Virus record (IMG/VR): IMGVR_UViG_3300023199_000021
Location: 62,001-126,000 of that record
Length of the DNA: 64,000 nucleotides
Source of the DNA: a virus
Reading direction: 5' to 3' (one strand)
Position 1 is the first letter of the stretch; every line of letters begins with the position of its first letter. The notes beneath the pieces are model-generated. The model was not told the origin of the DNA, searched no databases, and was given only the letters and a program-made list of their open reading frames with translations. Of the stretch, positions 1 through 64,000 are shown in pieces. The translations under genes and the position numbers were made by a program.

Positions 1-10
1 TATGTAGAGT

Positions 11-484
11 TTGTTGGAAACAGAACAACCGCTCCGACTGGGTGCTACGTTTTTCACAATCAATGGATGGCAACTTTTAATCACAGACAATGTTAACTTT
101 TTTGGTAATATCTTCTCTGACGATTTTGATACGCCGTTCTCTACAGAGCAAGGTGTAAAACTAGCACAGGCTCAGGTATCTAACCTGATTGACAAAGTAG
201 CTCCGAATACAAGTGATTTGGTGCTTGCTGGCATTGTAACAACAGGCGATATTACAACTCAAACAACAACCCTGCAATCTAGCCTTCCTACAGGAGTGGT
301 CGCAGAACTAAATAACACACAATATGACGGTGTGCCATTCGGTGATATCATGGCGATATTGCTTTCAATGGCACAGGGACGAATCGTGGAATCAGCAAGT
401 GGCGTATTTGAATTCTATGCCCAAGACAATTCCGCTATACTTTACACACTAACGAAATCTGGCAATGAGAGAAATAGAAGCTAA
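11..484 (+). CDS. Virion protein, C-terminal part (tail-associated), apparent frameshift at its 5' end
   Basis: This is the end of a phage structural protein. The segment around INGWQL, followed by a GN...PF strand and a V...L.D strand, matches the C-terminal beta region of a family I know from tail/neck modules of many siphoviruses, where an NGW motif is followed by GN and PF motifs. The frame is closed by TAG at positions 5-7 and the only upstream start is TTG at 11. However, frame 1 from position 1 reads YVEFVGNRTTAPTG without a stop, and it would join naturally to ATFFTINGW if one base of the GGG at 40-42 were absent. I therefore think the gene begins upstream of the window and is frameshifted here, or carries a one-base sequence error. 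It ends with TAA overlapping the next ATG (TAATG). The exact function is unknown. Confidence 0.6.
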   Translation: MLETEQPLRLGATFFTINGWQLLITDNVNFFGNIFSDDFDTPFSTEQGVKLAQAQVSNLIDKVAPNTSDLVLAGIVTTGDITTQTTTLQSSLPTGVVAELNNTQYDGVPFGDIMAILLSMAQGRIVESASGVFEFYAQDNSAILYTLTKSGNERNRS

Positions 485-1080
485 TGGTTATTGGAACAGG
501 CTTGACCTCTATTTCAACGTATGGTTGGTTTACCGATCCTACGTTATCGGATAATCTTACACCCGTATCTACCTTCGGCTGGTATTATGTCGAGGGTGGT
601 AGTGGTGTTATTGCCGTTTCTGTTCCTTATTCTATTCCAGCAGAATACAAGGCACAGATAGAAAGAGACAACAATGTTCCAGTAGAAAGCTTACTAACAC
701 AGCTTTCATCGCTGGATATACCAGTCGAACACTTACAGGGTATTTCGGCATTTGATACACTCAGGGTTGAAGTTCTTGAAACTTCATTCGTGATTGCTTC
801 ACCGCAAATTCCTGTCGAGAACTTGGCTAGTATTTTAACAGAGAATCAAATCCCTGTTGAGATATTGGCTCCCGGTTTTGTTCTGGTTGCAGACAAAAGC
901 ATTCCGATTGAAATTGTCGGAGGCATCTTGTCTGATAACAATATTCCGATTGAAATAATTGGTGAAGAACAATTCTGGATACTCGACCCAAGAGGCGTAC
1001 TGTGGACTATTGAAGATTGTGGCATATTGTGGATTAGGGAAAATCATGGCAATAATTTATGGAACCTAGACGAGAGATAA
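484..1080 (+). CDS. Putative virion/fibre protein with 14-residue IPVE repeats
   Basis: A 198-residue protein of unknown function, translationally coupled to the preceding gene (TAATG). Residues 8-36 hold a duplicated strand (ISTYGWF and VSTFGWYY). From residue about 50 to 158 a four-residue motif, IPVE or a close variant (IPAE, VPVE, LRVE, IPIE), recurs at residues 51, 65, 79, 93, 109, 123, 140 and 154, so mostly every 14 residues. Such a period suggests a stacked beta or solenoid-like rod. The C-terminus is rich in W, I and L (ILDPRGVLWTI). Its place among small structural genes ahead of the tail tube suggests a minor virion protein or decoration/fibre subunit. That role is inferred from context only. 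Confidence 0.6.
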   Translation: MVIGTGLTSISTYGWFTDPTLSDNLTPVSTFGWYYVEGGSGVIAVSVPYSIPAEYKAQIERDNNVPVESLLTQLSSLDIPVEHLQGISAFDTLRVEVLETSFVIASPQIPVENLASILTENQIPVEILAPGFVLVADKSIPIEIVGGILSDNNIPIEIIGEEQFWILDPRGVLWTIEDCGILWIRENHGNNLWNLDER

Positions 1081-1083
1081 AAC

Positions 1084-1410
1084 ATGGGTGTAACAGCAAA
1101 TCAAGAATTATGCAAACAACCTTCCGAAAAAAGAAAATTTGGAATGGAGTTCGCTAGTTTAATGGATACCTCTGGCGGCGAAGTAATTTCAAGCATTGAC
1201 GCCGTTACTTCTGAGACAATTTCTGGTGGAGTATCAGATTTAACAATCACTTTACCTTCAATTGTCAATGGTGTAGCTACTAACAGCAGAGTTGAAGTGT
1301 GGATTGAAGCTGGAACAGCAGGCAATAGATACAGAATTGAAATCTTGGTCACAACTTCTGATGGTCAAATATTAGAAGGTGATGGAATTCTTAAAGTAAC
1401 AGATAGGTAA
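1084..1410 (+). CDS. Phage fiber-tail adaptor-like small virion protein
   Basis: A 108-residue protein. After a short N-terminus containing a K-P and F.M.F segment, it has the pattern of a small immunoglobulin-like domain seen in phage fiber-tail adaptor type proteins: an ISS..A strand, a V..W...GTAG..Y.I...VTTSDG region, and a final ..L.V strand (residues 70-107). The GTAG-Y-VTTS-G signature is the part I recognise. It starts 3 bases after the previous stop and is followed at the same spacing by the next gene, so it lies in the virion operon. The exact place in the particle is not shown by the sequence. Confidence 0.55.
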   Translation: MGVTANQELCKQPSEKRKFGMEFASLMDTSGGEVISSIDAVTSETISGGVSDLTITLPSIVNGVATNSRVEVWIEAGTAGNRYRIEILVTTSDGQILEGDGILKVTDR

Positions 1411-1413
1411 CAA

Positions 1414-1965
1414 ATGGCTACTTGGCAAAATACTAGTTTACTAATGCTTCGTACTATGCTAAATGATGCAGGTTGCGGAGAGGCTTCCTACAGCAACACC
1501 AGATTGGAGCAGTTGTTAATTACTGCTGCTTATTTTTTACCGGTCGATATCAATTTCGACAGCAATTATGTTGTTGATGTAGAACAAAACACAATAACTC
1601 CCGATCCTATTAGTCAAGCCGATGGTCCTGAGTTTGTTAACTTCATGGTCTTGAGAGCGGCGTGTATGGCTGATGAAGGCAATTTTAGAAATTCAGCACT
1701 TTTACAGGGAGTAAAAGCCAGATGTGGTCCTGCTGTATTAGAACTTGGTTCATACGGTCGATACTTGAAAGAATTGTTGACTGCTGGACCTTGTAAATCT
1801 TACGAAGACTTGAAAAATGAATACAACTTTAGCTACGAGGGAAGACGCATTATTCGTGCAGTTATGTCTCCGTTCGTATCTAACGATTTCTATCCACCTA
1901 TGGGTGGTGCTGGTAACGGACAACTCGATACTAGTAATCTTTGGAGAAACAGAAATTCCTATTAG
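1414..1965 (+). CDS. Hypothetical head-tail connector-region protein
   Basis: A 183-residue, mostly helical protein I do not recognise at family level. The first 90 residues look like an all-alpha connector-type fold (TSLLMLRTML, LEQLLITAAYFL, FVNFMVLRAACMADEG), reminiscent of gp6-like head completion proteins, where helices pack in a ring. The C-terminus is Gly/Asn-rich. The gene lies between the adaptor-like gene and a 67-residue protein, upstream of neck and tail-tube genes, which is where connector proteins usually lie. Assignment to the connector is inference from position and helical content. Confidence 0.5.
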   Translation: MATWQNTSLLMLRTMLNDAGCGEASYSNTRLEQLLITAAYFLPVDINFDSNYVVDVEQNTITPDPISQADGPEFVNFMVLRAACMADEGNFRNSALLQGVKARCGPAVLELGSYGRYLKELLTAGPCKSYEDLKNEYNFSYEGRRIIRAVMSPFVSNDFYPPMGGAGNGQLDTSNLWRNRNSY

Positions 1966-1975
1966 GAGATAAACA

Positions 1976-2179
1976 ATGTCCATTATATTTCAACCGAAAG
2001 CCGGATTGCCTAAACACGGAACAATTGTTGTTCAGGCTCCCGTTGGTTCAGGTTGGGCAGGTGCGAACTACAGAATTGATACTTATGTCACAAACCTGCC
2101 AGCTACAGGTGATGTAGACGCAACCTACAGTGGTAGATTTGACGACCCACGCTATTACACAGGTGATACTGCGAGCTAA
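1976..2179 (+). CDS. Small hypothetical virion-operon protein (67 aa)
   Basis: A 67-residue protein with a good ribosome site (aggag at 1965-1969) before its ATG at 1976. It is beta-rich and polar (IFQPKAGLPKHG, GSGWAGANYRIDTYV, DDPRYYTG) with no membrane segment or known motif. It follows the connector-like gene by 10 bases and precedes the next gene by 2 bases, so it is in the same transcript. Its function is unknown. A small capsid or neck accessory protein would fit the position. Confidence 0.5.
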   Translation: MSIIFQPKAGLPKHGTIVVQAPVGSGWAGANYRIDTYVTNLPATGDVDATYSGRFDDPRYYTGDTAS

Positions 2180-2181
2180 TA

Positions 2182-2706
2182 ATGAGCAATCCCTTTTCCG
2201 GTATAATCAACAACAACTTCAAGCAGTTGTTCACGAATGCTATTTCTGCATTACTTTATGATGATTCCTGTACTTTGCCATGCAAATTGTACTATGGTGC
2301 CACTAGATACGAAGATTGCGTGAATTGTGTTTATGATCCAATTGGTCAGAAGTCAGCAAACCGTTTTCAAGATGGTGGGCCTTCTCCGTTTCCGTTCGGA
2401 GGTATTTGCCCCATGTGTAATGGTGCCGGTAAAAGGTCAGTAGAAACTACAGAAGAAATCAACCTGATGGTGATTTTTGATCATGACCAGTTCATGAATC
2501 GTGGTACTGTGGCTGACCCTGCCGGGATGATTCAAACAGTAACATTCGCGTCAAATACACCCAAGCTAAAAAGAGCAAAAGAAATCGTGGTAGCAACAGA
2601 TATCACATCTTATGGTCGTCACAGATATGAACGAGTGACCGAACCACAACCCTGCGGTTTCAGAAGTGAAGATTTCGTTGAATGTCTTTGGAAGAAGTCT
2701 GGATAA
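2182..2706 (+). CDS. Hypothetical virion-operon protein with zinc-finger-like cysteine pairs
   Basis: A 174-residue protein. Two cysteine pairs stand out: C-V-N-C-V-Y-D near residue 47 and C-P-M-C-N-G-A-G about 33 residues later. Together they resemble a four-Cys zinc site of the DnaJ/rubredoxin-knuckle type. Further cysteines lie at TLPCKLYY and QPCGFR. The rest is beta-rich with a region (INLMVIFDH) seen in small phage head-tail joining proteins. It sits between the 67-residue protein and a tail-completion-like gene, and its stop overlaps the next ATG (TAATG at 2704-2708). Zinc binding and a connector role are inferences. Confidence 0.55.
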   Translation: MSNPFSGIINNNFKQLFTNAISALLYDDSCTLPCKLYYGATRYEDCVNCVYDPIGQKSANRFQDGGPSPFPFGGICPMCNGAGKRSVETTEEINLMVIFDHDQFMNRGTVADPAGMIQTVTFASNTPKLKRAKEIVVATDITSYGRHRYERVTEPQPCGFRSEDFVECLWKKSG

Positions 2707-3341
2707 TGACTATCAGAGCGAACATTGACTTACCGAATTTCAAGGCGGATTTTGAAAAGAAAATCCTGCGTGAGATAAAGACTGTAATCAATAAGGCTAT
2801 GCCTTCCATTGTCAATAAAATAAAGAGTAGACTAAAGGCAGAATTCGTTAGACTTGTAAAAGAGTCCGCAGAATATACAGCCTTAGTTTCTGGCGATTTG
2901 CGTGGTGAAATTGGTTTGCCTGACCCTACTGTTGTTGACACAGTAATAGATGCTTGGGCAGACGGTATACAAGTCACCTTCACAAAACGTGGTAAATTAG
3001 GTAGCATCGAGATAGGGATGATTCAGGCAGACTATGCCGACGTTTTATCTTTACCTGATGCTTCCTATGTGTATGCATCAAGAGATGGTAGTACTGTTAT
3101 CGAGTGGTTACGTTGGTTGCTTCTCGAAAGCACTTCGATAATCGTTGTTGGCTATGTTTTTGCTGCATCAAACCGAGGACGCACCGGATTAGGAATTATG
3201 GTAAACAGGAACGGTGGAGGTTGGCGTGTTCCTGCTCAATATGCTGGTACTGCCAATGATAACTTTGTGACTCGTGCTTTGGTGGATATCGAAAGAACGA
3301 TAGATATCATTGTGCGTCAAGAAATAACAAAAGGAATTTAA
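2706..3341 (+). CDS. Putative tail-completion / neck protein
   Basis: A 211-residue protein. The frame is open further upstream, but the ATG at 2706 overlaps the previous TAA and gives the usual coupled start. The N-terminal 60 residues are a long amphipathic, basic helix region (KADFEKKILREIKTV, SRLKAEFVRLV). A central block EWLRWLLLES..IIVVGY and a later block GRTGLGIMV....WRVP...AGT..DNF.TRAL..IE match a conserved arrangement I know from tail-completion or neck proteins of long-tailed phages. It would connect the head-proximal end of the tail tube to the head. Its position two genes ahead of the tail tube supports this. Confidence 0.6.
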   Translation: MTIRANIDLPNFKADFEKKILREIKTVINKAMPSIVNKIKSRLKAEFVRLVKESAEYTALVSGDLRGEIGLPDPTVVDTVIDAWADGIQVTFTKRGKLGSIEIGMIQADYADVLSLPDASYVYASRDGSTVIEWLRWLLLESTSIIVVGYVFAASNRGRTGLGIMVNRNGGGWRVPAQYAGTANDNFVTRALVDIERTIDIIVRQEITKGI

Positions 3342-3343
3342 TC

Positions 3344-4300
3344 ATGGCCCTAAACGACTATACAAGATTAAACAAACACGTTACTCAGTTAGGTCAAAGC
3401 TTACTAACCTCTCAAATAGAGAGTAATTTGAAAGCTTACTTTGACTGGGGCTTGCTAGAAGCTGGGGGCTTTTTCAACGTCTCAATGCCTACATCTGGAG
3501 CATGGGGTGGAACATTCGATCAACTGCGACTTGTCGATGATCCATCATATACTTTAGGTCAAGTTTGGGAGGGAAAGCGTAAAGATTGGGTTTGGGAAAC
3601 GGGACTTTCTTATCCAACCCAGCCTACAATGATCACTGGTGTAGTTGTAAATGGAACCTCCTATGGTACTGGCGATGCTAGTTTTGGACACCATTATAAT
3701 TACCCGTTAGGTAGAGTAGTATTTGATACTGCTAAAACGCCTAATAGTGTTGTGCAACTTGAATATGCTTATCGCAATGTTCAGGTGTACATAGCGGATC
3801 AAGCTCCGTGGTGGGACGAGCTTCAATATGACTCATTTAGAGTAGATGATCCTACTGTCGATGATGTTGGTTCTGGTAACTGGCAGATTTTGGCAAATCA
3901 TCGTGTTCAATTGCCCGCGATTGTTATCGAGGCAGTTCCTAGAAGAAGATTTCGCCCTTATCAACAGGGTAGTGTGAGCAACTTTGTTTACCAAGACGTT
4001 TTGTTTCACATACTAGCTGAATCTAGGTGGTGGCGTAATCAGCTTATTGATGCCGTTTCACTAGAAAAAGATAGAACTATTTGGTTGTTCGACAACAACA
4101 TGGTATCGAGTGGAGATTTGTATCCTCTTGATCATCGCGGAATGGTTGTGTCAAATCCTACTATGTATCCCATCTTAGTAGAATCCTATCGCTACAAGAT
4201 GGCCCGATTTTACGATATGGTCGTAACCGAAATGGAATCGCCAACAAGCAGATTACATCGAGGTACTGTAAGGGCCACTTTTGAGATAGTTATAGCATAA
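3344..4300 (+). CDS. Virion protein of the neck/tail region, family unresolved
   Basis: A 318-residue protein, starting 2 bases after the previous stop. It is rich in aromatic residues and beta structure: a DQLRLVDDPSYTLGQVWEG segment, a region RVVFDTAKTP..VVQLEYAYRNVQVY typical of a beta-sandwich with a D-T-P-type turn, and a C-terminal block PTMYPILVESYRYKMARFYD. I have seen similar proteins annotated only as virion structural proteins in long-tailed phages. Placed just before the tail tube, it may be a neck or tail-terminator component. No catalytic motif is visible. Confidence 0.55.
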   Translation: MALNDYTRLNKHVTQLGQSLLTSQIESNLKAYFDWGLLEAGGFFNVSMPTSGAWGGTFDQLRLVDDPSYTLGQVWEGKRKDWVWETGLSYPTQPTMITGVVVNGTSYGTGDASFGHHYNYPLGRVVFDTAKTPNSVVQLEYAYRNVQVYIADQAPWWDELQYDSFRVDDPTVDDVGSGNWQILANHRVQLPAIVIEAVPRRRFRPYQQGSVSNFVYQDVLFHILAESRWWRNQLIDAVSLEKDRTIWLFDNNMVSSGDLYPLDHRGMVVSNPTMYPILVESYRYKMARFYDMVVTEMESPTSRLHRGTVRATFEIVIA

Positions 4301-4362
4301 AATGCCACAAATGGTGTATTTAAAAACGAGGTTATACTTTTTCAATCTAGGAGAAAGAATAA

Positions 4363-5517
4363 ATGGCTAATAATAGAATTTACTACCCAATTCAGCAGGT
4401 AGCATTTCGTAAGCCGGGAACAACTGTATTCCGTGAAGCCCACGGTGTTCAGTCTATCTCCATTACGACTACCTTTAACTTAGAACAAGCATTCGAGTTG
4501 GGACAACTTGCTATATATGAAAACATCGAAGGTATTCCAGACATTGAAGTAACAATGAGTAAGATTTTGGATGGTTATCCACTTATATATACTCTAGCTT
4601 CTGCTTCTGATGCTGATGGTGGAACATTGGCAGGTCCAACTCTTGCTCAGCGTTCCTTGGCTGAAACAATCATGCAAATGGGTATTTGGTCCGAAACTGA
4701 TGAAGCCGTGAACGGCTCACCAATTACCTATGTGGAAATGTCAGGTCTGACAGTTTCTTCTGTAACTTACAACTTCCCATTGGAAGATAACTTTTCAGAA
4801 GATTTGACTCTGGCTGGTAACGTAAAGATTTGGGATACCTACAGCAATGGTACCTGTCCTGCTCCGTGGACACTAGCCGCAGCTACCGGTTCTCCGAACT
4901 TTGCATCCAACAACGATGCCCCGGTTGGTTCTGGTGGTGTTAACCGTCGTGAAAACATGATCTTCGCTACAACTAATGGTGAAGCAGGCGATGCTGACTA
5001 CACTCGTCTTCCCGGTGACATTTTTGGTGTTTCCGAAAGCGGTGTGAAGTCTAGTACCTGTCACGTAGCGTCTATCACTGTTTCTACTGACTTGGCTCGT
5101 GAAGACCTTTTCGAGCTAGGTGCTAAAAGTCCTTACGCTAAGACTGTTAACTTCCCTGTAGAAGTTACTTGCGATATTGAAGTAACCTCTATCTCAGGTG
5201 ATCAAGTTACAGCTATCGACGACTGTGGTGGTGCTGCCGCAGTATGTTCAACTGCTACCAACTTGAGCGACCGTATCATTCGTATCGCTACCTGTGAAGG
5301 AACTCGTATCTATCTTGGTGAGAAGAACAAGCTGGCCTCCGTATCTTACGGTGGTGGTGACGCTGGTGGTGGTAACGTAACAGTAACTTACTCTTACACA
5401 ACCTTCAACGACTTTACAGTTCTTCACTCAAATGACGATTTCAATGCAGATGGTCAAACTTGGTGGTCAACCCGTTCTGGATATTTAGGTCCAGCCGGTA
5501 CTACCCAAGATACCTAA
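4363..5517 (+). CDS. Major tail tube protein
   Basis: A 384-residue protein with the best ribosome site of the region (aggag at 4350-4354). Residues 1-90 hold the conserved tail-tube pattern: YPIQQVAF..PG......A.GVQS.......LEQ.FELGQLAIYENIEGIPD.EVT..K.LDG. This would be the subunit that polymerises into the inner tail tube around the tape measure. Residues 230-270 carry a second block, VSTDLAREDLFELGAKSPY followed by KTVNFPVEV, whose relative recurs on the other strand near 50.2 kb. The gene has its own upstream gap of 62 bases and a terminator-like hairpin behind it, consistent with high separate expression. No sheath gene lies next to it. Confidence 0.75.
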   Translation: MANNRIYYPIQQVAFRKPGTTVFREAHGVQSISITTTFNLEQAFELGQLAIYENIEGIPDIEVTMSKILDGYPLIYTLASASDADGGTLAGPTLAQRSLAETIMQMGIWSETDEAVNGSPITYVEMSGLTVSSVTYNFPLEDNFSEDLTLAGNVKIWDTYSNGTCPAPWTLAAATGSPNFASNNDAPVGSGGVNRRENMIFATTNGEAGDADYTRLPGDIFGVSESGVKSSTCHVASITVSTDLAREDLFELGAKSPYAKTVNFPVEVTCDIEVTSISGDQVTAIDDCGGAAAVCSTATNLSDRIIRIATCEGTRIYLGEKNKLASVSYGGGDAGGGNVTVTYSYTTFNDFTVLHSNDDFNADGQTWWSTRSGYLGPAGTTQDT

Positions 5518-5536
5518 TCAGATATTTGAACAAACA

Positions 5537-5574
5537 TAGGGTTGGGGGGGGGATTTCCCTCTAGCCCTTTTTGT
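5537..5574 (+). terminator. Intrinsic terminator-like element after the tail tube gene
   Basis: A G-rich left arm (AGGGTT followed by a run of nine G at 5544-5552) faces a C-rich right arm (CCCTCTAGCCCT) and is followed by five T. The G run could be miscounted. A terminator here would uncouple expression of the abundant tail tube from the downstream assembly genes. Confidence 0.5.
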
Positions 5575-5592
5575 TCTCTCAGGACTTTTAGG

Positions 5593-6657
5593 ATGGATAG
5601 TGCAAAAAAGCTCTCTATTTTGAATAGGATTATGACGGGGATGGTGTGTCTTGACATAAATAACACCGTCTACACACTGAATCCGCCCAACAAGCAACAA
5701 ATAGTTTTGGGTGAATTAGTGTATCGGAACACCCTCAACAATAGCAAGTACAACGATCTTATGACACGAGATCAAGCTGCTGCACTTCTACACAAGCGTC
5801 GTATCTGGACTACTGAAAATGATCAGCAGTACGAACAGCTTTCTAAAACTCTTGATGATTTAAAGGTTGAACTTTATCGTTCTCTTTATAATGATCGCAA
5901 AAAAGATCAGCTAAGAAAACGAATCAAACAAGTAACCAACGGTCTGCATAAAAGTCTAGAAAAGAAATACAGTCTAGACCATATGACTCTTGAGAACCAT
6001 GCTGAAACAACTAGAGATGAGTTTCTAGCCGCTATCTGTATCACAGACCCTCATGGTAATCCCGTATACACATACGACAATTACGATAAAAAGGGGAATT
6101 ATGTACTTCAAAGGTTCCTAAATTACCTGATGAAGAATATAATAACTGTAGAAGAATACAGAGAAATAGCTAGGGCAGACCCGTTTAGATCAATGTGGAT
6201 GATAGGTCAGGCAAGTGTTTTTGATGTTCCTTCTTGTCTACTTTCAATAGAGCAAAAATCTTTGATTATGTACTCTCGTATGTACGATAACGTATATGAG
6301 CATATGGAGAGGCCCTCAGACGAGGTTATTGAAGATGACGATATGCTTGACGGATGGTTTATCCAAGAGCGTCGTGAGGCCGACAAGGAACGCAAGAAGA
6401 AAGAAATCGACAAGCTTATGGAAGGTAAGGGTGCCAACAAGCATGGTGGTAATGGTGAATTGTTTGTTGTTGCTGAAACCCAAAAAGAAGCTGACAAGAT
6501 TCGACAGCTTAATGACCTTAACACAAACATGAAAATGAAACAAAGAGATCAGGCCCTTAGAGAAAAGGGTAGATTAGAAGAACATCAATTGCCAGATGTT
6601 CAACTGGAACTAAGAAACAAAGCTATGAGGCAAATAGCGGATAGAGGAAAGAAGTAA
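5593..6657 (+). CDS. Putative tail assembly protein (chaperone-like), paralogue of the gene at 6975
   Basis: A 354-residue, charged, helical protein. I place the start at the ATG at 5593 (MDSAKKLSI), preceded by agga at 5580-5583, rather than in the G-rich terminator region upstream. The first 60 residues are beta-like (VCLDINNTVYTLNPP). Residues about 70-160 have a coiled-coil-like block (RRIWTTEND..YEQLSKTLDDL, RKRIKQV) that aligns with a block in the protein at 6975-7901 (RKLWSDDREARYQALR). The C-terminal third is highly charged (ADKERKKKEIDKLMEGKG). In siphoviruses the one or two genes between tail tube and tape measure encode tail assembly chaperones, and that is the role inferred here. 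Confidence 0.6.
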   Translation: MDSAKKLSILNRIMTGMVCLDINNTVYTLNPPNKQQIVLGELVYRNTLNNSKYNDLMTRDQAAALLHKRRIWTTENDQQYEQLSKTLDDLKVELYRSLYNDRKKDQLRKRIKQVTNGLHKSLEKKYSLDHMTLENHAETTRDEFLAAICITDPHGNPVYTYDNYDKKGNYVLQRFLNYLMKNIITVEEYREIARADPFRSMWMIGQASVFDVPSCLLSIEQKSLIMYSRMYDNVYEHMERPSDEVIEDDDMLDGWFIQERREADKERKKKEIDKLMEGKGANKHGGNGELFVVAETQKEADKIRQLNDLNTNMKMKQRDQALREKGRLEEHQLPDVQLELRNKAMRQIADRGKK

Positions 6658-6658
6658 C

Positions 6659-6982
6659 ATGAATTCAAACTACAATGATTTCTCTAAGAAAAGATTGTTG
6701 AACAATCTAAAGAAGAAATTCAACACAACAATCATTGGTTCTCTGGCCGTGTTTGAAGAAATCTTTGGTCATCTGTGGGGACACGGACTGCCATATGACC
6801 AGCTAACCGATGAACAAAAAGAATTGCATCAGGCTTGGAAACAAGCTAGGACTAGAATTTTAGATTCCGGTAATTCGAATCTGAGAGCCGCACAAAGCGA
6901 ACTAGCTCAATATTCGTTCCATTGGAATCGCTATGTAACTCACTTTGAATTAAAGGGTAATCAGGAGAACGACAATGCCTAA
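6659..6982 (+). CDS. Small conserved tail-module protein
   Basis: A 107-residue helical protein starting directly after the preceding stop. It has a pattern I know as a conserved hypothetical in tail modules of large phages: DFSKKRLLNNLKKKFNTT, then SLAVFEEIFGHLWGHG with a LT-type turn, and Q.ELAQYSFHWNRY near the end. There is no membrane segment. It overlaps the next gene by 8 bases. The position among tail assembly genes upstream of the tape measure suggests a role in tape-measure folding or tail initiation, not shown directly by the sequence. Confidence 0.6.
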   Translation: MNSNYNDFSKKRLLNNLKKKFNTTIIGSLAVFEEIFGHLWGHGLPYDQLTDEQKELHQAWKQARTRILDSGNSNLRAAQSELAQYSFHWNRYVTHFELKGNQENDNA

Positions 6983-7901
6983 AGTTGACAAACTAGAAGA
7001 TCGTAGGGTATTCACTGTTGAAGGCAAAGGGTATGCAGTAAGAATGCCTACAATGCAGGAATTAGTAAAGGCTAATGAGCTTCGTAGAAAGACATTCAAC
7101 GAAGAACTGACAGCGGGAACTTTACTGCGTGACCAACTCGACGAAGAACTTCGTAAGAGAAAATTGTGGTCAGATGACCGTGAGGCCAGATATCAGGCAC
7201 TACGTCAAGAAGTAATTGACGCCGAATATCAACTGGCTCGTGGTGGTATTTCCTTGAAACAAGCCAAGGATATTGCCATTAGTATGAGGCGTAAGCGTCA
7301 AGAGATGGTAGAAATGTTGTCGTCTCGAACAGACCTAGACTCCAATACTTGTGAAGGTAAGGCTGATGCTATTCGCTTTAACTTTCTTTTTGCCAATTGC
7401 TTGGTGTATAATGATACGGAGGAACCTTACTTTAAGCAAGGTTTGAACGAATATATGCTCCGTCAAGAAGACCCTGTGGCATTGGTTGGAGCGAGTGAGT
7501 TCTTCTACCTTATCTCCGAGACAGATGATGTAGACTCCAAACTTCCAGAAAACAAATTTCTAAAGAAATATAAGTTTGCCAACGAGAACTACCATCTGGT
7601 AGATGAAAGTGGTCGTTTGGTAGACACTGACGGAAAACACATTGATGAAATGGGCAACTACATCAAGTGGATTTCTGATGAAGAATACGTAAAAGTGGAC
7701 GTTGATGGTCGTGAGATCGACGAGCAAGGCGAGTTCATTGTAGAGCATGAGCCTTTCCTAGATGATAGCGGTAAGCCCATCGACGAATCAATTTACGAAG
7801 AAAAAGAAGAAGAACCAGAGGCCGAAGAAGAAAAACCAAAGCCCAAAAGACGGACACGCAAAAAGGCTACTGCATCTAAAGGAAATGAAGACGCAGAATA
7901 A
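6975..7901 (+). CDS. Putative tail assembly protein (chaperone-like) with acidic/basic tail
   Basis: A 308-residue protein beginning inside the end of the previous gene. Residues 1-25 read as a small beta unit (RRVFTVEGKGYAVRMPTMQEL) of the type found in phage tail assembly chaperones. Residues 55-130 align with the protein at 5593-6657 (LW...R..Y..L, D..T.E..AD..R..FL.A.C). Residues 200-255 contain short repeats of the form D-x-x-G-R-x-V/I-D (DESGRLVDTDGK, DVDGREIDEQGE). The C-terminus switches from acidic (EEKEEEPEAEEE) to basic (KPKPKRRTRKK). It immediately precedes a terminator-like hairpin and the tape measure gene. Confidence 0.6.
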   Translation: MPKVDKLEDRRVFTVEGKGYAVRMPTMQELVKANELRRKTFNEELTAGTLLRDQLDEELRKRKLWSDDREARYQALRQEVIDAEYQLARGGISLKQAKDIAISMRRKRQEMVEMLSSRTDLDSNTCEGKADAIRFNFLFANCLVYNDTEEPYFKQGLNEYMLRQEDPVALVGASEFFYLISETDDVDSKLPENKFLKKYKFANENYHLVDESGRLVDTDGKHIDEMGNYIKWISDEEYVKVDVDGREIDEQGEFIVEHEPFLDDSGKPIDESIYEEKEEEPEAEEEKPKPKRRTRKKATASKGNEDAE

Positions 7902-7924
7902 TAGCCAACGGTGACATTTGGATA

Positions 7925-7967
7925 AGCGATCTATGTTGAATATTACTTTCAAGGTAGGTCGCTTTTT
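7925..7967 (+). terminator. Intrinsic terminator before the tape measure gene
   Basis: A stem of 10 pairs, two of them G-T: AGCGATCTAT at 7925-7934 and GTAGGTCGCT-like bases at 7954-7963. The stem is followed by TTTTT (7963-7967), with a 19-base loop. It separates the tail assembly genes from the tape measure gene, whose ATG follows 18 bases later. Confidence 0.7.
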
Positions 7968-7985
7968 GTTTATGAGGTAATATAG

Positions 7986-10900
7986 ATGGCATTCAATATC
8001 AATGCACAAGTGGTACTAAGCGGTCCTAAGAATCTGCAAAAGGTAAGAAGTTCTATTCAGAACCAATTATCTAATGTTTCTGTACCAGTTAAGATTCAGA
8101 TTTCCAAGAATGCAGCCTCACAACTTGGTACTTTCAACAAGCAATTTACTGCCCTTAATGCAAACTTGATAAAAGTAGGCGGTAGTGCAAAGAAAGCTAC
8201 CGCCTCTCTAAGTGCTTTGGGAAATGCCGCATCTAAGATCAACAACGTAAGCTCAAAGCTGAGCGGTGCGAGTAAGCAGGTCAATACTAATCTGGCCCAA
8301 ACTCAAAAGCAAGTAAAGGCTACCGCTGGTGAGATTGAAGCATTCGGTAAGGATGCTGCTTTGGCTATTCGTAGATTTTCTGCGTTTACCATCGCTACCG
8401 GTGCGATCTTTGGTTTCGTAAGAGCAGTTCAAAATGCTACAAGCGAAGCTATTAAGTTCGAAAGAGAATTAGCACGTATTGTTCAGGTTACAGGTGCTAC
8501 AGGTCGAGAATTGCAAGGTCTACAAAAGACCGTTGATGTATTATCTGTAGGTCTTGGTTTGGATGCTAACCGTTTGCTTGAAGTATCTCGTATCTTTGCT
8601 CAAACCGGTCAATCTGTTGATCAAGTTCGTAAGTCTCTTTCTGCTGTAGCTAGGGCGTCTCTTGCTCCTACTTTTGGTGATATCAAAAAGACTACCGAGG
8701 GTGTTATTGCTGCGTTGAACCAGTTTAACTTGTCTGCCGATAGAGCAGAGAGTGTTCTTGGTTCTTTGAACGCTGTATCTAAAAGCTTCGCTGTTGAAGC
8801 GGACGACTTGATTTCTGTTATCCGTCGTGCTGGTGGTGTGTTCGCTGCGTCCACAAAACAGCTAGGGGCACCGGAAGAACGTCTACGTGAATTGATTGGT
8901 ATCTTCACCGCTGTTCGTTCTACCACTCGTGAAACAGCCGATACCATTGCTACTGGTCTTCGTACTATCTTCACTCGTATTCAAAGACCTCGAACAGTTA
9001 AGTTCCTAGAACAGTTCGGCATTCAATTACGTGCTACTGCTCAGGACGCTAAAGACTTAGGTATTGCCCAAGGTGAGTTCGTTGGTATCTTTGAAGCCTT
9101 CCGCCGTATCTCTCAAGAGATTGACTCACTTGATACTTTATCCCTTGCTAAAGTAGTTGAAGAACTTGGTGGTATTCGTCAGGTAGGTAAGTTGCTGCCT
9201 GCGTTGCGTGAATTTGAAAAAGCAGAACGTGCTAGAGGCGTGGCTCTTGCTGGCACTGAGAGTATCAGTAAGGACGTTGCTATTGCTACGCAAACACTTC
9301 AAGTTCAAATAGAGCAATTGAGAGAGCGATTCCAAAAGTTCGTTCGTGATGTTTCTCAATCTGCTACTTTCCAAAATCTAGTCAAGTTCGCATTAAGTAC
9401 TGCTAATGCCTTCATTACTTTGGCAGACGCTCTACGTCCAGCCTTGCCTCTGTTGACAGCTATTGCTGGTGTTAAACTAACTAGTGCCGCATTTGATTTT
9501 GCCAGAGGTTTCATTGGTGGTGTTAGAAAAGGTGGTGGTGCAGGTGGTGTTGGTGGAGCATTAGGTTCTGTAGTAATTGGTGGTGGCGGTGGCGGTAGTG
9601 CTGCTGCGGCTGCTACACAAAAGCAAACACAAAGTACAGTAGCATCTAATACTCAGGCCGTATCTGCAAATACTACAGCCGTTAATACATTGAACGGTAC
9701 TGTCAAGCTATTAAATACTACAGCAAACAATCTTGTTGCCCAAGGTAAAGCTGTGGCTGCATCTGCTGGCAATCTTGTATCTTCTCTTGCTAAGCTACCA
9801 ATCACACTAAAGACAGCATTGGCTGGATTGGGTGGTTCTGGTGCTATTAGATTCAGACGTGGCAAGGGAGGTAAGATTCCTAAATTTGCCAAAGGTGGAT
9901 TTGTAAATGGTCCTTCTCACGCACAAGGCGGTGTAGTTGCCGAACTCGAGGGTGGTGAGTTCGTAGTACCGAAAGATCGAGCTAAGAAGTTTGCCGCTGG
10001 TGGTATTGTTAAGCAATCACAAGTAGGTATCGTTTCCGCTGAATTCATTGATCCGATCAAAAAATTCCCCACTGTTTCTACTACTTTGGCACAGGTTTTA
10101 AAATCTGGTCGTGTCAAGGGCGGTGGGCAATCATTAAATGATGCTGCGGCTGATGTGTATAAGTCTGCAAAGGTTGCACTAACTCCTCGTGGAGTGCCAA
10201 TGTCGGATATCAAACAAGCGTTGGGCACAAGCAAAACAGCATTTAAGTTTGATGGTATAATTGAAGGTGTAGGTAAAGACGAAGAAAAGATGTTTAGCAA
10301 AGCCTTTAACAATGGTGTTGAAGGAGCTTTACAGGGTGCCGGTAGTAAGATTGCTAACTTTGTTGGTACCCCCGTACCTAATTTTTCACAAGTGGGTGCT
10401 GATCAGGATTTCTATAAGAACTTCGACGCTGGCTTCAAAGGCCTACTATTTGAGAACGTATTGAGTGCTTTGGGTGGGCAACCACTTCTTGCAAAAAATA
10501 AGAACAGACCGTTTGACTTTGTTGATGGGTTATCAGAAGCGGTTAGAAAACCATACAGCAAGACTGTATCTCAAGGTATTCAATATGTAGATGCTAAGGT
10601 TACTGCACAGTCAGCTAACCCTAAAGAATTACCAAAGAAAATTGTAAACCAAATCGCGGAAGATGCGTTAGCTAGACTACCCGCTGTAGTTGCTGCCAAG
10701 AAAGCTCAAGGTGCAATTAAGAAGGCAACCGGTGGTCCTATTGTTGATTCTGAAAACAGAATGGCAGATGTTGCTATCTCTGACGGAGAACTTATTGTTC
10801 CTCCTAGCGAAGCCAAAAGAAACTTGGGATTGTTACAGAGAGCAAATCGTGGTTTCTTTGTTGGTGATCTAGTTAACAAACTTCCTAATTCCTATATTGC

Positions 10901-13900
10901 AAAGGGACCGGGAACCGGTACGTCCGACAGTATTAAGACAGAACTACCACAGGGTACGTTTGTTGTTAATGCAAAAGATACTGAAAGAATATCTAACCAA
11001 ACAGGCTTTGCGGCTGGTGGTCGCGTATCTAAGTTTGGTATAGGTGGTTCTGTTAAGAAAAGAGTACCACTTCAAGGTGGAGGTATCTTAGGTGCGTTGG
11101 GCAGTGGCAAAGGTGCTACCGGAATTCTACAAACTGTAGCCAATGTGTCTCTAGTAGGTGGTGTTATTTCCAGTCTTGATTTTAGTTCCTTTGAAGGACT
11201 AATCAACGGTGTGCTTGCCGCTGCAATTCCTCTTTCTCTACTATCTCAAAACGCCAAGAATGCAGGTGAAAGTCTTGAAGAAGCTGCCGCTAAAGGTGCC
11301 GATGCTGTTAATGATCTAGGTGCTGCTGCTGAGCAAACCGCACAAAGACAAAGAAGTGCTAACTTCGGTCGTGATGATGTAGAAGCGAGACTACGTGCCG
11401 CTAGAATTCGTGAAGCCAACGGTGGTGTCGGTGTCCTTGAGTCTGATCTTGTACAAAGACAAGCAGCTAGAGATCGTCGTGCTGCACAACTAAGAAGAAT
11501 CAGGGCACAACGTCGTACAGGTGGTGTGGTAGAAAGTGACCTAGTAGGTTTGGATGAACTTGATCGTGATCAAAGAGCAGCCAGAAGAAGAAGTCGCCGT
11601 AGAAGGCTAGGTAGAGGTAGCGTAACCAATAGGCTTGCTGCCGCTAGAGGTCGTACAGGTTTGGGTGGAGCCAGAGTCGGTCGTTTAAGTCGAGTTGGTT
11701 CTAGACTTGTCGGTGTTCGTGGCCTTGGTGGTTTTTCTAAGTTGGCACCTGTTTTGAATAAGTTAGGCCCTGCTCTTGCAAAAGTTGGTCGTGGGGCATT
11801 AAGCGGTCCCGGTGGTATTGCTGCTGCTGCATTGGCACTTGCTGTTAATCCTATTACTGATGCTATTGCTAAAGGCTTTGTAGGTGCTGCTAAAGACATT
11901 AATGGAACACGAGGTTTTACTGCGGGTCAAGGTGGTCAAACTACAGCACAAACTATTGGTGGTATCAAAGGTGGTGTCGGTGGTGCATTAGGTGGTGCTG
12001 CAATTGGTGGTGTTATTGGTAGTGTTATTCCCGGTATTGGTACTGCTATTGGTGCTGCTGTTGGTGCTTTGATTGGTGGTGTAACAGGTACTCTTACAGG
12101 TGTATTCACAGCGTTCAAAGAACAAGCTAAGTTTGAAGAACTAGAAAAGCTACAAAAGTCAAGCAAGACATTGAACGATGCATTTGACAAGCTTTCCGGT
12201 GAAGGAATCAAAAATGTAAATACACTTGAGCAAGTTGCTGAGGCTAGTAGTGATCTAACCAGACAGATTGTAAGTAGTGCTTCTGCTTTTCAAAACATCG
12301 CAGACAATTCTGGAAGAAACTTCTTCGGAGACAATCTTTTCGGTCAAACCGTTGACGGTCTAAGTAAGCTAAGCCAAGTAATTGGAACTGGAACCACGCT
12401 GGTTGAAAAGGGCTTTATTGCTTTAGATAGTGTTCTAGCTGCTGGTGGTGCAACCGCAGTCGGTGCCCTTGTTCCTATCATCGGCCCTCTGATTGGTGCT
12501 GGTATCGGAGCTATTTTTGATGCTATCAATCCCGACATTCAAGCAAATGCTCAAAGAAGACTAAATCAAAGAATTGGTATCTCTAACACTGTAGGTACAG
12601 CCAGAGGGTTTAGTGTTTCTCTAGAAGCTATTCCTCAAGAGGTATTTGATAAGGCCGATGAAAACTTCAATAGGCTAGGCCAAACAATTCTAGATTCTAT
12701 TCCTTTGGATAATTTGACTGGTATTGTGGCACTTGGCCCAGATGCAACCTTTGACGAATTGACTACCGCACTAGAATCAGCGGGAGATAATAGCGAAACA
12801 TTTAGAAAACAACTGGAAGCATATAAGTCTCTACAAGGTGTTCAAATTACTAAAGAGGCCAAACAACTTATTGCTGCATTCGATGCTTTAAGTCAAGGCA
12901 ATCAAAAATTACAACAAAGCTTTGCTATTGGTACTGCTTCTGCTAGTAAATTCCTATCTACTTTCCAAGAAACAGGTAGTCTATTAGAAGCTAATGCTGC
13001 CGGTGGAGAAGCGTTCATTAAGAGCCTTCAAGCTAGAACTAGTGCCGCTGGTCAAAGACTTGACTTCAATGTTAACGATTTGTTTTCTGGTGGTTTTGAA
13101 GAACTAGCACAAACAGTAACAGACGCAGGCAATGGTAATCAGGAAGCCGCAGCTAAGATCGCACAGTTGGCCGCTGCTACCGATCAGAGTGCAGATGCTA
13201 TTACTACAACAGTAAGCAAGTATGCCGCATTCACCCAAGCTAATAGAGAACAAGCTACTGCTCAAGCGGTTGCTATTGCAAAACAAAGAATCATAAACGA
13301 TCTACTGAAAGCCTCAGCTCAAGGACTTGATGCCTTGGCCGCTGCCTTGCAAGGTCTAGTTTCAGCTACACAAAATGCCGTATCTGATTTCTCTATCTCA
13401 TTAAGCAATATTGAGGCAGAAGTATCCAGAGTTCTATCTACAGAGCAATCAGTACAAGCCAACCAAAGAGCCAATGTATTTACCAACGGTGGTGCTGGAA
13501 GATCACTTGGAGAATTGACAGCCGGTGTTGAAAGAGTACGATCTGGACTAGGTGGTGACGCTTCTGCGTTTGCTGACCTACCAAGTACTGTACAATTGGG
13601 CCAAGCATTACCGAAGGCTTTGAAAGACACAATCGACGAGCTAGAAAGATCGGGCGAACGAATTGACCTAAATACTTTCCAAGATAGGTTGATTACTAAG
13701 ATTCCCGATTTCAATCAGCTTTCTAAAGTAGTACAAACACAACTATTAAACAACATTGAAGCTGCGTTTAGTGGTGCTAGACAAGGTGCGGACTTAGGTG
13801 CCGAAGGTATCAGTAAGCTTCTGGAAGAAGTTGGAAACCTAGATCAGTTCGTAGAACTAAGTGGTCAGGCTGCTTCTGCATTAGAAGAAGTAACCGCACA

Positions 13901-16900
13901 ACTTAACTCCTTCAATTCTGCTGTACTTCAAGCTGTTAATCTACAGATTCAAGCCACCCGTCAAAGAGTAGATGCTGAACTTAGCATCCTAGAAAAGAGA
14001 GAGGCTGCTACTGATAGATTCGCTAAGTTTGAAGCAAGAAGCACAGCCGAACTTGCTAGAGCTAGACAAAGCTTGAACCGTGAGATCACTACTCTGCTTG
14101 ACGCAGGTGGTGCTGGTAGTACAAGTGTACAAACTGTTGATGCAGCGGGCAATCCTGTTACTACTAATCTTGCTACCGTTGGTGGTGGAGATTTGTTGTC
14201 TAGGAGAGAAGGTCTTGAAGATATTAGAAGCCAGCTATTACAGGCCATTAGTGAAAGAACTGGTGTTGATCCTACAGATACAGCCGCTCTTGCTTCTCTT
14301 GATCTTCCTGAGATTGATCAACTACAAACAGAGTTGGCTAATGTTACTTCTGCTTTGGAAGGAACTAAGAAGTCAATTGATGTATTGGCAAACGATACAA
14401 GAATTCTTACTGCCGTTGAGAATAAACTAACTTCAATTCAAGAGTCTCGTCTAACCGGTAGACAACGAGTTACCGCAGCATTGAGTCAATTGGCTAATGC
14501 TAGAACTCCAGAAGAACGAGCTAGAATCGTTAGTGAGATTCAACGTCCGGTATTGGCTGCACGTAAAGTAAACCAAGGTCAAGGTCTTAACCTACAAGAG
14601 TTTGCATCATTTGCTCAGTCTCTTGACGAGGGTGTTAATGGTGTGGCTGGAGAACTGTTGCGTAGAGGTAATCCCGGCATCAGCGAAGAAGACCTAGCTA
14701 GACTGGTAGATCAAAGTCGTGCTAACTTGCAAACCGGTTTCTTGAGAAACGTAGCACCTAACGCTGTTGGTCGCGGACTTGGTTTCGATAACTTTGCTGC
14801 TGATGTTATTTTCAATCCTCAAGGTGCTTCAACCGAGGCCGCTGGCCAAACCCCAGAAGAAAAGAGACTTCTAACTATTAAGGATCAAATCCTTAAAGTA
14901 CAAGAAGATTTGATTAGAGGTACAGCAGATCAAAATGCTAAGTCCATTGCCGATCAACAGGCTATCCTAAGAGATCAGTTAAGCAAGACTAAGAGTAGTC
15001 TAGACGCTGCTGCCGAAGCATTCAAGAGACTAAGAGAAGAACAAGAAGAACTTGTGGTAATCTCTCAGGCTCGTGCTGCCCAATTGAAACAATCTCAAGC
15101 TGCCGCTGAATCCAGAGAGGCAGAACAGGCTTTGAGTAAAATCAATGAAGAAGTAGCTAATCTTCGTGAACAAGCCGCGAATCTAGACCCAGCAGACGTT
15201 TCCAGAAGACAACAAAATTTGGGTACTGCGTTAGGTCTTGCTACTGACTTTACAGCCCAGATTAGTAGAAACAAAGAAAATCCACTATTGGAATTTACTC
15301 AACAACTAGCGGGTTCAAGATTTGCACGTCCAGAAAATTCTTTCTTGCGTGACTCTGCATTTATTACCAGAGCGGTTGGTGCTGGCACTGGTGACAATAC
15401 AAACTTTAATGCATTATCTAGTGAGCAAATTGCTAACCAGAAAGTATTGTTTAGAGATTTGGCATCACAAATTTTGCCTGATGATCCTCTTGGTGCTGCT
15501 AATCTTGGTCAACAAATTGCAGATAGACTCGACGATATTAGAATCGGCCAAGACACTATAGCTCAAAACTCTGAAACAGGTCAGGTTGTTAAGGCTATCA
15601 TTGCAGAGAATATTATTCCTGCTTTGAGAACAGCACAAACCAATCTTGGCGATCCAGAACAAGTAAGACAACAACTTCAAGAAGTAAATGCTAAACTGGC
15701 AGAAGCAAATACTAGACAAACAGAGCTTCAAGAAAGAGCTACTGGTTCCAGAACAGAGGCAGCTTCGGCTACCGCAACAGCAGAACTATTAACTGCACTT
15801 AAAAGAACCTCTAAGGATTCTAATGCTAGATTGACAGATAGACAGTCAGCAGCGTTGGGTCTATTCCAAGGTGACGGTGCGAATGCTGCCGGTGCAATTC
15901 AAGAGCTAACTGGTTTCCAAGTAACAGCTAACGAAACCGCACAGATTTTGGAAACTCTGAAAGAAAAAGGTAACGCATTCCAGCAAAGTCTGGATGCTAT
16001 GACTCAATCAACAGAGCAAAATACAACGGCCCAACAACAGCAACAGCAACAGGTTCAAAGAGATACTACTCCTGTTACTTCATCAACTCCTACCACTGTT
16101 CCAACAGCACCAGACACAACAATCAGATCAACACCTGATCCTGCGATTGTTGCCGGTGTCGCCGCAATGGTAGGTAGAGCCACTGGCCCAATAGCAAGAC
16201 CTGCTTCCGACCCTGCTCCCGATTCAGATGCAGCATTGTTAGGTGCTAGTGTATTAACTCCTAGACAACAAAGGCAACAAGCAATACAACAACAACGCGA
16301 GGCTAAAAGACAACAGTTTGAAGAACAACGTAACGCAAGACGTGAGGCTTTTGAAGCACCACGTAGGGAAAGACGTGAGATTGGTCAATTCCAATCCTTA
16401 CAGTCTACAGTTGGAAGTCAACAGTCTGTTGAACAACTGATTGCTAAAGCGTCTGCTGGAGTGGAACAGCTAAGAACTAGTGGTGATACACCTGCTCAAG
16501 ATCGTGCAATTGCTAATCTTCAAAGACTAGAACAACGTCGCGATTCTTTGGGAAGACGTAGAACAGCATTAGAGAACAACCTAGCTACTGCTACAGCCAG
16601 CAATCCTCAAAGTGCTGCTGGTCAAGCATTGTTTGGTTCTGTGCGTCAACGTACTGCCCAAGAACAACTGGCCTTTGTTAACAGATTTGAAGGACAAGAA
16701 AGACAGCAGGTTGCTCAAAGACTACTTCAAGGTCAAAACAATCAACTGACTGGTCGAGAAAGACAACGAGTATTGAGTATTGCAGAAAATGGACTTACAA
16801 GAGTAGAAGCCGTTCGACAAGGTTTGGATAATACATTTAATACCTTTGCTGAAACACTACAGAATAATCCATTCGTTGCTGGTGTACAACAAGCAGCAGA

Positions 16901-17120
16901 TAAACTTGCTGCCTTGCCTCAACTACAAGTTGCTTTGGATGCCAATGTTGGTCAAGTAGAAGTAGTGCTGAATGGGGCGAGCTTGCTATCTTCATTCGGT
17001 GAAAAGGTTAAAGGAGAAATCCTACAAGCGGTATCTGAAAAGATTGCTGCTTTGATACCTAACCCTGATGGTTCTACAAACCAACCATCATTGTCAAGCC
17101 AAGGTAGACCTAGACAATAA
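7986..17120 (+). CDS. Tail tape measure protein
   Basis: A 3044-residue protein, the longest in the window. It would run inside the tail tube, set tail length and help DNA delivery. An N-terminal helical third (ALAIRRFSAFTIATGAIFGF, VLGSLNAVSKSF, TADTIATGLRTIFTRIQRP) is typical of siphovirus tape measures. Near residues 620-1010 three copies of a glycine turn motif occur: FAKGGFVNGPSHAQGGVVAE, ATGGPIVDSENRMADVAIS and a GPGTGTSDSI.TELPQGTFVV block. Hydrophobic Gly/Ala segments (around DNA 11.8-12.1 kb and 12.4-12.5 kb) could enter a membrane. The C-terminal half is Gln/Arg-rich coiled coil with a Gln run and a Thr/Pro linker near 16.0-16.2 kb. The length predicts a long tail. Confidence 0.93.
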   Translation: MAFNINAQVVLSGPKNLQKVRSSIQNQLSNVSVPVKIQISKNAASQLGTFNKQFTALNANLIKVGGSAKKATASLSALGNAASKINNVSSKLSGASKQVNTNLAQTQKQVKATAGEIEAFGKDAALAIRRFSAFTIATGAIFGFVRAVQNATSEAIKFERELARIVQVTGATGRELQGLQKTVDVLSVGLGLDANRLLEVSRIFAQTGQSVDQVRKSLSAVARASLAPTFGDIKKTTEGVIAALNQFNLSADRAESVLGSLNAVSKSFAVEADDLISVIRRAGGVFAASTKQLGAPEERLRELIGIFTAVRSTTRETADTIATGLRTIFTRIQRPRTVKFLEQFGIQLRATAQDAKDLGIAQGEFVGIFEAFRRISQEIDSLDTLSLAKVVEELGGIRQVGKLLPALREFEKAERARGVALAGTESISKDVAIATQTLQVQIEQLRERFQKFVRDVSQSATFQNLVKFALSTANAFITLADALRPALPLLTAIAGVKLTSAAFDFARGFIGGVRKGGGAGGVGGALGSVVIGGGGGGSAAAAATQKQTQSTVASNTQAVSANTTAVNTLNGTVKLLNTTANNLVAQGKAVAASAGNLVSSLAKLPITLKTALAGLGGSGAIRFRRGKGGKIPKFAKGGFVNGPSHAQGGVVAELEGGEFVVPKDRAKKFAAGGIVKQSQVGIVSAEFIDPIKKFPTVSTTLAQVLKSGRVKGGGQSLNDAAADVYKSAKVALTPRGVPMSDIKQALGTSKTAFKFDGIIEGVGKDEEKMFSKAFNNGVEGALQGAGSKIANFVGTPVPNFSQVGADQDFYKNFDAGFKGLLFENVLSALGGQPLLAKNKNRPFDFVDGLSEAVRKPYSKTVSQGIQYVDAKVTAQSANPKELPKKIVNQIAEDALARLPAVVAAKKAQGAIKKATGGPIVDSENRMADVAISDGELIVPPSEAKRNLGLLQRANRGFFVGDLVNKLPNSYIAKGPGTGTSDSIKTELPQGTFVVNAKDTERISNQTGFAAGGRVSKFGIGGSVKKRVPLQGGGILGALGSGKGATGILQTVANVSLVGGVISSLDFSSFEGLINGVLAAAIPLSLLSQNAKNAGESLEEAAAKGADAVNDLGAAAEQTAQRQRSANFGRDDVEARLRAARIREANGGVGVLESDLVQRQAARDRRAAQLRRIRAQRRTGGVVESDLVGLDELDRDQRAARRRSRRRRLGRGSVTNRLAAARGRTGLGGARVGRLSRVGSRLVGVRGLGGFSKLAPVLNKLGPALAKVGRGALSGPGGIAAAALALAVNPITDAIAKGFVGAAKDINGTRGFTAGQGGQTTAQTIGGIKGGVGGALGGAAIGGVIGSVIPGIGTAIGAAVGALIGGVTGTLTGVFTAFKEQAKFEELEKLQKSSKTLNDAFDKLSGEGIKNVNTLEQVAEASSDLTRQIVSSASAFQNIADNSGRNFFGDNLFGQTVDGLSKLSQVIGTGTTLVEKGFIALDSVLAAGGATAVGALVPIIGPLIGAGIGAIFDAINPDIQANAQRRLNQRIGISNTVGTARGFSVSLEAIPQEVFDKADENFNRLGQTILDSIPLDNLTGIVALGPDATFDELTTALESAGDNSETFRKQLEAYKSLQGVQITKEAKQLIAAFDALSQGNQKLQQSFAIGTASASKFLSTFQETGSLLEANAAGGEAFIKSLQARTSAAGQRLDFNVNDLFSGGFEELAQTVTDAGNGNQEAAAKIAQLAAATDQSADAITTTVSKYAAFTQANREQATAQAVAIAKQRIINDLLKASAQGLDALAAALQGLVSATQNAVSDFSISLSNIEAEVSRVLSTEQSVQANQRANVFTNGGAGRSLGELTAGVERVRSGLGGDASAFADLPSTVQLGQALPKALKDTIDELERSGERIDLNTFQDRLITKIPDFNQLSKVVQTQLLNNIEAAFSGARQGADLGAEGISKLLEEVGNLDQFVELSGQAASALEEVTAQLNSFNSAVLQAVNLQIQATRQRVDAELSILEKREAATDRFAKFEARSTAELARARQSLNREITTLLDAGGAGSTSVQTVDAAGNPVTTNLATVGGGDLLSRREGLEDIRSQLLQAISERTGVDPTDTAALASLDLPEIDQLQTELANVTSALEGTKKSIDVLANDTRILTAVENKLTSIQESRLTGRQRVTAALSQLANARTPEERARIVSEIQRPVLAARKVNQGQGLNLQEFASFAQSLDEGVNGVAGELLRRGNPGISEEDLARLVDQSRANLQTGFLRNVAPNAVGRGLGFDNFAADVIFNPQGASTEAAGQTPEEKRLLTIKDQILKVQEDLIRGTADQNAKSIADQQAILRDQLSKTKSSLDAAAEAFKRLREEQEELVVISQARAAQLKQSQAAAESREAEQALSKINEEVANLREQAANLDPADVSRRQQNLGTALGLATDFTAQISRNKENPLLEFTQQLAGSRFARPENSFLRDSAFITRAVGAGTGDNTNFNALSSEQIANQKVLFRDLASQILPDDPLGAANLGQQIADRLDDIRIGQDTIAQNSETGQVVKAIIAENIIPALRTAQTNLGDPEQVRQQLQEVNAKLAEANTRQTELQERATGSRTEAASATATAELLTALKRTSKDSNARLTDRQSAALGLFQGDGANAAGAIQELTGFQVTANETAQILETLKEKGNAFQQSLDAMTQSTEQNTTAQQQQQQQVQRDTTPVTSSTPTTVPTAPDTTIRSTPDPAIVAGVAAMVGRATGPIARPASDPAPDSDAALLGASVLTPRQQRQQAIQQQREAKRQQFEEQRNARREAFEAPRRERREIGQFQSLQSTVGSQQSVEQLIAKASAGVEQLRTSGDTPAQDRAIANLQRLEQRRDSLGRRRTALENNLATATASNPQSAAGQALFGSVRQRTAQEQLAFVNRFEGQERQQVAQRLLQGQNNQLTGRERQRVLSIAENGLTRVEAVRQGLDNTFNTFAETLQNNPFVAGVQQAADKLAALPQLQVALDANVGQVEVVLNGASLLSSFGEKVKGEILQAVSEKIAALIPNPDGSTNQPSLSSQGRPRQ

Positions 17121-17132
17121 CAGGAACAAAAA

Positions 17133-18638
17133 ATGGCACTAGAAATTGTATTCAAGTATGGCGACTACGAATTTGAACCTCGTCCGCTGTTTACTATTAA
17201 TTCAGAACCTTTAAAGACTCCTGATGGTGTAGGCTATGGTATCATCCATAATATCACACTAGACGGAGACTTGATCACTACTGATAAGGAAGTCGAGTCT
17301 GGTCTTGCTGGCGTTTTTGATAAGGTAGGAATCCTCAAGGACGCCCTAGACCACGACGGACGACTACTTGTGGTTACTTGTGATAATACTCCCATTCTGA
17401 GCGGATACCCTACGATAGAAGGTTATTCTTTCAACAATGAAAGTGATAACTACACCCGTAGAGCGTCTTACAATATTGACTTTAGAATGCCTACTACAGT
17501 ACTAGGTACTGGTAGCGATGTATTCAATAGCTCAGTAATTCCTCCATATATTGAAAGTTGTAATGAGACTTGGGATGTTGAGTTTCAAGATGAAAGGATG
17601 CCTTTTGCTTGGAATGTTGGTCCTGATGTAGAAAGATTCGGCTATGTCGCTGCCGTTACCCATACAGTTGATGTAAAGGCTCGAATCGCCTACACTGGTG
17701 ATCGCACATCTAATACCCCTTGGCAAGATGCATTAGCCTATGCTACAGGTAAGCTTGGATTTGATAATGAGTTCGTGACATTGACCGGTGTACTAGGTTT
17801 GCCGGGAGCCGGATTCGATCAAATCGTTACTTTTAATCAGTATAGACAGGTATCGACAAACAAGACAGAAGGCTCTATTCAAGTAGTAGAAACCTTCCTT
17901 GTTACCCCTACCGGTGCAGCCACCAAAAGCCTTCCTAATGACGCCATTGAAACATTCGACATAAGTACGTCTCAGAATGACGGTGTAATCACTGTTAACA
18001 TTCAGGGTGAGATTCGAGGTCTTACATCTATCAGCTACAATAATGGTTTTGCTGTAGATTCCGACAAGTTTTCTGCCGCTTCGGGGTATTTTAAAGTAAT
18101 CAAAGACAGGCTCTACGATAGAGCAAAAAATGCCTACACTGGTATCATTGATAGTTGCTTCAATCGTAATCTAAACCCAACCGTTAGAAGTCGTACAGTA
18201 GGTATGAATCCTATTGAGGGAACTATCACTTACGACTACCAATATGACACAGCAACCAACGGTTGTATCACTGGTGACTGTATTATTTCCCAGAACATCA
18301 CTATTGATGATACTTTACAGACTGATGTTTTTGCTAGTCAGGTTGTGCTGGGTAGAGCAACTGGTCCTATCTTACAAGACATTGGTACTACCACAGCAAG
18401 AGTACGTACTGTAAATATCGAAATTGTAACCCTACCGCCAACGGGTTGTGGATCGGTAGCTGCCATTTATGAGCCTATACCTACAGAACAAGTACAGGAT
18501 TTCATTTCAACTATCTCAGGCGATTTGGCAGCAAGCTACAACCAAGTTTTTGTTTCTTCCAATACTCAAAACTGGAATTTTACAAACGGTAGATACACAA
18601 AAAACATAGGCTTCACATATAATACATGTAGTGGCTAA
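17133..18638 (+). CDS. Distal tail / base-of-tail structural protein
   Basis: A 501-residue beta-rich protein starting 12 bases after the tape measure stop. It opens with IVFKYGDYEFEPRPLFTI and continues with TPDG.GYG..HNITLDG, a pattern like proteins that cap the distal end of the tail tube. A middle region repeats the same beta theme (YQYDTATNGCITGDC). Cysteines near the C-terminus (GCGS, CSG end) may pair. The order tape measure, this gene, giant fibre protein is what one expects for a distal tail protein linking the tube to the host-recognition proteins. No enzyme motif is visible. Confidence 0.6.
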   Translation: MALEIVFKYGDYEFEPRPLFTINSEPLKTPDGVGYGIIHNITLDGDLITTDKEVESGLAGVFDKVGILKDALDHDGRLLVVTCDNTPILSGYPTIEGYSFNNESDNYTRRASYNIDFRMPTTVLGTGSDVFNSSVIPPYIESCNETWDVEFQDERMPFAWNVGPDVERFGYVAAVTHTVDVKARIAYTGDRTSNTPWQDALAYATGKLGFDNEFVTLTGVLGLPGAGFDQIVTFNQYRQVSTNKTEGSIQVVETFLVTPTGAATKSLPNDAIETFDISTSQNDGVITVNIQGEIRGLTSISYNNGFAVDSDKFSAASGYFKVIKDRLYDRAKNAYTGIIDSCFNRNLNPTVRSRTVGMNPIEGTITYDYQYDTATNGCITGDCIISQNITIDDTLQTDVFASQVVLGRATGPILQDIGTTTARVRTVNIEIVTLPPTGCGSVAAIYEPIPTEQVQDFISTISGDLAASYNQVFVSSNTQNWNFTNGRYTKNIGFTYNTCSG

Positions 18639-18660
18639 AAGGAAATTAAGGAAATAACTC

Positions 18661-21600
18661 ATGGCAGAATTAGGCCAAAATCTATGTAGTCCAGCACGAA
18701 TCTACGGCCCATTACCTCAAACTGTTTTCTGTGGCTGTAGTGTCTTAAGCTTTTCAGTTTCCGCAGGTTGGAACGAACAAGCATCTAATCTTACCGTTGA
18801 ATTGGTACAGGATGATTGTGTCGGTCCTCGCGTGTGGTGGGATGAAAGTCTGCAAAGACAGACAGGAGATATTGCTGATCCCGGCTTTACAGAACCAGAA
18901 CCGGGGTGTGCTGTTTATTTCCGTATCGAAGAAAATCCAGATGGAAGTACCGAGGCCGAAAGAGGCGGTTTCGAGTATGCTGGTGTTGTAGAAAGCTGGA
19001 CTGAGAAGTTTGACTCAAACGGTAATCCTGTCTATACAATCACGATTACTGACCCTAGAGTTGTTCTTGAAAATACTCAGATTATTGTAAATGACTTCCC
19101 CGGCACAACTTCTGGCGTATGGAATCTTATCAACGCCTATGCCTACATTGAAAGTCTAGGTAGCACATGTACTGCTTCTCCCGCTGGTGCTATTGGTGGT
19201 GTTTCATTTGATAACGTCATTACCAATATCGCTAACGAAAGAGGTATGGTCTGGAACGACTTGAAGTGTGCTATCCATACTCTAACTTCTGCTGTCGATA
19301 AAGCTTTAGCAAACTCATTGTACTATGGATATTGTGTAGACAATAGACTAGTATATGTTGGTCCTAATACTGGGGAAGAAGGTTATGGTGTTATTGAAAA
19401 AGATGATACCATCACCGATCCCGCTTTTCAAATTCTTCCTAACGTCAATTTAAATCAACAATACTACTACGTTGACCTTACCGAAGTTCCTTTCGCACCG
19501 CTTTACTACCGTATCTCAGGTCCAAACATTAGTTTGATGGAGGTAATTAGTCAGGTATGTAAAGATGCAGGTTGTGATTATTACGTTGAGCTATTACCTA
19601 TACGAAATGCCGGGAAGGTGTTGAAGGTAATCAAGGTGCGTGTTGCTGCACGATCTTCTCAGCCGCAGCTTGGTAGGATAGATGATTTCATAACCGCGAA
19701 ACAATCCGAGGCATCAGATGCTAATGGGGGTGTGTTAGCGTATGTTCGTGGTGAAGAAGTTAGAAACGAAGAAACTTCTACATACCTTATCGGTGGTAAG
19801 ATTCGAGAGCAATTCGAAGCCGATAGTACGCAAATGCTACCGTTCTGGGGAACAGACACAGACGGAAATATAATTCAGGCAACAACCTCTGTCGGTGAGT
19901 ATCTTGTACGTCTTGACGTAGGAAGATTAAATACCACTTTGTACAACGGCTTTGGTGCCCAGTATCAGTGGATTACCGAAAGCGAACTTCGTGCTGCGGT
20001 AGACGGAGATATTGACTCATGGAAAACTGTTACAGTAGCTAAAGCTGGTTCTTCTGACTTTGCAACATGGATGGCTGCAAATAAACATTCAGCTATTCTA
20101 TCTCTTGAAAGAGCTAAAGAATGGTTTGAGGGTGCCAAGCCGGGACACGCAGTTCCTTTCCCTCAACCAGAAGCACAATCAGACGATATTGATCCAGAAA
20201 GCAATGCTGCTCAAGACTTAGATAAGGTTTTTGAGTTTGTTAGAGCATATGCTGATGAATTCTATGGTAAGCAGTTTATTGTAAACGCACCGTTTGTTTG
20301 CTATGCTGTTGATGGTGAATCCAGCAAGCTTAGATATTCCCATGAGCCTTCAACCGAGGGTTGCTGGGTAGCAGACGGTACTTCTACAGTTATTGGTTTA
20401 ACCCATGATTCTGCTGCTTCCGATTTCTTTAGAGACGACTCAGGTAAGTACGAAACAATTGTACGTTACCCACTAATCAATGCTTCCTCAATGGGTGGTC
20501 TTGGTGGCACTTTAATTGCCGATCCATCCAGACTTGGTGACGACAACTATATCACAGACCAAGTAGACGAAATTTGGGTGAAGGCAGAGGTCGATTCAAG
20601 ATGGTTATTTGGTACTCCGCTCAACCCATCTGCTTCTACTATATCTTTCGTAGTAAGAACAGCCGCTCCCGTTGTAAACAGAACAAGTAGTATTAATGGT
20701 TCAGACCACAACTTCATCGAAGGTGTTGGTGGTTTGGGTAACGCTACAGACGCCGCTGGTTTAGGTGCGTTTGGTGTTCCAGACTTTAACGACCGTTCTA
20801 TGGGAACTTTAGCTGCACTTCCTATTGCTATTGCTCCTAATGCCGCACTATGCCCTGTCTTGAATCACGTACAGGTTTACGGACCTTGGGGTGTGGCTGG
20901 ATTGCCGGGACAAGTATCTCTAGAAACAGACGAAGGTTTCGTTCCTTGGGAATATGGTAGTGACGTAGTTATGTATCAAGCTGCCTTGGACAAGGTTGCA
21001 TCATCTGTTACACAAATGCGTAAAGGCGAAAGAGGTTCTATCCGAGTAGCTGGTTTTCCAAACATTCCTCTGGGTGCCGAACTATTCTCAGTAGATGCTG
21101 GTTCTCCACCTAATTCTCAAGGTAATCAAAAATATGTAGGAACACGTAGCTATTCTACCGCTCAGTGTGCCCCTGTGCTACCGTTTTTGTATTGTCCTAT
21201 GAATGCTTGGACAGGTGAGTTCGGCCCCAACGTAACCAACATCAATGTTCAAGTTGGTGCTGGTGGTTTTACAACAGAATATCAGTTTAGCACATACACT
21301 CCAGCATTCGGTAGATTCAACAAAGACAATGCTGAGCGACTAAGAAGAATCGGTCAAACCAGATTGCAGGCTATGCGTAATCTAAGGGCACAAGCAACCC
21401 TTAAGAACAACATTGCCGGTTCTCTTGCACGTAGTCGCCAAATGATTCAGAATCAAATTGGACGATCTATTCGTGCCCCTAAATCTGCTCACCACGTATT
21501 CATTGGTAGATATACATCTAGCGGTAGACCAGAAATCCACACCCATAGTGCTAAAGATGCTATCTTAACTTTCCCTAAAGATACCACATACGCAAATTCA

Positions 21601-24600
21601 GCTATGATTAGTTTGGATGCTCTTTATCGTCCGGTATCCAAGGCTGGTGATGGAAGTCTGCCTCGACTAATAAACTTTAGTGGACCCACATGTGGCTCAG
21701 GAACTAATCCTAGCCAACCAGACCCACCTATCAATGAATATCAAGGTCTGAAAATTGATCAAGACTATCTAGATGGTTTGGCTAATCCTAATTCTACTTT
21801 ACCAACAGACAGATCAGATACCGCAGGTAGTGGTCACGACGTTGAGATATTAGGTAGAGGTTCAGCCGCTCCACCATCAGGTTGGGCTATTGCAGAAGGT
21901 GAAGAAGGAGGTACTGGCGGATATGAAACCGATTATCGTTTCTTGGCTTTGAAGGGACCGGTATACATTCAGCAATTTGGTTACGACCTATGCGGCAAGC
22001 CTGTACCTAATAAAGCAGACAGTGATGCTAACGCAGAAGCAGGTACATTTACCAATTCAAACTTGCAAGATAAATTCCTTGACGGTTTCTTGAAGAAGCC
22101 TAAGACTTGGCCTGTAGCTCAATTGGACTTGAGGCTTGACCGAGAGCGTGGTTTGTGGGTAATGCCTCAGCCACCTAGAAATCTTCACGTAAACTCCACC
22201 GGCTGTATTTTAATCTCCAGTGGTGTGACCGTCCAGAACGGTAAGACCGTATATGATTCAGCAGGTAGCCCTGTAGGATCGCCAACATTAGACGCAGAGT
22301 GGCCTTGGACTATCCAGCCGCCTAGCGGTATCGGTACGGTCCCAGTTTACTACGACACTGTTGATTGCAAGCATTATGTGTTCCCTGTCAACAGGTTAGA
22401 CATTTCTGTTACTGGTGGTTCTCTAATTCAAGACGTAAAGACCATCGAGTTTGGCTCTGGCTTTACACTAGAAAGTGTTACTTCTGACGAATGTATCAAT
22501 AAAGTAGTAATCAGTACCCCCAGTGGTTCCGAAACCCCCGGTGGTAGTGGTTCCAAAACACAATTTGGTACAGACAATTCTTGGACTGGTTGTATTAGTG
22601 ATTCTGGATATAGTGGTTGCTTAAGTTTGAACGGCTTCCCTGTTCCTCAAGCATCCGATGTTTGTTCTGACTATGACTGTATCACAGTAGGTAGAGGGCT
22701 GACGCTTGATCCTAACGGTCAACTTGATTCATGGATGTTTATCAACTCGCTTGATGCTTGTGGTAGACCAGCAGAATCTTGTTCTGCTTTCAATATGTTG
22801 ACCATCGGTACTGGTTTAAAACTTGTAACTAAAGAAACCAACTGTGTTTATGAGATACACTCAGCACTTGTTGGTAGTGGTCGTACACTTGCCTATCCAG
22901 ACAATCCTTGCGATAGAGGAGCGTTATGGAAGCCTTCTGGTGAATTTGAAATAATTAAATTCATTGGAAATCTGCATACTACGTTTGATGGTTGTGAAAT
23001 GACCGTAAGCGGTGTGTCTAGGAATGGTATTGAAGTTTCTGGTATCGCAGACTGCAATAGAGCTAGCGTTCCTACAAAAACAGTTGCAGGACTAGCATTT
23101 GGTACTGGTCTTCAATTGACAACTTTCGACTGTACTGGTATCGTTGATATAAATATCAAGGCTAGTGGTAGTGAAAGACTATCTTATTGTGATTCTCCTA
23201 CAATTCCTTTGAAAGAAGGTTTCGAGGTACTTGAATTTGTAGGAGGTTTAAGTACTACTCAAGATGGCTGTAAGATAATTGTAAGCGGTATTGATCCGGC
23301 TATTTATTTCAGCGGTAGTGGGGCCTGCGGTGGAGGAGATGTAGGTGCTTTCCAAGGTAAAGAGCTAGTACTTGGAACAGGTATAAGAGTAACAGATAAT
23401 GGAGATTGTAGTGCTACTATTTCTTCTAACATTACTGCTACTGGTAAAACCTATGATGTTGACAGTGTTTGTGAACCAACAAGATTAGGTTCTGTAGAAT
23501 CAGTATTTGAAAACATTGAGTTCATTGGAAATCTAAGCGTAACCAAACCTAGCGATTGTAGTGTGGTGGTTAGCGGTATGGACAGTCCAATAACTTTTAG
23601 CGGACAGCCTTATTGCGGTGTAGGAGCAGTATCTCCTTTTAATGCTGCGACCATTGCTGTCAGCGGCATGACCATTGAAGATCGCGGAGACTGTGTTGCA
23701 CTACTTAAAATTGATCAAACTATTGAGGGTAGAGACAATGAATGTAATCTCGGTGGAGTTGTTTCGGCGTCTCGTTACAGAAAATTAGTTATTGGTAGCG
23801 GCCTTGCCTTGCTTGATGCTGGTGATTGCGAATTCCATATCAATTCTAGAAACTACATTGAATCTAATGGGTCTTGCAGTACTAGTGCTGTATCTCCATT
23901 CTTTTATGGAAATCTAGTTTTAGGTATTGGTTTTGAATTAATTGAAGGCAACCCAAGTACATGCGAAGCTATTGTAAATACTTACTTTAGAGGCAGCGGA
24001 TATGAAATTACCGATAACTGCCTGACTCAAGGCACACTGACACAATCAAGATTTACTAATTTAAAATTCTTGGGCAATTTAAGTGTTACTCAAGAAGATG
24101 GTTGTGAGCTTATTGTTAGCGGTGCCCCGCAACCTATCCAAGTATCAGGTCTAGAGGGCTGCAACGGTTCAAGTGTCCCCACAATCGACGCACACAAAAT
24201 TGTTGCCGGCACAGGCTTGACAGTAGCAGCGGGTTCTAATTGTGATGCGATACTATCGACTACCTTATCTATTTCTGCAACTGGAGCTACTTGTTATAGT
24301 GCTGTTGGTGGTGGAATCTTTAATAGCCTGATACTGAGTGGTCTTGACCTAGTAGATAAGGGCAACGACTGTGGGTTTGTTGTTAAACATATTCAACGTA
24401 TTGGTAAAACAGACGATAACTGTACAAATCCCGGTGGTCTTGGTTCTACGCCGGAAGAATCTCAAAGAGATTTCACTAATTTTCAAGAACTAAATATTGG
24501 AGAAGGGCTTCGATTAACTGACCAAGGAAGTTGTAGATATCTAATTGAGGGTGGTATCAAGATTGGTACAAAAGACCCCGATCAAGCATGTACTACTGCT

Positions 24601-25293
24601 GCTAGTGGTAGTTGGTATCCTCAATTGTTTGTTGGTGGAGGACTGACACTTACTGACGATGGCTGTGGTGCTATTATTAGTAACCCAATTGTCGTTGGTG
24701 CTTCTAGCGAAGACGGTTCGTTTTTCCAAGCCGATGCCGACTGTGTTACAGGTTTGCCGGGACCGACATTTGCTTGTCTAACTCTCTGTGGTGGTGCTGG
24801 TTCTCTTGCTCTAGAAGGGCCATATTGTTATCGTAAACCTCCTAAGCATATTGAAACGCTATGGGCAGGTTTTGGTATTGGTGCAGCTTCATGTAGCGAA
24901 TGCGAACTGATTCTTTTCAATAACCACCGCGATGTTGGTACTGACAATAGTTGTAATTCAATTACAATTGGTCAAGTAGGTAAGCATAGCTGGAGCAGCG
25001 ACTTTGCTTTGGCTGCTGGTGGTGAGGCTGGCGGTGCTTGTAGCGATGACGGCTTTGATAACACAAAAGATACATCTATTACTTTGAATACCGGTGGTGG
25101 TTCTTGGAGTTGTAGTTTTGTTAAGAATATTACTGTTACTACCTCTGGTGGCTATGTAACTGACGTAACTTGGGAGTGTGGTAGTATTAGCGGAAGCAAG
25201 AGTTGTAGCGGTAAGTATTGGATTACTTCTACCGATTGCGGTTGTTCTGGTGGTTCTGGTGGTGGTGGTACAGGAACCGGAACCGGTGGCTAA
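18661..25293 (+). CDS. Giant tail-tip / fibre protein with Cys-paired beta repeats
   Basis: A 2210-residue protein. The N-terminal part (residues 1-700) is a mixed-fold region with cysteines (FCGCSVLSF) likely docking on the distal tail. Residues about 780-1000 include a basic helical stretch (RLRRIGQTRLQAMRNLRAQA). From about residue 1250 to 2100 runs a tandem array of imperfect units of roughly 50-65 residues, each with an IGTGL/FIGNLSVT-type strand, a DxGDC turn and another Cys before the next unit. The last 80 residues are Ser/Gly/Cys-rich, ending in GSGGGGTGTGTGG. It is probably the host-recognition fibre or central tip. The repeated Cys pairs are unusual for a protein assembled in the cytoplasm. 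Confidence 0.7.
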   Translation: MAELGQNLCSPARIYGPLPQTVFCGCSVLSFSVSAGWNEQASNLTVELVQDDCVGPRVWWDESLQRQTGDIADPGFTEPEPGCAVYFRIEENPDGSTEAERGGFEYAGVVESWTEKFDSNGNPVYTITITDPRVVLENTQIIVNDFPGTTSGVWNLINAYAYIESLGSTCTASPAGAIGGVSFDNVITNIANERGMVWNDLKCAIHTLTSAVDKALANSLYYGYCVDNRLVYVGPNTGEEGYGVIEKDDTITDPAFQILPNVNLNQQYYYVDLTEVPFAPLYYRISGPNISLMEVISQVCKDAGCDYYVELLPIRNAGKVLKVIKVRVAARSSQPQLGRIDDFITAKQSEASDANGGVLAYVRGEEVRNEETSTYLIGGKIREQFEADSTQMLPFWGTDTDGNIIQATTSVGEYLVRLDVGRLNTTLYNGFGAQYQWITESELRAAVDGDIDSWKTVTVAKAGSSDFATWMAANKHSAILSLERAKEWFEGAKPGHAVPFPQPEAQSDDIDPESNAAQDLDKVFEFVRAYADEFYGKQFIVNAPFVCYAVDGESSKLRYSHEPSTEGCWVADGTSTVIGLTHDSAASDFFRDDSGKYETIVRYPLINASSMGGLGGTLIADPSRLGDDNYITDQVDEIWVKAEVDSRWLFGTPLNPSASTISFVVRTAAPVVNRTSSINGSDHNFIEGVGGLGNATDAAGLGAFGVPDFNDRSMGTLAALPIAIAPNAALCPVLNHVQVYGPWGVAGLPGQVSLETDEGFVPWEYGSDVVMYQAALDKVASSVTQMRKGERGSIRVAGFPNIPLGAELFSVDAGSPPNSQGNQKYVGTRSYSTAQCAPVLPFLYCPMNAWTGEFGPNVTNINVQVGAGGFTTEYQFSTYTPAFGRFNKDNAERLRRIGQTRLQAMRNLRAQATLKNNIAGSLARSRQMIQNQIGRSIRAPKSAHHVFIGRYTSSGRPEIHTHSAKDAILTFPKDTTYANSAMISLDALYRPVSKAGDGSLPRLINFSGPTCGSGTNPSQPDPPINEYQGLKIDQDYLDGLANPNSTLPTDRSDTAGSGHDVEILGRGSAAPPSGWAIAEGEEGGTGGYETDYRFLALKGPVYIQQFGYDLCGKPVPNKADSDANAEAGTFTNSNLQDKFLDGFLKKPKTWPVAQLDLRLDRERGLWVMPQPPRNLHVNSTGCILISSGVTVQNGKTVYDSAGSPVGSPTLDAEWPWTIQPPSGIGTVPVYYDTVDCKHYVFPVNRLDISVTGGSLIQDVKTIEFGSGFTLESVTSDECINKVVISTPSGSETPGGSGSKTQFGTDNSWTGCISDSGYSGCLSLNGFPVPQASDVCSDYDCITVGRGLTLDPNGQLDSWMFINSLDACGRPAESCSAFNMLTIGTGLKLVTKETNCVYEIHSALVGSGRTLAYPDNPCDRGALWKPSGEFEIIKFIGNLHTTFDGCEMTVSGVSRNGIEVSGIADCNRASVPTKTVAGLAFGTGLQLTTFDCTGIVDINIKASGSERLSYCDSPTIPLKEGFEVLEFVGGLSTTQDGCKIIVSGIDPAIYFSGSGACGGGDVGAFQGKELVLGTGIRVTDNGDCSATISSNITATGKTYDVDSVCEPTRLGSVESVFENIEFIGNLSVTKPSDCSVVVSGMDSPITFSGQPYCGVGAVSPFNAATIAVSGMTIEDRGDCVALLKIDQTIEGRDNECNLGGVVSASRYRKLVIGSGLALLDAGDCEFHINSRNYIESNGSCSTSAVSPFFYGNLVLGIGFELIEGNPSTCEAIVNTYFRGSGYEITDNCLTQGTLTQSRFTNLKFLGNLSVTQEDGCELIVSGAPQPIQVSGLEGCNGSSVPTIDAHKIVAGTGLTVAAGSNCDAILSTTLSISATGATCYSAVGGGIFNSLILSGLDLVDKGNDCGFVVKHIQRIGKTDDNCTNPGGLGSTPEESQRDFTNFQELNIGEGLRLTDQGSCRYLIEGGIKIGTKDPDQACTTAASGSWYPQLFVGGGLTLTDDGCGAIISNPIVVGASSEDGSFFQADADCVTGLPGPTFACLTLCGGAGSLALEGPYCYRKPPKHIETLWAGFGIGAASCSECELILFNNHRDVGTDNSCNSITIGQVGKHSWSSDFALAAGGEAGGACSDDGFDNTKDTSITLNTGGGSWSCSFVKNITVTTSGGYVTDVTWECGSISGSKSCSGKYWITSTDCGCSGGSGGGGTGTGTGG
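22405..24960 (+). repeat. Tandem array of imperfect Cys-paired repeats inside the fibre gene
   Basis: At protein level at least a dozen units recur, each with a core like F..L..GTGL.L.D.GDC...I followed by a ..G.....C linker. Examples start near FGSGFTLES, IGTGLKLVT, FIGNLHTTF, FGTGLQLTT, LGTGIRVTD, FIGNLSVTK, IGSGLALLD, LGIGFELIE, FLGNLSVTQ, AGTGLTVAA, IGEGLRLTD and GGGLTLTD. DNA identity between units is low, so this is an old amplification, not a recent one. Confidence 0.7.
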
Positions 25294-25310
25294 CATAATA
25301 GAGATTTAAA

Positions 25311-25595
25311 ATGAGTGAACAACAAGATAAGCCATTACCTCAACAATTGGACGAGGTTATTCAACATCTGGAAGTTGAAGAAGATGTCAAACTAGAAAAC
25401 CATAAGCACAAAGACCCCGAAGGTTTGGGAGATACTTTGGAGCGTGTGTTCTCTAAGTTTGGAATTACAGAACAATGGATTAGTGCTGCTATGGGAATAG
25501 GTGGTTGCGGTTGTAGTAAGAGGAAGAATTTCCTTAATCAAATCTTTCCGTACCGCAAACAATCGAAAGACCATAACAAGACAGAAGACAAGTGA
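25311..25595 (+). CDS. Small conserved phage protein with CGCS motif (94 aa)
   Basis: The last + strand gene before the strand switch. An acidic N-terminal half (PQQLDEVIQHLEVEEDV) is followed by GLGDTLERVFSKFGITEQW and then a CGCSKRKNFLN motif. The arrangement L-G-D-x-L-x-x-x-x-x-x-x-G-I-T followed by CGC and a basic RK-x-x-L-N stretch recurs in small conserved hypothetical proteins at the ends of phage tail operons. The cysteines could bind metal. Its function is unknown. Confidence 0.6.
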   Translation: MSEQQDKPLPQQLDEVIQHLEVEEDVKLENHKHKDPEGLGDTLERVFSKFGITEQWISAAMGIGGCGCSKRKNFLNQIFPYRKQSKDHNKTEDK

Positions 25596-25597
25596 AC

Positions 25598-25648
25598 TAC
25601 TCATTTGCTAAAGACAAATGGACTTCGGGTTTCGTAGATAGTTGAGTA
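25598..25648 (+). repeat. Inverted repeats at the convergent operon junction
   Basis: TACTCA (25598-25603) pairs with TGAGTA (25643-25648). Inside, CATTTG pairs with CAAATG (25602-25607 with 25615-25620). This would fold as a stem enclosing a hairpin just after the last + strand gene. There is no clear T run, so a terminator or processing signal is only a guess. The rest of the 129-base gap between the convergent genes holds nothing else I can support. Confidence 0.35.
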
Positions 25649-25724
25649 TTACTACTTCTTACACCATCTCCACCCGTGTTATCGACCGTCCCAGCTTTAA
25701 TCCCTCTCTTTACGGGATACCTCA

Positions 25725-26126
25725 CTAGTCAGCAGGTTTACCTTTATACTTGAACCAGCCGCCGTTGGGCAAAAACCCACTATGCTTGCTGGCGTATTCT
25801 TCTTCGTCAGCACGCTGTTCTTTTTGTGCATCTGATAGATGGTCCCATCGTGTTTTAGGATAGACCATAGCTCCGTCTTCTGTAGAACTATATACCAACT
25901 TGGCACCACAGTTCTTGAAGTCTTGACAAACTACTTCCATCCACTTACTTTTCTTTGCTGCTGCCCGAACGACGAACTTCACGTCTTTGTTTTCACACTT
26001 ACCGCAGCACCCAACAGCGAACACTTCTTGGATACGTGCGATCTGTTTGAACAGTTCAGGTTCAGTATCAGCAGACACATCAAACCAAAGGCTGTCGGTA
26101 GCCTTAATTCTTGCTGTTACGGCCAT
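25725..26126 (-). CDS. Conserved zinc-finger-like protein linked to recombination gene
   Basis: A 133-residue protein, last gene of the - strand operon. The N-terminal strand region (TARIKATDSLWFDVSADTEPELFKQIARIQEVF) is followed by a four-Cys site (CCGKCENKDVKF, then C..C in VVCQDFKNCGAKL) resembling a zinc ribbon. The C-terminus has GGWFKYKG. I know this arrangement as a conserved hypothetical encoded beside phage single-strand-annealing proteins, which fits its neighbour at 26126-26857 (TAATG overlap). A DNA-binding accessory role in recombination is inferred. Confidence 0.65.
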   Translation of the reverse strand: MAVTARIKATDSLWFDVSADTEPELFKQIARIQEVFAVGCCGKCENKDVKFVVRAAAKKSKWMEVVCQDFKNCGAKLVYSSTEDGAMVYPKTRWDHLSDAQKEQRADEEEYASKHSGFLPNGGWFKYKGKPAD

Positions 26127-26857
26127 TAACCTTTACCTCCAAATTCTTCTTCCCAATTGTCGTTATATCTAGCCATATCATCAGGTGTACCTTCACGCTG
26201 ATAGCCAGATAGTTTGTTGATCATCAAGCGACCTTCCAAGTTCTTAACGTCACGGATGGTTTTCGGATCGTCCGAATTTTGCTTGACAAACTTAATAAGA
26301 TCAACATCGTTTCTCTTACACATAGCCTTGATAGCTACGATTTGTTGGTCATTGATTGGTGAGTCTGTGTTGATTTTTTCATCATCAGCATTACCAGCCA
26401 ATTCTTCGTGTGTTTGAACACGAATCTTCATCGCCCTACGAAGGGCCTTACCTTCTGCTTTCGTACAAGCACTAGCTACAAGGTGCTTATTGAACGGAGC
26501 AGGAAGGTTCTCTCCCAAAACATCAATACAAGCAGTTACTCGAATCAATGCTTCGCTGCCATACTTAGCAATCACCAAAGTATGTTTTGCAGTAACTTTT
26601 CCTACGTAGGCTTTAGCAGGAATCTCTAGAATCTCTGTATCTGATTCCAGAATCTCTCCATAAACCTTTTCACAGACACGCCGTAAACCGTCTGTAGTTG
26701 GGGCACCTTCAATTAGCTCGTGATCCGCAAGCTGGTCAACTACATAGTCAACCCATTTGGGATCAGTTACCGCTGGTCGTTGTGGTCCGTCGTTCATAGA
26801 TGTAGGTGCATCTTCCACGACTTCATCGACCATGTTTTCTAGTTGTGTATCTGTCAT
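26126..26857 (-). CDS. Candidate single-strand annealing recombinase (Rad52/Sak-like)
   Basis: A 243-residue protein. Residues 52-75 (APTTDGLRRVCEKVYGEI) and 120-150 (PFNKHLVASACTKAEGKALRRAMKI) match the conserved blocks of a phage family that I associate with Rad52-like annealing proteins: a G-L-R-R-V helix, then an A-x-A-x-T-x-A-E-G-x-A-L-R-x-A-L signature. Such proteins bind single-stranded DNA and anneal complementary strands in phage recombination and repair. The C-terminus (IVAIKAMCKRNDVDLIKFV) resembles the small C-terminal domain often attached. ATGA overlap with the upstream nuclease and TAATG overlap with the zinc protein indicate a recombination unit. The family call is by motif memory. 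Confidence 0.55.
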   Translation of the reverse strand: MTDTQLENMVDEVVEDAPTSMNDGPQRPAVTDPKWVDYVVDQLADHELIEGAPTTDGLRRVCEKVYGEILESDTEILEIPAKAYVGKVTAKHTLVIAKYGSEALIRVTACIDVLGENLPAPFNKHLVASACTKAEGKALRRAMKIRVQTHEELAGNADDEKINTDSPINDQQIVAIKAMCKRNDVDLIKFVKQNSDDPKTIRDVKNLEGRLMINKLSGYQREGTPDDMARYNDNWEEEFGGKG

Positions 26858-27642
26858 ACCTCGAAATACCTCTTGTTCTTACTGGGAAACTTATCCTCGA
26901 TCTGGTGAATAATTTCTATCACCTTCTCTTTAATCTCACGTATGTACCGCTGAGATTCCCTCTTAGTCAATTTTACTCTGACAAGTACCATACCAGCAGA
27001 TAAAATTAAACCATTTTTCTGAGAATCTGCGGCCTGTCTTTTCCTTAGCTTTTCCTCCCCATAAACAGGTTCAAAGTGCGTAGGCCCGTCAACTTCAATA
27101 GCTAAACGGCAGTCCCTCACATAAAGGTCAATATGGAACTTTTCGTTCTGTAGAATATGCTCTTTATGTTTGTCTACTCTATATCCCTTCTTGGTGAGGT
27201 AATCGTACAGGTATCGCTCCACCTTAGAGCCGTGTCTGGACGCCTGCTGGATCGCCTCGCTGGACCTTTTAAAGAATTCTGATCGCTCATACGCTGTTTT
27301 TTTATTCCATGCCTCTATGCCGATCTGAGAGCGATACTCCCTTTCTTCTTCGTCCATATTATCCCAGACCTTACCTTGACTCTCACTGATCTTGATTCTG
27401 GTCTGTTCTGACTGTGTTTTCCCCTTGGTAGGGTGTTCGTGACGCCCTTCCGAAATAGCCACTTTTTGAGCCGCAGATTTATCTCTAGATTCTAGACCTA
27501 GTCTGGTAGCATCCCTGCGTACCTTGTTAGCATAAGTTCCCAATTCTTTGGCGATCTTCGCCCAACTTAGCTTCTGCTTATTGTATAGCTCTCTGTATTT
27601 GGCTAATCTTTTTTCATCACTTAACTCGAAGAATTTTGACAT
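26854..27642 (-). CDS. Vsr/DUF559-like endonuclease with NUMOD3-like repeat (candidate homing endonuclease)
   Basis: A 262-residue protein. I choose the ATG at 27642 (MSKFFELSD), inside the end of the previous gene. Residues 10-50 look like a helix-turn-helix (WAKIAKELGTYANKVRRDA). Residues 70-90 (HPTKGKTQSEQTRIKISES) match a NUMOD3-type DNA-binding motif of homing endonucleases. The C-terminal half has the PD-(D/E)XK/Vsr fold pattern: GSKVERYLYDYLTKKGY, HIDLYV, then LAIEVDGPTHF with the catalytic E and H. It lies between glycosylation and recombination genes and could be a free-standing mobile element. Whether it is active is unknown. Confidence 0.65.
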   Translation of the reverse strand: MSKFFELSDEKRLAKYRELYNKQKLSWAKIAKELGTYANKVRRDATRLGLESRDKSAAQKVAISEGRHEHPTKGKTQSEQTRIKISESQGKVWDNMDEEEREYRSQIGIEAWNKKTAYERSEFFKRSSEAIQQASRHGSKVERYLYDYLTKKGYRVDKHKEHILQNEKFHIDLYVRDCRLAIEVDGPTHFEPVYGEEKLRKRQAADSQKNGLILSAGMVLVRVKLTKRESQRYIREIKEKVIEIIHQIEDKFPSKNKRYFEV

Positions 27643-28082
27643 AATGCTGCCCTTACTTGCTCTGCATCCCAATTGTAAATAATACTATGCGGTTCTTGAA
27701 ACATCTTAGCAAGTAGATTCCAATGGGAAGTACTTCTCGCTATCAGTTTAACATCGTTATTGTAGAAAATCTTCTTCAATTGTTGTGAACCAAATTGTTG
27801 TAAGTTGACCCACTCTGGACACCAAACATAATAGTATTTGTCTCGTGCTGTCAAGCAGTTGGCTACAATCTGAGCATTAAGCATTGAAGTAGCGATCAAG
27901 ACCCCTGAATGCTTTAGGGCCTCGACTTGCTGCAAGATAGCAAAGTTATGATTCATCGGCAAGGACTGGACGCTGTTGGTAAATAGATAGCAGTCTTCGT
28001 CCTGAGCCAGTTTGTTTAGTTCTCGAAAGAGAATATAGTTCTGTGGATTGTTCACCACGTTGTCTGCTACTACGCCTATCAT
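27621..28082 (-). CDS. Hypothetical protein of the glycosylation cluster
   Basis: A 153-residue protein coupled by ATGA to the upstream glycosyltransferase-like gene. It has a Rossmann-like beginning (IGVVADNVVN.....LFRELNKLA) and a C-terminal region (NNDVKLIARSTSHWNLLAKMF, then IIYNWD) that looks like the second half of a GT-B-type donor-binding domain. No complete catalytic signature is visible, and the length is too short for a full glycosyltransferase. It may be a degenerate transferase or a partner subunit in sugar modification. Confidence 0.5.
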   Translation of the reverse strand: MIGVVADNVVNNPQNYILFRELNKLAQDEDCYLFTNSVQSLPMNHNFAILQQVEALKHSGVLIATSMLNAQIVANCLTARDKYYYVWCPEWVNLQQFGSQQLKKIFYNNDVKLIARSTSHWNLLAKMFQEPHSIIYNWDAEQVRAALCQNSSS

Positions 28083-28858
28083 ACTCCCAGTTCCTTAATG
28101 ATTTGTTTTGCTAGTTCAACATAGGTTTTACCTTCTGATTGCTTTCTCAATTCGGGCAACCACTCAGGCTCTCCTTCCAATATTTGATCACAAAGAGATA
28201 CTACTTCTTCGTATTGATCAAACATCCAAGGCTTCTCTTTCTTCCTATCAAACAACAAGGGAACCTTGCCGTTCAAGACCGTACCGTGAAACCATTCGTC
28301 GTCCATCATGATCACAGCCTTTGCTGACTGAATGATGTTCTTATATTCTTCCGGCTGGGGTCTTCCTAAGTAGTATGGAATAGGAATTCTATTTGTTCCG
28401 TAAATTTTAAAGTGGTACTTGTTACCAATAGCGGATAACCACTTCAACATTTCCTTGTTCTTACCGTCCAGTCTATTGCTGAAAAGAACAAAGTCGCATT
28501 TGTACTGGGCAACTTCTTCTCCACCGTCTAGGGCGACAGGGTTAGACAGATAGGGAACATACTTGGGTGACTTGGGATTGCTCAGACTATAGATCGCATC
28601 AAACCCCTCTGTTACTTCATCCCCTTCTGTAAACAGAACAAACTTGATATCGGGGAATTCGTGCTTGGCATATTTGATATGGTCATCTTGAGTATCACCA
28701 TCGTTCAAGAAGATGATATCTGGCTTCTTATCCTCGATCAAGTCGAACAGTGATACCTGACCCTTATGCCAAAAGAAAGAGTCTGGGATTATTGTTTCGA
28801 TTCCTTGGGCCACCCCAACTATCTTTGGGTGTTCTGTGGCACTAAAATAAGCTTTCAT
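28079..28858 (-). CDS. GT-B-type glycosyltransferase-like protein
   Basis: A 259-residue protein. It has alternating beta/alpha pattern: an N-terminal half (PDIIFLNDGDTQDD, IKFVLFTEGDEV) followed by a C-terminal half (CDFVLFSNRLDGKNKEML, FKIYGTNRIP, YKNIIQSAKAVIMMDDEWFHGTVLNGKVPLLFDR). The last block corresponds to the sugar-donor site region of GT-B enzymes, where a conserved turn selects a protected gene product site and a hydrophobic strand follows. It overlaps its neighbours by ATGA on both sides. Substrate and acceptor are unknown. Confidence 0.55.
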   Translation of the reverse strand: MKAYFSATEHPKIVGVAQGIETIIPDSFFWHKGQVSLFDLIEDKKPDIIFLNDGDTQDDHIKYAKHEFPDIKFVLFTEGDEVTEGFDAIYSLSNPKSPKYVPYLSNPVALDGGEEVAQYKCDFVLFSNRLDGKNKEMLKWLSAIGNKYHFKIYGTNRIPIPYYLGRPQPEEYKNIIQSAKAVIMMDDEWFHGTVLNGKVPLLFDRKKEKPWMFDQYEEVVSLCDQILEGEPEWLPELRKQSEGKTYVELAKQIIKELGV

Positions 28859-29559
28859 ATTACTTCTGATACCCTTTCTAGGTCTTTGGAACTATCAATG
28901 TCAATTACTCTGGCTTTTGAATGGGAACAGCAGTTAAATGTTCCTCCTGCCGCAACTACCTCGTTTAAGACTTCAAATCCAAACATATTGTAGTTACTTG
29001 GATTCCAACAGGTTTCTTTGAATAGTTGAAGCTCTTTGTCTTTCAAGAACACCATCTGTCCCCACTTGTTCGGTAGGTCGTACATCATGTGTTCTAGGTA
29101 TTGTTTGTTATTTATTGTGCATCCGACTTCTGATTTCGACATAATATCTTTGCCAACAAATATGGAAGACTTATTCAGGTTCATTTGATCTATGCAAAAA
29201 TCATTGAATACCAAGTCTCCATAAACAATGAGTACGTCGTGTTGTGAGGCTCGTAGCCCCAAACCCATTGACCGAGCCACGTTTGTATTCTCATAGTTTT
29301 CGTTTTCTATTTTGATGATATTGCTCGGCGTTGAGTTCATTAGCTGTATTGCTTGGAAACCACAAACCAAGATGATATTGGCGTTAGGTAGAAACTTCTT
29401 GAAAACTTTAAGCTGTTGGTCTAGAATGGTCTTGGTTCCCTTTACCCTGACCAAAGGCTTAGGTCCATAAGATTTCATACGCTTGCCTAATCCGGCAGCG
29501 GGAATGATAATGTCGATAGCAGTAGGCTCATTGATAGCCTTGATATGTCTTACACTCAT
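28855..29559 (-). CDS. Sugar-phosphate nucleotidyltransferase-like protein
   Basis: A 234-residue protein with the N-terminal signature of nucleotidyltransferases of the GlmU/RfbA/MobA type: DIIIPAAGLGKRM (residues 16-28) followed by KPLVRVKG and a helix, then IILVCGF and VLIVYGDLVF with the acidic metal site (D near residue 118). Such enzymes transfer a nucleotide to a sugar 1-phosphate and would make an activated sugar for the transferases next to it. Later conserved positions (GCTINN, NMFGFEVLNE) fit the fold. A phage-made sugar nucleotide for virion, DNA or cell-surface glycosylation is inferred. Confidence 0.7.
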   Translation of the reverse strand: MSVRHIKAINEPTAIDIIIPAAGLGKRMKSYGPKPLVRVKGTKTILDQQLKVFKKFLPNANIILVCGFQAIQLMNSTPSNIIKIENENYENTNVARSMGLGLRASQHDVLIVYGDLVFNDFCIDQMNLNKSSIFVGKDIMSKSEVGCTINNKQYLEHMMYDLPNKWGQMVFLKDKELQLFKETCWNPSNYNMFGFEVLNEVVAAGGTFNCCSHSKARVIDIDSSKDLERVSEVI

Positions 29560-29927
29560 TCTTGTAACACTACTATTGGATCGGCAATATGCTCGAAATA
29601 GTATCCTTTACTGCCTAGTTGTTGCATAAGGTTGGCTTTGGCATTCGGCACGTCTTGTGCTACTAGCCCCGGTATTTTTCTCAGAAAGAAAGGACAGTCT
29701 GCTAGGTCGGTTCCGTTTAGAAAATCGACCAGTTCCATATCTCCTGTTTTTACAACGAAGTCTGTGTAAACGAATCCTATCTTCGGATCATCAAAACAAG
29801 GCAAAATCATTTCTTCTATCGCCCCCTCAGATACCGAAGTGTTCTTGTCCATCAGAGCAACGATAGTGTTGTCTGGAACTTCGTTTAACTTGTTGATATC
29901 GTCTATGATTACGAAAGGCTTGGACAT
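29556..29927 (-). CDS. Short GT2-like protein
   Basis: A 123-residue protein. It reads like the central part of a family-2 glycosyltransferase: VIIDDINKLNEVPDNTIVALMDKNTSVSEGAIEEMILPCFDDPKIGFVYTDFV has the VALMD (metal-site-like D) and GFVYTD segments, but the usual N-terminal strand-turn is absent. It overlaps the upstream gene by 19 bases and is coupled by ATGA to the nucleotidyltransferase. It may be a truncated transferase acting with the protein encoded just upstream, which supplies a comparable alpha/beta region. Confidence 0.5.
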   Translation of the reverse strand: MSKPFVIIDDINKLNEVPDNTIVALMDKNTSVSEGAIEEMILPCFDDPKIGFVYTDFVVKTGDMELVDFLNGTDLADCPFFLRKIPGLVAQDVPNAKANLMQQLGSKGYYFEHIADPIVVLQE

Positions 29928-30769
29928 ATATCTTTTACCTCACACATAAATTTTTCTGCGTCTTCTTCAAATTGTTCAATCTTAGATTCTAGATGAACCC
30001 CAAAGCTGTTACCACCATGTTTCTTATGAGCAACACGGTTTACGATCATACCGCTTAGATCATCAACGGGCTTAACGAAACCTACCTGCATCATCTTGAT
30101 TAGGATTGCGTCGTTAAATTCCTTGCTGAAATTTTCTGGTACATCAAAGCCTGCTCGGAATACTACGTAGAAGGGATACAGGCTTGACTTAGTGTTATCA
30201 AAAACCAAGTCGATCAAGTCGCGATCACTCAGGTCTTCGTCGTACACGTTTTTAAGACTGAACTTGTGGAATTCGAAATTCTTCAACAAATCTAAAAGCA
30301 CACTAGGCTTAAGATACTTTGTTGGAGCATCGTCTTTCTTGTCGGTCTGTTCTCTTACATAGAATGGATACTGCTTATTGACTACAGTTACCAAGTTCGG
30401 CTTGATTGCCTGTTCGTGAAGCTGTCGCAATATCTTCTTGAGGCTTTGGAATGTAGTGTCTTCTTCCACAAAAACCATAGCCTGATAAGGTACTTTGGTT
30501 TGTAGATGAACCAGACTCTCCCAAGTATCTCTTGGGTACTTTCCCATGACTTCAAGGTTTCGGTAAAACATACAGAATCGACCGTTGATCAAATAGAATT
30601 CTACGTCTTTGTCATCAAAGACTTCTAGAACTTCTACGCCAGCATTCTTGTAGTCGTCAATTTTGCCAAGCTTGCAGCCTGTTTGTGTCTTGCCAGTTTC
30701 ATCAAACTGGGCAAAAACACAATGCCTGCATGTGGTGTGTACCTGACTTACCTTTATGTCTTCTTTCAT
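29909..30769 (-). CDS. Cys-motif protein of the glycosylation cluster
   Basis: A 286-residue protein. The N-terminal 75 residues hold a cysteine cluster: TTCRHCVFAQFD, then TQTGCKLGKIDDY, then INGRFCMFYR, suggesting a zinc or iron-sulfur site (C-x2-C, C, C). I know this N-terminal pattern as a recurrent unit in phage proteins that sit in glycosyltransferase clusters. The following region (YQAMVFVEEDTTFQSLKKILRQL, NLVTVVNKQYPF) resembles a GT2-type start. There is no clear DxD. It begins exactly at the stop of the upstream methyltransferase-like gene (ATGA-type overlap). Confidence 0.5.
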   Translation of the reverse strand: MKEDIKVSQVHTTCRHCVFAQFDETGKTQTGCKLGKIDDYKNAGVEVLEVFDDKDVEFYLINGRFCMFYRNLEVMGKYPRDTWESLVHLQTKVPYQAMVFVEEDTTFQSLKKILRQLHEQAIKPNLVTVVNKQYPFYVREQTDKKDDAPTKYLKPSVLLDLLKNFEFHKFSLKNVYDEDLSDRDLIDLVFDNTKSSLYPFYVVFRAGFDVPENFSKEFNDAILIKMMQVGFVKPVDDLSGMIVNRVAHKKHGGNSFGVHLESKIEQFEEDAEKFMCEVKDICPSLS

Positions 30770-31161
30770 TGTCTTACTGCCTCAACTAAATAGCGACCTT
30801 GATCTAGTCCTACAAAACGAATGTCCCACTTCTTCTCCAAAAAGTATTGCTTTAAAGTAGCAACAGAGTGTAGGTTATTCACATGCTTGAAGAACTGTTC
30901 TGCCGCCATACCCAAGGGCATCTGCCCATAGAATACCTTGCGACACATATCGAGTCCGTCAACTCCGTTGAGAACGACCTTGCCACCCTTTCTTACTTTA
31001 CTGCAAATCTTATCTAGTAAGTCTTTATCCTGAGCGGTTTCCAGTACGTCCAAGACTTTGATTTCCAAGAAGAATCCATCTGGAGCATTCATCAGGTCTT
31101 CTTGCAGAAAATCATTTTCTTGTTGCTTACTTGGAACCAGTCTGATGTTTTTGCTTATCAT
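30766..31161 (-). CDS. Short methyltransferase-like protein
   Basis: A 131-residue protein. I start it at the ATG at 31161 (MISKNIRLV), which overlaps the upstream stop (ATGA). The region ILDVLETAQDKDLLDKICSKVRKGGKVVLNGVDGLDM corresponds to the second half of a class I SAM-methyltransferase fold (acidic strand end, helix, R-K-G-G turn). The SAM-binding glycine loop of the first strand is missing. It may be a degenerate methyltransferase used as a scaffold, like predicted SAM-type proteins in sugar clusters. Confidence 0.5.
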   Translation of the reverse strand: MISKNIRLVPSKQQENDFLQEDLMNAPDGFFLEIKVLDVLETAQDKDLLDKICSKVRKGGKVVLNGVDGLDMCRKVFYGQMPLGMAAEQFFKHVNNLHSVATLKQYFLEKKWDIRFVGLDQGRYLVEAVRQ

Positions 31162-32096
31162 GCTATTCCTCTTAGATATGTATTGTTGGTTACGTGTCTT
31201 AGAACAGATTCCCAACTGTTCTTGAATTCTTCTACGTTTGTTCTATTCGCATACTTCTTTGCGTTTTCGACAATCTTGTTTAGTTGTGGAAATCCCATTA
31301 TTTCATCAACAAATGTAGGCTGTCCTACGATGTTTAGGTCTTGAATGATAACGCAGGATTGCTCTTTGATTATCTCTGCAAAGTCATGGTCGCTCATGGT
31401 GATGACCGGGATACCCGAAGCCATGCAGTCGATCATCATCGGTGTGACATTCTTCCACAGATGCAGGTATATCTTAGCTTCTGTAGGGTCGGTCGTAAAC
31501 TTGTCAGGACTTGCTACGAAAGGTAGTGAGTCAATATACTCTTGAGGCAACGTCGTATCAATCAAGATTTTACTTGCTGCTTCTTTTGATTCAATTTCGA
31601 TTGGAGGAACAGCGATAGGTAGACTAAGACTTTGATATGGAGACTGCCAAGAGTCTGCTACAATTTCAGTGATACCTACCGAAGCATTTCCATTTCTTTG
31701 AAATAGTTGTGGGGGGTTGTTGACCACGACAGTTGCGAAGAACGGAAGCGGAACGTGGTTGATTGAACAGGTAATGTCTACAACAATGATCGGCAGGTGC
31801 CAAACATTAGACAGTGATTTCGCTCTCTCCCATAATCCGGCTCTATTGAAAACGATGATGGTATCCAGTTGAGACAGGCAATGGTCTTGTAGCCTGTTTG
31901 CTATATGGATATTGTTGAACCCTTTTGGACTATTCCACTGGGGAACACCATACATATCGTTGGCGATATAGAAGTCGTGGTCGAGACATTCTAGCCTTCT
32001 GATGTAGTCGTCATAGTGTTCATTCAAAACTAAAATAGAAAGCCGATCTTCCGGCTTCCTAATAGCGGTTTGAACGATATTGTTTATTGTGTACAT
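31158..32096 (-). CDS. GT-B-type glycosyltransferase-like protein
   Basis: A 312-residue protein. The N-terminal half is a Rossmann-like domain (DRLSILVLNEHYDDYIRRL, DTIIVFNRAGLWERAKSL). The C-terminal half has AKIYLHLWKNVTPMMIDCMASGIPVITMSDHDFAEII, which is the donor-site block of GT4-like transferases where an acidic residue and the A/S-G-x-P-V turn bind the nucleotide sugar. The first E of the E-x7-E motif is replaced here, so the activity may differ. It starts inside the end of the upstream transferase (13-base overlap). Confidence 0.6.
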   Translation of the reverse strand: MYTINNIVQTAIRKPEDRLSILVLNEHYDDYIRRLECLDHDFYIANDMYGVPQWNSPKGFNNIHIANRLQDHCLSQLDTIIVFNRAGLWERAKSLSNVWHLPIIVVDITCSINHVPLPFFATVVVNNPPQLFQRNGNASVGITEIVADSWQSPYQSLSLPIAVPPIEIESKEAASKILIDTTLPQEYIDSLPFVASPDKFTTDPTEAKIYLHLWKNVTPMMIDCMASGIPVITMSDHDFAEIIKEQSCVIIQDLNIVGQPTFVDEIMGFPQLNKIVENAKKYANRTNVEEFKNSWESVLRHVTNNTYLRGIA

Positions 32097-33160
32097 AGTA
32101 AATCAACGATCCTTTTGTTTGGAATTTTAAACAAGCTTGATTTCAATTTCATTACTTGTTGTGACGCTTTCTCAAGCACTTCTTCGTCTGCGTTGTAGAT
32201 AGCCCGCATATTTGCTCTGATACTATTCATGCTTGGCATTTCCCAAGAGAACTCTCCAGAATACAATTCCCTAATTGGTCTTTGAGGGTAGATCGAAATG
32301 TCGTTATGAGTTTTGATTGTAAAAGGATAGTCCTTGATGATTCCACAAACGTCTGTCATCATGGGTAGGCTGTTGTAAGCTATAGCCTTTAGCATGTTCT
32401 GATTTGTTCGTGAGTTGTATGACGCATCAATGTAACAGTCACAATAGTCATGAACATAGTTCAGGATCGGCAGATTTGTATTATTGATAATCGCAATATG
32501 CGGATAGTGCTGTTCGTCAAAGAACTTACCTAGTCCTGACTTGATTACCTTGATTTCTTCTTCTAGCTTTTGTGCGTCAGATGAACAAACCACCAACATC
32601 ACGTTGTCTAGAATCGTGAAGGCAGATAGGTAGGACGCAACCACTTCTCTTAGTCCAGACTTGATATCAAGCGAGCCGATAGTGTAAAACTTGAACCTAT
32701 TGAATTTTAGGTTCAGGTCTTCAACTTCATTTGAAAAATACAGTGGAGCAAAGTCGAAGTGAAATACTTCTGTAGTCACACCAGAATCTTTGAGTAGTTG
32801 TGCTTCATGTTCTGAGAACACTACCACAGTATCGAACAGATTAAGGTGAGTGACCCAGTCAGTATTGTCCACTCTACAATCCACACTAGTAACCGCGATA
32901 TTCTTCTTAAAGTTTCCATTGTAATTCAGATAATTGGGGAGGCCATGTTGAATAATAACGTCAGGACTGTCTACTTTTTTGAACTCGTATTCTTCCAGTT
33001 GTCCTATATCCGTTAATTTTTGTTGATTATTAAACCAAACCGGACGCATGACAAGATCGGGTAACTGTTCCTTTTGTGCTGCCAATAAATTGGCAAAGGC
33101 ACGACTGGTATATCCCCACTCGTCTTGTTGTCTATACGGTCCTACATACAAAACACTCAT
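32084..33160 (-). CDS. GT-B-type glycosyltransferase-like protein
   Basis: A 358-residue protein. It opens with SVLYVGPYRQQDEWGYTSRAFANLL, the glycine-rich acceptor-domain start of GT4 enzymes. A second domain begins near residue 165 (FKFYTIGSLDIKSGLREVVASYLSAF), the usual hinge strand plus R/K-x-G-L helix. The donor block is CDCYIDASYNSRTNQNMLKAIAYNSLPMMTDVCG, with an altered E-x7-E motif. It is coupled by TAATG to the large GT4 enzyme upstream. The sugar and the acceptor are unknown. Confidence 0.65.
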   Translation of the reverse strand: MSVLYVGPYRQQDEWGYTSRAFANLLAAQKEQLPDLVMRPVWFNNQQKLTDIGQLEEYEFKKVDSPDVIIQHGLPNYLNYNGNFKKNIAVTSVDCRVDNTDWVTHLNLFDTVVVFSEHEAQLLKDSGVTTEVFHFDFAPLYFSNEVEDLNLKFNRFKFYTIGSLDIKSGLREVVASYLSAFTILDNVMLVVCSSDAQKLEEEIKVIKSGLGKFFDEQHYPHIAIINNTNLPILNYVHDYCDCYIDASYNSRTNQNMLKAIAYNSLPMMTDVCGIIKDYPFTIKTHNDISIYPQRPIRELYSGEFSWEMPSMNSIRANMRAIYNADEEVLEKASQQVMKLKSSLFKIPNKRIVDLLCTQ

Positions 33161-34809
33161 TATTTCTTCACTCTCCTGTGTGCTTCCATGATAAATTGTT
33201 GAGGGTCAGAATTAGCCTGCCCTGTTCTTAGAGCATCAAAAAGGAATCTACGTTCAGCGATTGCCATGTTCTCTTTGAACACGCTTTCTTGGGTACATTG
33301 ATCTAATTTACCCTGTCCAAAGGATGCACCAAAGTTTAAATCTCTCAGGGTTGAAAGCATTTTGTAGCTGAAAGCGTGGGTTTGGTCTTGAAGTAAGTGA
33401 GTACATATCCACTCACAAAACTGGTGATTATTCAAATCTTGTGGCGGTTCTTGAGGCAGAGGACGCATTAATAGTGAAGCATCCCACTGACCCTCCAAAC
33501 CTTTCGGTTCTACTTTATCTAGATATCGCTCCCAAGCTTTAGCGGCATTGTCCCAAGTATATCTTTCAACACAAGCTTTCCTTGTTTCCAATCTTTGCTT
33601 CTTTCGTTGTGCCTCGCTTTGCTTCGCACAGGTCAAAAGGACATTGGCTAGTTCATCGTTGTTTGCTTTACATCTGTCAGCATTTGTTTCTAGCTCTCTT
33701 TCAAGAGCAGTACTAATGGGATATCCTTTGACAAATCTAACTACGTCTTCCATAGCACTATAGTCGATAGCTGCCACAGGAACACCACAAGCAGCGGCTT
33801 CCACTTGAGGCATACCGAAACCTTCACAGATTGCGTACTGAACATACAGGTCCATCAGGTTGTAGATATTGATCAATTCAGCATGTTCAATACCATTGGA
33901 TACGCCGGGAAGTGTGGCTGTGTGCCTACTACAGTGGTTGCATATGGTAATAGCGTCTCTGTAGTGTGAGCAGAAGTACTTCTTACATGATCTACATACA
34001 TAGGTTGTAATGGCCTTGGAGCCCAAGCCGTATTCGTGAAGTAGAGAAGTGATATCCCAACCGTGTTTCTCTGGATGGCTGGTATGCAGATACAGGAAAG
34101 ACTTTCTAGCAATATCCTGTGGGGCGTTTTCAATGAACTGCTTGAACCCCTTCATTAACTCAGGAAACATTTTTCGCTTTTGGTTACGCATAACAGTTCC
34201 TACAATGAAACTATCAGCCGGTAATCCGAAGCGTTCTTTATGCTTACCCTTGTTAGGAATGATGTTAAACAAAGAAGGATCAATAGCTGGAGACGCACAA
34301 TCTACAGGCTTGACCCTTCCATTTGTTTGTTCATCTAATACTCTGATACCATATTCTGAATAGGCCAATAGTCCGTCACAACGGTCGAACATGTAGAGCC
34401 ATTCTGGTTTCTGCGGCTGACTGTCAACCGTAGGCATCCAGACCCAGTGAAAGAATGGGAGAAAAGGACTGTCGGCAATGTAAGCGTCCATCCAAGGGTC
34501 ACGATATGCCATAACAATATCTGGTTTGAAGTCCAGACAGGCATATTCAAATCTAGCTATACCCCATTGTACTTGTGGCATCTGAGTATGCTGTTGTGCA
34601 TATTCTTCTTCATTGTCCATTGGGGCAACACCATATGTTAGCCACTCGGTATTTTGAAAAGCATCCGGTGGACTATAGCAAGCGAACTGTGCTATTTCAT
34701 ACTTGTTGGTTGCGTGTAGTCGCTTTAGAATCTCTTTTGCATACGTACCGAATCCAGAAGCTAGTTTATGTGACTCGGTAACGAACAGTATTCTCTTTTT
34801 TCTAGGCAT
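33160..34809 (-). CDS. GT4-family glycosyltransferase with inserted zinc-ribbon
   Basis: A 549-residue protein. N-terminal acceptor domain: KRILFVTESHKLASGFGTYAKEIL with the Gly loop. Donor domain from about residue 205 (SFIVGTVMRNQKRKMFPELMKGF). The canonical E-x7-E donor block is intact: EGFGMPQVEAAACGVPVAA. Between them, near residues 268-292, an insertion carries two C-x2-C pairs (CRSC and CNHC) with additional Cys/His, a zinc-ribbon not usual in GT4 enzymes. A 130-residue C-terminal extension (ending HRRVKK) is unassigned. The gene starts inside the end of the sigma factor gene and heads the glycosylation operon. Confidence 0.75.
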   Translation of the reverse strand: MPRKKRILFVTESHKLASGFGTYAKEILKRLHATNKYEIAQFACYSPPDAFQNTEWLTYGVAPMDNEEEYAQQHTQMPQVQWGIARFEYACLDFKPDIVMAYRDPWMDAYIADSPFLPFFHWVWMPTVDSQPQKPEWLYMFDRCDGLLAYSEYGIRVLDEQTNGRVKPVDCASPAIDPSLFNIIPNKGKHKERFGLPADSFIVGTVMRNQKRKMFPELMKGFKQFIENAPQDIARKSFLYLHTSHPEKHGWDITSLLHEYGLGSKAITTYVCRSCKKYFCSHYRDAITICNHCSRHTATLPGVSNGIEHAELINIYNLMDLYVQYAICEGFGMPQVEAAACGVPVAAIDYSAMEDVVRFVKGYPISTALERELETNADRCKANNDELANVLLTCAKQSEAQRKKQRLETRKACVERYTWDNAAKAWERYLDKVEPKGLEGQWDASLLMRPLPQEPPQDLNNHQFCEWICTHLLQDQTHAFSYKMLSTLRDLNFGASFGQGKLDQCTQESVFKENMAIAERRFLFDALRTGQANSDPQQFIMEAHRRVKK

Positions 34810-35251
34810 TTGCGTTGGCTTCTCTTAATCTAGCGATTAGCTTATAGAACTTGTTCTTCACCGCCGAAGGAGTTTCATTGACAATTTCGCATATCTCTCT
34901 GAACTTGTAACCTTGACACCTTAGTTCGATAAGGCGTCGTTCTTCATCTGTCATATCACTAGTGTAATACTCCCAGATGCTTTCAGAGTGTTTGGTTAGT
35001 GGCGGCAATACGTCATTAAGCGAAACTGATTTTCTGTGATTTTTGATTTCTCGAATGATAGACCATCGTATCGGTTGCCAAGCATAAGTAGATAGAAGAT
35101 GGCCGTGTTTCTTGTTGTATTTTTGCAAAGCCTTCCATAAACCTATTCTTCCTGCATCCATCAAATCCTGACGTTCTGTATGATTACGTGGTCCGAATTG
35201 ATTGACTATTGAGGCAACTAGCCCCATGTTTTGTTCAATTAGTTCGTCCAT
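34802..35251 (-). CDS. Sigma-70-type RNA polymerase sigma factor
   Basis: A 149-residue protein with the two essential sigma regions. Region 2: NMGLVASIVNQFG, DLMDAGRIGLWKALQKYN, LLSTYAWQPIRWSIIREI (residues 8-70), which binds core polymerase and the -10 element. Region 4: MTDEERRLIELRCQGYKFREICEIVNETPSAVKNKFYKLIARL (residues 100-145), a helix-turn-helix for the -35 element. Region 1.1 and most of region 3 are missing, as in compact phage and sporulation-type sigmas. It probably directs host polymerase to a class of phage promoters, perhaps the late + strand genes. It lies between polymerase III and the glycosylation genes. Confidence 0.85.
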   Translation of the reverse strand: MDELIEQNMGLVASIVNQFGPRNHTERQDLMDAGRIGLWKALQKYNKKHGHLLSTYAWQPIRWSIIREIKNHRKSVSLNDVLPPLTKHSESIWEYYTSDMTDEERRLIELRCQGYKFREICEIVNETPSAVKNKFYKLIARLREANANA

Positions 35252-35263
35252 TGTACACCCTTA

Positions 35264-36889
35264 TTATATACATTGAGTTAGCTTTTGTACCTGCTTAACT
35301 AAGAAACTTCCTCGATTTTTGTCGCGGCTACCACGGAGTAACACTATCTTTCCGATTTCTACTTTGTCCTTAACCTTTTTCCAGTCGTCCGAAAAGATAG
35401 TAACATTATCGAGTGAACATGTTCCGTCGCTGACTCTTAGGAACGCCATTACTGAACCTTTATTTTTTCCGCCCTTAGTTTTCCATTCACGAACGTCATC
35501 TATTTGTGCTGCAATCGCTATTGACTGTGAATCAAATCCTTTGGCATACTCACGGCATGTACAGTTGGCATCGCCAATATCATATTCGTCAATTTCTGAA
35601 CATGTTAGCTCAATACCTAGCAGGTCACGCTCTTGCTTTGCTCTCCACGCAGGACGATCTTCAAGATCATATGGTGGCTCGGCAAGCGATAGAAGCAAAC
35701 CTTCAATCAATTCAGTGTGTCGATCTGTGAAGACGCCAGCCTTTTTGGTTTTACGAATATGGTCGATTAGTTTCTCCAGACCTTCCTTTAGGTTTTTGGA
35801 ATCGTCTTTAGTTAGAAACTCTCTGTCTCCATCCTTCAATTCTCGATAGATATTGAATTGGTATAGCATCTTTTGTCTATTATGTTCATAGCAGTCAAAT
35901 ATGCCTGCTTTAATCATAGACTCAAAAGAGTTACTTTTGATGTAGCGTCCTAGACGCATCAGGAATTCTTCCCAATCCATCTTTGATACATCATATTTAT
36001 TATTCTTAACTACACCATAAATCTGGTCAAATACTGAGCGACCTACGTTTTTTACGTTGATCAGACCAAATGTGGGGCAATTGTCAATCAAACAAAATTC
36101 GGAATTCATGTTAAGAATGCTAGGAGGCCTAACATCAATGTCCATTGTTCTCGCGTTATTCACCAATCCGTTTACTTCAAGGAACGGCTTTGGCTTACCG
36201 TTTGCGTGTCTTAGATATGAAGTAAAGAAGGCTCTGGGGAAGTGGGCCTTTGCATATGCTGTTTGATAACCGTTCAAAGCATAGCTTATTGAGTGGGATT
36301 TGTTGAACGAATACTTCTGGGACTTTTCGATCCAGCTAAAGATTTCCTCGGCGTCTTTACGTGAGAACATACCTACCTTCTCAGCACCGTCTAGGAACTC
36401 TTTCTTAACTTGGGCCATCAGGTCAACTTTCTTTTTACCGATAGCCTTACGAAGCGTATCCGCTTGTTGCAGACTGAAACCAGCAACCAGTTGGGCGATT
36501 TGCATAGCCTGCTCTTGATATACCAAGATACCATACGTTGTACCAAGGATAGGTTCTAGTCTGGAATCGAAGTACTTAACTTCGTCTTTACCTGACTTAC
36601 GATCAATATAGTGTTGTGTTAGAGATTTTCCATCAACAATAGCATCACCGCAACCGGGACGGATGATAGCAATAAGGTCTGAAAGTTCTTCAATATCTCT
36701 AGGCTTTACTTCCTTTGCCTTACCTTGTCCAAGATTAGACTCTAGCTGGAATACCCCCTTCGTATTGCCTTCGCAAATCATATCCCATGTACGTCTACAA
36801 TCGAGAGGAATAGCCTCGATGTTTGGATTGAATATAGGCAGACCTTTCTTGTTCTGTTCAAATACACAACCGCAAGGAAATTCAATCAT
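35264..36889 (-). CDS. dnaE: DNA polymerase III alpha, C-terminal half of a split gene
   Basis: A 541-residue protein that continues the polymerase begun at 38192-40084. It starts IEFPCGCVFEQNKKG, then AIPLDCRRTW...TKGVFQLES, which in intact enzymes follows the palm directly. Fingers: FSLQQADTLRKAIGKKK and FNKSHSISYALNGYQTAYAKAHFP. A helix-hairpin-helix-like unit lies near SNSFESMIKAGIFDC. The C-terminal OB fold is SIAIAAQIDDVREWKTKGG...FSDDWKKVKDKVEIGK. It lacks PHP and catalytic aspartates, which are in the other half. The two parts must associate to make an active replicase. The gene is coupled by ATGA to the small gene at 36886. Confidence 0.9.
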   Translation of the reverse strand: MIEFPCGCVFEQNKKGLPIFNPNIEAIPLDCRRTWDMICEGNTKGVFQLESNLGQGKAKEVKPRDIEELSDLIAIIRPGCGDAIVDGKSLTQHYIDRKSGKDEVKYFDSRLEPILGTTYGILVYQEQAMQIAQLVAGFSLQQADTLRKAIGKKKVDLMAQVKKEFLDGAEKVGMFSRKDAEEIFSWIEKSQKYSFNKSHSISYALNGYQTAYAKAHFPRAFFTSYLRHANGKPKPFLEVNGLVNNARTMDIDVRPPSILNMNSEFCLIDNCPTFGLINVKNVGRSVFDQIYGVVKNNKYDVSKMDWEEFLMRLGRYIKSNSFESMIKAGIFDCYEHNRQKMLYQFNIYRELKDGDREFLTKDDSKNLKEGLEKLIDHIRKTKKAGVFTDRHTELIEGLLLSLAEPPYDLEDRPAWRAKQERDLLGIELTCSEIDEYDIGDANCTCREYAKGFDSQSIAIAAQIDDVREWKTKGGKNKGSVMAFLRVSDGTCSLDNVTIFSDDWKKVKDKVEIGKIVLLRGSRDKNRGSFLVKQVQKLTQCI

Positions 36890-37107
36890 TCTAATAGCTC
36901 TCTATCGTCGCTCAATTCACAGATTAAGGTTATGATCTGGGCCGATCCCGGCTTCCATCTGTTATACATATAACTGCTTTTGGCATACACCTTTTCCGTA
37001 AAGGTACGGGCATCGTCCAGTTTTTCTACCCGGTGGATATTTCTAGTGTTTCCGCCTAAAAAGTGTTTATCCCTAAGTCTTTGTATCGCAAACTTCTTGG
37101 TAATCAT
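36886..37107 (-). CDS. Small hypothetical protein between polymerase halves (73 aa)
   Basis: A 73-residue basic/polar protein (FAIQRLRDKHFLGGNTRNIHRVEKLDD, YNRWKPGSAQIITLICELSDDREL). No motif is recognised. It is coupled by ATGA to the DnaQ-type gene upstream and to the polymerase C-half downstream, so it is probably translated with the replicase. A role as polymerase linker or regulator is possible but not shown. Confidence 0.5.
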   Translation of the reverse strand: MITKKFAIQRLRDKHFLGGNTRNIHRVEKLDDARTFTEKVYAKSSYMYNRWKPGSAQIITLICELSDDRELLE

Positions 37108-37799
37108 TGTATGTCCACTCCAGCGAACGATCCCTTAAACTTGTCAACTCTGGACTGCTTACGATGGAACTTCATGAAACGTGTGACGATAGCTGATTCT
37201 TCGTATACGTCAGTCAAAGCATCGTGGGCAATACCGCCCTTGAGTTTAATCTCAAAGAACTCACGCCATGTGTCCATCTTGAAGTCGTATGGCTCGTCCA
37301 AATTTTCAAACCACCAGAACAACATATCCATCGCATCCAGCTTGGTCACTTCTGAGAATGGCATCTTTGTCTTGTGCTTTTTGGCAAGACGCTGAGCGAT
37401 TGGAATGTCGAACCCTGTAATATTATACCCTGCTGGTATCGGTTCAGGGAACCATTGTCCCGGTCTTTTGTCAACAACGTACTTGGAGGCGTAGGTGCAA
37501 AAGTTTTTCCATGCAACCTTTTCAGCTACTCCACCTTTCCATTTTTCAATAACTTCTTCTGGTGTAATCCCGTAGTTGTCGGCGTGCCATTGAATAGTTT
37601 TTTCTCGCTTGGGAACATCAAAGTACTCTGGCTTATCAATCCCCGGCGGCTTAATCATTACGTTGAATGCTTGATCTTTCTTAACGTCTAACGTCTCAGG
37701 ATCAATAGGTACTGCCGCTAACTGTACGACATTACATTCATCCTTATTCGGTAGATCAGTTTCAAAGTCAAAGCATAGAATCCATCTGTTATTTTTCAT
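37104..37799 (-). CDS. dnaQ: DnaQ-like 3'-5' exonuclease (proofreading)
   Basis: A 231-residue protein. The start at 37799 (MKNNRWILCFDFETD) overlaps the upstream stop (ATGA). ExoI motif DFETD (residues 11-15) provides two metal ligands. ExoII-like region: AGYNITGFDIPIAQRL. ExoIII: AHDALTDVYEESAIV, the H...D pair of a DEDDh exonuclease. This would be the proofreading subunit for the split polymerase whose two halves flank it. Its position inside the polymerase interruption supports a stable replicase complex. Confidence 0.85.
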   Translation of the reverse strand: MKNNRWILCFDFETDLPNKDECNVVQLAAVPIDPETLDVKKDQAFNVMIKPPGIDKPEYFDVPKREKTIQWHADNYGITPEEVIEKWKGGVAEKVAWKNFCTYASKYVVDKRPGQWFPEPIPAGYNITGFDIPIAQRLAKKHKTKMPFSEVTKLDAMDMLFWWFENLDEPYDFKMDTWREFFEIKLKGGIAHDALTDVYEESAIVTRFMKFHRKQSRVDKFKGSFAGVDIQ

Positions 37800-37996
37800 C
37801 TTGAACACCCACAAGTACAAAATCCACAAAGCGGCGTACCGCATACTAAACTGCCAGCCATAGGGCAACCTTTTATTGCCTGAGTCTTTTTACAAACAAA
37901 ACATTTCTTTCCGTCATGCTCTGCACAATACTTGCTGCCTTTAACGGTAGGCTTATTGCATGGGCCATACCAAGGCATATCGTATTCACACTTCAA
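37796..37996 (-). CDS. Small Cys-rich zinc-binding protein (66 aa), TTG start
   Basis: A 66-residue protein with twelve cysteines and two histidine-type ligands: KCEYD, PCNKP, KYCAEHDGKKCFVCKKTQ, KGCPMAGSLVCGTPLCGFCTCGC. The spacing suggests two zinc knuckles. I recognise it as a common conserved small phage protein of unknown role. It starts at TTG (37996) with ggag 7 bases upstream (minus strand), because no ATG is available before the first Cys block. It lies in the polymerase interruption. Confidence 0.7.
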   Translation of the reverse strand: MKCEYDMPWYGPCNKPTVKGSKYCAEHDGKKCFVCKKTQAIKGCPMAGSLVCGTPLCGFCTCGCSR

Positions 37997-38198
37997 TGGC
38001 TGGCTCCACTGCTAATTGATCGAATTGCATTTTACCTGCCTTGTCTTTGATATGCTGCTCCGTAGTCCCATCTTCTTCCTTGAGTTGGTGATCAAAAGAC
38101 TTACAGATTTCGGTCCACATTTCCGGTGTGACCGTCACACGTACTATGCCGGGATACTTGGAGGCAAGCCTTAGCATATCATTTCTGAAATTTAACAT
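37986..38198 (-). CDS. Small hypothetical protein overlapping the polymerase N-half (70 aa)
   Basis: A 70-residue protein whose ATG (38198) overlaps the last codons of the polymerase N-half. It contains GIVRVTVTPEMWTEICKSFDHQLKEEDG, a small beta-alpha unit, and ends with an acidic patch (VEPAIEV). No family is recognised. Expression is coupled to the polymerase. Confidence 0.55.
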   Translation of the reverse strand: MLNFRNDMLRLASKYPGIVRVTVTPEMWTEICKSFDHQLKEEDGTTEQHIKDKAGKMQFDQLAVEPAIEV

Positions 38199-40084
38199 AT
38201 ATCTTCTCCAGCTACAATTTTAACAGTGTCCATAACCTTGTCCAAAGAACGAGTAGCCAAGCAGTCTAGCTTAAGTAGACCTGCCGATTCGCAACTTGGA
38301 CCTTCGTATCCAGCACGATACTCTTTACCTTTGGAATCCAAAATCATTGGACAAGAAGCACTAATTGGCTTGTTTGAGATAACCACACCCGCAGCGTGAG
38401 TACCCATAATAATCTTGGTATGCTCTAGACGAATGGCTTGTTCAAATACTTTCGCCATCTTTCCTTCCAGCTTACCATCGTCTCCGATATGACACCACGC
38501 TTTTAGCTTACCGGGAGTATTTTCCAAGGCCCATAGGATACTAGAAGAATAACCGTATTCGTTTTCGATATCCTTTAATTCGTCAGAAACACTAGCTGGT
38601 TCAGGCAGAACCTTAGTAATAGCCTTTTGTTCGTCAAACGAAATACTACCACGAGCTGCCATAGTTCTGGTCAAAGCTGCCTTACCCTTCAATGTTTGGA
38701 AGGTAATGATTTGGGCAACATTTTCTTCACCATACTTTTGACGAATGTATTCAATTGTTTCTTCTCTAGCTGCTTTTGGAATATCAAAGTCAATATCAGG
38801 CCAAGAGATTTTCCCCGGTGCGTTACGGCCAGCATTGTAGAATCGCTCAAAGATCAAGTGATACGGGATAGGATCAACCTGAGTGATACCCAAAAGGTTA
38901 GAAACCATACAACCAGCAGCGGAACCACGACCAACTCCGGTGATGTACCCTTTATTACGCACGAAATTAAGAATATCATCCACAATAAGGAAGTAACTAG
39001 ATAGGCCGATAGAAGTAAAGACCTCCAACTCATGATTGGTTCTTTCTCCGTACTGATTAAATTTAGGGTGATTTGAATATACTATATGAGCCATACGCTC
39101 TTTCCAGCCCTCCGCACATAGCTTGCGAAGGTATTGCCCTGGGGTTAGACCGTCTGGACATTTGAATTCGGGGGGTTGTGGTGACTGCAAAATACTATAG
39201 TCATCACACATATCTCTGATGACATTAGTGTTAGACAGTTCTTCCTCTGAATGGAACCCCAACATATCCTCATAAGATGGAATGTGGTAGTTATCTGATC
39301 GGAAAAACGTAATCAAGGAACGATTAGCGGTACCAGCTTTTAATTCTCGCTGTACTTGTCCTATGGTCTTTTTAAAGTAGGTGCAAAGCAGAACTCTTTG
39401 ATCCTCAGCATCTTCCCTTTCGCAATAGTGAGCGTCCGGTGTAGCAACACATGGGATGCCTGTAGTTTTTGAAATTTGTCTAAGAGCATTGCCTACTTGA
39501 CCCGCAAGCTTGTTTATCTTGGAATCAATTAATTGAATTTCAATAAAGAAGTTGCCCTTACCAAAGATACCTTCCAGGGTCTTAGCCATGTACATGCCCC
39601 TCTTCATCCAATCAGGGGCTAGCTTTTCTCCATCGGTAATAGCGTGAGCTAGAATAGAACCTAAGTGTCCGCTGAAAGATACCAAGTTGCCTTGACTAGC
39701 CGCCATAGCTAGAAGGTCGATATCGACTCTTGGCTTATGATAGAAGTGTTCTTTTTTGTTGGCAGCAGATACTAGTCCCAACAAGTCACGCCAACCCTGT
39801 AGGTTCTTGGCGATTACAACTTGGTGGCTTAGCTTTCTGTTTTCTTTATTTCTTTCGGTTGCTGGTGCTGTCATGCAGACATACATTTCACAACCTAGCA
39901 ATGGCTTTAGCCCAGCGTCATGCATTTCTTGAGAAAAGTCAATGGCTCCCGACACGGAACCATGATCGGTTAGGGCACACGCATTCGCTCCAATCTTTTT
40001 TGTACGCTCTGCAATATCTTCACACTTGCTTAAACCGTCAAGCAAGCTGTACTCAGAGTGAACATGTAGTGGCGTGTATGACAT
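38192..40084 (-). CDS. dnaE: DNA polymerase III alpha, N-terminal half (PHP and palm) of a split gene
   Basis: A 630-residue protein. PHP domain: PLHVHSEYSLLDG (metal-binding H-x-H) and CALTDHGSVSGA. Palm: GVGRGSAAGCMV, then PDIDFDIP near residue 430 with two catalytic aspartates, and LLKLDCLATRSLDKV near residue 606 with the third. All three catalytic aspartates are thus in this half. It stops at EDIC about 25 residues after the third Asp, where intact enzymes continue into the fingers. The rest is encoded at 35264-36889. I prefer the ATG at 40084, one base after the TAA of a tiny ORF. The ATG at 40093 is an alternative with gggag upstream. Confidence 0.9.
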   Translation of the reverse strand: MSYTPLHVHSEYSLLDGLSKCEDIAERTKKIGANACALTDHGSVSGAIDFSQEMHDAGLKPLLGCEMYVCMTAPATERNKENRKLSHQVVIAKNLQGWRDLLGLVSAANKKEHFYHKPRVDIDLLAMAASQGNLVSFSGHLGSILAHAITDGEKLAPDWMKRGMYMAKTLEGIFGKGNFFIEIQLIDSKINKLAGQVGNALRQISKTTGIPCVATPDAHYCEREDAEDQRVLLCTYFKKTIGQVQRELKAGTANRSLITFFRSDNYHIPSYEDMLGFHSEEELSNTNVIRDMCDDYSILQSPQPPEFKCPDGLTPGQYLRKLCAEGWKERMAHIVYSNHPKFNQYGERTNHELEVFTSIGLSSYFLIVDDILNFVRNKGYITGVGRGSAAGCMVSNLLGITQVDPIPYHLIFERFYNAGRNAPGKISWPDIDFDIPKAAREETIEYIRQKYGEENVAQIITFQTLKGKAALTRTMAARGSISFDEQKAITKVLPEPASVSDELKDIENEYGYSSSILWALENTPGKLKAWCHIGDDGKLEGKMAKVFEQAIRLEHTKIIMGTHAAGVVISNKPISASCPMILDSKGKEYRAGYEGPSCESAGLLKLDCLATRSLDKVMDTVKIVAGEDIC

Positions 40085-40085
40085 T

Positions 40086-40184
40086 TTACCCATTAGCAAT
40101 ACGCTCCCAAACCCATAGAACCAATTCAATTAACTTCCACAATCCAAGTGTGGAACAAATAAAACACAAAGAACAAATAGGCAT
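40086..40184 (-). CDS. Possible small membrane peptide (32 aa)
   Basis: An ATG-started 32-codon frame, mostly hydrophobic (CSLCFICSTLGLWKLIELVL, ending WERIANG), with a Cys pair pattern. Its TAA is one base before the polymerase ATG at 40084, the spacing seen between real genes of this operon. The ribosome site is weak, so this is tentative. Confidence 0.35.
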   Translation of the reverse strand: MPICSLCFICSTLGLWKLIELVLWVWERIANG

Positions 40185-40217
40185 CCGATCAAATGACCGA
40201 TGCCTTTGAAAGCATTA

Positions 40218-41345
40218 CTATCCATCCTTTTTATCTTTCTTATCTAGTACGTTGTTTCCGTCTTGTATTTTGCCGCCACCTTGACCGTACTTACCGTGTA
40301 CGTGATCTGGGTGAGTGTAGTTGTCAGTTACCCAATCAATACCCTTCTTCTTGATCATATACCTGATCTGCTCACACTTACTCATTGTTTCACCGTACTT
40401 GGTATATTGACCAACTCGTTTTTCAACGATAGGTTCTACGTGTGTGTCTTCAAAGGTTGTCATGCCAGCGTGACAAAGTTTGCGACATTTCCAACCCTGA
40501 GAGGGGTCTATCTGTCTAATTATACTCGGTTCCTCGGTCTGCTGGATGACTTCGTATCGTTTGCGGATCATTTGCTCGGTTTTTTCCAGATCAGAATCTT
40601 GGAAGTGAACCGTAAAAGCACCACCGTCATTGATAAACATGATAGTAACCAAGAAGGTATGGACATCTGGGTACATCTGTTTTACAGCATAATGGTACAG
40701 TCGAAGCTGTGCGTCAGAGAAAAGCTTGTGTTGATCTTTCGTTTTACCAGTAGCCCAGTCTAATCTACGGCCAGTCTTCCAGTCAATCACTTCGTAGACA
40801 CCATCGCCAACGTCGGTAATCAAGTCGATAGTTCCTTTGAGTGCTAAGCGACCTTTCAATCCGTGTTCTGGATACTCATAGTTCGCCCAATCGAATGGCA
40901 TTTCAAAGTCGAAGTGAGGTTCGGCATCTACCACGTTACGATTACGTGGATCAAACATACCGTCTCTGTACTTCAATGCCTTCCATGCCCAATTCAAACA
41001 GTCTTCGAAGTCTTTATCCGTCCAAGCATGACGCCCTTTGTGATAATCAAACTTTTTTGTGTAGAACTGGTAGGCCCGTGCCGCAACCGCAGCTAGGTAT
41101 TCTGGGCCATAATTGTCAGTTAAAACTTCTCCGATATCTTCATCGTCGATTACTGCCAATCCATCTTGTGACGCCTTCTTGCAAAGGGCACAGATTTCCA
41201 GTATCTTGTGTGTAATGGTTCCTTTGTCAGCTTTTTTATTGCCTTGTCCACGCAGGCCCAATACATATTCGGAGTAGAATTGCATAGGACAGAAACGGTG
41301 GCAGTTGAAGGAACTACTTCTAAAGTAAACAATTGGTATTCCCAT
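40218..41345 (-). CDS. Cas4/RecB-like PD-(D/E)XK nuclease
   Basis: A 375-residue protein. I start it at the ATG at 41345 (MGIPIVYFR), with gagg upstream. Residues 15 and 19 are Cys (FNCHRFCPMQF) and a second pair is WKCRKLCHAG near residue 288, giving four ligands that could hold an iron-sulfur cluster as in Cas4 and AddB-type nucleases. Catalytic motifs: H in ADKGTITHKILE, D in KGTIDLI, D and K in YEVIDWKTGR, then an LRLYHYAVKQMYP helix (motif QxxxY-like). It would process DNA ends in replication or recombination. The C-terminus is basic. It lies between polymerase and a zinc protein. Confidence 0.8.
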   Translation of the reverse strand: MGIPIVYFRSSSFNCHRFCPMQFYSEYVLGLRGQGNKKADKGTITHKILEICALCKKASQDGLAVIDDEDIGEVLTDNYGPEYLAAVAARAYQFYTKKFDYHKGRHAWTDKDFEDCLNWAWKALKYRDGMFDPRNRNVVDAEPHFDFEMPFDWANYEYPEHGLKGRLALKGTIDLITDVGDGVYEVIDWKTGRRLDWATGKTKDQHKLFSDAQLRLYHYAVKQMYPDVHTFLVTIMFINDGGAFTVHFQDSDLEKTEQMIRKRYEVIQQTEEPSIIRQIDPSQGWKCRKLCHAGMTTFEDTHVEPIVEKRVGQYTKYGETMSKCEQIRYMIKKKGIDWVTDNYTHPDHVHGKYGQGGGKIQDGNNVLDKKDKKDG

Positions 41346-41346
41346 A

Positions 41347-41597
41347 TTAATCCTCAAGAGGCCATTTAGTGTAAACGTCTTTTTCGTTGCATACTCTGCA
41401 AACCTTTACTGTTACCTTCCACCACTTGCCGTATCCGTTATCACAATTTTCTTCATATGTTCTGTAAAAATGGTGTTTACAGCCTAACTCGTCAATCTTT
41501 TTTTTTCGAGTTTTCGAACCTTAGCTATAGCGATGGCTGCTTCCTTGTTCATATCGTCAAGGTGATCAAGGTATTTCTTTTCTTCCGCACAACCCAT
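41347..41597 (-). CDS. Small zinc-binding protein requiring a -1 shift at an A9 run
   Basis: The ATG at 41597 has an excellent ribosome site (aggag) inside the end of the dNMP kinase gene. The frame opens MGCAEEKKYLDHLDD, with a helical AAIAIAKVRKLEKK segment, and then stops soon after a run of nine A (T9 at 41498-41506 on the + strand). Reading -1 at the run (A-AAA-AAA slippery context) restores a coherent protein that continues IDELGCKHHFYRTYEENC and ends KVCRVCNEKDVYTKWPLED, with C...C and C-x2-C positions for zinc. It stops at 41347, directly before the next gene's ATG. The shift may be programmed, or the A run may be miscounted. Confidence 0.65.
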
Positions 41598-41598
41598 C

Positions 41599-42450
41599 TT
41601 ATACTCCTAGATCGGTCAAATGCTTACAGCCAGCTTGCTTCAAAGCCATATAAACTTCTCGGTTCTGATCGCCAATGCTAAGGTGTCCGTTCTGAATGAT
41701 CTTATCACACAGTTGTAAGTTGACCTGTTCGCTGGCGTGAGTATCTTTTGACTGGAAGATATCTCTTTCCAGACCAATAATGATTACGCCTGCCTTTTGA
41801 AGCAGGGCGATTTCGTTGTCAAATCTTACATCGCAGACTAGGGCTAGTTGCGGTTTATCATTTTCAATTCTTCTAACCAATGCATCAATCCATACGGTAT
41901 CATACATGCGTCGGAAGATTTCAGTACCCATGAATTGAAGTACATCACGAATAGTCATTGGTCCCGGCTCATGATATATCATCGGGATCAAAAAGTCATC
42001 GCCTTCTGTCTTGTGGTAATAGTACCCTGGCCTACCTTCAACTTCTTCAAAGATTCTGTTTGGAATCGGTTGGGTCACGACCCCCGGCATATTTTCCCAC
42101 AACAAATGGGTTTCGGCCATCTTGTCCACATCTGTTCCATATACCTTATCTTCTGGTAGCCCAAGAATGTCGATAGCGACCCTCTTAAGACCGTCAGCAA
42201 GGGCATAGATTTTAACTGCGTTCAGTTCGTTTAAAACCGCCCCGGTGTTGACCGGTGGATTTTTAAAAAGGAACCAATCCTTGTCCGGTAAAGTATCTCC
42301 AAAGATATCACTTACCTCGATTTCACCGTCATCATTGAGTCGAGCGTTCTTACAGACGCCATTTTCCAACAACTTAAGCATAGTCAAAAAGTTACAGCAA
42401 GTGTTCTTGCCGCTTTGTTTCTTTCCTGCAAATCCAATAATCTGTGTCAT
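41599..42450 (-). CDS. Deoxynucleoside monophosphate kinase (T4 gp1-like)
   Basis: A 283-residue protein. The P-loop GFAGKKQSGKNT (residues 6-17) opens the protein. Later blocks LADGLKRVAIDILGLPEDKVYGTD, MTIRDVLQFMGTEIFRRMYDTVWIDALV and LALVCDVRFDNEIALLQKAG match the dNMP kinase family known from T4 gene 1: helix bearing the lid region, D-V-R-F-x-N-E metal/nucleotide site. It phosphorylates dNMPs for DNA synthesis and would work with the thymidylate synthase and ribonucleotide reductase of this phage. ATGA coupled to primase. Confidence 0.85.
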   Translation of the reverse strand: MTQIIGFAGKKQSGKNTCCNFLTMLKLLENGVCKNARLNDDGEIEVSDIFGDTLPDKDWFLFKNPPVNTGAVLNELNAVKIYALADGLKRVAIDILGLPEDKVYGTDVDKMAETHLLWENMPGVVTQPIPNRIFEEVEGRPGYYYHKTEGDDFLIPMIYHEPGPMTIRDVLQFMGTEIFRRMYDTVWIDALVRRIENDKPQLALVCDVRFDNEIALLQKAGVIIIGLERDIFQSKDTHASEQVNLQLCDKIIQNGHLSIGDQNREVYMALKQAGCKHLTDLGV

Positions 42451-43595
42451 AGCGAATATACTTCCTTTGCTTGTTCAATCCAAGGTTTGATATCCTCGGT
42501 TACTTCGTTGGTACTCATTTCACCTACATCGTTCTTGTTAATGTCAACAATATAGGCTCTGTAGGATCGTTCACATTGTTCTTTGATCTTCTCAGCGGCA
42601 GCTTGTCCAGCACCGTTCTCGTCGTTATCCATAATCAGAATGATCGTCAAAGCACCTGACTCGTCGATCAATTGTTTTTGCGGAGGATTTAAACTGGTTC
42701 CAAAGAGTGCTACTGAATTGTGAATACCGGCTTCTTCTAATCTCCAGACATTTCCCGGCGATTCTACTAACACAATTATACCGCTTTCTTGAATATGCGG
42801 CCTAGCTTTCCAGTAATTATACAGACATTTTTCCTTTTGGAAACCTTTTGTATGTCTCCACTTAGGGAAATGGTGACAGCCTTTATCTGGATTGTGATAA
42901 GAGTTGCATTCTTCGCACTTTTCAAAGATGCTTCTACCAGTAAAACCGATGATCATTTCTCCGGTATCATCGTAAACTGGAACAACAGCCCTGTTGAAGA
43001 AAGGCTTGCCGTAAGTCTTACATGTTCCTACGTCATAATCGTCTAATACCTCAATACTGTATCCTCGTTCAAGATAGTATTGGGATGGAATCTCCACCTT
43101 GTCACGGTAGAATTCACGACTGATGTTTCCTTTGATTTTGTTTTCGCTACCTAGAGCGTCAACTACTTTGCAGAACTCATGATTACCAACGTCAACCTTT
43201 TCACCTTTGATCTTCCAAAAGTCCAGCTTGAACTTGTCAAGCAAGAACTCAATCGTTTGATCAAACGTAATCATTTTATCTCCCGGCACACTCCAGTCGT
43301 ATTTGATATGCGATAGGCCACCGCGAATCATACTTAATAGAGAAGTACCGAAATGTGCTTCGCAACCATGAGTCCTGCACTTGTAGTGAATGCGATAGTC
43401 CGCATTGTAGTACAGGTTTAGAGCGGTCTTATTGTCCCCACCGTGAATGAAACATGTGGAGAAATACACCTTCTGTCCCTTATAATAGGGAGCCTCAAAG
43501 TAGTCATAGATATTCTCAATGTGTTCTAATACAATATTGGTCAAAGCATTAAGCTTGGCCTGATCTTTGTATTTAGAAGGCAATGTCTTCTTCAT
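42447..43595 (-). CDS. dnaG: DnaG-type primase
   Basis: A 382-residue protein. I start it at the ATG at 43595 (MKKTLPSKYKDQ), with gagga 8 bases upstream, inside the helicase C-terminal codons in another frame. Zinc-binding region: STCFIHGGDNKTALNLYY and HYKCRTHGCEAHFG (C-H...C-C, CHC2-like). Catalytic TOPRIM: IIVLVESPGNVWRLEEAG (E) and TIILIMDNDENGAGQAAA (D-x-D). An extra Cys/His segment (KCEECNSYHNPDKGCHHF) sits between them. It synthesises RNA primers at the fork with the DnaB-type helicase encoded just upstream. Confidence 0.85.
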   Translation of the reverse strand: MKKTLPSKYKDQAKLNALTNIVLEHIENIYDYFEAPYYKGQKVYFSTCFIHGGDNKTALNLYYNADYRIHYKCRTHGCEAHFGTSLLSMIRGGLSHIKYDWSVPGDKMITFDQTIEFLLDKFKLDFWKIKGEKVDVGNHEFCKVVDALGSENKIKGNISREFYRDKVEIPSQYYLERGYSIEVLDDYDVGTCKTYGKPFFNRAVVPVYDDTGEMIIGFTGRSIFEKCEECNSYHNPDKGCHHFPKWRHTKGFQKEKCLYNYWKARPHIQESGIIVLVESPGNVWRLEEAGIHNSVALFGTSLNPPQKQLIDESGALTIILIMDNDENGAGQAAAEKIKEQCERSYRAYIVDINKNDVGEMSTNEVTEDIKPWIEQAKEVYSL

Positions 43596-45027
43596 CGTCG
43601 TCATCTTCCTCAACATATGAGCCTCCGTCATTCAGTTCGTATGCTGTTTTTCCTTCGATTAGTTTAGCGTACTGACCCTTCATCAATACATTGATATAGT
43701 CTCCGCTTTCCAAACCTTCGCCGTGACGTGCGATCACAGGAACCAGTTTTCGGTTTCCATGTTCTTCACCGTCTTTGGCGATTTCTTCATCTGACTTTTG
43801 CTTGTAGATTGTAAAGTTCGAGCATAGCCAGATAACACGGTCGGAACCACTAGCGGTATCTGTTGACTCTTTTGTAATACCGTCCCTGTTCAACTGAATG
43901 AATGTCAGGATCGGAATCTCGTATCTCAAAGCAAAGTTGTGCAATGAGGTCATCATGAAACCTAACGCTTGAAACTCGGCTAGGTCGCCTCGAATCTTAG
44001 TAGAATCCATCAGTTTCAAATAGTCATAGATAACGACACAATCGTTAGCCTTACCTTGATCATTTAATCCTACTACGCGAGCCAACCATCTACGCATAAT
44101 AGATAGCTGATCCTCAAAGGGCTTACCACCGATGTTCTTGTGGTAGTAAGGAACCTTCTTATATTTCTTACCTTCTTCAATCAGTTTTGTTTTACGAAAG
44201 TCGTTATTCGCAAACTGACCGGTTTCGATTTCAGCGATTGTAGACTTACCATTAGTACCGTATGAAATCATCGCAGCACCACGGTCTTTGTGGTCTTTAA
44301 TTCTCATTTCGGTATCAAGGTCCAATACAGGTATACCTCGCTTAGCAATATCAATACCCATATTCATAGCCATAAGTGTCTTACCCGTTTTAGGTCGGGC
44401 ACCTATGACATTAACAGTACCACGTCGGAGGCCACCACCAATTGCAAAGTCGTACTTGGTGAAGCCGGTAGCAATACCTACCTGATCTACCTTATTGTTA
44501 GCTCGTTCTTCAAGGTAATCGTCAATGTCTCCGAACACCAATTCTGGTGCTTCATCATGGTCATTGAGCAATGAAGTAAAGTCAAAGATAGATTCTTCGG
44601 CCATACCGAGGATATGCGAAATAGACTCGTCACCTTTAACGTGCATATACTTGTCTTTGGTCGCTTCTAATTGATCGACCATCAATCGTGAGATTTGAAG
44701 CTTACGAATCTTTGCCGCAAACTTTCTCACGTTATCAAGCAGCCCCGGAAATTTCAGTACTGCTCCCAAGTGGGATAGTTCGTTGTTATTGTTAAAGTAA
44801 TCTCCCAATCCCAGTTCTCTTGCAGAAGATAGAATTGAGGGAACATCAATTTTTCTTGTGTCGTCTTCTTCAAGTAGTCGCTTAACACAAGTGTAAATAA
44901 CAGAATTTGACTCTACAGTAAAAGTAGACTCGTCAATGATATCTGCTACATCGTAATATGCCTCGGCACCATGCCTGCATATTCCTGAGATTACAGCACG
45001 TTCTGCTGCTGGATCGGATAGTATCAT
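43573..45027 (-). CDS. dnaB: DnaB-like replicative helicase
   Basis: A 484-residue protein. N-terminal domain: ERAVISGICRHGAEAYYDV. RecA-type C-domain: GFTKYDFAIGGGLRRGTVNVIGARPKTGKT holds the Walker A at residues 209-217. Walker B is CVVIYDYLKLMD near residue 330. ILTFIQLNRDG matches helicase motif H4, and SGSDRVIWLCSN follows. It unwinds DNA ahead of the polymerase. The C-terminus ends in an acidic run (VEEDDDDEEDIAF), useful for partner contacts. It starts 3 bases after the stop of the zinc-ribbon gene. Confidence 0.9.
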   Translation of the reverse strand: MILSDPAAERAVISGICRHGAEAYYDVADIIDESTFTVESNSVIYTCVKRLLEEDDTRKIDVPSILSSARELGLGDYFNNNNELSHLGAVLKFPGLLDNVRKFAAKIRKLQISRLMVDQLEATKDKYMHVKGDESISHILGMAEESIFDFTSLLNDHDEAPELVFGDIDDYLEERANNKVDQVGIATGFTKYDFAIGGGLRRGTVNVIGARPKTGKTLMAMNMGIDIAKRGIPVLDLDTEMRIKDHKDRGAAMISYGTNGKSTIAEIETGQFANNDFRKTKLIEEGKKYKKVPYYHKNIGGKPFEDQLSIMRRWLARVVGLNDQGKANDCVVIYDYLKLMDSTKIRGDLAEFQALGFMMTSLHNFALRYEIPILTFIQLNRDGITKESTDTASGSDRVIWLCSNFTIYKQKSDEEIAKDGEEHGNRKLVPVIARHGEGLESGDYINVLMKGQYAKLIEGKTAYELNDGGSYVEEDDDDEEDIAF

Positions 45028-45030
45028 ACT

Positions 45031-45564
45031 TTAGTACCCCGGTTGAGTTGAACATTCATTACATTTCCATCGTCTTGCATCATGAACCATAGATGCGGAC
45101 ACGGTTTCTTCTTCACCGCATACGCAACATTCAACATCAACTAGGCTGTTGCCTCTACTCTGCTTTTTGAATCTGGGTTTAACACTTCTTGCTTTTTCAT
45201 CTGCTTCTTTTGCCTCCGCTAACTCGCGTTGTTCCCCGGTGTCCAACGCAACATTGTCAATCAAATCTTCAAATTTATTTGGCCGGTTCTCATAAATGTC
45301 CATCGGCAAGACTCTGCATTGCTTGCCTTTAGATATTCTACCACGCCTTTTGCGTTTCTTGTCAGTGGTTTTCTCTTTTTTTTCTTGACGCTGCTTTTTG
45401 GCGTGTCCGCTACCCCTTCTATTGTTGATCGTGTGGGTGTGCGTGTCCTGTTCTGCTTGAGCCGCCTCGACCACTTCTTCTTCGTCGCCATCATCTAATA
45501 GTTCTTCTAGTTCTTCTTCGCTAAGCTTCTCAAGCAGCTTGGCTATTAGCTTTTTCTTACTCAT
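45031..45564 (-). CDS. Acidic/basic protein with C-terminal zinc ribbon
   Basis: A 177-residue protein. An acidic, helical N-terminus (KLLEKLSEEELEELLDDGDEEEVVEAA) leads into a strongly basic linker (KKQRQEKKEKTTDKKRKRRGR). Near residues 144-171 a zinc ribbon reads CCVCGEE and WKCNEC. This suggests a nucleic-acid or RNA-polymerase-associated adapter. It is coupled by ATGA to the gene before and lies directly ahead of the helicase gene, so a replication accessory role is plausible. The family is not known to me. Confidence 0.6.
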   Translation of the reverse strand: MSKKKLIAKLLEKLSEEELEELLDDGDEEEVVEAAQAEQDTHTHTINNRRGSGHAKKQRQEKKEKTTDKKRKRRGRISKGKQCRVLPMDIYENRPNKFEDLIDNVALDTGEQRELAEAKEADEKARSVKPRFKKQSRGNSLVDVECCVCGEEETVSASMVHDARRWKCNECSTQPGY

Positions 45565-46046
45565 TTCATCACCTTAGCCATTTGTAGATTCTTAAAGAGG
45601 TCACTCATATTCTTAACTGACGTAGCTAAGAATGTAAGACGGTCCACTCTTTGTTGTGCATATGATTTTAGTTTCAATAGACCTTTGGCAAAGTCATCAT
45701 CCTTGATAGCTTGGTGAAACTGGCTATCCCAAGACCCAACGTATTGTTGTTCCTTGCCAGAGATTAGTTTCTTCAAACGGTTTTCAGCCCATTTTACTCT
45801 GGCTGTTTCTCTATTCAAACATCGTTGTAAATGAAACGAGAATCCCCCTAGTGCCAACGCTATCTCGGCACACTGTTCGACACCTAGCTTCTCCATTTGC
45901 TCACGGCTCATAGAAAGATATTGCTTTACGTCATCGTCAACAACATCTTCAATGAATCCCGGCAAACCAATTTTCTTCTCGTATTCATCTAAAGCGGAAT
46001 CGAGAATCTGCATTTGCCCTAGCGGTGTTCTATCCTGTTCTTCCAT
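45561..46046 (-). CDS. Conserved phage protein of the recombination/replication unit
   Basis: A 161-residue all-helical protein. The block IALALGGFSFHLQRCLNRETARVKWAENRLKKLI (residues 64-98), preceded by LSMSREQMEKLGVEQ, is a pattern I have seen in conserved hypothetical proteins encoded next to phage recombinase and nuclease genes. The C-terminal helices (RVDRLTFLATSVKNMSDLFK) may form a coiled coil. It starts 28 bases inside the preceding nuclease gene. It may be a single-strand DNA or recombinase-loading accessory, inferred from neighbours only. Confidence 0.6.
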   Translation of the reverse strand: MEEQDRTPLGQMQILDSALDEYEKKIGLPGFIEDVVDDDVKQYLSMSREQMEKLGVEQCAEIALALGGFSFHLQRCLNRETARVKWAENRLKKLISGKEQQYVGSWDSQFHQAIKDDDFAKGLLKLKSYAQQRVDRLTFLATSVKNMSDLFKNLQMAKVMK

Positions 46047-46429
46047 TCTTCTTCCTTCTCATTATATGGCAATTCAATATAGGTAATGTTGTTGAGTTCA
46101 CACCAATCCTTCTTGTCAATGTCACGCTTCTTCTGTTCTAAAAAGTCGCGTGCTGAGGAATGGAACAGACTACTAAATTTATAGTGCTGCTCGCCGTGAA
46201 CTTCAACGCAAAGCTTGATCTGATTAATGTAGAAATCGAGATACTGAGTTCTTCCCGGCCTACAATTCACTGGAGCTTCTTCAAGGATTTGCATGGTAGG
46301 AAATAGCTCGTAAAGGATTCGTCTAGCTTGATTATGAAGCTTTGATCTAGACTTGGAATCGTTTCCCGTAACTATTTCCCCACGCAATTTCCATTTACCT
46401 ATGTTGCCAGCTAAGTCTCTTACTTTCAT
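46019..46429 (-). CDS. PD-(D/E)XK endonuclease-like protein
   Basis: A 136-residue protein. It starts at the ATG at 46429 (MKVRDLAGN), which overlaps the preceding stop (ATGA). Residues 28-50 (SKSRSKLHNQARRILYELF) are the lead helix. The core QYLDFYINQIKLCVEVHGEQHYKF gives the D...E-x-H-G-x-x-H signature of Vsr/DUF559-type nucleases, and FLEQKKRDIDKKDWCELNNITYIEL gives the K/R-rich helix and final strand. It is distant from the second such nuclease at 26854. Between a RecA-like protein and replication genes it could be a junction or nicking nuclease. Confidence 0.7.
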   Translation of the reverse strand: MKVRDLAGNIGKWKLRGEIVTGNDSKSRSKLHNQARRILYELFPTMQILEEAPVNCRPGRTQYLDFYINQIKLCVEVHGEQHYKFSSLFHSSARDFLEQKKRDIDKKDWCELNNITYIELPYNEKEEEWKNRIEHR

Positions 46430-47457
46430 GCTGCTAACATTACCTTGTTTGCATTCAATATTGCGAAGCCTTCGGTATTCCAAACCATACCTTGACCCTT
46501 GTAGGGCGTGATATTTCTATGAAACACGGTTGGGTCGGTGATTTCTGTGTTGATGAAAGAATCTCTCGTTCCCAAATCCAATACTACTCCGAAATCTTTC
46601 TCTGGCTCGTACCAAGACAGTTCGGGAGCGTGATTTACCTTGACTCCAAGCACACACATGGATTTGTCGCAGTTCAGAATGTCCTTTTCGATATGCACTT
46701 GCTCAAACATTTTGTAGTAGGTATGAGTAGGAACAAAGATATCGGTTGCTCTATTTCTGAATGGGCTAGAACTATCTCTACAGTCATTTCTTCGCATAGC
46801 AGTTTTACAAATACCGATTGTGCGTTGTACATCGGTAAAGTCTTCAATGGTAGGACCAGTGTTTTGCTTACTCGCTGCCATCAAAACATCCCATGCACCC
46901 TTTGCCATTTTCTTACGCATGGAATGGGCAATCTCTTGGACCCACATGCTTACCCTATCCCACTTGCCAATCATATTACTGAATTCAAAATTAATCCAGT
47001 CTCCTTCAAAGTCTGATTGTGGGACAAGAACATAGTCTACACTGTCATTGTCAATAACAACATTCTTGTTTTCATCAAGAAAAACAATGGGGTTGTTGAC
47101 GTTTAATGTAGTAAGACCGTTCTTCTCTCGATGGAACGCTAGAAGGTCAAGCGGAAACTTTGGGATTTCTCCCGGTTGAATCTTTACTTTCTCGTAAATT
47201 TTCTGATAAGAAAAACCAAATCTTTCGATATCGGTTTTCATTACCTTGTGAGCGGCCTGAATGATATCCTCAAACGAAGCTTGTTTGATAATGCTCTCTG
47301 CCTTTTCCCTAAGAACAGGTAGTTCTCTCAGGTGAGCATCAAAGCTATCGTTATCTACTTCACCTAGATGTTGTTTTACTAGATCAAGCGATGGAAGAAT
47401 AGGTGCTGCGGCAAATATCGCAGCTACGCTTTTTACAAAGTCACGCCTATCAAGCAT
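46426..47457 (-). CDS. HK97-capsid-like protein with Tat-type signal sequence
   Basis: A 343-residue protein. The first 25 residues are MLDRRDFVK followed by a hydrophobic Ala/Ile/Pro segment and PSL, the layout of a twin-arginine signal (RRDFVK, h-region, A-x-A-like end). The body looks like an HK97-fold capsid protein: N-terminal helix (ILREKAESIIKQA), IGKWDRVSMWVQEIAHSMRKKM spine-helix region, ATDIFVPTHTYYKMF, VLGVKVNHAPEL and a C-terminal GMVWNTEGFAILNANKVMLA strand-helix. It has a strong ribosome site (agga, 7-base spacing). It sits in the replication arm far from any capsid operon. It may be a paralogue with a new, perhaps exported, role. This is inference. Confidence 0.6.
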   Translation of the reverse strand: MLDRRDFVKSVAAIFAAAPILPSLDLVKQHLGEVDNDSFDAHLRELPVLREKAESIIKQASFEDIIQAAHKVMKTDIERFGFSYQKIYEKVKIQPGEIPKFPLDLLAFHREKNGLTTLNVNNPIVFLDENKNVVIDNDSVDYVLVPQSDFEGDWINFEFSNMIGKWDRVSMWVQEIAHSMRKKMAKGAWDVLMAASKQNTGPTIEDFTDVQRTIGICKTAMRRNDCRDSSSPFRNRATDIFVPTHTYYKMFEQVHIEKDILNCDKSMCVLGVKVNHAPELSWYEPEKDFGVVLDLGTRDSFINTEITDPTVFHRNITPYKGQGMVWNTEGFAILNANKVMLAA

Positions 47458-47542
47458 GATGAATTCCTAAGATAGTATGTTTGTTGTTTAGACAAGAGAC
47501 ACCGACAGCACCCAACACTTTAATAAAATCTCTACGCTGCAT
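47450..47542 (-). CDS. 30-residue Tat/lipobox-like leader peptide ORF
   Basis: An ATG inside the end of the RecA-like gene, with agga 7 bases upstream, opens a 30-residue frame: MQRRDFIKVLGAVGVSC, then LNNKHTILGIHHA. The first 17 residues match a twin-arginine lipoprotein leader (RRDFIK, a Gly/Ala/Val core, then a V-S-C lipobox-like end). The stop overlaps the start of the capsid-like gene, itself Tat-type. It could be a decayed signal-bearing gene or a tiny lipopeptide. It is short, so the evidence is the motif plus the ribosome site. Confidence 0.5.
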   Translation of the reverse strand: MQRRDFIKVLGAVGVSCLNNKHTILGIHHA

Positions 47543-48533
47543 GTTCCATTCCTATCATTTCGAATACTTGTTGTCTTAGTTCATTGTAGTATTCAGGATT
47601 TTCCTCTAGGTATGTAGCAAAGTTTGCCATACCCTGAACCTTCTCACCATTAGGCAAGGTCAACCAAGTTTTTCCTTCAACTACGCCAAAGTCCTTGGCT
47701 AGCTCTGCTAGCTCATACTCATTCCAAATACCTCGACCGTATTTGATAATGCTAGTCACTTTTTGACCGGGAGGCCCAATGGCTGAGTTTTCTACAATCC
47801 AGTGAACCTTCTGTCCAATTTGTGTTTCCCCCTGCTTCAACGCTTCCTTGTGCGTTGCCCACAACTTTACGTCCTGAGCATACTTCAAAGCGTTACCTGA
47901 TTTCTCAGTCTTACTTTTACCTGCTCCGAACTTCTGAATGTTAGCCATCAAGTGTGTAATACCTACGAGGGTTACACGGTTAATAGGTAGAACATTAGCG
48001 AATCGCCTAGTGAACTTAGCAAGATAGCGATTCATAGCGGCAACTTGAGTGTCGGTGATATCACCAACAAGTTCGTCTTCTGCTGCTAGTGCAGAGAAAG
48101 AGTCTATCACGCATACAGCGTGTGGTTCATTATGAATGATATTGTCAAAGATGGCAAGGTATTTTTCACCCGAAAGAATGTTGCCTTTCGTGGAACCAAC
48201 AACTTTTAATCCTTCGGGTGAATAGTCCAATCCATGAATACCTTCGAGGTCACGCTTTTTCAATCGTCCTTCGATATTGCCATAATAGATTTTGCGTTTT
48301 GCTTCTGATTCGGTCGCCACCTTTTGTGCATTTTTACAAAATTGCAAAGCTTGTACAGTCTTACCCACTTTTTCTGGTCCTGTCATGATAAACAGACAGC
48401 CTTCGGGGACACCGCCCCCCAAGGCTATATCTATTTTAGGGCTCACCGAAATTAACGGAGGCGGATTATCGACGATGTAAGACGCTTCAAGTAGCACGTC
48501 ACCATACTCTTTAATAATGTCTTTTTCTGTCAT
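47532..48533 (-). CDS. RecA/UvsX-like recombinase
   Basis: A 333-residue ATPase. PPPLISVSPKIDIALGGGVPEG leads to Walker A TGPEKVGKTV (residues 51-60). Then a central region YYGNIEGRLKKRDLEG, the Walker B strand AVCVIDSFSAL, and a loop MNRYLAKFTRRF. RVTLVGITHL corresponds to the strand followed by the DNA-binding loop in RecA-type ATPases, and GNALKYAQDVKLW fits the segment after L2. It would form filaments on single-stranded DNA and pair strands in phage recombination. Its end carries the leader ORF start. Confidence 0.85.
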   Translation of the reverse strand: MTEKDIIKEYGDVLLEASYIVDNPPPLISVSPKIDIALGGGVPEGCLFIMTGPEKVGKTVQALQFCKNAQKVATESEAKRKIYYGNIEGRLKKRDLEGIHGLDYSPEGLKVVGSTKGNILSGEKYLAIFDNIIHNEPHAVCVIDSFSALAAEDELVGDITDTQVAAMNRYLAKFTRRFANVLPINRVTLVGITHLMANIQKFGAGKSKTEKSGNALKYAQDVKLWATHKEALKQGETQIGQKVHWIVENSAIGPPGQKVTSIIKYGRGIWNEYELAELAKDFGVVEGKTWLTLPNGEKVQGMANFATYLEENPEYYNELRQQVFEMIGMEHAA

Positions 48534-48964
48534 TCCAAATCCTTGAGTTTTGATATAACTGACTTCTTGTTATTGTTAGTGTCAAAGGTTTTCTTTTCCG
48601 AGAAGTCATACTCAACCTTTTGGGCAATCTTACGTGCGATTTCTGCTTTGTCTTTGTATTCTTTGACAACCTTTTCAAGCCAAGGACTACGTAAGGAATA
48701 CGTCTTCCATGTACGGTTGTCTTGCAGAGCAGAGATTACAGCGTGTTCCCCATATTCTTTGATAAGCTTATTGGCAAGAGTAATTTGGTATCTGTAGAAC
48801 TTAAGCCATTCTTTTAATTCCCAGAACTTTAGAGGAAGTTCCTTGTTTTCTGTTTTTGCTTTTTTCTCACAGATTAGCTCAGTGATATACTGTGCCGCAT
48901 GTACCCACTCTCGCGGTGAATAGCGGGATGGGTACTTACTTTTTTCAGTTCTTTGTTTGGCCAT
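48530..48964 (-). CDS. Conserved phage helical protein beside recombinase
   Basis: A 144-residue protein. Blocks SPREWVHAAQYITELICEKKA, LPLKFWELKEWLKFYRYQITLANKLIKEYG and TYSLRSPWLEKVVKEY form a pattern I recognise as a conserved hypothetical in phages with a RecA-like recombinase. All-helical, with a charged C-terminus. It is coupled to the recombinase by ATG overlap at 48530. A mediator or helicase-loader-like role is possible, based on neighbours only. Confidence 0.6.
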   Translation of the reverse strand: MAKQRTEKSKYPSRYSPREWVHAAQYITELICEKKAKTENKELPLKFWELKEWLKFYRYQITLANKLIKEYGEHAVISALQDNRTWKTYSLRSPWLEKVVKEYKDKAEIARKIAQKVEYDFSEKKTFDTNNNKKSVISKLKDLE

Positions 48965-49301
48965 CGTCTTTGGAGATAATATGAGTAGTCGGTTTGAACC
49001 TTTTTACAATTTTACTCTGCTTTTTACCTCTCGTTAGCTCTGATCTGGAAGATTCTGCCTCGGTCATAATGCTGACGCCCCTGTTGTTTTGGGCAGCGGT
49101 ACGACGAACAAACTGGGTAGGATTCTTTTTGCCAGATTCCTCTTGAACTTCTTCTTCCGGTTCAAATACTGAATCCACATGCTTTTGTACAGCCTGTGAG
49201 CTACGCCCCAAGAAGTCTGCGATTTCATCAATCTCATTATCTTGTTCGTACATGGTTTCAATAGTGAACTTTTCTGCTTTACTTAATCTACCTTTAGCCA
49301 T
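48945..49301 (-). CDS. Helix-turn-helix DNA-binding protein
   Basis: A 118-residue protein with an N-terminal HTH: LSKAEKFTIETMYEQDNEIDEIADFLGRSSQAVQKHVDSV (residues 6-45) resembles the resolvase/sigma-4 type. A charged linker and a second conserved patch (GVSIMTEAESSRSEL) follow. In related phages such proteins accompany recombinase genes and may control transcription or bind polymerase. It overlaps the next gene by 20 bases, suggesting coupled translation. Confidence 0.6.
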   Translation of the reverse strand: MAKGRLSKAEKFTIETMYEQDNEIDEIADFLGRSSQAVQKHVDSVFEPEEEVQEESGKKNPTQFVRRTAAQNNRGVSIMTEAESSRSELTRGKKQSKIVKRFKPTTHIISKDDGQTKN

Positions 49302-49702
49302 TACACTTCCCTTTCTGCGTTACGAAGCCACGCCGAATTTTTTGTTTGAAGAAATTTGATATAGTAATTGAAGACCTTACTACTGGTCGCCTCGAATCTC
49401 CATTCTGGCCTGCCAGCGTGTCGCATCTGCTTGTTTTTAGTTCCCTCTGTGTACATGCCAATCGGATTATAAAGATGGCCGTGACGCCCACGCTTTACGT
49501 AATACGTGGTAAGTCTGCCCTTTGTAATCTTTAAGGCATACGCATCTGGTGAGGAAAATAAATCTTCTAAGTCTTCCTCGCCAATCTCTATCATTGGATA
49601 GCCCTGATCATCCATAAAGTCATGCTCACCTTTGAAAGTGTAAGCTGAGATTAGAATGTCAGACGGGTCTTCTTTGTCTCTGTCGATTTTAAAAGTGGTC
49701 AT
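49301..49702 (-). CDS. Conserved hypothetical protein
   Basis: A 133-residue protein without a recognised domain. It has an acidic N-terminal half (ILISAYTFKGEHDFMDDQGYPMIEIGEEDLEDLF) followed by a basic region with KITKGRLTTYYVKRGRHGHLYNP and a C-terminal helix (VFNYYIKFLQTKNSAWLRNAEREV). It is coupled by ATGA-type overlaps to the FmdB-like gene upstream and the HTH gene downstream. It may take part in the same regulatory or recombination unit. Confidence 0.5.
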   Translation of the reverse strand: MTTFKIDRDKEDPSDILISAYTFKGEHDFMDDQGYPMIEIGEEDLEDLFSSPDAYALKITKGRLTTYYVKRGRHGHLYNPIGMYTEGTKNKQMRHAGRPEWRFEATSSKVFNYYIKFLQTKNSAWLRNAEREV

Positions 49703-50085
49703 TTACCCTTCCTTTTCTTTTTAGCGTCTTGTTTTGAAATACGAGGCATATCGCTATTTGTTTTAGCTCGACTCATACCGGATGGTAGTTCTTTTATTCC
49801 AGTGTTAGGGTTCTTCTTTGTCTTATAGCTACGTAGCTTTGCATCACGTTCGTCACGACTTAGTTTGGCAGTTTGTTTGTCTGCATATTCACCCAGAGTC
49901 GTTGCTTCGTGAAGGCCCTTGACATAGTTTGGAACAATACGGTCTGCACCGTAGTCCCTCAATACCCTCTTACTTTTGCATTCGGGGCATTTTACCTTTT
50001 TGATTTTTTCGTCGTATTCTGCTATTGAGAATACTGAGGTAAAAGCTACCTCACACTTTTCACATTCAAAACTATATTCCGGCAT
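49699..50085 (-). CDS. FmdB-family zinc-ribbon protein
   Basis: A 128-residue protein. The N-terminal zinc ribbon PEYSFECEKCEVAFTSVF and VKCPECKSKRVLRDYG (residues 2-50) carries two C-x2-C pairs in the FmdB spacing. The C-terminal 70 residues are basic (RDERDAKLRSYKTKK, KKKRKGK). FmdB-like zinc ribbons are thought to be transcriptional regulators, though direct evidence is thin. It starts inside the end of the Tat-leader/tube-like gene. Confidence 0.75.
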   Translation of the reverse strand: MPEYSFECEKCEVAFTSVFSIAEYDEKIKKVKCPECKSKRVLRDYGADRIVPNYVKGLHEATTLGEYADKQTAKLSRDERDAKLRSYKTKKNPNTGIKELPSGMSRAKTNSDMPRISKQDAKKKRKGK

Positions 50086-50469
50086 TACGAATTGTCCCCC
50101 ATGCGTCGTCGTCCATTTTCTTTTTGAATCCTTCTTCTATAATTTTCATGGCACGTCCTACAACGTCCCAGCTTCCGATTTCAGATTCAGTTTTAACAGG
50201 GAAATTCACATACTTATGATAAGATGTTTTGCGACCCAATTCGCAAATTTCTTCCCTGTCTAGGTTACAAGATACACCAATGTTTTGAAAGTGGGGTGAA
50301 TTATTTCCCAAACCACCATGCATTTCTATCTGCTTTTCAGGATAGAAGATACGTGGGTCACGCTCCTTTTTTTAGGAACGTCTGTAATTGTTTTTTTTGC
50401 ACAAGAAAAAGGCAACGCCCTCGCAAGTGGGAGTGCTGCCAATAGTTTGTTGGAATCTCTACGTTTCAT
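50072..50469 (-). CDS. Tat-leader plus tail-tube/capsid-like fragment, joined by a -1 shift at A7
   Basis: The ATG at 50469, with gagga 5 bases upstream, opens MKRRDSNK, then LLAALPLARALPFSC, a Tat-lipobox-like leader, and runs to TAG at 50326 (47 residues). At an A7 run (T7 at 50367-50373 on the + strand) a -1 shift leads into another frame that continues ERDPRIFYPEKQIEMHGG and stops at 50072. The joined tail contains CNLDREEICELGRKTSYHKY and VNFPV, similar to the tail tube C-region, and then EIGSWDVVGRAM and EEGFKKKMDDDAW, similar to the capsid-like protein at 46426. An 83-codon frame from an internal ATG (50323) is the alternative. It may be a decayed or programmed fusion. Confidence 0.5.
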
Positions 50470-50686
50470 TTTCATCCTCTAAGAAGTGCCCTTGAACGTC
50501 CAAACACTTTTTACAGTAAACCTTCGCTGCTCGAATTTCTACCGCATCTGGAGAAAGTTTCAGGCCGTACCCTAAATAGTCTTTGCGGTATCGACCTGCC
50601 ACTTCCACGTCAGGTATTATTACTGTTACTTTATCTCCATGTTCGAGCATACGATGGCAATTGTCGCACCGTTTAAGCTCGTACAT
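50459..50686 (-). CDS. Small zinc-binding protein (75 aa)
   Basis: A 75-residue protein with two C-x2-C pairs far apart: RCDNCHRMLEHGDKVTVIIPDV near the start and YCKKCLDVQGHF near the end, enclosing a beta hairpin with GDKV-type turn (as in LIM/treble-clef small domains). It could bind nucleic acid or protein. It follows the HNH gene and its end carries the start of the Tat-leader ORF. No specific family known. Confidence 0.65.
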   Translation of the reverse strand: MYELKRCDNCHRMLEHGDKVTVIIPDVEVAGRYRKDYLGYGLKLSPDAVEIRAAKVYCKKCLDVQGHFLEDENET

Positions 50687-51221
50687 ATGTTCTCCATTCT
50701 TTTGGCATGGTAGACCAAGGAGACATACCAGTGTAGAACTTGCTTGGATCAGGTTCGTGTGGTATAGACAGCAACTTCATTCCAGCTTGGTCTAGAGTTC
50801 TATCGTCCTTGCGAGAGTTGCAACGCAGACACGCGATTACCGTGTTCTCCCAAGTATGAGCCTCTTTTGGTTTTGCAAAATGGCTTTTGGGCTTAACGTG
50901 ATCGATAGTAGCAACCTTTGGTGCCAATTCTTCACCGCAGTATTGACAGCTACGGTTGTCACGAATCAACAGATTACGCTTCTTAAGAGCAATCTTACGA
51001 CGACGCTTTACATAACGATTAGCTACAGCAACAGCCGGTACTGGAAATAGATCGCCGCCAGCAGACTCAACAATATCGTCTTCGTAGTATTCGATTACTC
51101 GAACACCTTCTCCCGGCATTTCTTTTCCAATAATTTGCAAGCATAATGCTCTTTTCCAACTGATCACAACCAAAGGTGTGTAGTCTTGGTTCAAGATCAA
51201 ACAAGGTTCGTGCTTAGCCAT
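50673..51221 (-). CDS. HNH endonuclease
   Basis: A 182-residue protein. The N-terminal half (CLILNQDYTPLVVISWKRALCLQIIGK) is the leading domain common to free-standing HNH proteins of this type. The HNH core is near residues 90-140: SCQYCGEELAPKVATIDHVKPKS with C-x2-C and the catalytic His, then ENTVIACLRCNSRKDD with the Asn and second C-x2-C. It may nick DNA during packaging, defence or gene mobility. A 109-base gap with inverted repeats lies upstream. Confidence 0.85.
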   Translation of the reverse strand: MAKHEPCLILNQDYTPLVVISWKRALCLQIIGKEMPGEGVRVIEYYEDDIVESAGGDLFPVPAVAVANRYVKRRRKIALKKRNLLIRDNRSCQYCGEELAPKVATIDHVKPKSHFAKPKEAHTWENTVIACLRCNSRKDDRTLDQAGMKLLSIPHEPDPSKFYTGMSPWSTMPKEWRTYVRA

Positions 51222-51259
51222 TTTAAAAAGTCCATATCAAAAAAAGTAAAGTTTAGTTT

Positions 51260-51316
51260 CCCGAAAAGAGAAGCTACTCCAATTATAGCCGGTTCTCTCT
51301 GTCTTCGGGCGTTTTT
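51260..51316. terminator. Nested inverted repeats, terminator-like
   Basis: CCCGAA (51260-51265) pairs with TTCGGG (51304-51309), and inside AGAGAA (51267-51272) pairs with TTCTCT (51293-51298). TTTTT follows at 51312-51316 on the + strand, and a longer T tract lies downstream on the - strand. The loop holds a TATAAT on the - strand. It probably ends the transcript of the gene at 51331-52173, or marks a promoter for the HNH gene. Confidence 0.45.
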
Positions 51317-51330
51317 CCGTAGGTTTTTGC

Positions 51331-52173
51331 TTATTTTTTCAGCCTCAATTTACTGACCTGATCCACCGTTTCATGTTTTGGATGCGTCGAACAGTGAATC
51401 AGAATTGGTTTTAGTTGCAAGAATGTCTTCAATGTCATCTGAGTAATGGGTTCTCTGCTAAATCTTGGAGGATAGAAAACTTCATCAAACAGCTTGGAGT
51501 TCATGACTATCTCTAAAAGTATCTCGTCGTTGAACACCGCTGGGTTTTTAGGCCAAAAGTGTTTGTTTGCTTTGTTTGTTTTGTTTATTATTTCTACGAA
51601 GTGGTCTTCGTTAGTTGGGTCTAGCCCATTGTCTCGTAAGAAAGCGAGCATCTTGTCACAGTTCTCATGAGAAAAGGAATTGAATCCGCTGCCACAAGTT
51701 TTGTATTCGTCAACATCTATATCGTGCAATAGGTTCGACACATAGTACTTGAAGAAGTACATTGTGCTAGCGGTTATTGGTCCCTTTCTATTTATCACAG
51801 AATGAGGCATGTAGACTTTATCCCAGTCTAGAACATCGAAGTAGTTTTCTTCGTCGCTTACTGAGACAATATCCATATCTAGAAACAACGCCTGATCATA
51901 ATCAGAATCGGAAAAGGTATAGAATCTGGAAATCTTACGAAGCGTTGCTCTCCACCAAGAGTTAACTGAATCGGCATAACTACAATGTTTCTCTACAAAG
52001 CTTTCAATTTTAGCCATGTATTCGTTATCTAATCCTACCCACTGTATCTCGATTCCGAATCTTTTAAAGTAGTTGGAAAGGTTCTCTTTAGCTTTCCTTT
52101 GCCAATTACCAAAGCCATAACTACCATCTGCTAGTCGCGGATACGTGTCTTGAATGTATACTGTTCTTTTCAT
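51331..52173 (-). CDS. GT-A-type glycosyltransferase
   Basis: A 280-residue protein. It starts TVYIQDTYPRLADGSYGFGNWQRKA and carries a DxD metal motif (ALFLDMDIVSVSD, residues 96-107) used by GT-A enzymes of the GT8-like type to bind a nucleotide sugar. Around it are RATLRKISRFYTFS (nucleotide-side) and a late PRFSREPITQMTLKTFL region with IHCSTHPKH that may give a His ligand. Acceptor unknown. It pairs with the methyltransferase-like gene at 52175, suggesting a second, separate glycan-modification unit. Confidence 0.65.
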   Translation of the reverse strand: MKRTVYIQDTYPRLADGSYGFGNWQRKAKENLSNYFKRFGIEIQWVGLDNEYMAKIESFVEKHCSYADSVNSWWRATLRKISRFYTFSDSDYDQALFLDMDIVSVSDEENYFDVLDWDKVYMPHSVINRKGPITASTMYFFKYYVSNLLHDIDVDEYKTCGSGFNSFSHENCDKMLAFLRDNGLDPTNEDHFVEIINKTNKANKHFWPKNPAVFNDEILLEIVMNSKLFDEVFYPPRFSREPITQMTLKTFLQLKPILIHCSTHPKHETVDQVSKLRLKK

Positions 52174-52174
52174 G

Positions 52175-52870
52175 TTATTTTCTTATAGCTAAGGCTGTTC
52201 CTGTAATAATGACTCGACGATCCAATCCTACTGCAAAAGGACCATTAGGCTTTTTTGCTTCTTCTTCATTGATTTCGATACCGCGTTCTTCGGCAAATTC
52301 AATTACCGCTCTCTTAGCACCGGGACATTTCCAAAAGGCATAGTCGTCCATCATTATGATACCGTCATCTACCAATCTCTCCCAAGTATTCTCCATAGAA
52401 AACTTAGTTGCTTTATACAGGTCTACATCTATAAAAGAAAAAGAAATCTTATCAGGCAAGTCTTCTTCTACTAAATCTAATATATTTTTGTTGTGTATTT
52501 CTGGCAGTTCCATATTTCGGCTTTGAAACATATCTATGAACTTGTCAATATCCCATTTTAGATCACCCTCCTTGAATGGTGTTGGTTCTACCCAATCAAA
52601 TATTGGACTATCTGTTATTTCTTCATCAAATTCGTGCAGGTTTGTTAAACCCTGCCAATGATCATAACAATGTAGTTTCTTCTCAGGACAAAGACTATCT
52701 ATGATAGCTTTCATGAAGACAGAACTGGATCCGCGAAAGCACCCGAACTCTGTAACGTCGCCTTCTAATTCTTTTGTTCTGTCGAGATATAGGGCAATGG
52801 CGAATTTTCTTTCCGAAGTAGTAACCTGCCGATTGCAAACCAAGAATTGTATAAAGTTTTTTAGTTCCAT
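52175..52870 (-). CDS. TylF/macrocin-type O-methyltransferase-like protein
   Basis: A 231-residue protein. I start it at the ATG at 52870 (MELKNFIQFL), with gggg upstream, rather than an upstream TTG. Residues 30-60 read GDVTEFGCFRGSSSVFMKAI, the SAM-binding glycine loop. KISFSFIDVDLYKATKFSMENTWERLVDDGIIMMDDYAF gives the metal-binding aspartates (D, D, DD) of TylF-type sugar methyltransferases. It probably methylates a sugar. It is directly behind a terminator, so it likely begins a transcript, or uses read-through. Confidence 0.75.
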   Translation of the reverse strand: MELKNFIQFLVCNRQVTTSERKFAIALYLDRTKELEGDVTEFGCFRGSSSVFMKAIIDSLCPEKKLHCYDHWQGLTNLHEFDEEITDSPIFDWVEPTPFKEGDLKWDIDKFIDMFQSRNMELPEIHNKNILDLVEEDLPDKISFSFIDVDLYKATKFSMENTWERLVDDGIIMMDDYAFWKCPGAKRAVIEFAEERGIEINEEEAKKPNGPFAVGLDRRVIITGTALAIRK

Positions 52871-52880
52871 ATATTCCCCC

Positions 52881-52913
52881 AAAAAAATAGGGCCACGTTA
52901 TTACACATGGCCC
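52881..52913 (-). terminator. Intrinsic terminator
   Basis: GGGCCATGT and ACGTGGCCC (52890-52898 with 52905-52913) form a 9-pair stem with one G-T pair, followed on the - strand by a run of seven T. It ends the transcript of the small membrane-protein genes at 52941-54924. Confidence 0.8.
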
Positions 52914-52940
52914 CGTAACTGTTCGATTATCTCTAGCGAT

Positions 52941-53267
52941 CTAGTTAGATGGCTGAGGATTATTTGGTTCCGGCTCTGGCTTATGGATTTCATATGGCTT
53001 GACCAGCATAGGAAATACTTCTTGCAACTTAGCACAGGCTTTATGCAGTTCATGCTCATGGCAACAATCTGCCAAACACTCCCACTTGCTAACCAACGAT
53101 GTTAGATCATGATCAGGCTTTGCATCAGGTTCCACGCTTGGTGCTACATTCTTATTGCTAAAGCCCAACTTCTCAGAAATTGTAGGCCATAGCAGAAACA
53201 AACCACCTGCTAATAAAATCCATTGTAGAGCGTCTAGGCCCTTGAAAAATTCGATTATTTGATCCAT
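52941..53267 (-). CDS. Small single-membrane-span protein (108 aa)
   Basis: One hydrophobic segment near residues 15-32 (LQWILLAGGLFLLWPTISE), then a soluble 75-residue tail with a Cys/His cluster (WECLADCCHEHELHKACAKL) and a Pro-rich end (KPEPEPNNPQPSN). The topology fits a bitopic membrane protein with a periplasmic or cytoplasmic tail. It lies with the holin-like genes, so a lysis or membrane role is likely, but no family is recognised. Good ribosome site (ggag). Confidence 0.55.
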   Translation of the reverse strand: MDQIIEFFKGLDALQWILLAGGLFLLWPTISEKLGFSNKNVAPSVEPDAKPDHDLTSLVSKWECLADCCHEHELHKACAKLQEVFPMLVKPYEIHKPEPEPNNPQPSN

Positions 53268-53286
53268 GAGTTAAACTCCTTAGTTC

Positions 53287-53469
53287 TTACTTGGTTTCAC
53301 GGACAGTGTCACCAACAATCCATGCTACCACGATGGTAGCGACAGCTACAACTTGCTCAGTATCTAACTTGATACCAAACATCTCTGAACTAACCACAGC
53401 GGCAAGACCGGCAGCGGCAACCCAGAAACGACGAGAAGTTAATAGTGATTTCAATTTGTTGTTTTCCAT
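53287..53469 (-). CDS. Holin-like small membrane protein (60 aa)
   Basis: A 60-residue protein with two hydrophobic segments: RRFWVAAAGLAAVVSS and VVAVATIVVAWIVGDTVRE, a short turn with charged residues between, and a basic N-terminus. This is the classic layout of a class II holin or a holin-like protein. It is next to other membrane proteins and a papain-like peptidase upstream. Lysis function is inferred from topology and location. Confidence 0.6.
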   Translation of the reverse strand: MENNKLKSLLTSRRFWVAAAGLAAVVSSEMFGIKLDTEQVVAVATIVVAWIVGDTVRETK

Positions 53470-53473
53470 AGTT

Positions 53474-53833
53474 TTACCTCGCTAATGTAAACAGTTTTTT
53501 GCGTTCATCATCCGATAAGTTATACACTAAATTGTACAACGAATCGTAGATGTACTTCGCTTCTTCTTTACTTCTTGCTTCCTTTCGGACAAATCTCCAA
53601 AGAATCCACTTCTTTAAGATGTTCATTTTTGTGAGTGAATTAGCTGCTTTCGCTGTATCACTGTAGTACCATTCCAGAATGTACTTAACAATCTGTAATA
53701 TGACTGATACTATAGTCAATATAATTACAGGATCAATACTAAACTTATCTTTAGCTGCTATTCGCTGTATATCATAGTATGCTCTGTCAGCTAATTCAGA
53801 AACAAAAGCTCTGTATTCTATCGTCTCAGCCAT
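53474..53833 (-). CDS. Small membrane-anchored hypothetical protein
   Basis: A 119-residue protein. I start it at the ATG at 53833 (MAETIEYRAF), inside the end of the Cys-rich gene. A hydrophobic segment, PVIILTIVSVILQIVKYIL (about residues 35-53), is followed by a basic, helical tail (MNILKKWILWRFVRKEARSKEEAKYIYDSL). One membrane span is likely. It sits between the holin-like and Cys-rich genes, suggesting a shared membrane function. The family is unknown. Confidence 0.55.
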   Translation of the reverse strand: MAETIEYRAFVSELADRAYYDIQRIAAKDKFSIDPVIILTIVSVILQIVKYILEWYYSDTAKAANSLTKMNILKKWILWRFVRKEARSKEEAKYIYDSLYNLVYNLSDDERKKLFTLAR

Positions 53834-54924
53834 CTTCTCAGTATACCTCGTCTCATAGGAGTAGCACAATTACCATCAGGGCAATTGCTGTAGTTGTAAG
53901 TGTTGTAGTCCGATCTGGTTACAGTTCGTGATCTACTTGTGGTTGTGGTGCCACTTGGAGCGACAGCATAACCGTGTAGATAATCATGCAACCAGTATTG
54001 TTGATTGATTGTTAAAGTATCGACAAATGATGCAGGAACAGGGTTGTGTTCTCCCGGTGCCCCAGCCACCAAATGATACCTAACAGTCATGCCTATAACC
54101 CCAACTTGCGGACTGTAGTTAGCATAATTTGGAATCTCAAACCCAAAAGGGGAATTGCTTTCCAGGACGCTCACAGTTTCCTTACTACTACACTTGCACT
54201 CTCCATCACCGCAGCTACAGTTTCCACCACAATTACAACTGGAACCAATAGCTGCTCCCTTGCAATTACAAGTGCCACCGTCTGCTACGCATGGGCAGGG
54301 TGTCTTGTGCCCGTCTCCGTGAACAATATATCCCTTACCTTCACAGGGGCAGTCTACATTGTCATCTGGACTAGGGTTGTCGTCTTCTTTATTATACTCC
54401 GCAATCGCCGCTAATGTCTTTGATTTATAATTTTCAAAGACTTCATCTTGCGTTGGTTCATATAATTTCCAAGAGAAACCATATAGTAGTCTAGCCAGCT
54501 TCTTCTTTTCCTCCGATGTTAGAGGGGTTTCTTCGGTCTGAGGACCAATCACAGAAGCAATTAGCTTAGCTGCTGACGGAGCAAAATCGGGATACTTTGG
54601 TGAAGACACATTGTTGTTCGTCACCATTAGTTCATCGCCCATTACTTTTCTTCCTACAAAGTCCAAGAAGTATTGAACTTGTAGGTTAGAAGTTAGCTCT
54701 GTTTCTTCTAGTTTCTCTGACATAGTATAGAAAATACCAGACAACTTGTTAGCGTCGATTTCATTTGAAATTGGTTCCAACGTATCGACTAGCTGAACGA
54801 TTGCTTCTTCTGGCTTTTCTAGCTTATCTGGTGTGGGTGTAAATGGACTATTGTCACCGCCTTGATAAAACAAAGCAACTGCGATCAACAGAACACCTAG
54901 CCACATTCTTAATTCTTTACTCAT
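53818..54924 (-). CDS. Membrane-anchored Cys-rich protein
   Basis: A 368-residue protein. The ATG at 54924 overlaps the preceding TAA (TAATG). Residues 2-20 (KELRMWLGVLLIAVALFY) are a signal anchor. Residues 50-170 are helical and acidic. Residues 180-260 hold a remarkable Cys cluster with CPCEG, CPCV, CNCKG, CNCGGNCSCGD and CKCSS. The C-terminus is beta-rich with a VTRSDYNTYNYSNCPDG segment and a basic end (RRWLRR). A periplasmic or envelope-exposed structural protein is likely. It stands behind the peptidase gene, and might be its substrate or partner. Confidence 0.55.
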   Translation of the reverse strand: MSKELRMWLGVLLIAVALFYQGGDNSPFTPTPDKLEKPEEAIVQLVDTLEPISNEIDANKLSGIFYTMSEKLEETELTSNLQVQYFLDFVGRKVMGDELMVTNNNVSSPKYPDFAPSAAKLIASVIGPQTEETPLTSEEKKKLARLLYGFSWKLYEPTQDEVFENYKSKTLAAIAEYNKEDDNPSPDDNVDCPCEGKGYIVHGDGHKTPCPCVADGGTCNCKGAAIGSSCNCGGNCSCGDGECKCSSKETVSVLESNSPFGFEIPNYANYSPQVGVIGMTVRYHLVAGAPGEHNPVPASFVDTLTINQQYWLHDYLHGYAVAPSGTTTTSRSRTVTRSDYNTYNYSNCPDGNCATPMRRGILRRWLRR

Positions 54925-55850
54925 TATACCCAACCTCCTAAACCATAATTAGGCAATTGACGTGCTGGAAAACCATCAACGTCACTGAAAACAAAAGAGC
55001 CTCTAGCGTTTAGGATAGCACGAGCATCTTTCTCTCTGATCCAAAAGCTACCGTCCGGTTGACCGTGACGCTTAGGACCACCGTTCCACTTGCCCCAACT
55101 GTTTTGAACTAGGAATAGAGTTTCATCGTACAAATCACGAGTATCGTCACAGGCGATCCAAGCCATAGCATGTGACCATGATCCTTCGCGACGTGCGATA
55201 CCGTTTTGATCACGCTTAGAACTAAAACCTAATCCACTACAACAAGACAAAGCATACCCGTTTGCTAATGCATCACGAGCTTCTTCGATTGTTGCTACCA
55301 AAGATACAGTTCTGACTTGATGCTTACGAGCTTCATCACGATATACAGAACTAGGAATCCTGTGATTCGCACCAAGAGAAGAATTGTATTTTGATAGGTC
55401 TACGTCTCCATAGTCCTTACGGATCAGCAAACCACCGGTATCGTTTACGTATCTAGCAGCACCAGAACAAGTCATACCCTGTTCACGGTGTCCTCTAGAT
55501 TGATAGATACCTTCGGTAGCACCCCTAGCTTCAAAAGATTCTGCCTGACCTTGAACATCAATTTCAACTGCTCTTGTAACGTCAATAGCGTTACGTGTAG
55601 CGTGACTAACGCAGTCACCAGTTGTTTGTTGTTCGGCGGGACCAAAGCCGGGGTCAAATTTTAACAAAGACTTGAATGGAAGGCTCAACTTACCTTCGCC
55701 TGAATATTCTAGATGATACGCTGCCGCACCAAATAGAGGCATAGGTAGTTCGCCTAATAATGCCTTTAGGCCTTCGGGATCACAAGCTGCACCCTCTAGA
55801 CCGTTATTATAGGCATCCATCAAATCTTGTGGATTTCTATAATCTTCCAT
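54924..55850 (-). CDS. Papain-like (C1) cysteine peptidase
   Basis: A 308-residue protein. I use the third ATG (55850), 6 bases after gggg. The active-site set is complete: EQQTTGDCVSHATRNA with the oxyanion Gln and nucleophile Cys80, GSWSHAMAWIAC with His227, and FLVQNSWGKWN with Asn250. Long insertions (residues 95-160) follow the C1 frame. No signal peptide is seen. Phage C1 peptidases are not common. It may cut a host or virion protein, or be a virion-associated maturation enzyme. It heads the operon of membrane proteins (TAATG coupled to the Cys-rich gene). Confidence 0.8.
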   Translation of the reverse strand: MEDYRNPQDLMDAYNNGLEGAACDPEGLKALLGELPMPLFGAAAYHLEYSGEGKLSLPFKSLLKFDPGFGPAEQQTTGDCVSHATRNAIDVTRAVEIDVQGQAESFEARGATEGIYQSRGHREQGMTCSGAARYVNDTGGLLIRKDYGDVDLSKYNSSLGANHRIPSSVYRDEARKHQVRTVSLVATIEEARDALANGYALSCCSGLGFSSKRDQNGIARREGSWSHAMAWIACDDTRDLYDETLFLVQNSWGKWNGGPKRHGQPDGSFWIREKDARAILNARGSFVFSDVDGFPARQLPNYGLGGWV

Positions 55851-55901
55851 CATCATCCCCTTCGGATTGATATTACGAACTGTTAAACATTTCGGCCTTC
55901 C

Positions 55902-58442
55902 TTAAGCACATCTTGACCAACCACATTGGGTACAGGTCACACAACCCTCTTGTCTGACAAGACATTCACCACCCTCACATTCTGGACAAGTACCTTCTTC
56001 TTTAGCACCATCAGGAATATATTTCTTGAGTGCCCTTGCCATACTACGTGCAAAGCAATTCATATCGCCCTTAACCTTTTCTAGTTGCTGGACGACCATA
56101 TGAATATCTGCACCATGCCGTAGTGCTGTAGATGCCATTCTTGTTAGTGCATCTTCTTCGTCACTACAAGTCGCATTAATTGGAGATAGTTCTAAGCCGT
56201 TTTCTAGAATAGCCTTGTAGACACCCTTTGGCCTTCCAAGTTTTCTGATAACGCCTGTTCCTACCTTCTTGTCAATAAAACCATTCTTTCCTGCGAACAC
56301 TTCGTAAGGATCGCCTTCAAGCAACCCAACCAATACGAAATATTCTTCACCCTTTACTCTTATATGGTGAACATCGCAATCCAATTCTTTTGGTCTTTCT
56401 GGAGCGATAGTTTTTGGTATTGTATCTTTGTCTTCATCATCGTCAAGAGAAGATGATTCGGACAGCACAGCGGTCATGGTTCCTGCACGATAGGTTGTGA
56501 AACCTTTAATACCGTTCTTCCATGCCTTTGTGTAAACGTCTTTGAAATCTTCGTAAGGATAGTCATTTGGCAAGTTGATCGTCTTAGAGATAGCAGAGTC
56601 TACCCAATTTGCGAAGATTGACATCGTGTTGACGTGGGCATCAACATTCAAATCCATAGTACATGCTGCCCACACCATTTCGGGGTTCCACTTTCCTTCT
56701 CCCTTAAGATAAGATACACCATAATCCTCAATCCATTCTTCCTTTAGTAACCCCCTACTGCGGTCATATTTCCAGACTTTTCCTTCAAATTTTGTAGCTA
56801 ACAGGTCTTCATCCCCCTCTTTTAACCATCTCCAACCGGGGTCTGGTGCGACTTGATCGTTACCATCAAGGTTAAAGTGCCTATTTTTCCAGTCAACATT
56901 GATAGGCATTGTTAATCCGTTAGGAGGAACAGGTTGAATGGAAGTACGGACGTATCCATGCATGAAAAGTGGCTCCAAACCACCACTAACTAGATTGGCA
57001 TAGCAAGAACCGTTACCTGTAGGTTGAATTGAAGAAACATGAGAGTTGCGAATACCATACTTCTTGATCAAAGCAATAGTATTCTTGTTTAATTTCTTAA
57101 CAAAATTACTATCAAGATACTTTTCTTCATCATAGAGAGGGAAAGAACCCTTCTCTTTAGCTAGAAGTGCCGATGCCTTGTACGCTTCGTTGGTGAAGAA
57201 CTCCATCAACTTGTCTGTCATTTCCAAGGCTTTCTTACTACCATATTTGATACGAGCCATCAATAAAGCAGACCCATATCCTAGAACACCAAGGCCGATA
57301 CGTCGCTTGTTGAGCAAGTTATCTTTCTGACTCTCCAAAGGTACATAGGTCTTGTCGTTTACGTTGTCCATAAAACGAACTGCCGTATGGATAGTCTCTT
57401 TTAGTTCGTCATACTTCCAACCCCTAGACTTAGGATCAACGAAGTGAACCAAGTTGATAGAGCCAAGCAAACATACACCACCAATAGGTAGTACTTGTTC
57501 GCCACAGGGGTTGGTCGCATTAATCCACTCGCAATAACGAAGATTATTCATGCGATTCATATTGTCTACGAACAATACTCCCGGTTCATTTCGGTTATAC
57601 GTGTTGTCCATGATAAGATCCCAAAGTTCTCTTGCAGAATCAAATCTATGGTAGACAACAAAAGGATCAGCATCACTCTCCCCGTTGAAATCACAGGCGT
57701 CTTTCCAGTCATTGATATCTCCCTTCCAATACTCCTTGTAAGTTACTGGATACGACTCATAGTTTGGGAAAATAAGCTCCCAAGGTTCGTAGTTCTCTAC
57801 AGCTTCCATGAACCTGTCGGTACACAATACAGACATATTGAACTTAGAAAGTCTGCCGGGAGTTTCCTTGGCACCGATGTATTCCATAATGTCAGGATGC
57901 CAGCAAGACATTGTTACCATCTGGGCACCCTTACGGATGAAGTTCTTTTGGTCTTTTCGAGAAGCCTTATTGGAACCAGCGGTAATAATCTCAGAAGATT
58001 TATCCCATAGCTCAAGAAACTTAACGGCACCGGGAGATTGGTTAGCAATACCATGGATGTGAGAGCCACAAGGACGCATTACGTCAGCACAGAAACCGTA
58101 GCCACCCTCACTCTTTAAAATCTTTGCCTGTCTAAGTAGACAAGAATAAATACCTTCGATTGAATCGAGGTCTTCGCCTTCAAAACCATCAACAAAGCAG
58201 TTGATATAGGTGGTTCCTTTTAGGCCGGTTCCCGCATTACTGGTGATACGTCCACCGGGCACGAATTTGAAATCATCTAGAGCATCGTAAAACTTTTGTT
58301 CCCACTTCTCTTTGTCTTCTTCAATAGATGCTAAATCTTTTGCTACTCTTTTCCATGTGTCTTCTACGCATTCGTCTTCTCCAAACTTATACTTTTGAAA
58401 CCAAGTTTCCTCGGAGAAGGAATTAGAAAATTTGCTTGTCAT
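55902..58442 (-). CDS. nrdJ: Class II (adenosylcobalamin) ribonucleotide reductase
   Basis: An 846-residue enzyme. The true start is the ATG at 58442 (MTSKFSNSF), with aggag upstream. The frame is open further but has no signal there. Residues: VPGGRITSNAGTG and NCFV (C82), then ATNPCGEQVLPIGGVCLLGSINL (C313, C324 region). A zinc/redox C-terminus (CPECEGGECLV, CTQCGWSRC) replaces the usual tail, as in NrdJ. It makes deoxyribonucleotides using adenosylcobalamin radical chemistry, so activity depends on host or environmental B12. Right upstream lie an intrinsic terminator and structured leader, implying regulation before the start codon. Confidence 0.93.
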   Translation of the reverse strand: MTSKFSNSFSEETWFQKYKFGEDECVEDTWKRVAKDLASIEEDKEKWEQKFYDALDDFKFVPGGRITSNAGTGLKGTTYINCFVDGFEGEDLDSIEGIYSCLLRQAKILKSEGGYGFCADVMRPCGSHIHGIANQSPGAVKFLELWDKSSEIITAGSNKASRKDQKNFIRKGAQMVTMSCWHPDIMEYIGAKETPGRLSKFNMSVLCTDRFMEAVENYEPWELIFPNYESYPVTYKEYWKGDINDWKDACDFNGESDADPFVVYHRFDSARELWDLIMDNTYNRNEPGVLFVDNMNRMNNLRYCEWINATNPCGEQVLPIGGVCLLGSINLVHFVDPKSRGWKYDELKETIHTAVRFMDNVNDKTYVPLESQKDNLLNKRRIGLGVLGYGSALLMARIKYGSKKALEMTDKLMEFFTNEAYKASALLAKEKGSFPLYDEEKYLDSNFVKKLNKNTIALIKKYGIRNSHVSSIQPTGNGSCYANLVSGGLEPLFMHGYVRTSIQPVPPNGLTMPINVDWKNRHFNLDGNDQVAPDPGWRWLKEGDEDLLATKFEGKVWKYDRSRGLLKEEWIEDYGVSYLKGEGKWNPEMVWAACTMDLNVDAHVNTMSIFANWVDSAISKTINLPNDYPYEDFKDVYTKAWKNGIKGFTTYRAGTMTAVLSESSSLDDDEDKDTIPKTIAPERPKELDCDVHHIRVKGEEYFVLVGLLEGDPYEVFAGKNGFIDKKVGTGVIRKLGRPKGVYKAILENGLELSPINATCSDEEDALTRMASTALRHGADIHMVVQQLEKVKGDMNCFARSMARALKKYIPDGAKEEGTCPECEGGECLVRQEGCVTCTQCGWSRCA

Positions 58443-58458
58443 TTCTACTCCTTGAGAT

Positions 58459-58493
58459 AAAAAAAGACCCACCTTAAGACGACAAGATGGGTC
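58459..58493 (-). terminator. Intrinsic terminator 17 bases before nrdJ start
   Basis: GACCCATCTT and AAGGTGGGTC (58484-58493 with 58466-58475) form a 10-pair stem with one G-T pair, followed on the - strand by seven T (58459-58465). It lies in the 5' leader between the structured domains and the ribosome site of nrdJ. As a terminator inside the leader, it would attenuate transcription into nrdJ unless antitermination occurs. Confidence 0.85.
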
Positions 58494-58501
58494 GTGATTT
58501 T

Positions 58502-58672
58502 CGAAAGCGACACGTTTTAATATTCCAATGATGACCACATAGTAAATTGTTTTGTTGTTATTGAAATAAACCAACCGAATAAATTTGGTTGTGGTCAACT
58601 CAGAATTGTAATTAATAGCCAGACTCGTGCCGCTTTAACGGTGAGAGAATTACGCTCTTTATGTGTCTAGCC
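58502..58672 (-). promoter_or_regulatory. Structured 5' leader RNA of nrdJ (candidate riboswitch/attenuator)
   Basis: Three parts are visible before the terminator on the - strand. Domain 1 (58617-58672): an 8-pair closing stem GGCTAGAC/GTCTGGCT (two G-T) around two hairpins, AGAG/CTCT and CCG/CGG, as a three-way junction. Domain 2 (58532-58597): perfect 8-pair stem TGACCACA/TGTGGTCA around hairpin AACCAA/TTGGTT. A short CGTG/CACG stem follows before the terminator stem. No B12-box consensus is seen, so an AdoCbl riboswitch of the known type is unlikely. A published nrdJ leader motif is known, but a match has not been tested. Confidence 0.55.
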
Positions 58673-58703
58673 AATAGTAATATACACCGCCCGAACCCAT
58701 TTT

Positions 58704-58721
58704 AAAGTTGCTGTCAACTTT
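58704..58721. promoter_or_regulatory. Palindrome upstream of the nrdJ leader (operator candidate)
   Basis: AAAGTTG-CTGT-CAACTTT (+ strand), a perfect 7-pair inverted repeat with a 4-base spacer. The - strand copy contains TTGACA. It could be an operator or promoter element for nrdJ. A -10-like TATATT lies 27 bases away, too far for a sigma-70 spacer. Confidence 0.35.
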
Positions 58722-59071
58722 TTAATTTTCGCTTTTGTGCAAATTCCTTATATCTAGTTCAGGTGGTACACTAATGCGACGACGCTTGATACCGGCGTCA
58801 TCTAACATTTCATTAGCGAGTTCTAAATCTTCTCCCCACTGTACTCCTTTACCAGTGAACTACCTCTACCCTAAACTGATTTTTGATCCGATTTCTTGGG
58901 GAAGGTTAGTTGAAGATAGTGAGTCCTATGAAATCAGCTTCATCTTGCGTTGATTTGCGTCATGTTTGATGACATTTTTAGCTCAGTCGCTTCGCTTATG
59001 ACCAGCCAATTCTCTTTTAGAATTGGTAGGGGCTTTCTGCCCGCTAAGAGGTAAAACTCGTCCCAGTTCAT
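58722..59071 (-). pseudogene. Disrupted gene with multiple frame changes
   Basis: An ATG at 59071, overlapping the preceding TGA (TGATG), starts a 43-residue frame MNWDEFYLLAGRKPL, ending near 58940. Downstream, good-looking protein text appears in other frames: QDEADFIGLTIFN, LPQEIGSKISLG, FRVEVVHW, and a final start-less stretch of 46 codons, VQWGEDLELANEMLDDAG to SVPPELDIRNLHKSEN, ending in TAA at 58722. This needs several one-base changes in about 200 bases. It reads as one decayed gene of about 115 codons, or as low-quality sequence. A family could not be assigned. Confidence 0.5.
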
Positions 59072-59304
59072 CAGTTATATTTCCTTACGTTTTTACGTGT
59101 ACATGAGCAGTATTCAAGACGTTGCAAGATAGGTCTATCGTTGCGAATGGTTGTTGTTCCTACGCCGGTTTGATAAACCAAATATCCCTTGCCATAGCAA
59201 GTTTTGCATCTTTCTTTTGCATAAAGCTCTGCAATATCAGGGTCTACTTGATACTTGTAGCGTCCCTGAAAGGATTTCTTTCCAAAATTTAAGCCTTCAA
59301 TCAT
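59071..59304 (-). CDS. Small zinc-finger-like protein (77 aa)
   Basis: A 77-residue protein. C-x2-C with a DnaJ-like G-x-G (CKTCYGKGYLVY) and a second C-x-C (YCSCTRKNVRK) suggest a zinc site. The N-terminus is basic/aromatic (GLNFGKKSFQGRYKYQVDPDIAELY). Ribosome site ggag is visible before the ATG at 59304. Function unknown. Other small Cys-pair proteins of this arm look similar. Confidence 0.6.
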   Translation of the reverse strand: MIEGLNFGKKSFQGRYKYQVDPDIAELYAKERCKTCYGKGYLVYQTGVGTTTIRNDRPILQRLEYCSCTRKNVRKYN

Positions 59305-59317
59305 TATTTATTTCTCC

Positions 59318-59369
59318 AAAAAAAACGACAGAGCATACCTTCCTCGTTAAAGAAATTATACTCTGTCGT
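59318..59369 (-). terminator. Intrinsic terminator
   Basis: ACGACAGAG and CTCTGTCGT (59361-59369 with 59325-59333) form a perfect 9-pair stem extended by T-A pairs, followed on the - strand by eight T (59318-59325). It ends the transcript of the gene at 59388-59714. Confidence 0.85.
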
Positions 59370-59387
59370 TGAGCGGTTTATCTGCTT

Positions 59388-59714
59388 TTAATCTGAATTT
59401 TCTTCGTTGTTGCCAGAGCCAAGAATGGAGTTTGCACAGCTAGTTAGTACACTCGTCATGATCTCAATCTTGGAATTAAGGTTCATTTCTAGCTTGTCGA
59501 TTTTCTGTTCGATCTTATTGTCGAAAGTATCTATTTTGCGTTCCATAACTTCCAGCCTACGGTTAATTTCGGCGTTCACTTTTTCTTCCAGTAAGTCTAG
59601 CTTACGATTGTGTGATATCACAGTCTTAAGCAACCAAGCGACTATAGGCAAAAAAACAAGAGCAGAGATTTCAAGTATTAACTTGGTGGTTTCTAAGATT
59701 GAAGTCTCGTCCAT
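59388..59714 (-). CDS. Small membrane-anchored coiled-coil protein (108 aa)
   Basis: A membrane segment near residues 14-30 (LEISALVFLPIVAWLLKTVI) is followed by a long coiled coil (KLDLLEEKVNAEINRRLEVMERKIDTFDNKIEQKIDKLEMN). This matches the common layout of holin-associated or spanin-like anchored proteins. It stands alone between two terminators, so it is its own transcription unit. Lysis involvement is inferred from topology, with no direct motif. Confidence 0.55.
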   Translation of the reverse strand: MDETSILETTKLILEISALVFLPIVAWLLKTVISHNRKLDLLEEKVNAEINRRLEVMERKIDTFDNKIEQKIDKLEMNLNSKIEIMTSVLTSCANSILGSGNNEENSD

Positions 59715-59741
59715 TTTACTTACTCTACCTTTGTTAAAGAC

Positions 59742-59774
59742 AAAAAAAGAAGCGTAAGCGTTGAAACTTACGCT
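59742..59774 (-). terminator. Intrinsic terminator
   Basis: AGCGTAAG and CTTACGCT (59767-59774 with 59751-59758) form a perfect 8-pair stem around an 8-base loop, followed on the - strand by TC and seven T. It ends the transcript of the virion-like gene at 59790-60395. Confidence 0.85.
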
Positions 59775-59789
59775 CTTAGAGTGAGGTTA

Positions 59790-60395
59790 TTAGTAAACTG
59801 TCTTTGCTTTGTAATCGTCTTGTTTAGGCAGAGGACTACCATCGCGGTAAACAAGTTCACCGGGAACAGCAGCAGAAGGATTAGCAGCGTTGTCTGTTCC
59901 ACTAGATGCAACGGATGCACCAACGTCGCCTGTAGCACTAATGTCCCAAGCACCAGTGTTGCTAACACTTACAGCAGGATCGAATACACCCGAGAACTCT
60001 TGCCAACCACCTGTACGTACCGCAGTCTTGTAGAAATAGGTAGATACAGTTGTCTTTTGCTTGATAGAGAACGGACGGTTCGCAGAATTAGAACCACCAG
60101 AAAGAAGTGCGGTATTTGCTAGGTTAGCTAGATCGCTAGTTACTCTACGAATAACTTGATCACCACCATTGAATACGGCACCAGCAGAACCGTTAACAGC
60201 TTCAACACCGTTCACACCAGAATTGATGGTAACGTAGCGAGAAAGCCCTAAGTTAACAGCATCAGCGGTGAAACGAGTGTCGGCTGGAATATTACCACCA
60301 GCACGAATTGTACCTTGGTCGTTATCGACACCGCTTGGCAAACCATCTGCATTTAGGTTTGCAACTTTGCTTGAGGAAATGCTCCAAAAACTCAT
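59790..60395 (-). CDS. Virion-like structural protein
   Basis: A 201-residue protein with a pattern I know from conserved structural proteins of long-tailed phages: SFWSISSSKVANLNADGLPSG, then GTIRAGGNIPADTRFTADAV, LSRYVTINSGVNGVEAVNGSAGAVF, and a Ser/Thr/Gly-rich beta C-terminus. No signal or TM is present. The gene is isolated, with a terminator behind it and a 72-base leader before it, suggesting strong, separate expression. A decoration or packaged protein fits, but no motif decides it. Confidence 0.55.
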   Translation of the reverse strand: MSFWSISSSKVANLNADGLPSGVDNDQGTIRAGGNIPADTRFTADAVNLGLSRYVTINSGVNGVEAVNGSAGAVFNGGDQVIRRVTSDLANLANTALLSGGSNSANRPFSIKQKTTVSTYFYKTAVRTGGWQEFSGVFDPAVSVSNTGAWDISATGDVGASVASSGTDNAANPSAAVPGELVYRDGSPLPKQDDYKAKTVY

Positions 60396-60467
60396 AATAC
60401 ATACTCCATACGTTCGATATGGAATAATCCTAGTACTCCAACATTTAAAATCCTGTTCCTGTATTTA

Positions 60468-61091
60468 TTAATTACACCAAAGATTCAAATTGTAGAGTCT
60501 AAGGCCGAAGATTTCCGTACTAAGTACTAGGTCTAGCTGATCTTTTTTCCATATGTACCCGTTGAAAATAGTGGACATTTCGGTTTTTGTTTCAATAAGA
60601 TTTGCTGCAATCAGATTATCGAAGAAATCGTCGTGATGATACCCAATCGTGGGGAAAGCTATCTCAACCCCTAATTCATGGCATATTCTGGAGAAATTCA
60701 CGATATTACTAATGTGGTGGTAGTCCAGAAACATGCGAAAAGTAGCCACATAGTCATCGCACATTGCCTTTGCTACTTTAATTTCACCTAGAAATTCCTT
60801 GTATTTACATCTAAATAGGTATTGATTGGGAACATAGTCGATAGCATTAGCCCCGCTTTGTAGCGAGTTCAATATCATGAAGTTTCTAGCCTTGGTAGAG
60901 GCGTAACCGGATGGAAAATCAACGGGAGCGGCCAACACAATATCTTCTGGCATGTATTCTTTGATCTCTCGTATCATATGGATAGGTAATGCTAGCCCTT
61001 TTAGGTCGTTTTCTAGTGCAAGGAAGATATGTTTAAGTTCTGACTCGTAGCTCTCGATGTACCTATTGTAATTGCAGTATTCAACATACAT
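60468..61091 (-). CDS. DeoC-like (beta/alpha)8 protein, catalytic Lys apparently missing
   Basis: A 207-residue protein related to deoxyribose-phosphate aldolase. The core VLAAPVDFPSGYASTKARNFMILNSLQSGANAIDYVPN corresponds to the DeoC strand with A-V-x-F-P-x-G and the D of EIDxVxN. Then ATFRMFLDY (E/K strand) and LGVEIAFPTIGYHHDDF, where DeoC has the Schiff-base Lys in the K-T-S-T-G-F position; here FPTIGY has no Lys. It therefore is probably not an active aldolase, or uses another residue. It follows the ClpP-like gene (ATGT overlap). Confidence 0.65.
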   Translation of the reverse strand: MYVEYCNYNRYIESYESELKHIFLALENDLKGLALPIHMIREIKEYMPEDIVLAAPVDFPSGYASTKARNFMILNSLQSGANAIDYVPNQYLFRCKYKEFLGEIKVAKAMCDDYVATFRMFLDYHHISNIVNFSRICHELGVEIAFPTIGYHHDDFFDNLIAANLIETKTEMSTIFNGYIWKKDQLDLVLSTEIFGLRLYNLNLWCN

Positions 61092-61764
61092 GTGATTTGA
61101 TATTTTCTAGAGTTTCGTAACCTTCCGTTCCCCATACCGCATCTGCAAAACCATGAGCTACGGCTTCCTCGGAAGATAACCACCAATCCTCTTTCTTTTC
61201 TAGGTGTTTTTTGATGGAGTTTTTAATCTGGGTTTCTGATTTGCCGCTGTACAGTTCAGAATTTGCACAGACACCGGCATAGATATCCATCATTTGTTTA
61301 CGCGTTCTGTCTTCCCATTCGGCCCAAGACTTAGCTTGTCTCATTACCTGACCATTGATATCTGTATATCCGTCATGAATCAGCCACCAACAGTTCGGCA
61401 TACTAACTCTTAAATCGGCTGCTTGGGGAACGATACTTCCCATAGATGCTGCAATACCGTGAGTAATGACGATTACAGGAGCATCACATGTTTGTATCGC
61501 ATCGTACATCATCACCCCCTCGGTCCAATAACCGCCTACTGAATGTTGATGTATCACAATTGGCTTTGAAGTATCAATACGACTTAGCAATAACATATTC
61601 TTCAAGAAGTAATTTGCCATACGATATTCAACGCCGGGGTCTTCTTCATCGTTGTCGATGTAACCATGTAGAAAGACCTCTCTAGATTCCAAGAGAATAC
61701 TAAAGCGATGCATTTCATCAACAATGTATCCCTTGGATACCCTATCTCTATTCCTCAAGCTCAT
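61081..61764 (-). CDS. ClpP-like serine protease
   Basis: A 227-residue protein. ClpP fold signature: PIVIHQHSVGGYWTEGVMMYDAI, nucleophile Ser107 in GIAASMGSIV, catalytic His130 in MPNCWWLIHDGY, and Asp193 in KKEDWWLSSEEAVAHGFADAVW. Start MSLRNRDRV at 61764 lies in the end of the preceding gene. In phages, ClpP-like proteases often mature the prohead, though usually beside capsid genes. Here the neighbours are thymidylate synthase and a DeoC-like protein, so a host-targeted role is also possible. Confidence 0.85.
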   Translation of the reverse strand: MSLRNRDRVSKGYIVDEMHRFSILLESREVFLHGYIDNDEEDPGVEYRMANYFLKNMLLLSRIDTSKPIVIHQHSVGGYWTEGVMMYDAIQTCDAPVIVITHGIAASMGSIVPQAADLRVSMPNCWWLIHDGYTDINGQVMRQAKSWAEWEDRTRKQMMDIYAGVCANSELYSGKSETQIKNSIKKHLEKKEDWWLSSEEAVAHGFADAVWGTEGYETLENIKSHVC

Positions 61765-62206
61765 TTTGTTTCACCACTCCCAACAGGGTCTTTCGTACAG
61801 CGTGCATAACCTCCCTGTCTCTAAATAATTTACCGACACCTATTCTAAACCTATAGGGTGTCAGTATGTCTACTGATTCTACACCCCTACATGCTTCGAT
61901 GATAGGATAATAATTTTCTAGAAGTTTGAAGTTAGAATGTCCTACCCAGAACTTGAAGTGAGAACTTGCTAAACTATTCTCTGTTAGGGGCAGAACACCA
62001 AAAGGGGTTATGATTGTCTTAATCGGCTTTTCAAAGAATGGCAGTTCTTCCATTTCCTCAAAATCAATATCTTCTTGAGTATCTTCTAGCTCTCTTTCAA
62101 ATGCTTCTTTTGCATTGTTAATTGATTCATCAGAATAGGCATCTACCCAAGGCTCCCAATATACATCGAAATCACTTGGGATAGGCATTTCATTTGTGTT
62201 GCTCAT
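61748..62206 (-). CDS. Conserved hypothetical protein (152 aa)
   Basis: A 152-residue protein with an acidic N-terminus (ERELEDTQEDIDFEEMEEL) and a conserved block TIITPFGVLPLTENSLASSHFKFWVGHSNFKL, then GVESVDILTPYRFRIGVGKLFRDREVM. I recognise this block as a conserved hypothetical in phages, of unknown activity. It overlaps ClpP by 17 bases, so the two are made together. Confidence 0.55.
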   Translation of the reverse strand: MSNTNEMPIPSDFDVYWEPWVDAYSDESINNAKEAFERELEDTQEDIDFEEMEELPFFEKPIKTIITPFGVLPLTENSLASSHFKFWVGHSNFKLLENYYPIIEACRGVESVDILTPYRFRIGVGKLFRDREVMHAVRKTLLGVVKQNELEE

Positions 62207-62215
62207 ATTTCACCT

Positions 62216-63181
62216 TTATACTGCGACAGCACCGAAGTCTATCTTAGGATGTGGATCATATCCTACCAGTTCGAAGTCCTCATACGTCCAATTAAAAATA
62301 TCGAATGGTTCCCCACTGATTTTTAATTGAGGCAATTTGCGGGGCGTTCTCGTAAGCTGTTCCTTTGCCCCTCCGTCAATCTGATTTTCATAGATATGAC
62401 AGTCCTCTAGAACACCCACTAGCTCTCCCGCTTTTAGACCACTTTCTTTGCAGAGCAATTCTAAAAGTAGTGCATAGCTGGCAATGTTGAAAGGTACTCC
62501 CAACATCAGGTCGCAAGATCTTTGCTTCCAACATAAATTTAATACACCATTAATATGTACTAGGGTAAAGGCATAATGGCAAGGTGGTAGAGCCATAAGG
62601 TGAATTTGGTTAGGATTCCATGCAGAAACGACCATCCTGCGATCATCAGGGTTGGTTTTTAAAGTTTCAACAACTTTCTTTAGCTGGTCGGTTCCTTTAA
62701 AAACACCGTTGACCTTTAATATTCCTGCATTTGCACCTTGATCATCCCAAAAATCATCGCCACTTCTATTGGGAAAATGCTGATCGAACTTACGCCATTG
62801 ATATCCATAGATAGGTCCAAGGTCTATTATTTTTTCTTGTATCTGCTTTTTAGTTTTAATTTTTTCATCATTTTGAAATGGATTAAGATTTCTTGCCGAG
62901 TAGTAAAGTTTATCAACCTCTTTTGGATTAGCCCATTCATTCCAAATCTTACACTTGCGTTCTTGATACCAAGATTTATCTGTAACTCCTTTGATAAACC
63001 CTTCAAGTTCGACAGCCATAGCTTTGACTGCCATCTTTTTAGTTGTCAATAAAGGAAAACCCTTAGACATATCATGCCGAAAGATTTCGCAGAAAGTGGC
63101 TAATGTCCTATACTTAGTACGATTACCTTTCCATTGTCCTGTATGTAGCACATTATGTACTATGTCCAAATAGCTTTTCAT
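62216..63181 (-). CDS. thyA: Thymidylate synthase ThyA
   Basis: A 321-residue enzyme. Start MKSYLDIVHNVLHTGQWKGNRT. Arg and phosphate site: DDRRMVVSAWNP (residues 179-190). Active-site Cys201 in ALPPCHYAF. The C-terminus ends in A-V, as in active enzymes that close over the substrate. A 40-residue insertion (NPFQNDEKIKTKKQIQEK) extends it relative to E. coli ThyA. It converts dUMP to dTMP and, with nrdJ and the dNMP kinase, forms a nucleotide-supply set. Confidence 0.95.
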   Translation of the reverse strand: MKSYLDIVHNVLHTGQWKGNRTKYRTLATFCEIFRHDMSKGFPLLTTKKMAVKAMAVELEGFIKGVTDKSWYQERKCKIWNEWANPKEVDKLYYSARNLNPFQNDEKIKTKKQIQEKIIDLGPIYGYQWRKFDQHFPNRSGDDFWDDQGANAGILKVNGVFKGTDQLKKVVETLKTNPDDRRMVVSAWNPNQIHLMALPPCHYAFTLVHINGVLNLCWKQRSCDLMLGVPFNIASYALLLELLCKESGLKAGELVGVLEDCHIYENQIDGGAKEQLTRTPRKLPQLKISGEPFDIFNWTYEDFELVGYDPHPKIDFGAVAV

Positions 63182-63573
63182 TCTTTCATTCTTCTGAAAT
63201 TAAAAACTTGTGATGCGGGTGACGCTACCCTGCCACCAGATTGTACTTTTTGGTCTAGAACGAAACTATGTAGCTTTTGCATTTGGTTTACAAGCTGTTC
63301 GTTGAATGCTTTCTTTTCTGGATCGTCACCGGCCCACATTTTCAGCGATTCATAGATAAAGTTCTCCAACTCTCCCTGAGAGATATGAAAGATTAAGTAG
63401 GAAAGGATGTTAACCGAATCTTCTGACAGGTCATCTATTTCGGATAGAACCGTAAAGTTCCCCGTACCTGAATTGTACTCAATTAGAATCTTACCAGCAG
63501 CATCGCTCTCGATTTCTTCTGGTATAATCTTTTCTTTTTGAAGACTGTTTAGTAAGTATTGTAACAAACTCAT
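63178..63573 (-). CDS. Hypothetical protein (131 aa)
   Basis: A 131-residue protein. I start it at the ATG at 63573 (MSLLQYLLN), after the stop of the upstream gene. Blocks: EYNSGTGNFTVLSEIDDLSEDSVNILSYLIFHISQGELENFIYESLKMW, then LVNQMQKLHSFVLDQK. It resembles a conserved helical hypothetical in phages. It overlaps thyA by 4 bases. No function known. Confidence 0.5.
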   Translation of the reverse strand: MSLLQYLLNSLQKEKIIPEEIESDAAGKILIEYNSGTGNFTVLSEIDDLSEDSVNILSYLIFHISQGELENFIYESLKMWAGDDPEKKAFNEQLVNQMQKLHSFVLDQKVQSGGRVASPASQVFNFRRMKE

Positions 63574-63580
63574 GATCCCG

Positions 63581-63769
63581 TTATATATTGATTGAAACTT
63601 GGGCAAATCCATCGCTATCCTTTGAACTTAGAAAAGTGCCGATACGATTGCCTTGATAGTTGTTGACTACTCCATTGTGGGAATAGGCTGTTTCACCAGC
63701 TTTAGCTTCTCCATCAACAGTAATGGTTACGATTCCATTTCTTAGAACCTGAACCTTGCCTCCTTGCAT
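63581..63769 (-). CDS. Small virion-like beta protein (62 aa)
   Basis: A 62-residue, fully beta-type protein: VQVLRNGIVTITVDGEAKAGETAY, NYQGNRIGTFLSSKD, ending DGFAQVSINI. The pattern V-x-V-x-x-G-x-A-x-x-G, then GT.LS....DGFAQV, is like small capsid decoration proteins. It sits just behind a partial gene at the window edge. It may be virion associated, inferred from fold type. Confidence 0.5.
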   Translation of the reverse strand: MQGGKVQVLRNGIVTITVDGEAKAGETAYSHNGVVNNYQGNRIGTFLSSKDSDGFAQVSINI

Positions 63770-63801
63770 AACCTGATCGCTGCAACTGATATGCTGTTTT
63801 G

Positions 63802-64000
63802 TTAAGTCGATATTACATGCTCAAAGTCTAGGTCAGGCACCCATACAATCTCAAGTGCCCCACCATCGCCCTGACTATTCAATATATCCGCTAGGCTTCC
63901 ACTTGTGTTACTAGGAAGCATACCGGTAACTGGAGAAGTTAATAGTTGTAACTTAGACGGAGGATCAACAGGTTGATCTAAGTCAATAAACTGGCTCGAC
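63802..64000 (-). CDS. Partial hypothetical protein, C-terminal 65 residues
   Basis: An open frame runs off the right window edge and ends at TAA 63802-63804 on the - strand. It reads FIDLDQPVDPPSKLQLLTSP, TGMLPSNTSGSLADIL and ALEIVWVPDLDFEHVI. No family can be assigned from the fragment. It probably belongs to the operon continuing beyond 64 kb. Confidence 0.55.
   Translation of the reverse strand, partial: SSQFIDLDQPVDPPSKLQLLTSPVTGMLPSNTSGSLADILNSQGDGGALEIVWVPDLDFEHVIST

Follow-up and report, generated by a model that had tools for sequence, protein, structure and literature searches.

The DNA analysed here carries, and a group of related phages shares, genes in which a leader of the twin-arginine (Tat) type precedes pieces of five late genes: those for the major capsid protein (MCP), the portal, the N-terminal part of the terminase, the cement protein and a protein that we call p384. 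The open reading frames hold these pieces in frame and often in permuted order; a piece is about 15-80 aa long, and is sometimes a near-complete MCP. We hold this anatomy with high confidence. The window, by which we mean the whole stretch of 64,000 nucleotides that was analysed, comprises bases 62001-126000 of G000, an IMG/VR virus record of 130,845 bases, and represents the replication side of the phage, with a uvsX-like recombinase, a DnaB-like helicase and an HNH gene.

The phage's own MCP gene lies outside the window (G000:60272-61270), beside the gene for the cement protein (PF22758). It is an HK97-fold MCP of the Bacillus phage G kind (phrog_2522, PDB 6wkk): with its family profile, the Bacillus phage G MCP (PDB 6wkk) is matched at E 1.2e-6, and that phage is the sole one in INPHARED for which an MCP relative was found. 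Family matches within G000 itself identify the MCP and the terminase; the portal takes its name from the match of a homologue. For p384 we found no PHROG or PDB match, and no family was assigned. MCP relatives occur in metagenome-assembled genomes of Flavobacteriales, Chitinophagia, Alphaproteobacteria and SAR202, possibly as binning noise. AlphaFold models were poor (pLDDT 53 for the MCP and 40 for the 343-aa protein described below), so that the pieces could not be mapped onto the fold; a Foldseek search with the MCP model gave no match at E < 0.001, the top ranks nonetheless being HK97-fold capsids. The relevant features of the window are as follows.

4363..5514, plus strand: p384 gene in the late block, a virion-type gene and the source of the piece at 50171-50305 (HMM match)
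46019..46429, minus strand: DUF559-like gene, downstream anchor of slot B (weak match, E 0.067; synteny)
46426..47457, minus strand: intact 343-aa gene in slot B, after uvsX; Tat-type leader of ~26 aa, MLDRRDFVKSVAAIFAAAPILPSLDL, and full-length MCP paralogue
47450..47542, minus strand: 30-aa ORF MQRRDFIKVLGAVGVSCLNNKHTILGIHHA, a lone Tat-type leader overlapping the 3' end of uvsX
47532..48533, minus strand: uvsX-like recombinase, upstream anchor of slot B (phrog_97, E 2.4e-37)
49699..50085, minus strand: FmdB-like gene, downstream anchor of slot A (phrog_1076, E 2.8e-5)
50075..50176, minus strand: MCP piece, residues 122-155 (HMM E 6.1e-11; 56% over 32 aa to the phage's own MCP)
50171..50305, minus strand: p384-derived piece (HMM E 3.3e-14, profile 214-258)
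50326..50469, minus strand: leader ORF MKRRDSNKLLAALPLARALPFSC... in slot A, directly downstream of the Zn-ribbon gene; degenerate Tat-type leader
50367..50373, minus strand: run of seven A (T on the plus strand), at which leader and body frames are joinable by a -1 shift
50459..50686, minus strand: CxxC (Zn-ribbon-like) gene, upstream anchor of slot A (synteny)
63584..63814, minus strand: cement-protein piece, C-terminal half, in a frame other than that of the fourth leader ORF
63802..64000, minus strand: 3' part of the fourth leader ORF, MTKIERRGFLKMLGFGAAAAATVP..., whose start is at G000:126110, 110 bases past the window end
63823-63909, minus strand: portal piece inside the fourth leader ORF (portal HMM E 9.7e-6)

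The original prediction was of three unrelated genes with Tat-type leaders. The three ATG-initiated ORFs, opening MLDRRDFVK (47457), MQRRDFIK (47542) and MKRRDSNK (50469), are indeed present on the minus strand, each with a hydrophobic stretch and a ribosome site with a 4-nt Shine-Dalgarno match. Only the first opens an intact gene; the other two open ORFs of 30 and 47 aa. Nor are they unrelated: the leaders at 47542 and 50469 are 74% identical over 35 nt of DNA, and the bodies downstream of 47457 and 50469 are both capsid-related.

We judged the leaders with profile HMMs and by inspection. The RR motif is seen in all of them, and most score under the curated Tat cut-offs. The leader at 47542 reaches 18.8 bits (E 0.0016; cut-off 22.7) against Pfam TAT_signal PF10518 and, at 16.0 bits, falls just under the 16.7-bit cut-off of NCBIfam TIGR01409. 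The leader at 47457 is below every library cut-off; that at 50469 is degenerate (RRDSN, lacking the F) and matches no Tat model, and neither of these two matches TIGR01409. That cut-off is passed by two leaders, the fourth of G000 (start at 64110 in window numbering; 21.1 bits) and that of L226. PF10518 stays below its own cut-off for all leaders and yet ranks in many. This ranking, and a scan for RR leaders in the loci collected by then, in which hits with both an ATG and a ribosome site comprised these families and a few short, apparently spurious ORFs, rule out chance leaders. Tat routing of the leader genes is predicted as rather probable. We note that the fourth leader, which is better than the first three, begins just beyond the window end and had been overlooked. 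The lipobox-like cysteines that had been proposed did not hold up: GVSC (47542) and PFSC (50469) have G or P at -3 and misfit the lipobox [LVI][ASTVI][GAS]C, as on inspection do ARKC (G017) and QSEC (L226), and a Tat lipoprotein reading is ruled out.

Each of the four cases in G000 has its own anatomy. The 343-aa protein aligns with the phage's own MCP over 338 aa at 23% identity (E 3e-15; HMM E 9.6e-15), its leader standing where the MCP has its N-arm. Its homology is of MCP length, but the gene lies outside the head gene block, between uvsX and the DUF559-like gene. The 30-aa ORF at 47542 is likely a remnant leader. The leader at 50469 and the ORF at 50072-50371 look like one frame-broken chimera made of a leader, a p384 piece and MCP residues 122-155; the zero frame reads CCT AAA AAA AGG, so that the run of seven A permits slippage, in a register other than the canonical A AAA AAG. 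The fourth case (63584-64110) consists of a leader, a portal piece and a cement piece (40% over 84 aa, E 1.7e-12; HMM E 2.1e-21), and is frame-broken as well. Two of the four cases are therefore frame-broken and one is a bare leader, and the suggestion that these might be captured or decayed leaders is borne out in part, as to decay.

A search for relatives of the 343-aa gene by single protein, INPHARED included, found none, and the loci of related phages were reached by synteny around uvsX. About eight related phages have mostly intact versions of these genes, at three sites. Slot A is the position between the Zn-ribbon and FmdB-like genes, slot B that between the uvsX and DUF559-like genes; the third, slot C, is described below. 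The contents of slots A and B were these.

L108/L109: four Tat-leader genes in slot A, one in slot B
L137: two Tat-leader genes in slot A, one in slot B
L136: at least two Tat-leader genes in slot A
L107: one Tat-leader gene per slot; the contig ends within slot A
L134: one Tat-leader gene in slot A; a leaderless MCP paralogue in slot B
L118/L120: a leader remnant in slot A

A leader with a capsid-like body is thus retained at the same site in related phages, and the homologues carry RR leaders, both in favour of the original prediction. RR-leader homologues of the 343-aa gene occupy slot B in L107, L108/L109 and L137, and the slot A leader of L118 shares 62% identity over 21 aa with the leader at 50469. 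In close relatives (uvsX 84-90%, both anchors present) slot A is empty in nearly all, with 5-9 bp (76 bp in L090/L092), and slot B measures 3 bp. Because both slots are empty in many close relatives (3-9 bp), the genes are dispensable. A longer gap B in L106 results from a partial match at a contig end. Slot B in relatives also hosts other accessory genes, namely a protease and TnpB. In a phylogenetic tree the slot B gene of L107 falls inside the MCPs (80/97), whereas those of the window, L108 and L137 form a separate clade (99/98), with long branches, and share the motifs PTHTY and HAPELSW, which are absent from MCPs. By this topology, at least two separate recruitments probably brought a near-complete MCP to slot B behind a Tat leader.

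Most of the genes, however, are not the export versions of folded structural proteins that had been envisaged, being patchworks of short, order-permuted pieces. Mapping with profile HMMs of the five late genes gave the following arrangements.

L136b, one ORF: MCP 164-187, then 89-121, then 30-72, then p384 130-159
L108b: MCP 309-323 (weak, E 0.019), then 29-72
L108c: MCP 109-142, then 76-100
L108d, L107a, L134b, L136c and L226: MCP around 200-230
L136c: additionally terminase 168-215, a segment that L107z has as well
L138a, lacking a leader: portal 352-375, then 313-331

Outside G000 the pieces follow the leader in the sense orientation and in its frame. Similar leaders across phages (MNINRRKFFRVAAVGVAAASLP...) precede different MCP pieces, and the architecture of L108a and L137a is the same at 41% identity. 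Leaderless chimeras also exist (L134c, L138/L140). About 37 late-gene matches were seen, as against fewer than 0.3 expected from shuffled proteins (E<0.05). When the bodies were compared by BLAST with 845 G000 ORFs (>=50 aa), the matches were only to the five late genes, which make up 4.5% of G000 bases, and to one 66-aa ORF (48215) that itself resembles an MCP fragment. A six-frame scan of all loci found partial late-gene matches essentially confined to these genes, the exceptions being gene ends cut by locus borders, the tandem p384 paralogues of L067/L068/L070 and one partial terminase. Simple decayed MCP duplicates are ruled out for most members because an intact ORF has its MCP blocks reversed (L136) or holds pieces of several genes.

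The third site gives a view of the process at short range. The slot C gene sits upstream of a gene for a ~410-aa Tat-leader DUF1501 protein (PF07394), a family present in 16 of 45 records and absent from G000; from DUF1501 our guess is that the host is a member of the Planctomycetota. The leader and the C-terminus (NENRYYDPKWNVNGSWNKAQSR..LQKLHDDDH) of the slot C gene are constant, and the part between them varies; in L226 that part corresponds to MCP 200-232. In G022 the leader and the C-terminal end enclose 89 bp that share 95.5% DNA identity with the MCP of G021, a record of the same species (99.9% over 21 kb), which shows that MCP sequence was captured recently; three of the four substitutions alter amino acids, for 3 changes in 29 residues (RHVEGDY to RYIKGDY).

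Near-identical records show fast, in-frame rearrangement within the chimeras. Between L108 and L109 there are 8 SNPs in 13.6 kb and a single indel, of 24 bp, which falls inside the Tat-MCP gene; the 9.1 kb compared between L138 and L140 contain 2 SNPs and two indels of 18 bp, which are located within the chimeric gene. Each of the three indels has a length divisible by 3; direct repeats of 2-3 bp border the two deletions, and the inserted sequence is a tandem copy. L134 and L135 differ by one 3-bp indel, outside the chimeras, and L118 and L120 by none.

We propose that late-gene pieces reach the leader genes by illegitimate recombination, through 2-3 bp direct repeats or tandem duplication as at these small rearrangements, and that pieces which stay in frame would be retained. 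Since slots A and B lie in the replication region, their products should be made before the virion proteins that they mimic; a promoter scan gave a number of sites not above that in shuffled sequence. The chimeras might then be baits that bind a cytoplasmic partner of the virion proteins, the most probable partners being host sensors of capsid, portal or terminase. The Tat leader would park the complex at the inner membrane or carry it through, in the manner of Tat 'hitchhiker' export, so that the bait would spare later head assembly and leave no active sensor behind. Three published observations bear on this idea: the MCP directly triggers CapRel, and terminase and portal trigger Avs (PMC9712102); a short MCP peptide of T4 gp23 (Gol) can activate Lit (PMC9712102); and a tagged protein takes its bound partners along in Tat export (PMC4273604). 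Because the set of source proteins overlaps known immunity triggers, and because Tat carries bound partners, the explanation that we prefer overall, though tentatively, is that these are early-made, membrane-targeted virion mimics of shuffled origin that serve as baits. Bait function as such we regard as possible but less likely than not. Against it, known sensors may need folded surfaces and many pieces are short; G000 has its two frame-broken cases and its bare leader; leaderless chimeras exist; the genes are dispensable; and most leaders score under curated Tat cut-offs.

A broader formulation, in which renewable, reshuffled, early Tat-tagged chimeras move either sensors or rival proteins to the membrane, in counter-defence or interference, is likewise no better than possible. 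Interference proper, which we consider rather unlikely, would have dominant-negative pieces act against related phages or satellites in the same cell by poisoning their head assembly or packaging, while the leader holds the pieces at the membrane, apart from the phage's own late assembly. Every named source is an assembly or packaging protein, occurrence is patchy among close relatives, and 3 of the 29 residues in the G022 piece are not those of its own species' MCP, as would be expected if self-poisoning had to be avoided; yet the phage's own virion proteins would be the nearest targets, and membrane or export routing is odd for an assembly poison. Recombination debris, also unlikely and placed third, would mean that leader genes at hot spots gather late-gene fragments and decay functionless, the frame persisting for no other reason than that broken products are lost or do harm. 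The frequent rearrangements, the other accessory genes in slot B (protease, TnpB) and the frame-broken and stub cases of G000 agree with this, but it does not sit well with pieces that outside G000 are in frame and in sense behind the leader, with sources restricted to late genes, with conserved leaders and slots, with the architecture shared by L108a and L137a at 41% identity, or with three long indels that are all multiples of 3.

The envelope role of the original prediction, with capsid-like proteins exported to the periplasm or surface, for example in superinfection block or receptor occupation, now seems quite improbable on the sequence evidence. Tat-type leaders are present, and related phages encode the Tat-leader DUF1501 protein, so the Tat route is probably used by this phage group; however, pieces of capsid, portal, terminase and cement protein are not receptor-binding parts, the cysteines misfit the lipobox, and no tail-fibre pieces were found. 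That metagenome assembly fused unrelated sequences is very improbable. All records are metagenome assemblies, and the two 18-bp indels between L138 and L140 (one a loss, one a tandem copy) could reflect a local slip in assembly, but the same kind of architecture recurs in about eight phages from different samples with frames intact, amino-acid identity to MCPs is only 40-70% for most pieces, and the G022 piece departs by 4.5% in DNA from the MCP of its species, which speaks against a simple joint made in assembly. Our order of preference is baits, with interference close behind and debris third, and the data do not decide among these.

If the preferred reading is true, viruses have a route from fragments of their structural genes to separate proteins that evolve fast and are directed to the membrane, and, because MCP, portal and terminase are sensed by known bacterial sensors, the sequences are ready candidate baits. 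Even if they have no function, a recurrent, source-specific gene shuffling in phages calls for explanation. We found no report of such a gene family in the open-access literature. Like Tat substrates (PF10518, TIGR01409), the proteins have RRx(F/L) near the N-terminus, a hydrophobic stretch and small residues at its end; unlike them, their bodies are pieces of phage virion proteins and not folded redox enzymes or hydrolases, and many leaders are below cut-off. The HK97-fold MCP (phrog_2522, 6wkk) aligns over most of its length with the 343-aa gene and with the homologues in slot B, but in these the N-arm is swapped for a leader and the location is the replication region. Ty1 p22, Fv1, enJSRV Gag and the capsid-redirecting proteins of PICIs illustrate that derivatives of capsid genes can block or redirect assembly; these are single domesticated or truncated capsid genes and not permuted patchworks with Tat leaders. 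As in diversity-generating retroelements, a constant frame surrounds a fast-changing part, but here the variation consists of segment swapping and in-frame indels, and such elements are ruled out, no RVT_1 reverse transcriptase being present in 14 records including G000 (several of them fragments). The Gol peptide of T4 gp23 and the triggers of CapRel and Avs (PMC9712102) belong to the same protein classes, and there too a short capsid segment can carry the signal; those triggers are parts of normal virion proteins, whereas here detached pieces are encoded in separate, leader-bearing genes. A Tat leader joined to permuted pieces of several of a phage's own virion genes is thus a new construction that fits no tested family, assembled from parts of known kinds.

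G000, the record that contains the window, carries a small ORF that looks like a piece of the major capsid protein (MCP) gene and a terminase gene with an intein-like insertion, and related phages encode Tat-leader proteins (G, records; L, loci cut from records).

G000:48218-48412 (L006:8218-8412), plus strand: small ORF resembling an MCP fragment, QNIMVFDYGPTKKLLYLML...
G000:52096-55398 (L006:12096-15398): terminase large subunit gene with intein-like insertion
L196:934-1560 (G012), minus strand: phage-encoded Tat-leader protein with matrixin-like HExxHxxGxxH motif, AAHEIGHLLGLYH
L008:19199-19744, minus strand: phage-encoded, lipoprotein-like thioredoxin-domain protein, assigned by eye, close to the record end

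Homologues of the small ORF are the leaderless 122-aa ORFs in slot A (between the Zn-ribbon and FmdB-like genes) of L132 and L133. The terminase insertion matches LAGLIDADG_3 (E 4.8e-7) and, weakly, Hint_2.

Slot B, between uvsX and the DUF559-like gene, has different occupants in other relatives, named by eye: HtrA/trypsin-like protease genes, whose products have hydrophobic N-termini (L145, L147, L161, L172), and TnpB-like genes (L141, L154, L164, L165, L168).

Of 45 records from related phages, 16 (G008, G009, G012, G014, G015, G017-G019, G022-G024, G026-G028, G036 and G037) encode between one and four DUF1501 proteins each, and the proteins inspected carry Tat leaders. The family occurs in Planctomycetota and other environmental bacteria; the phage genes are possibly host-derived auxiliary genes.
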